A stretch of 10,623 nucleotides of DNA from a bacterium (GTDB lineage: Bacteria > 4484-113 > JALSIF01): contig JALSIF010000279.1 of NCBI GenBank assembly GCA_026981635.1, positions 1 through 10,623 of the forward strand, in the 5' to 3' direction. Of this stretch, positions 1 through 10,623 are shown piece after piece. The position numbers and the translations under genes were made by a program. The stretch's first letter is position 1. Every line of letters starts with the position of its first letter. Under the pieces are notes generated by a model. That model had not been told where the DNA came from and searched no databases. It saw nothing but the letters and a program-made list of their open reading frames with translations.

Positions 1-631
1 CCTAAGCCCCCTCTATGTGGACCCGCCGCGAAACATCCCTCCCCCCGACTTCGCCTTGGGTAGGCACCTCACCGGTTCCACCAAGCTTCGCCCCTACCTT
101 CTCTACGTGGGCTCCTCCGCCCCTCGCAAGCACCTTCCCCTGCTGGTTGACGCCTTCCTGGAGCTTCACCTCAGGGGCGAGTTTGACGGCTGGTTGGTGC
201 TGGCAGGAGCAACACTCCCCCCGCCCGAGATCCGCTCCGCCCCCCACCGCCCCTACCGACCAAGGATGCTTACCGAGTGGCCGGTCCGCTCCCTGGGCTA
301 TGTGACTGAACAGGAGCTACTTTCCCTCTACGCCCACGCCGAGCTTTTGGTCCACCTGGGCCACCCCGAGGGATACGGCTACCCGGTGGCCGAGGCCCTT
401 GCCATGGGCCTGCCCTGCGTGGTCCCGCGGGGGAGCGCCCAGGCCGAGCTGGGCCCGGAGGGGGTGGTGGAGACAGAGCTGGAGCTTGAGGCGGTGGTGA
501 GCGCCCTTTCGGAGGCCCTCCGCCGAAGGAGTGAACTTGCCCTGGAGGCTGCCAGGGAGGGAAAGAGGCTCAGGGCACGCCAGCCGGGGGCCGAGCTGAG
601 AGCCATAATTGACCAGTTTCTTTCCGACTAG
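1..631 (+). CDS. GT4-family glycosyltransferase, 3' part only
   Basis: The reading frame is open from the left edge (codons from position 2) to TAG at 629-631, so only the C-terminal part, about 209 residues, is present and the true start lies outside. A GTG at 17 is an internal codon, not a credible start. The fragment looks like the nucleotide-sugar-binding half of a retaining GT-B enzyme. It starts this domain with LLYVGSSAPRKHLPLLVDAF (strand, glycine loop, basic residues). It later has the family E-x7-E signature in HPEGYGYPVAEALAMG, where the two glutamates contact the donor sugar nucleotide. YVTEQELLSLYAHAELLVH is the usual helix before that signature. Such enzymes move a sugar from a nucleotide donor onto a lipid, glycan or small acceptor in the cytoplasm. 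The substrate cannot be told. I see no BshA-specific feature, although BshA is also GT4. The Nfu-like gene follows after about 58 bases on the same strand. Confidence 0.88.
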   Translation, partial: LSPLYVDPPRNIPPPDFALGRHLTGSTKLRPYLLYVGSSAPRKHLPLLVDAFLELHLRGEFDGWLVLAGATLPPPEIRSAPHRPYRPRMLTEWPVRSLGYVTEQELLSLYAHAELLVHLGHPEGYGYPVAEALAMGLPCVVPRGSAQAELGPEGVVETELELEAVVSALSEALRRRSELALEAAREGKRLRARQPGAELRAIIDQFLSD

Positions 632-689
632 GCCTCTGCCGGCAGATTTAGCTGTATTTCCCCACCCGGTAGGTAGAATTTCCTTGCTG

Positions 690-1229
690 ATGGACTTTAA
701 GGGCTACGACATAGAGACCCTGGCGGAGATGCTTGAGCGGGGAGAGCTAAAGCCCGCCGCCGAGGGAGAGAGCAAGAAGGCTCCCTCCGAGCCTGCGCCG
801 GTGGCCACCGCCGACCTCCCTTCCCGCCAAGAGCTGGACCAGGTGGAGCTCCCCCCGCCTCCCTCCCAGACCACTGACCACTACGAGGAAAGCGCTGCCC
901 AACCGGAGAAGGTCTGTCCCACTCCCACGCCAGCCAAGGAGGAATCCTGCCCGGGGGACGAGTATGTGGTGGAGCTTCCCGACGAGGAGTGGAAGCAGCG
1001 GGTGGCCGAGGTGGTGGAGAAGCTCCGCCCCTTCATCCAGTTTGACGGCGGCGACATTGAAATCGTGGAGTACTGCCGCCCCAACATCAAGGTAAAGCTG
1101 CTCGGTGCCTGCATCGGCTGCCCCAGCTCGGTGGTCACCCTGAAGTGGTCCCTGGAGCAGGCCCTGCGTGACGAGGTGCCGGGCTTCGGGGAGATCATTG
1201 AGGTTGACCAGCTGGCCGACCTGATCTAG
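690..1229 (+). CDS. Nfu / NifU C-terminal domain protein with long N-terminal extension
   Basis: The C-terminal half (residues about 102-179 of 179) is an Nfu domain: VVEKLRPFIQFDGGDIEIVE followed by GACIGCPSS, with the C-x2-C pair at Cys141 and Cys144. In this family the two cysteines hold a [4Fe-4S] cluster at a dimer interface and pass it to client apoproteins. Residues 1-100 differ from usual Nfu proteins. A short helix (MDFKGYDIETLAEMLERGEL) leads into a Pro/Glu-rich, probably disordered stretch with extra cysteines at 76 and 87. I chose ATG at 690 because the residues before it look non-coding. A TTG at 684 sits at better distance from the weak AGGTAG (671-676) and would add two residues. 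An open frame from TTG 609 would overlap the glycosyltransferase and is unlikely. A strong terminator lies 61 bases after the stop, so this gene probably ends the transcript. Domain call firm; client proteins unknown. Confidence 0.9.
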   Translation: MDFKGYDIETLAEMLERGELKPAAEGESKKAPSEPAPVATADLPSRQELDQVELPPPPSQTTDHYEESAAQPEKVCPTPTPAKEESCPGDEYVVELPDEEWKQRVAEVVEKLRPFIQFDGGDIEIVEYCRPNIKVKLLGACIGCPSSVVTLKWSLEQALRDEVPGFGEIIEVDQLADLI

Positions 1230-1240
1230 CTCCGGGATGG

Positions 1241-1269
1241 TTTACAGCCCTGCCTGCCTCTGATAAGAT
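1241..1269 (+). promoter_or_regulatory. weak candidate sigma-70 promoter
   Basis: TTTACA (1241-1246) and TAAGAT (1264-1269) are separated by exactly 17 bases, but the -10 matches the consensus at only four of six positions. A start near 1276 would run straight into the terminator at 1291, giving an RNA of under 50 bases unless it reads through. Functional use is uncertain. Confidence 0.2.
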
Positions 1270-1290
1270 TTCTTTGCTTAACAGGCGAGC

Positions 1291-1322
1291 GCCCGACCTG
1301 AGTGGTCAGGTCGGGCTTTTTT
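1291..1322 (+). terminator. strong Rho-independent terminator after the Nfu gene
   Basis: A perfect 11-base-pair stem (GCCCGACCTGA at 1291-1301 with TCAGGTCGGGC at 1306-1316) closes a GTGG loop. Six T residues follow directly (1317-1322). It lies 61 bases past the Nfu stop and should end the glycosyltransferase/Nfu transcript. Confidence 0.93.
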
Positions 1323-1433
1323 ATTTCCCCGCCGCTTCCTTCCGCCTTCTTACCTCAGGTATGAAGTCAGGAGAGAACAAAGGGCAACTTCCCCTAGTAG
1401 TTCAAGTAGGCACTCCTCCTTCCCCCAGAGTGC

Positions 1434-1462
1434 AGGGGCGGGATATCTTCCCGCCCCTTTTT
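1434..1462 (+). terminator. second terminator-like hairpin
   Basis: AGGGGCGGGA (1434-1443) pairs perfectly with TCCCGCCCCT (1449-1458) around a five-base TATCT loop. A run of five T (1458-1462) starts at the stem base. Only the + strand has the T-run, so it would stop rightward transcription. It stands 112 bases beyond the first terminator with no gene between, so it may be a fail-safe stop or the 3' end of a small RNA. Confidence 0.75.
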
Positions 1463-1636
1463 CATTCGGCTCTTTTTGCAGGTAGCTCCGCTTCCATCCC
1501 TGATCTAGGTTGAGACTGGCACATAACTGGCCGGTCACCTTGAAATGGCTGTCAACCGGATATCTACTTGGCTGCTGAACTCCGATAACCTCCTCACATC
1601 CTGAGACGGAAGTGCTCGGGAGGAACACTCTCCAAA

Positions 1637-1643
1637 AAGGAGG
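1637..1643 (+). promoter_or_regulatory. ribosome binding site fixing the lipoprotein start
   Basis: AAGGAGG lies seven bases before ATG 1651. It decides the start over the in-frame GTG at 1612, which would place 13 residues before an otherwise ideal lipoprotein signal peptide. Confidence 0.9.
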
Positions 1644-1650
1644 AGCAAAG

Positions 1651-3474
1651 ATGACTGGACTAAATATCAGGAACCTGAGTGCACTGGCACTCTCCCTACT
1701 GTTCGTGCTGGTCGCCGCCTGTGGTGGTGGCGGTGGTGGGGGTGGAGCCGGAACCCCCGCACCCGGTCCCACCCCCCAGGCCGGCGGAACGGTCTCCGGC
1801 CAGATCCTGGGTGATCCCGCCGACGCCGACCTGTTCGGTTCCCGGGCCACCGCCCAGGCCGGAATCGGGAATCTGGTCGGTATTCCGGGCATAGAGGTCC
1901 GGGTGGAAAGCGAGGCGGGCGACGACCTCGGCGGGGACATCACCGACGACAGCGGCAACTTCCGCATTGACGATGTGCCCCCGGGCAATGTGCGGGTGAA
2001 GCTGCGCATTCGTACCCAGCTTGACTTCAACGGTGACGGCACCCCCGACGAGGTGGAGATCAAGATCCTGGCCAGCGTAAGCCAGGACCAGATCACCCAG
2101 CTCATTGAGCAGATCGGTCTCATTGACCTGGATGGGGACGGCCAGCCGGACGGCATCCTTCTGCGGGGAACAGTGGTGGACAACGGCCAGCAGCGTGAAC
2201 ACACCATGGGCTTTGATCCTTCCACCAACCAGACCTTTTCTGACACTAACGGAAATGGGGTGGTAGATGTAGATGACGCAAGCTTTGAGGACAATGACCT
2301 TGATGGAGTACCCGATGACCTTACCTCTCAATCTGAGGTGGAGGTTAAGGGTACAGTTGATTCCCTTGATGACCAGCAGATTGTAGTGGGGGGGATAAGT
2401 TTTCTACTTTCACCAACCACCCTGTGGCTTGACGACCATGGCATGGCTACCAGCAGAGATTATTTTGCTGCCGGCAGCTGTGTGGAGGTCAAGGGTTATC
2501 GTCAGGATGAGGACCTGCTGGCAGTCAGGGTTAAGGCCGAGGATGACTGCTCTCTGCTCGGAATTGAGGAGGAGGAGGTAGAGCTTGAGGGCACCATTGA
2601 TTCCATTGACGAAACCCAGATCACTGTCCGAGGGGTAACCTTCTCCCTTTCTCCCGATACCATCTGCTTTGACGAGAACCAAGTTGAGATCCCTTGCATC
2701 GATCTGTCCCCAGGGGACTTTGTTGAGGTAAAGGGCGTCTTCTCACCGCAGGGGCTGATAGCGGAAGAGGTTAAGCTTGATGACCTCTCACCCGATGCAC
2801 ATGAGGATGATGTGGACCATGGTCAAGGGATTGAGTTTGAGGGGGTGGTTGACGAAGTCGGGGATGGAACCGTTACGGTTGGTGGGCAGATTTGGGACAC
2901 GACCCAGGCCCAGTGCTACATGGATGATGGAAGCTCCATTGACTGCTCAGAGATCCAGCCTGGGATGCTGGTGGAGATAGAGGGCTATCAAGCTGAGGAT
3001 GGGGCTTTGGTTGCCACTGAGGTTGAGGTGGAGGAAGAACTGGCAGGAGATGAGCACCAAAACGGTGACGGTGATGAGGCCGGTCGGCAAGATGGCGATG
3101 GCGATGATGAAGGCCAGGACGAGGAAGTAGGAGAGGACGAGCATGATAACGATAACCAAGCTGGCGACGGCAACGCCGGGGAAGGCGTTGATGATGGAGC
3201 TGAGGAGAATGACGGTATGGCCGACGATGGGGCAGAGGAGCATGAAGATGGCGTAAGTGGCGAGGGTGATGATGGTCAGGAAGGGGGAGATGAGGGGCTG
3301 AACGAAGACGGGGATCTTGGCGATGACGGAAACGGAGGTAGTCCAGATCAAGGAACTGATCAGGACCAGACCGGTGGTGATGACGGCTCTTCCAACCAGG
3401 AGGAACAAGACCAGGAAGGTGAGCAGGAGCAGAGTGAAGACGAAGGTGAAGAAGAGGGGGAGCAAAACCGCTAG
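1651..3474 (+). CDS. predicted secreted lipoprotein with DUF5666-like repeats and acidic tail
   Basis: The protein has 607 residues. Residues 1-24 are a lipoprotein signal peptide: a hydrophobic segment ending LVLVAAC, with predicted cleavage before Cys24, then eight glycines and a Pro-rich linker. Residues about 47-120 resemble a carboxypeptidase-regulatory/Cna-B-like beta-sandwich (GTVSGQI, then DDSGNFRIDDVPPGNVRV). Asp-rich loops of EF-hand or thrombospondin-3 type follow: DFNGDGTPD (125-133), DLDGDGQPD (159-167), and DTNGNGVVDVDD with DNDLDGVPDD (198-223). They suggest calcium binding. Three repeats of about 70 residues (229-300, 309-378, 394-463) share G-x-[IV]-D, a central T-V-x-G and V-E-[VI]-x-G and look like DUF5666. 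Repeats 2 and 3 each carry C-x9-C (339/349, 422/432). Residues 464-607 are an Asp/Glu/Gly/Gln/Asn tail with almost no basic residues. Codon choice changes near 2215. It is probably a single-gene unit. Surface location is well supported; function unknown. Confidence 0.85.
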   Translation: MTGLNIRNLSALALSLLFVLVAACGGGGGGGGAGTPAPGPTPQAGGTVSGQILGDPADADLFGSRATAQAGIGNLVGIPGIEVRVESEAGDDLGGDITDDSGNFRIDDVPPGNVRVKLRIRTQLDFNGDGTPDEVEIKILASVSQDQITQLIEQIGLIDLDGDGQPDGILLRGTVVDNGQQREHTMGFDPSTNQTFSDTNGNGVVDVDDASFEDNDLDGVPDDLTSQSEVEVKGTVDSLDDQQIVVGGISFLLSPTTLWLDDHGMATSRDYFAAGSCVEVKGYRQDEDLLAVRVKAEDDCSLLGIEEEEVELEGTIDSIDETQITVRGVTFSLSPDTICFDENQVEIPCIDLSPGDFVEVKGVFSPQGLIAEEVKLDDLSPDAHEDDVDHGQGIEFEGVVDEVGDGTVTVGGQIWDTTQAQCYMDDGSSIDCSEIQPGMLVEIEGYQAEDGALVATEVEVEEELAGDEHQNGDGDEAGRQDGDGDDEGQDEEVGEDEHDNDNQAGDGNAGEGVDDGAEENDGMADDGAEEHEDGVSGEGDDGQEGGDEGLNEDGDLGDDGNGGSPDQGTDQDQTGGDDGSSNQEEQDQEGEQEQSEDEGEEEGEQNR

Positions 3475-3515
3475 AGTTACGCTTCACTAGGAGCTAGCTA
3501 GGGCTAAGTTCTCGG

Positions 3516-3556
3516 CCTGAGGGGGTAGACAGAGAAATATAGTCTGCCCCCTCAGG
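3516..3556. terminator. long hairpin between convergent genes, likely bidirectional terminator
   Basis: The 15-base arm at 3516-3530 (CCTGAGGGGGTAGAC) pairs with 3542-3556 (GTCTGCCCCCTCAGG), with a single G-T wobble and an 11-base loop. It sits between the lipoprotein stop (3474) and the stop of the convergent isomerase-like gene (3562). Neither side has a clear T-run, so it may work as an imperfect terminator or an RNA 3'-end stabiliser for both transcripts. Confidence 0.65.
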
Positions 3557-3561
3557 TTGAG

Positions 3562-4404
3562 CTACATCATAAATTGCTTAACTCTGTACGCTTCGCGGAG
3601 GCTCTCCTCCACGCTAGCCCGATCTCCTCGGTGCTCCTGAATAATCAAAAAAAAGTGGTTGTTTTTTTTAAGAGCTGAGAGGCAGCGCTCAATCCAAGGG
3701 TTGCTGACTAGAGCTAAGTGGTGGGAGTCGCTTTCTCCCCCATTATCCTGCAGGTGACAGGCCACCGCGCGGGGAGCATAGGCGATAAGCTTCTCCTCTC
3801 GCCTGGGGTCTAGGCGCAGGTGGCCGGTGTCAAGACAGAGAACCGCCTCATCGCCCAGCTCCTCCACCACCTTCTCCACCAGCCTCTCCCGGGGCTGGTT
3901 GCCGGGCAGGTTCTCCATCGCCAGCACCACCCCCGGGAAGCTCTCCCGCACCTTTTCATTTAGCTCCCGCCAGCTCTCCACTCCCACCCGGATCCGCAGG
4001 CTGAGGTCGGATAAATCCGTTTCCCTTACCTCGGTAAGGTGAACCACCTGAACCAGTCTTCCCCCGGGAACCAACCCCTCATCCACCAGCAGGTGGGCAA
4101 ACTGGGCGGCGGTGAGGTGGCTCTGTATGGTCATAGTCCGGGTTTCCCGATCGGGCGAGGTGAGGTCAAAGTGAGCCTCAATGGGCGAGTGGATGGAAGC
4201 TACCGGCACCCGGTGCTCCTTCAGGTAGGCGATGATGTGGGGCCAGCTCTCCCTCTCCATCCAGGGGTTGTGGACGGTGGGGTGGCCAAGGCTTACTGCG
4301 TCATAGCGAAAGCCGGCCGGACCCTCCCACTCCATATACTCGGCCCCCGCTTCCCACCCTGGGGTGAAGTAGCTGAAGTAGGTGGAGAGGGTGATCAGCC
4401 TCAC
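3562..4404 (-). CDS. sugar phosphate isomerase/epimerase-like TIM-barrel protein
   Basis: At 280 residues it fits the xylose-isomerase-like / AP-endonuclease-2-like TIM-barrel family. Strand-end motifs appear in order: SIHSP (70-74), VVHL (120-123), AMENLPG (162-168), CLDTGHL (190-196), ACHLQDNGGESDSHHL (215-230) and IIQEHR (254-259). Glu164, Asp192, His217 and Glu257 are in the usual metal-ligand positions, with His195 and His228 close by. Members isomerise or epimerise sugars, handle inositols, or cut abasic DNA, and the sequence does not tell which. The GTG start lies one base after the bshC stop (TAA-G-GTG), so translation is probably coupled and no separate ribosome site is needed. Near the C-terminus the coding strand has A8 and T8 runs seven bases apart, odd for a GC-rich genome. 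A slip there would lose Glu257. It is the last gene of the operon. Confidence 0.82.
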   Translation of the reverse strand: MRLITLSTYFSYFTPGWEAGAEYMEWEGPAGFRYDAVSLGHPTVHNPWMERESWPHIIAYLKEHRVPVASIHSPIEAHFDLTSPDRETRTMTIQSHLTAAQFAHLLVDEGLVPGGRLVQVVHLTEVRETDLSDLSLRIRVGVESWRELNEKVRESFPGVVLAMENLPGNQPRERLVEKVVEELGDEAVLCLDTGHLRLDPRREEKLIAYAPRAVACHLQDNGGESDSHHLALVSNPWIERCLSALKKNNHFFLIIQEHRGDRASVEESLREAYRVKQFMM

Positions 4405-4405
4405 C

Positions 4406-6085
4406 TTAGGATGCCTCGCTGAGGCTGACCGGCTGGGTGTGGGGAACCACCGTCAGGCAGACCGTCCCGTAGCGGCCCGCCATGGATTCCCTGAGTCGCT
4501 CCAGGGTTGTCTCAAACCCAAACCGGCCCAGCAGCCAGAGCCAGCTCACTCTACGCTCCATAAAATCTCCCTCCGGGCGGACCCAGCCCATTATGCGCTC
4601 CACCCACTCTCGCTTGGGCCCCATTCTCCTCAGGGCCTCGCGATGGATCTTCTTGGCTATTTTTTCCAGCACGCCCCTCGCCTTGGCCAAGCGTGCCTCG
4701 GCCGACCGGGCCAGGGAGGGGTCCCACTCCATCAGCTCGTCCCTCAGCCGCTCATATCCCCTCTCCAGCGCCCCTTCCAGCTCCCTGAGGGCGGCCATCA
4801 CCCCTTCCGGCACCACCTGCCTGGCCTCTTCGCCCAACCAGTCCTCCGCCCCGTCGCAGGGAAGGCGCAGAGGGATGTCAAGTTCCCTCCAGCGGCGGGC
4901 CATCTCATCGCTGATCAACAGCGCCATGGGCCGGGGGAGCACCACCGGCATGCGGAGACCGAACTCCCCGAAAATAACCTCTGCCTGTGCCCAGTAGGCC
5001 ACCTCTGCCGGCCCCGCCACCAGCATGGCCAGGGGGATGGCCCTGCACTGGTAGACCGGTTTCAGCAGTGCGCTGGGTGAAAAGCGCTCCCCCTCCTCCT
5101 CAATCATCTGGATAAGCTCCACCGGTTCAAAGCGCCGTCCCGAATATTTGAGCACGAAGCTCCCGTCGCTTTCCCTGAGGAGCTTCTCCCGTCCCACCTC
5201 GCTGTGCAGGAAAACCAGCGTCTCCCCGGGCAGCACCGCAACCTGCTCATGGAAGCCGAGCCGTTTGAGCAGGCGGCTGCGGGCTAGGAGCTTCTCCTCC
5301 AGATCGGCGTGGTGGTGGATCACATGGAGGATGGTCTCTCGGTTTAGACGGGAGAAGAGTGGGGTGGAGGCGGGAACTACCACCAGCCCCTGCTCTCCCA
5401 GCACCCTGAGCATGAGCCGGGCAAAGGCCCCGCTGAAGGTAAAGCCCGGCTGATAGCACTCTGCTAGCAGTTCATAGACCCGCCTAGCGTCAACCCCCCC
5501 ATCGCGCAGGCTGGACACCAATCGGTCGGCTATCCCCCGCACCTCCCCGTTGAGCTCTATCTCCCGTACCGGCCTCAGCCCCGCCCCCTGGACGGTGGTG
5601 TGCTGGAGCCGGTCAAGGCCCCCCTCGTGGGGGATCTCCACTGCCCGCACCTCCTCAAAGTCGTGGTCCCAGTCGGGCATCCAGAAGATGGGAATAGTGG
5701 GCCGGCCGGTGATCTTCTCCACCCTTTCCGCCCAGTCCAGCACCGCCAGCGCCTTGCTCAGCACCATGAGCGGTCCTCCGAAAAGGGTGGTCTGCTGGCC
5801 GGCCGCCACCACCAGGGAACCTGGCTCGGCTAGGCGCCGCAGGTTTTCCAGGGAGGCGGGTGGGGCTCCTGCCCAGATGAGAAACTTCTCCATTGACTCA
5901 CTTAGCCGCTTGCGGGGGTGCCCCTGGCGGTCAATCTCCTCTGCTCGGGCTAGCAGGGAGGAGGCCAGCCGATCGCCCAGCTGGTGGTGGAAGAACTGGC
6001 TGGCCGAGGGCTCGCCGGCTTGGTAGTTGCTGAGCAGCTTGCTGGAAAGACCGAAGCAGTCGGGGTCTATGGTCTCGGGCAGCAT
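4406..6085 (-). CDS. bshC: BshC, putative bacillithiol-synthesis cysteine ligase
   Basis: The protein has 559 residues, close to the family's usual 530-550. Two signatures identify BshC: VVAAGQQTTLFGGPL (92-106), a Rossmann-like nucleotide-binding loop, and FWMPDWDHDFEEV (134-146). The C-terminal third is rich in Glu, Arg and Leu and ends with a probable coiled coil (EKIAKKIHREALRRM region) and an RRVSWLWLLGRFG block. BshC is the enzyme proposed to join cysteine to glucosaminyl-malate, the last step of bacillithiol synthesis in the cytoplasm. I chose ATG 6085 because GTGGGG lies nine bases upstream and the ubiX stop is two bases away. A GTG at 6100 would add five residues and overlap ubiX by 13 bases. 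From memory the family has Glu before Asp-His-Asp, where this protein has Trp139. bshA and bshB are not in the window. Confidence 0.93.
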   Translation of the reverse strand: MLPETIDPDCFGLSSKLLSNYQAGEPSASQFFHHQLGDRLASSLLARAEEIDRQGHPRKRLSESMEKFLIWAGAPPASLENLRRLAEPGSLVVAAGQQTTLFGGPLMVLSKALAVLDWAERVEKITGRPTIPIFWMPDWDHDFEEVRAVEIPHEGGLDRLQHTTVQGAGLRPVREIELNGEVRGIADRLVSSLRDGGVDARRVYELLAECYQPGFTFSGAFARLMLRVLGEQGLVVVPASTPLFSRLNRETILHVIHHHADLEEKLLARSRLLKRLGFHEQVAVLPGETLVFLHSEVGREKLLRESDGSFVLKYSGRRFEPVELIQMIEEEGERFSPSALLKPVYQCRAIPLAMLVAGPAEVAYWAQAEVIFGEFGLRMPVVLPRPMALLISDEMARRWRELDIPLRLPCDGAEDWLGEEARQVVPEGVMAALRELEGALERGYERLRDELMEWDPSLARSAEARLAKARGVLEKIAKKIHREALRRMGPKREWVERIMGWVRPEGDFMERRVSWLWLLGRFGFETTLERLRESMAGRYGTVCLTVVPHTQPVSLSEAS

Positions 6086-6087
6086 CT

Positions 6088-6708
6088 TTAGTAGCCCCAC
6101 CTGCGGTAAAGCTGGTGCTCAATGGCCATCAGATCAAGCACTTTGCCAACGATGAAGTCTACCATCGCCCGGCTGCTCTCCTCCGGTTGGTGATAGAAGG
6201 TGAGCACTGGCGGCAGGATCACACCCCCTGCACGGGCCACCCTGACCATGTTTTCAAGGTGGATGAGAGAGAGTGGGGCCTCGCGGGGAACCAGCACCAG
6301 CAGCCCCCTCTCTTTTAGCACTACATCGGCCGCCCGCTCCAGCAGGTTGTCGCTCATCCCGTTGGCGATGGCGGCAAGGGTGCCCATGGAGCAGGGAGCA
6401 ACCACCATCTTCCGCACCCCGAAGCTTCCGCTGGAAATGGGCGCCCCCAGGTCGTCCTCCCGGTGGTGCTGCCAGGCGACGGCCCTGATCTCGCTGATGC
6501 CCAACCGCTCCCGGAGCCGGCTGAGGTCATCCAGTTCCAGCCCAAACTCGTTTCGGGCCACCTGCCGGGCTCCCTCCGTAAAGACGGTGTGCAGTTCCAC
6601 TCCCGGTGTGGAGAGGAGCACCTCAAGCAGCCTCAGGCCCACCGGCAGGGCGGATGAGCCGCTCAGACCCAGGACAATGCGTTCGGTCTCCCTGGCGGGC
6701 TGGGCCAT
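6088..6708 (-). CDS. ubiX: UbiX-family flavin prenyltransferase homologue
   Basis: Length (206 residues) and motifs match UbiX/Pad1, which prenylates FMN to make the cofactor of UbiD-type decarboxylases. Visible motifs: APISSGSFGVRKMVVAPCSM (89-108), TLAAIANGMSDNLLERAADV (110-129), LVLVPREAPLS (137-147), IHLENM (149-154) and PPVLTFYH (166-173). Three sites differ from the usual pattern. The N-terminal FMN loop reads GLSGSSA (14-20), where GxSGASG is typical. Thr44 stands where Ser is usual. The late VGR-VLD motif has Lys189 in place of Arg and sits one residue further from Tyr172. Family membership is firm; normal activity is likely but not certain. No UbiD is in the window. The ATG is 17 bases after the SIR2-TPR stop; GGAG just after that stop is a weak, rather distant ribosome site. 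An in-frame TAG a few codons upstream excludes a longer start. Confidence 0.92.
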   Translation of the reverse strand: MAQPARETERIVLGLSGSSALPVGLRLLEVLLSTPGVELHTVFTEGARQVARNEFGLELDDLSRLRERLGISEIRAVAWQHHREDDLGAPISSGSFGVRKMVVAPCSMGTLAAIANGMSDNLLERAADVVLKERGLLVLVPREAPLSLIHLENMVRVARAGGVILPPVLTFYHQPEESSRAMVDFIVGKVLDLMAIEHQLYRRWGY

Positions 6709-6725
6709 GCGGTAGGGCTAGCTCC

Positions 6726-9700
6726 TCATGCCCCTACCAGCTCCTTCACCTTGGGGTTGTGGAGTAGGGGCCTGAATATATCCTCCCGGAGGACCTCCTC
6801 CCGGTGGCTGGGGTTGAGCTCCAGGGCTCTCCTCAGCGCCTCGGCCACCCCCTCGGCGTCCCTCTGCCAGGCGCAGACATAGGCCAGGTGTAGCCAGAGC
6901 AGGTCGTTTTGGGGGAACTTCTCTATCGCCTCCTCAAAGGTCTCCCGCGCCTTCTTGAACTCCTTCATGTGCAGGTAGGCCAGTCCCTTGTTGTCCCAGG
7001 CGGCAACTGAGTTGGGGTCAAGCTCAATCACCTTGTTGAACATGTCAATCGCCTTGGCAAACTGCTCCAGCGCAGCCAGGTTGACTCCCCTGTTGAAGTA
7101 GGACTTGCTGTGGCTTTCGTCAAGCTTGATGGCTCGCTCGTAGCACTCGTTGGCCTTGAGCATCTCCCCCAGCGCGTCGTAGGCCAGCCCCTTCTGGAAC
7201 CAGAGCTCGGCATTCTCAAAGCGCCGGTCAAGGGCGGTATCCAGCACCTCAATCGCCTTGATGTAGAGCTGGCGGGCCTCCTCCTCTCGCCCGGCCCGTT
7301 CCTCCGGCGAGCCGGCCTTGCGCGCATCGGCTTCCTTCTCCTGGGCGAGCTTGTTGAGGGCGATTCCCATGTCCACCCAGATAAAGGTCTTCATCGGCTT
7401 GAGGTCAAGGGCCTTGCGGTATGCCTCAATCTCCTCCTGGTAGCGGCCCAGCTTGCCCAGCGCGCGTCCGTAGTCATACCAGGCCCGGTCGTCCTCAGAG
7501 TTCAGGTTTAGGTAGCGCTCCAGGTATTCGACCTGCTCCTGGAAGCGGCCCATCTTGCCAAGCAGGACTGACTTGCGGTACCAGACCAAGTCGCTGTCCT
7601 CGTTGAGGGCGAGGGATCGGTCGTAGGATTCCAGCGCCTCTTCCAGCCGTTCCAGACACTCAAGGGAGTAGGCCCGGTTGTACCACACCCGATAGTCGTC
7701 GTCCTTGATCTCCAGGAAGCGGTCAAAGAACTTCAGTGCCTGCTCAAACTCCTTGAGTTCATGCTCCGTCAGACCTAGGTTGTTGAGGCAGTCAAGGTCG
7801 TCGGGATGTTCCTCCAGGTAGGTCTCAAAGGCCACCTTGGCCTGCTCATGGCGGTCCTCATTGAGTAGGGCCACCCCCAGGTTGTAGATGGCCTCAAAGT
7901 CGTTGGTGTCAAGCTCCAGGGCACGCTGAAACATGTTCAGGGCTCTGTAGTCCTGTCCCAGCCTGCCCAGCAGACGGCCGGTGTTGAAGTAGGCCCCCTG
8001 CAGCTCCCTTGCCCGGGCCGACGACTCCTCAAAGGCTTTCATCGCCCGCAGGAACTCTCCCGCTTCGGTCAGGGCGATGCCCAGGTTGTACCAGGCCTTG
8101 ACGAAGCCCGACTGGGCGCCTACCGCCCGCTCGTAGCTCTGGATTTCCTCCCCCAGCTGGTCAAGGTCGCTTGCGGCCAGCCCCCGGTTGAACCACAGAT
8201 CGGCCCTTCCCGGCACGATCTCCAGCGCACGGTCATAGTCGCTCTTCTCCTCGGTGTGGCGGGAAAGCTTCTCGTGGCAGATGGCCCTCAGCCACCAGTA
8301 GCCCGCCCGTCGCTGGTCCACCCGCTGCCGGTCCTGCTTGATCTGCTGGCGCTTGGACTCCTCTTCATTTAGGCGGATGGCGTGGTCAAGCTCGCTTATT
8401 GCCTCCTCAAACTTGCCCAGCCGGTAGAGGCCGTAGGCCAGGCCGAGGCTTGAGTATTCGTTCTTGCCGAAGCGCTCCTCCACCACCCGGAAGCGGTCCA
8501 CCGCAGTAGAAAAGTCCTCGTCCAGCAGCAGGATGTAGCAGTGGATCAGTCCCTTGCGGTGCATCTCCCGCTGCTCGCGCTGCTTCTCCTCCTTCTTCAT
8601 GAAGATGCGCGACATCCCCGCCCGTTCAGGGACGAAGATCTCGTTGAAGTCCTCAATGAAGAAGCCCCGGTCCATTAGGTCGCTGGGACCGATATCGCGC
8701 AGGCTGGGGTAGACCCTTCCCTCACGGGGCTTCATCCCCCGGTAGGGCATCACGTTGAAGTAGTGGAAGGAGACCGAAAGCTCTTCCTCAATCTGGGGCA
8801 GGCCCAACCGGCGAGCCAGCTTCTCCATGAAGATGTCGGCGTCGCTGATCTGGAAGATGCGGAAATACTTGCCGTGGAAGTCGCCGGTGCTGATGAGCCT
8901 AACGGCGATGTCAGAAATATCCTTCAGGTCCCCGTAGTGGGCCCAAAGCAGGCCCTCGGAGAAGAACTCGTCGCTGTCCTCGGCGGCGTGCCTCAGCATG
9001 TAGAAGGCGGGCCACTCCTTGCCCGAATAGCCCACCACCACCAGTCCGTGGTGCTTGATCCGGTTGTCAAAAAGCTCAATGAAGTTGTCGTGGAGCTTGA
9101 CCGCCCCCTGGCGGAAGTAGCGCGGTTCATACTGGTCAAAGAAGCCGTAGAGGTGGACGATGTAGTTGTGGTCCTCGTCGTCCCTGATCAGCTTGACATC
9201 GTCGGGGTTTCTGATGGAGATGGCCGAGGTGCGGCGGATAAGGTAGAAAGACTTCTCCAGCAGGTCGTCAAAGTTGGTGGTCCAGATGAGAGGATTGATC
9301 TTTCTGTGCTTGATGGCGATGGTGAGATAGAAGTCGGCTGGCGAAGGGTCCTTGCCGTCCAGCAACTTCTCAAAGAACTCCTTTCTCAGGGTGCGGGAGG
9401 GGTACTCCTTCTCCAGGGCGGAGGCATAGGCATAGTCGGGGTTGAACCACTTCTGTCGGTGGAGCCACTCCTGCAGGTCGGCGGCGGTAACCTTCCCCCG
9501 CTTGTCCGGGTTGGTCTTTTCAAAAACCTTGACGGTGATCTCGTCAATCATCTCCTGGGCGAGGGGGACTCCGCTGGAAACGCTGAATCCCGCCCCCACC
9601 CAGAACTGCATCTTGGGCCCGCGCTGGGCGATGTATTCAATGGCTTCGTCTTCACTGATGACGAGCTCCTCAAGGACCTCCTTGCGCTCCTTGGGTTCTT

Positions 9701-9776
9701 CCCCCTCTTCGCGCCTGCGGTCCTTGCGGATGAGCTTTTCTAGTACCGACCCGGGGTCGGGTGGAGAGACCGTCAC
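6726..9776 (-). CDS. SIR2-like domain fused to about 16 tetratricopeptide repeats
   Basis: The protein has 1016 residues and no signal peptide or membrane segment, so it should be cytoplasmic. Residues 1-45 are charged and helical. Residues about 46-330 form a SIR2-like NAD-binding domain. It has FWVGAGFSVSSGVP (58-71, dinucleotide loop), LIWTTNFDDLLE (163-174, with Asn168 and Asp170), IVHLYG (206-211, His208 in the catalytic-His position) and LVVVGYSG (245-252). All key positions look intact, so NAD hydrolysis or deacylation is chemically possible. No four-cysteine zinc ribbon is seen, as in SIR2 NADases of defence systems and unlike classical sirtuins. Residues about 400-990 hold about 16 TPR units of 34 residues (pattern W-x2-x-G-x2-hydrophobic, A-x4-A, P-x). 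One is extended by a Glu/Arg-rich insert before ARQLYIKAIEVLD. The chain ends in a helical cap. It leads the four-gene operon. GTG 9776 is chosen from the ribosome site five bases upstream. Confidence 0.92.
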   Translation of the reverse strand: MTVSPPDPGSVLEKLIRKDRRREEGEEPKERKEVLEELVISEDEAIEYIAQRGPKMQFWVGAGFSVSSGVPLAQEMIDEITVKVFEKTNPDKRGKVTAADLQEWLHRQKWFNPDYAYASALEKEYPSRTLRKEFFEKLLDGKDPSPADFYLTIAIKHRKINPLIWTTNFDDLLEKSFYLIRRTSAISIRNPDDVKLIRDDEDHNYIVHLYGFFDQYEPRYFRQGAVKLHDNFIELFDNRIKHHGLVVVGYSGKEWPAFYMLRHAAEDSDEFFSEGLLWAHYGDLKDISDIAVRLISTGDFHGKYFRIFQISDADIFMEKLARRLGLPQIEEELSVSFHYFNVMPYRGMKPREGRVYPSLRDIGPSDLMDRGFFIEDFNEIFVPERAGMSRIFMKKEEKQREQREMHRKGLIHCYILLLDEDFSTAVDRFRVVEERFGKNEYSSLGLAYGLYRLGKFEEAISELDHAIRLNEEESKRQQIKQDRQRVDQRRAGYWWLRAICHEKLSRHTEEKSDYDRALEIVPGRADLWFNRGLAASDLDQLGEEIQSYERAVGAQSGFVKAWYNLGIALTEAGEFLRAMKAFEESSARARELQGAYFNTGRLLGRLGQDYRALNMFQRALELDTNDFEAIYNLGVALLNEDRHEQAKVAFETYLEEHPDDLDCLNNLGLTEHELKEFEQALKFFDRFLEIKDDDYRVWYNRAYSLECLERLEEALESYDRSLALNEDSDLVWYRKSVLLGKMGRFQEQVEYLERYLNLNSEDDRAWYDYGRALGKLGRYQEEIEAYRKALDLKPMKTFIWVDMGIALNKLAQEKEADARKAGSPEERAGREEEARQLYIKAIEVLDTALDRRFENAELWFQKGLAYDALGEMLKANECYERAIKLDESHSKSYFNRGVNLAALEQFAKAIDMFNKVIELDPNSVAAWDNKGLAYLHMKEFKKARETFEEAIEKFPQNDLLWLHLAYVCAWQRDAEGVAEALRRALELNPSHREEVLREDIFRPLLHNPKVKELVGA

Positions 9777-9781
9777 CCTAA

Positions 9782-9790
9782 ATCACCTCC
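9782..9790 (-). promoter_or_regulatory. near-perfect ribosome binding site of the SIR2-TPR gene
   Basis: Read on the - strand this is GGAGGTGAT, complementary to the 16S rRNA tail over nine bases, with five bases (TTAGG) before the GTG start. It fixes GTG 9776 as the start and suggests strong translation for such a large protein. Confidence 0.9.
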
Positions 9791-9815
9791 GCTTACACCC
9801 TTTGTAAGTCCAAGA

Positions 9816-9824
9816 ATTATAACA
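9816..9824 (-). promoter_or_regulatory. extended -10 promoter for the SIR2-TPR operon
   Basis: On the - strand the sequence reads TGTTATAAT: a perfect TATAAT -10 (9816-9821) with TG one base upstream, the extended -10 form that can work without a good -35. No TTGACA-like -35 is seen 16-18 bases upstream. Transcription would start near 9809, leaving a leader of about 32 bases that contains the ribosome site. Confidence 0.65.
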
Positions 9825-9826
9825 GT

Positions 9827-9863
9827 GGTGCCTAGCCGTCCCGGGCGGGAGGGCACAGGCACC
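9827..9863. repeat. inverted repeat in the divergent intergenic region
   Basis: GGTGCCT (9827-9833) and AGGCACC (9857-9863) are perfect inverted copies 23 bases apart, with CCCGGG palindromic at 9840-9845 near the centre. The dyad spans the -35 side of the SIR2-TPR promoter and lies between it and the NifU-like gene, so it could be an operator acting on both. No known regulator motif is recognised. Confidence 0.35.
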
Positions 9864-9894
9864 CACCGTCGCTGGGGTATAGACTAGTTGTCCG

Positions 9895-10527
9895 GTGAGG
9901 CTTGAGATCTCCAGCTTTGAATACACCGACCTCATGCGGGAGCACTTTCGCCGCCCCCGCAATGTGGTCTACTCCGATGTGGAGGAGTGGAACCGGCGGG
10001 CCAGCGGGCGGGGTTCCATCGGCTCCATGCTGATGGGCGACAGCCTGCGCATCTGGATCGTGGTGGAAAAGGATGCGGCGGGCGAGGAGCGCATCACCAA
10101 GTTGGTCTGGAAGAGCTATGGCAACCCCACCGTCGTCGCCGCCACCTCCCTCATGTCAGAGCTGGTTACAAGGGGAGGGGGGATGACCCTGGAGGAGGCC
10201 CTCGCCCTCACCGCCGAAGACCTCTGCGACCAGCTGGGGATCAACCGCTCCGCCGCCGGTGCCATCGTCTCCCACCTCGCCCTGCGGGACGCCATCCACG
10301 ACTACTTCCGCCGCACCGGCCAAAACCACCGCATCCGTGAGCGTCTGCCCCAGATCGTCTGTGACTGTTTGGGAGTGACCGACGAGGAGATTGAGGAGGA
10401 GGTGAAGAACGGAGCGATGGACTTTGATCTCCTCCAGCAGGCCACCGGCGTGGGGACCGGCTGCGGGGCATGCCATGAGCTGGTCTGCCAGCTGATAGAG
10501 GAGTATCTGGAGAAATACTTCTACTAG
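9895..10527 (+). CDS. NifU-like protein: degenerate IscU-type scaffold domain plus BFD-like [2Fe-2S] domain
   Basis: The protein has 210 residues. Residues 11-140 align with IscU/NifU N-terminal scaffolds: TDLMREHFRRPRNV (11-24) matches the family start, then MGD (47-49), a KSYGNP turn (73-78), TLEEALALTAEDL (98-110) and HLALRDAIHDYF (127-138). The three cysteines that build the cluster are all replaced, by Met47, Asn77 and Val125 in my alignment, although the neighbouring Asp49 is kept. Residues 154-205 are a bacterioferritin-associated-ferredoxin-like domain: VCDCLGVTDEEI (Cys156, Cys158) and GTGCGACHELVC (Cys190, Cys193, extra Cys198). This matches the central [2Fe-2S] domain of nitrogenase-type NifU. 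The C-terminal Nfu domain of full NifU is absent. The GTG start has no ribosome site; a TATAGA -10-like box at 9878-9883 would make the message nearly leaderless. ATG 9934 is an alternative but cuts into the conserved helix. It may be a cluster carrier or regulator, not a scaffold. Confidence 0.85.
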   Translation: MRLEISSFEYTDLMREHFRRPRNVVYSDVEEWNRRASGRGSIGSMLMGDSLRIWIVVEKDAAGEERITKLVWKSYGNPTVVAATSLMSELVTRGGGMTLEEALALTAEDLCDQLGINRSAAGAIVSHLALRDAIHDYFRRTGQNHRIRERLPQIVCDCLGVTDEEIEEEVKNGAMDFDLLQQATGVGTGCGACHELVCQLIEEYLEKYFY

Positions 10528-10591
10528 GCCCCGGCTCCCAATAAGCGGCCATAATCCCACCCGCCGGGGTAGAAAATGGTGTGGCCCTTCT

Positions 10592-10623
10592 GCCGGAGTA
10601 GCTCAACTGGCAGAGCAGCTGAC
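10592..10623 (+). tRNA. 5' part of a tRNA gene, possibly tRNA-Thr, cut by the window end
   Basis: The first 32 bases fit a tRNA. Acceptor strand GCCGGAG (10592-10598), T8 and A9 follow, then D-stem GCTC (10601-10604), loop AACTGGCA with the invariant GG (10609-10610), D-stem GAGC (10613-10616), A26 and the anticodon 5' stem GCTGA (10618-10622). The anticodon lies outside the window. The acceptor and stem sequence resemble bacterial tRNA-Thr, but that identity is inferred. It starts 64 bases after the NifU-like stop, on the same strand. Confidence 0.88.

What the first reader, a model, noticed from the sequence alone, without database searches (positions are those of the whole stretch)
6726..9776. 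SIR2-TPR protein: candidate undescribed NAD-consuming effector with a long helical-repeat sensor
Seen: SIR2 motifs are intact (GAGFSxxSG, TTNFD, His208 in VHLYG, VVGYSG), no zinc-ribbon cysteines are visible, and about 16 TPRs follow on the same chain. Known: anti-phage SIR2 proteins (ThsA, DSR1/DSR2, SIR2-APAZ with short Ago, SIR2-STAND) use this kind of SIR2 domain to hydrolyse NAD when a sensor part detects infection, and DSR2 also has a long helical array. Inference: the TPR array could be a ligand or protein sensor controlling NADase activity. The setting is unusual because the gene leads a metabolic operon and is not in a defence island. A regulatory or metabolic role is an equal possibility.
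Basis: partly seen in the sequence, partly recalled or inferred. Interest (0 to 1): 0.68.

Follow-up and report, generated by a model that had tools for sequence, protein, structure and literature searches.

The report
Phylum-wide SIR2-TPR core protein
A large protein that joins an NAD-using SIR2 domain, of the kind bacteria use as an anti-phage suicide enzyme, to a long helical-repeat arm is present and slowly evolving in every sampled genome of one obscure bacterial phylum, which looks like everyday cell machinery more than phage defence, and the copy in this window has lost the usual catalytic histidine.

Summary
The ORF is real: 1016 aa, a SIR2_2 domain (about residues 38-330), a linker and about 16 TPRs. 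One key reading is wrong. The catalytic His of the HG motif aligns with Tyr210 in this protein; His208 in "VHLYG" aligns with a Lys. All 9 orthologues and 12 distant homologues that I read have His there. Asn168, Asp170, GAGxS, GYSG and Glu254 are kept.

The window belongs to Candidatus Niteriota (GTDB 4484-113), identified by inference. An orthologue (37-40% identical end to end) is in 10 of 10 genomes of the phylum (4 families, 8 genera). Outside the phylum only weak, different SIR2 proteins turn up. The gene tracks RpoB, has dN/dS of 0.04-0.07 in two close pairs, and is more conserved than most of its neighbours. No orthologue was found on viral contigs. The closest solved fold is the SPARSA Sir2 (Z 24.6, against 16.7 for ThsA and about 14 for DSR2), but APAZ, Argonaute, STAND and SLOG parts are absent.

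Best reading: a defence-type SIR2 turned into a vertically inherited cellular NAD-dependent switch on a TPR platform, probably catalytically altered in this lineage. This is a new variant of a known kind. No activity was tested.

The parts
6726..9776 (-). SIR2-TPR protein, 1016 aa, GTG start
   Evidence: full-length homologues in 9 other genomes of the phylum
8787..9665 (-). SIR2 domain, about residues 38-330; family signature KWFNPxYxYxSALEKEYP at residues about 109-126 is the best conserved stretch
   Evidence: PF13289; SIR2-APAZ models over residues 50-329; SPARSA Sir2; conservation profile
9267..9281 (-). TTNFD motif, residues 166-170 (Asn168, Asp170), kept in 10 of 10 orthologues
9141..9155 (-). 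HLYGF, residues 208-212: altered catalytic loop. Tyr210 stands where 9 of 9 orthologues have the catalytic His, Phe212 where most have Asp
9015..9032 (-). GYSGKE, residues 249-254, NAD-pocket motif
   Evidence: Y226 of SPARSA Sir2 in GYSG is needed for activity (PMC10781750)
6813..8594 (-). about 16 TPR hairpins, residues about 395-988; well conserved spots GxLLGKxGQD and LLAxLEQFAKA
6088..6708 (-). UbiX flavin prenyltransferase, 17 bases after the SIR2-TPR stop; every genome of the phylum in which UbiX was found has it right behind SIR2-TPR (4 of 4)
4406..6100 (-). BshC, overlaps UbiX by 13 bases; same order in G002, and in G003 with an insertion
3562..4404 (-). xylose-isomerase-like TIM barrel (AP_endonuc_2), last gene of the run

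Best explanation
A vertically inherited core protein of Ca. Niteriota, one copy per genome searched, in which a SPARSA-like SIR2 NAD domain has been taken into normal cell physiology. Shown by sequence: the architecture, the phylum-wide presence, the congruence with RpoB, the strong purifying selection on both halves, and the loss of the catalytic His in this one copy. Inferred: the TPR solenoid binds a conserved cellular partner and thereby gates the SIR2 domain, which in most members cleaves NAD+ to ADP-ribose and nicotinamide as a controlled signal or NAD setting, not as suicide. In the window's lineage the HGD loop has become YGF, so hydrolysis is probably lost or strongly changed and the protein probably acts through NAD binding and scaffolding.
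For: Orthologue in 10/10 genomes of the phylum, 4 families, E 1e-101 or better, bit scores of 608-707 with the family profile against at most 116 for any SIR2 protein outside the phylum. Of 84,980 species genomes only members of this group were returned (pattern-limited), and no orthologue came from viral contigs. Trees of SIR2, TPR and RpoB recover the same families. dN/dS 0.04-0.07 for SIR2 and TPR alike in two close pairs. Identity between sister species 89-91% for this protein against 76% UbiX, 78% BshC, 69% RsmD, 71% RecX, 58% CinA-like. Neighbours are UbiX, BshC, RsmD, RecX, CinA-like, PTPS, not defence genes as a rule. SIR2 fold closest to SPARSA. Asn and His both needed for NAD hydrolysis in SPARSA (PMC10781750); in Avs5 His or Asn works at that position, Ala or Gln does not (PMC12931631).
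Against: No activity, partner or phenotype is known. Being core does not exclude an immune role. Only 10 genomes of about 12 known species were searched. The His-to-Tyr change rests on one MAG, with no close relative to confirm it. Tyr at this position has not been tested in the papers that I read. The model of the SIR2 domain has low confidence in the active-site loop (pLDDT below 50 at residues 211-229).
Confidence: 0.5

Rival explanations
1. A fixed immune guardian: an abortive-infection NADase, TPRs as sensor of a phage product or of damage to a host process, kept by the whole phylum.
For: Closest relatives of the SIR2 domain are anti-phage effectors. Avs5 also couples SIR2 to C-terminal repeats thought to sense a phage protein (PMC12931631).
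Against: Universal, vertical, slower evolving than most neighbours, low dN/dS in the would-be sensor, housekeeping neighbours. Loss of the catalytic His in one lineage would disarm it.
Confidence: 0.25
2. An NAD-binding scaffold or sensor without NADase activity in any member; the SIR2 pocket reads NAD and the TPR arm carries out the work.
For: NAD-pocket motifs are invariant while the catalytic His can be lost; the TPR arm is the larger part and is under the same constraint.
Against: Nine of ten members keep the full Asn-His pair, and the twelve distant homologues read have the His too.
Confidence: 0.18
3. A protein deacylase or ADP-ribosyl transfer enzyme recruited by TPRs to targets.
For: SIR2 superfamily members do these reactions (general knowledge of sirtuins).
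Against: No zinc ribbon, no cysteine before residue 413; best matches are NADases, with Hst2 at Z 13.5 far behind SPARSA at 24.6.
Confidence: 0.07

Closest known systems
SPARSA Sir2 (SIR2-APAZ with short pAgo; PDB 8in8, 8jkz)
   Same: SIR2 domain: profile match E 1.9e-21, VIA Z 24.6, rmsd 3.2 over 226 residues; TTNxD and GYSG motifs
   Different: No APAZ domain, no Argonaute neighbour; TPR array instead; HG motif is YG in the window copy
Avs5 (SIR2-STAND with C-terminal TPR/Sel1 repeats)
   Same: SIR2 at the N end, repeats at the C end; Avs5 also can depart from the HG motif (NG)
   Different: No STAND NTPase; many more TPRs; vertical core gene, not a patchy defence gene
DSR2 (SIR2 plus long helical array)
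   Same: Size, N-terminal SIR2, C-terminal helical solenoid
   Different: SIR2 fold match much weaker than to SPARSA (Z about 14); no DSR2 family match found
ThsA (Thoeris)
   Same: SIR2 NADase fold, Z 16.7; weak PADLOC match at TTNFD
   Different: No SLOG domain among the Pfam matches
FAM118A/B, vertebrate SIR2_2 proteins
   Same: SIR2 of the anti-phage kind kept by a whole lineage (PMC12700824)
   Different: No TPR array; FAM118A and B both keep His and Asn; Z 13.1

Membership tests
SIR2-like (PF13289, SIR2_2) | Profile match above the curated cut-off | tested here: met
   36.4 bits against 24.5; all 10 genomes above cut-off
SIR2 NADase effectors | Catalytic Asn (TTNxD) | tested here: met
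   Asn168 and Asp170, 10 of 10
SIR2 NADase effectors | Catalytic His (HG motif) | tested here: not met
   Tyr210 in the window protein; met in the 9 orthologues
SIR2 NADase effectors | NAD hydrolysis | not testable with these tools
   needs an assay
SPARSA (SIR2-APAZ / short pAgo) | APAZ domain after SIR2 | tested here: not met
   PADLOC SIR2-APAZ models match only residues 50-329, i.e. the SIR2 part of the models; TPRs follow
SPARSA (SIR2-APAZ / short pAgo) | Argonaute gene next door | tested here: not met
   window genes and the orthologues' scanned neighbours contain none
Avs5 (SIR2-STAND) | STAND NTPase between SIR2 and repeats | tested here: not met
   no NTPase family among the 25 best matches shown of 29; only a linker of about 65 residues lies between the SIR2 domain and the repeats
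ThsA (Thoeris) | C-terminal SLOG domain | tested here: not met
   TPRs occupy the C-terminal part
DSR2 | DSR2-type helical array and tail-tube recognition | tested here: inconclusive
   DSR2 chains appear in the fold search at Z about 14, mainly through the SIR2 part
Canonical sirtuin deacetylase | Zinc ribbon with four Cys | tested here: not met
   no Cys before residue 413
MamA (NF040959, above cut-off) | Short TPR-only magnetosome protein | tested here: not met
   242.9 bits is the sum of several stretches of a long TPR array on a SIR2 protein
Mobile anti-phage defence gene | Patchy presence, transfer, defence neighbours | tested here: not met
   10 of 10 genomes, congruent trees, mostly housekeeping neighbours

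The most novel reading that the evidence does not exclude
An anti-phage type SIR2 NADase has become a universal housekeeping NAD switch of a whole bacterial phylum, gated by a TPR platform, and one lineage has gone on to a Tyr-containing pseudo- or neo-enzyme.
Probability: 0.4. Interest if true: 0.75.

Novelty: new variant of a known kind. Interest (0 to 1): 0.55.

Why it matters
SIR2 NADases of this branch are known in bacteria mainly as patchy anti-phage effectors. A slowly evolving member kept by every sampled genome of a phylum suggests that such an effector can be turned to ordinary cell physiology in bacteria, a counterpart to FAM118 in vertebrates. The natural His-to-Tyr change offers a test of how much of the conserved function needs catalysis.

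Tried and rejected
First genome-contig scan with the window sequence alone found nothing; the alignment-based scan did. Scan of viral contigs found no orthologue. Plasmid search gave only 11 weak SIR2 family matches at 23-28% identity. The MamA match of NCBIfam is an effect of many TPRs. A link to the CinA-like gene next door in family f3 (COG1058 proteins can act on ADP-ribose, from general knowledge) looked tempting, but a convergent gene lies between the two, so I do not use it. About 930-aa SIR2 proteins in another bacterial family turned out to be SIR2-HATPase proteins without TPRs. Foldseek with the full-length model listed only TPR-type and other repeat proteins in its top 50, so the SIR2 part was folded alone from an orthologue. 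The RpoB identities printed for G004 came from a wrong frame and were replaced.

Full report
What is there. The minus-strand frame 6726-9776 codes for 1016 aa with a GTG start after GGAGGTGA and a TATAAT-like box further up (the consensus scan itself found no promoter). Pfam finds SIR2_2 at residues 163-284 and a long run of TPRs in the C-terminal part. The AlphaFold2 model (mean pLDDT 81) has a Rossmann-like N-terminal part with modest confidence and 32 paired helices from 395 to 987 with high confidence, about 16 TPR hairpins.

The active site was misread. Aligned with nine orthologues, the window's YIVHLYGFFD stands over YVVKxHGDxD. The catalytic His of the HG motif is Tyr210 here, the Asp after it is Phe212, and His208 falls on Lys. 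The column count is His in 9 of 9 orthologues and Tyr in the window. The twelve distant homologues whose sequences I read also have His at the motif. The Tyr codon is TAC, one base away from His, but two flanking positions changed too, so a sequencing error is a poor explanation. SPARSA loses NADase activity with H186A or N142A, and also with D144A or Y226A (PMC10781750). Avs5 naturally carries Asn in place of His and works with Asn or His, not with Ala or Gln (PMC12931631). So a changed HG motif does not prove a dead enzyme, but Tyr is untested in those papers. Asn168, Asp170, GAGxS, GY[S/A]G and Glu254 are all kept.

Where it comes from. Records that hold the orthologues are titled UBP7 HKST-UBA03 and Planctomycetales bacterium 4484_113, among others. 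The latter names the GTDB phylum 4484-113, Candidatus Niteriota, with 12 species and genomes of 1.54-4.11 Mb (PMC11382960). The ten genomes searched here span 1.5-4.0 Mb. The phylum name is therefore inferred, not printed by a tool.

Distribution. All ten genomes of the phylum held (four families, eight genera) carry one orthologue, 40-45% identical to the window in the first 400 residues and 37-40% over the full length. With a profile of that part, orthologues score 608-707 bits. In two samples of other genomes the best scores are 67 and 116 bits, and the proteins behind those that I looked at have other tails: about 600-aa proteins of SPARSA Sir2 size, SIR2-HATPase, and short SIR2-TPR proteins. 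The scan of one genome for each of 84,980 species gave only members of this group, with the caveat that it looks for two conserved peptides. No orthologue came from 2.9 million viral contigs, with the same caveat.

Evolution. Trees of the SIR2 half, the TPR half and RpoB all recover the families f2, f3 and f4, as expected for vertical descent. The window's branch is the longest end branch in all three trees. dN/dS is 0.04-0.07 in both halves for two close pairs (dS is near 1, so values are rough). Between sister species the protein is 89-91% identical, while UbiX is 76%, BshC 78%, RsmD 69%, RecX 71%, the poly(A) polymerase 63% and the CinA-like protein 58%; two other neighbours are as conserved. 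In the third pair it is 70% against 44-72% for the neighbours. This is not the picture of an arms-race gene, although a fixed guardian cannot be ruled out.

Neighbourhood. In the window the order is SIR2-TPR, UbiX (17 bases on), BshC (13-base overlap), TIM barrel. UbiX was found in only four of the ten genomes (families f1 and f2), and in all four it lies directly behind SIR2-TPR; UbiD occurs in the same four. BshC follows UbiX in the window and in G002 and, after an inserted DNA methylase-Mrr gene and small ORFs, in G003. In f3 the gene stands near RsmD, a convergent coiled-coil gene and a CinA-like gene; in f4 near a PTPS gene. So the gene is conserved without its operon, and the operon does not explain it.

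Fold and closest relatives. The SIR2 part of an orthologue matches SPARSA Sir2 with Z 24.6, ThsA with 16.7, Avs5, DSR2 and KomC with about 14, and Hst2 with 13.5. The profile search of PDB sequences also puts SPARSA first, at 79.6 bits against 30 for KomC. APAZ and Argonaute, STAND, SLOG and a zinc ribbon, the defining features of the named systems, are absent. It works like, or derives from, the SPARSA branch of SIR2, but it is not a SPARSA.

Mechanism. The best-supported reading is a cellular NAD-dependent switch: the TPR arm holds a conserved partner and controls the SIR2 pocket, and NAD cleavage is the output in most members. The window's lineage has changed the catalytic loop, so it probably works through binding or by altered chemistry. 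Architecture, distribution, vertical descent, constraint and the His-to-Tyr change are computed results; NAD binding, hydrolysis, gating and the partner are inference.

Noticed in passing
window 609-1229 (+) and 9895-10527 (+): Two NifU-related genes in one window: a C-terminal NifU domain protein and a NifU_N plus BFD [2Fe-2S] protein, as if NifU were split.
   Followed up: no
window 1612-3474 (+): Lipoprotein-like 620-aa protein with three DUF5666 stretches and a long Asp/Glu/Gly-rich tail.
   Followed up: no
window 3562-4404 (-): TIM-barrel protein with a sub-threshold match to the cobamide remodelling enzyme CbiR (39 bits against 105).
   Followed up: no
L020:6160-8004 (+): DNA methylase-Mrr fusion inserted between UbiX and BshC in G003 only; a HSDR_N protein lies upstream of SIR2-TPR in the same contig.
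   Followed up: partly
L022:8358-10556 (-): A second, distant SIR2-TPR protein (732 aa, catalytic His kept) in G004 only; looks like an ordinary patchy SIR2 effector.
   Followed up: partly
L062:2796-5579 (+), L064:5335-8136 (+): Patchy about 930-aa SIR2 plus HATPase_c_4 proteins in a family of another lineage (f42): candidate SIR2 effector with an ATPase-like module.
   Followed up: partly
ten Niteriota genomes (G000-G009): UbiX and UbiD occur together only in families f1 and f2 and were not found in f3 and f4.
   Followed up: partly
L016:6400-7266 (+), L017:13182-13952 (-): Unnamed helical protein with a likely N-terminal membrane helix, convergent with SIR2-TPR in all four f3 genomes; the one copy scanned has no Pfam match.
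   Followed up: partly
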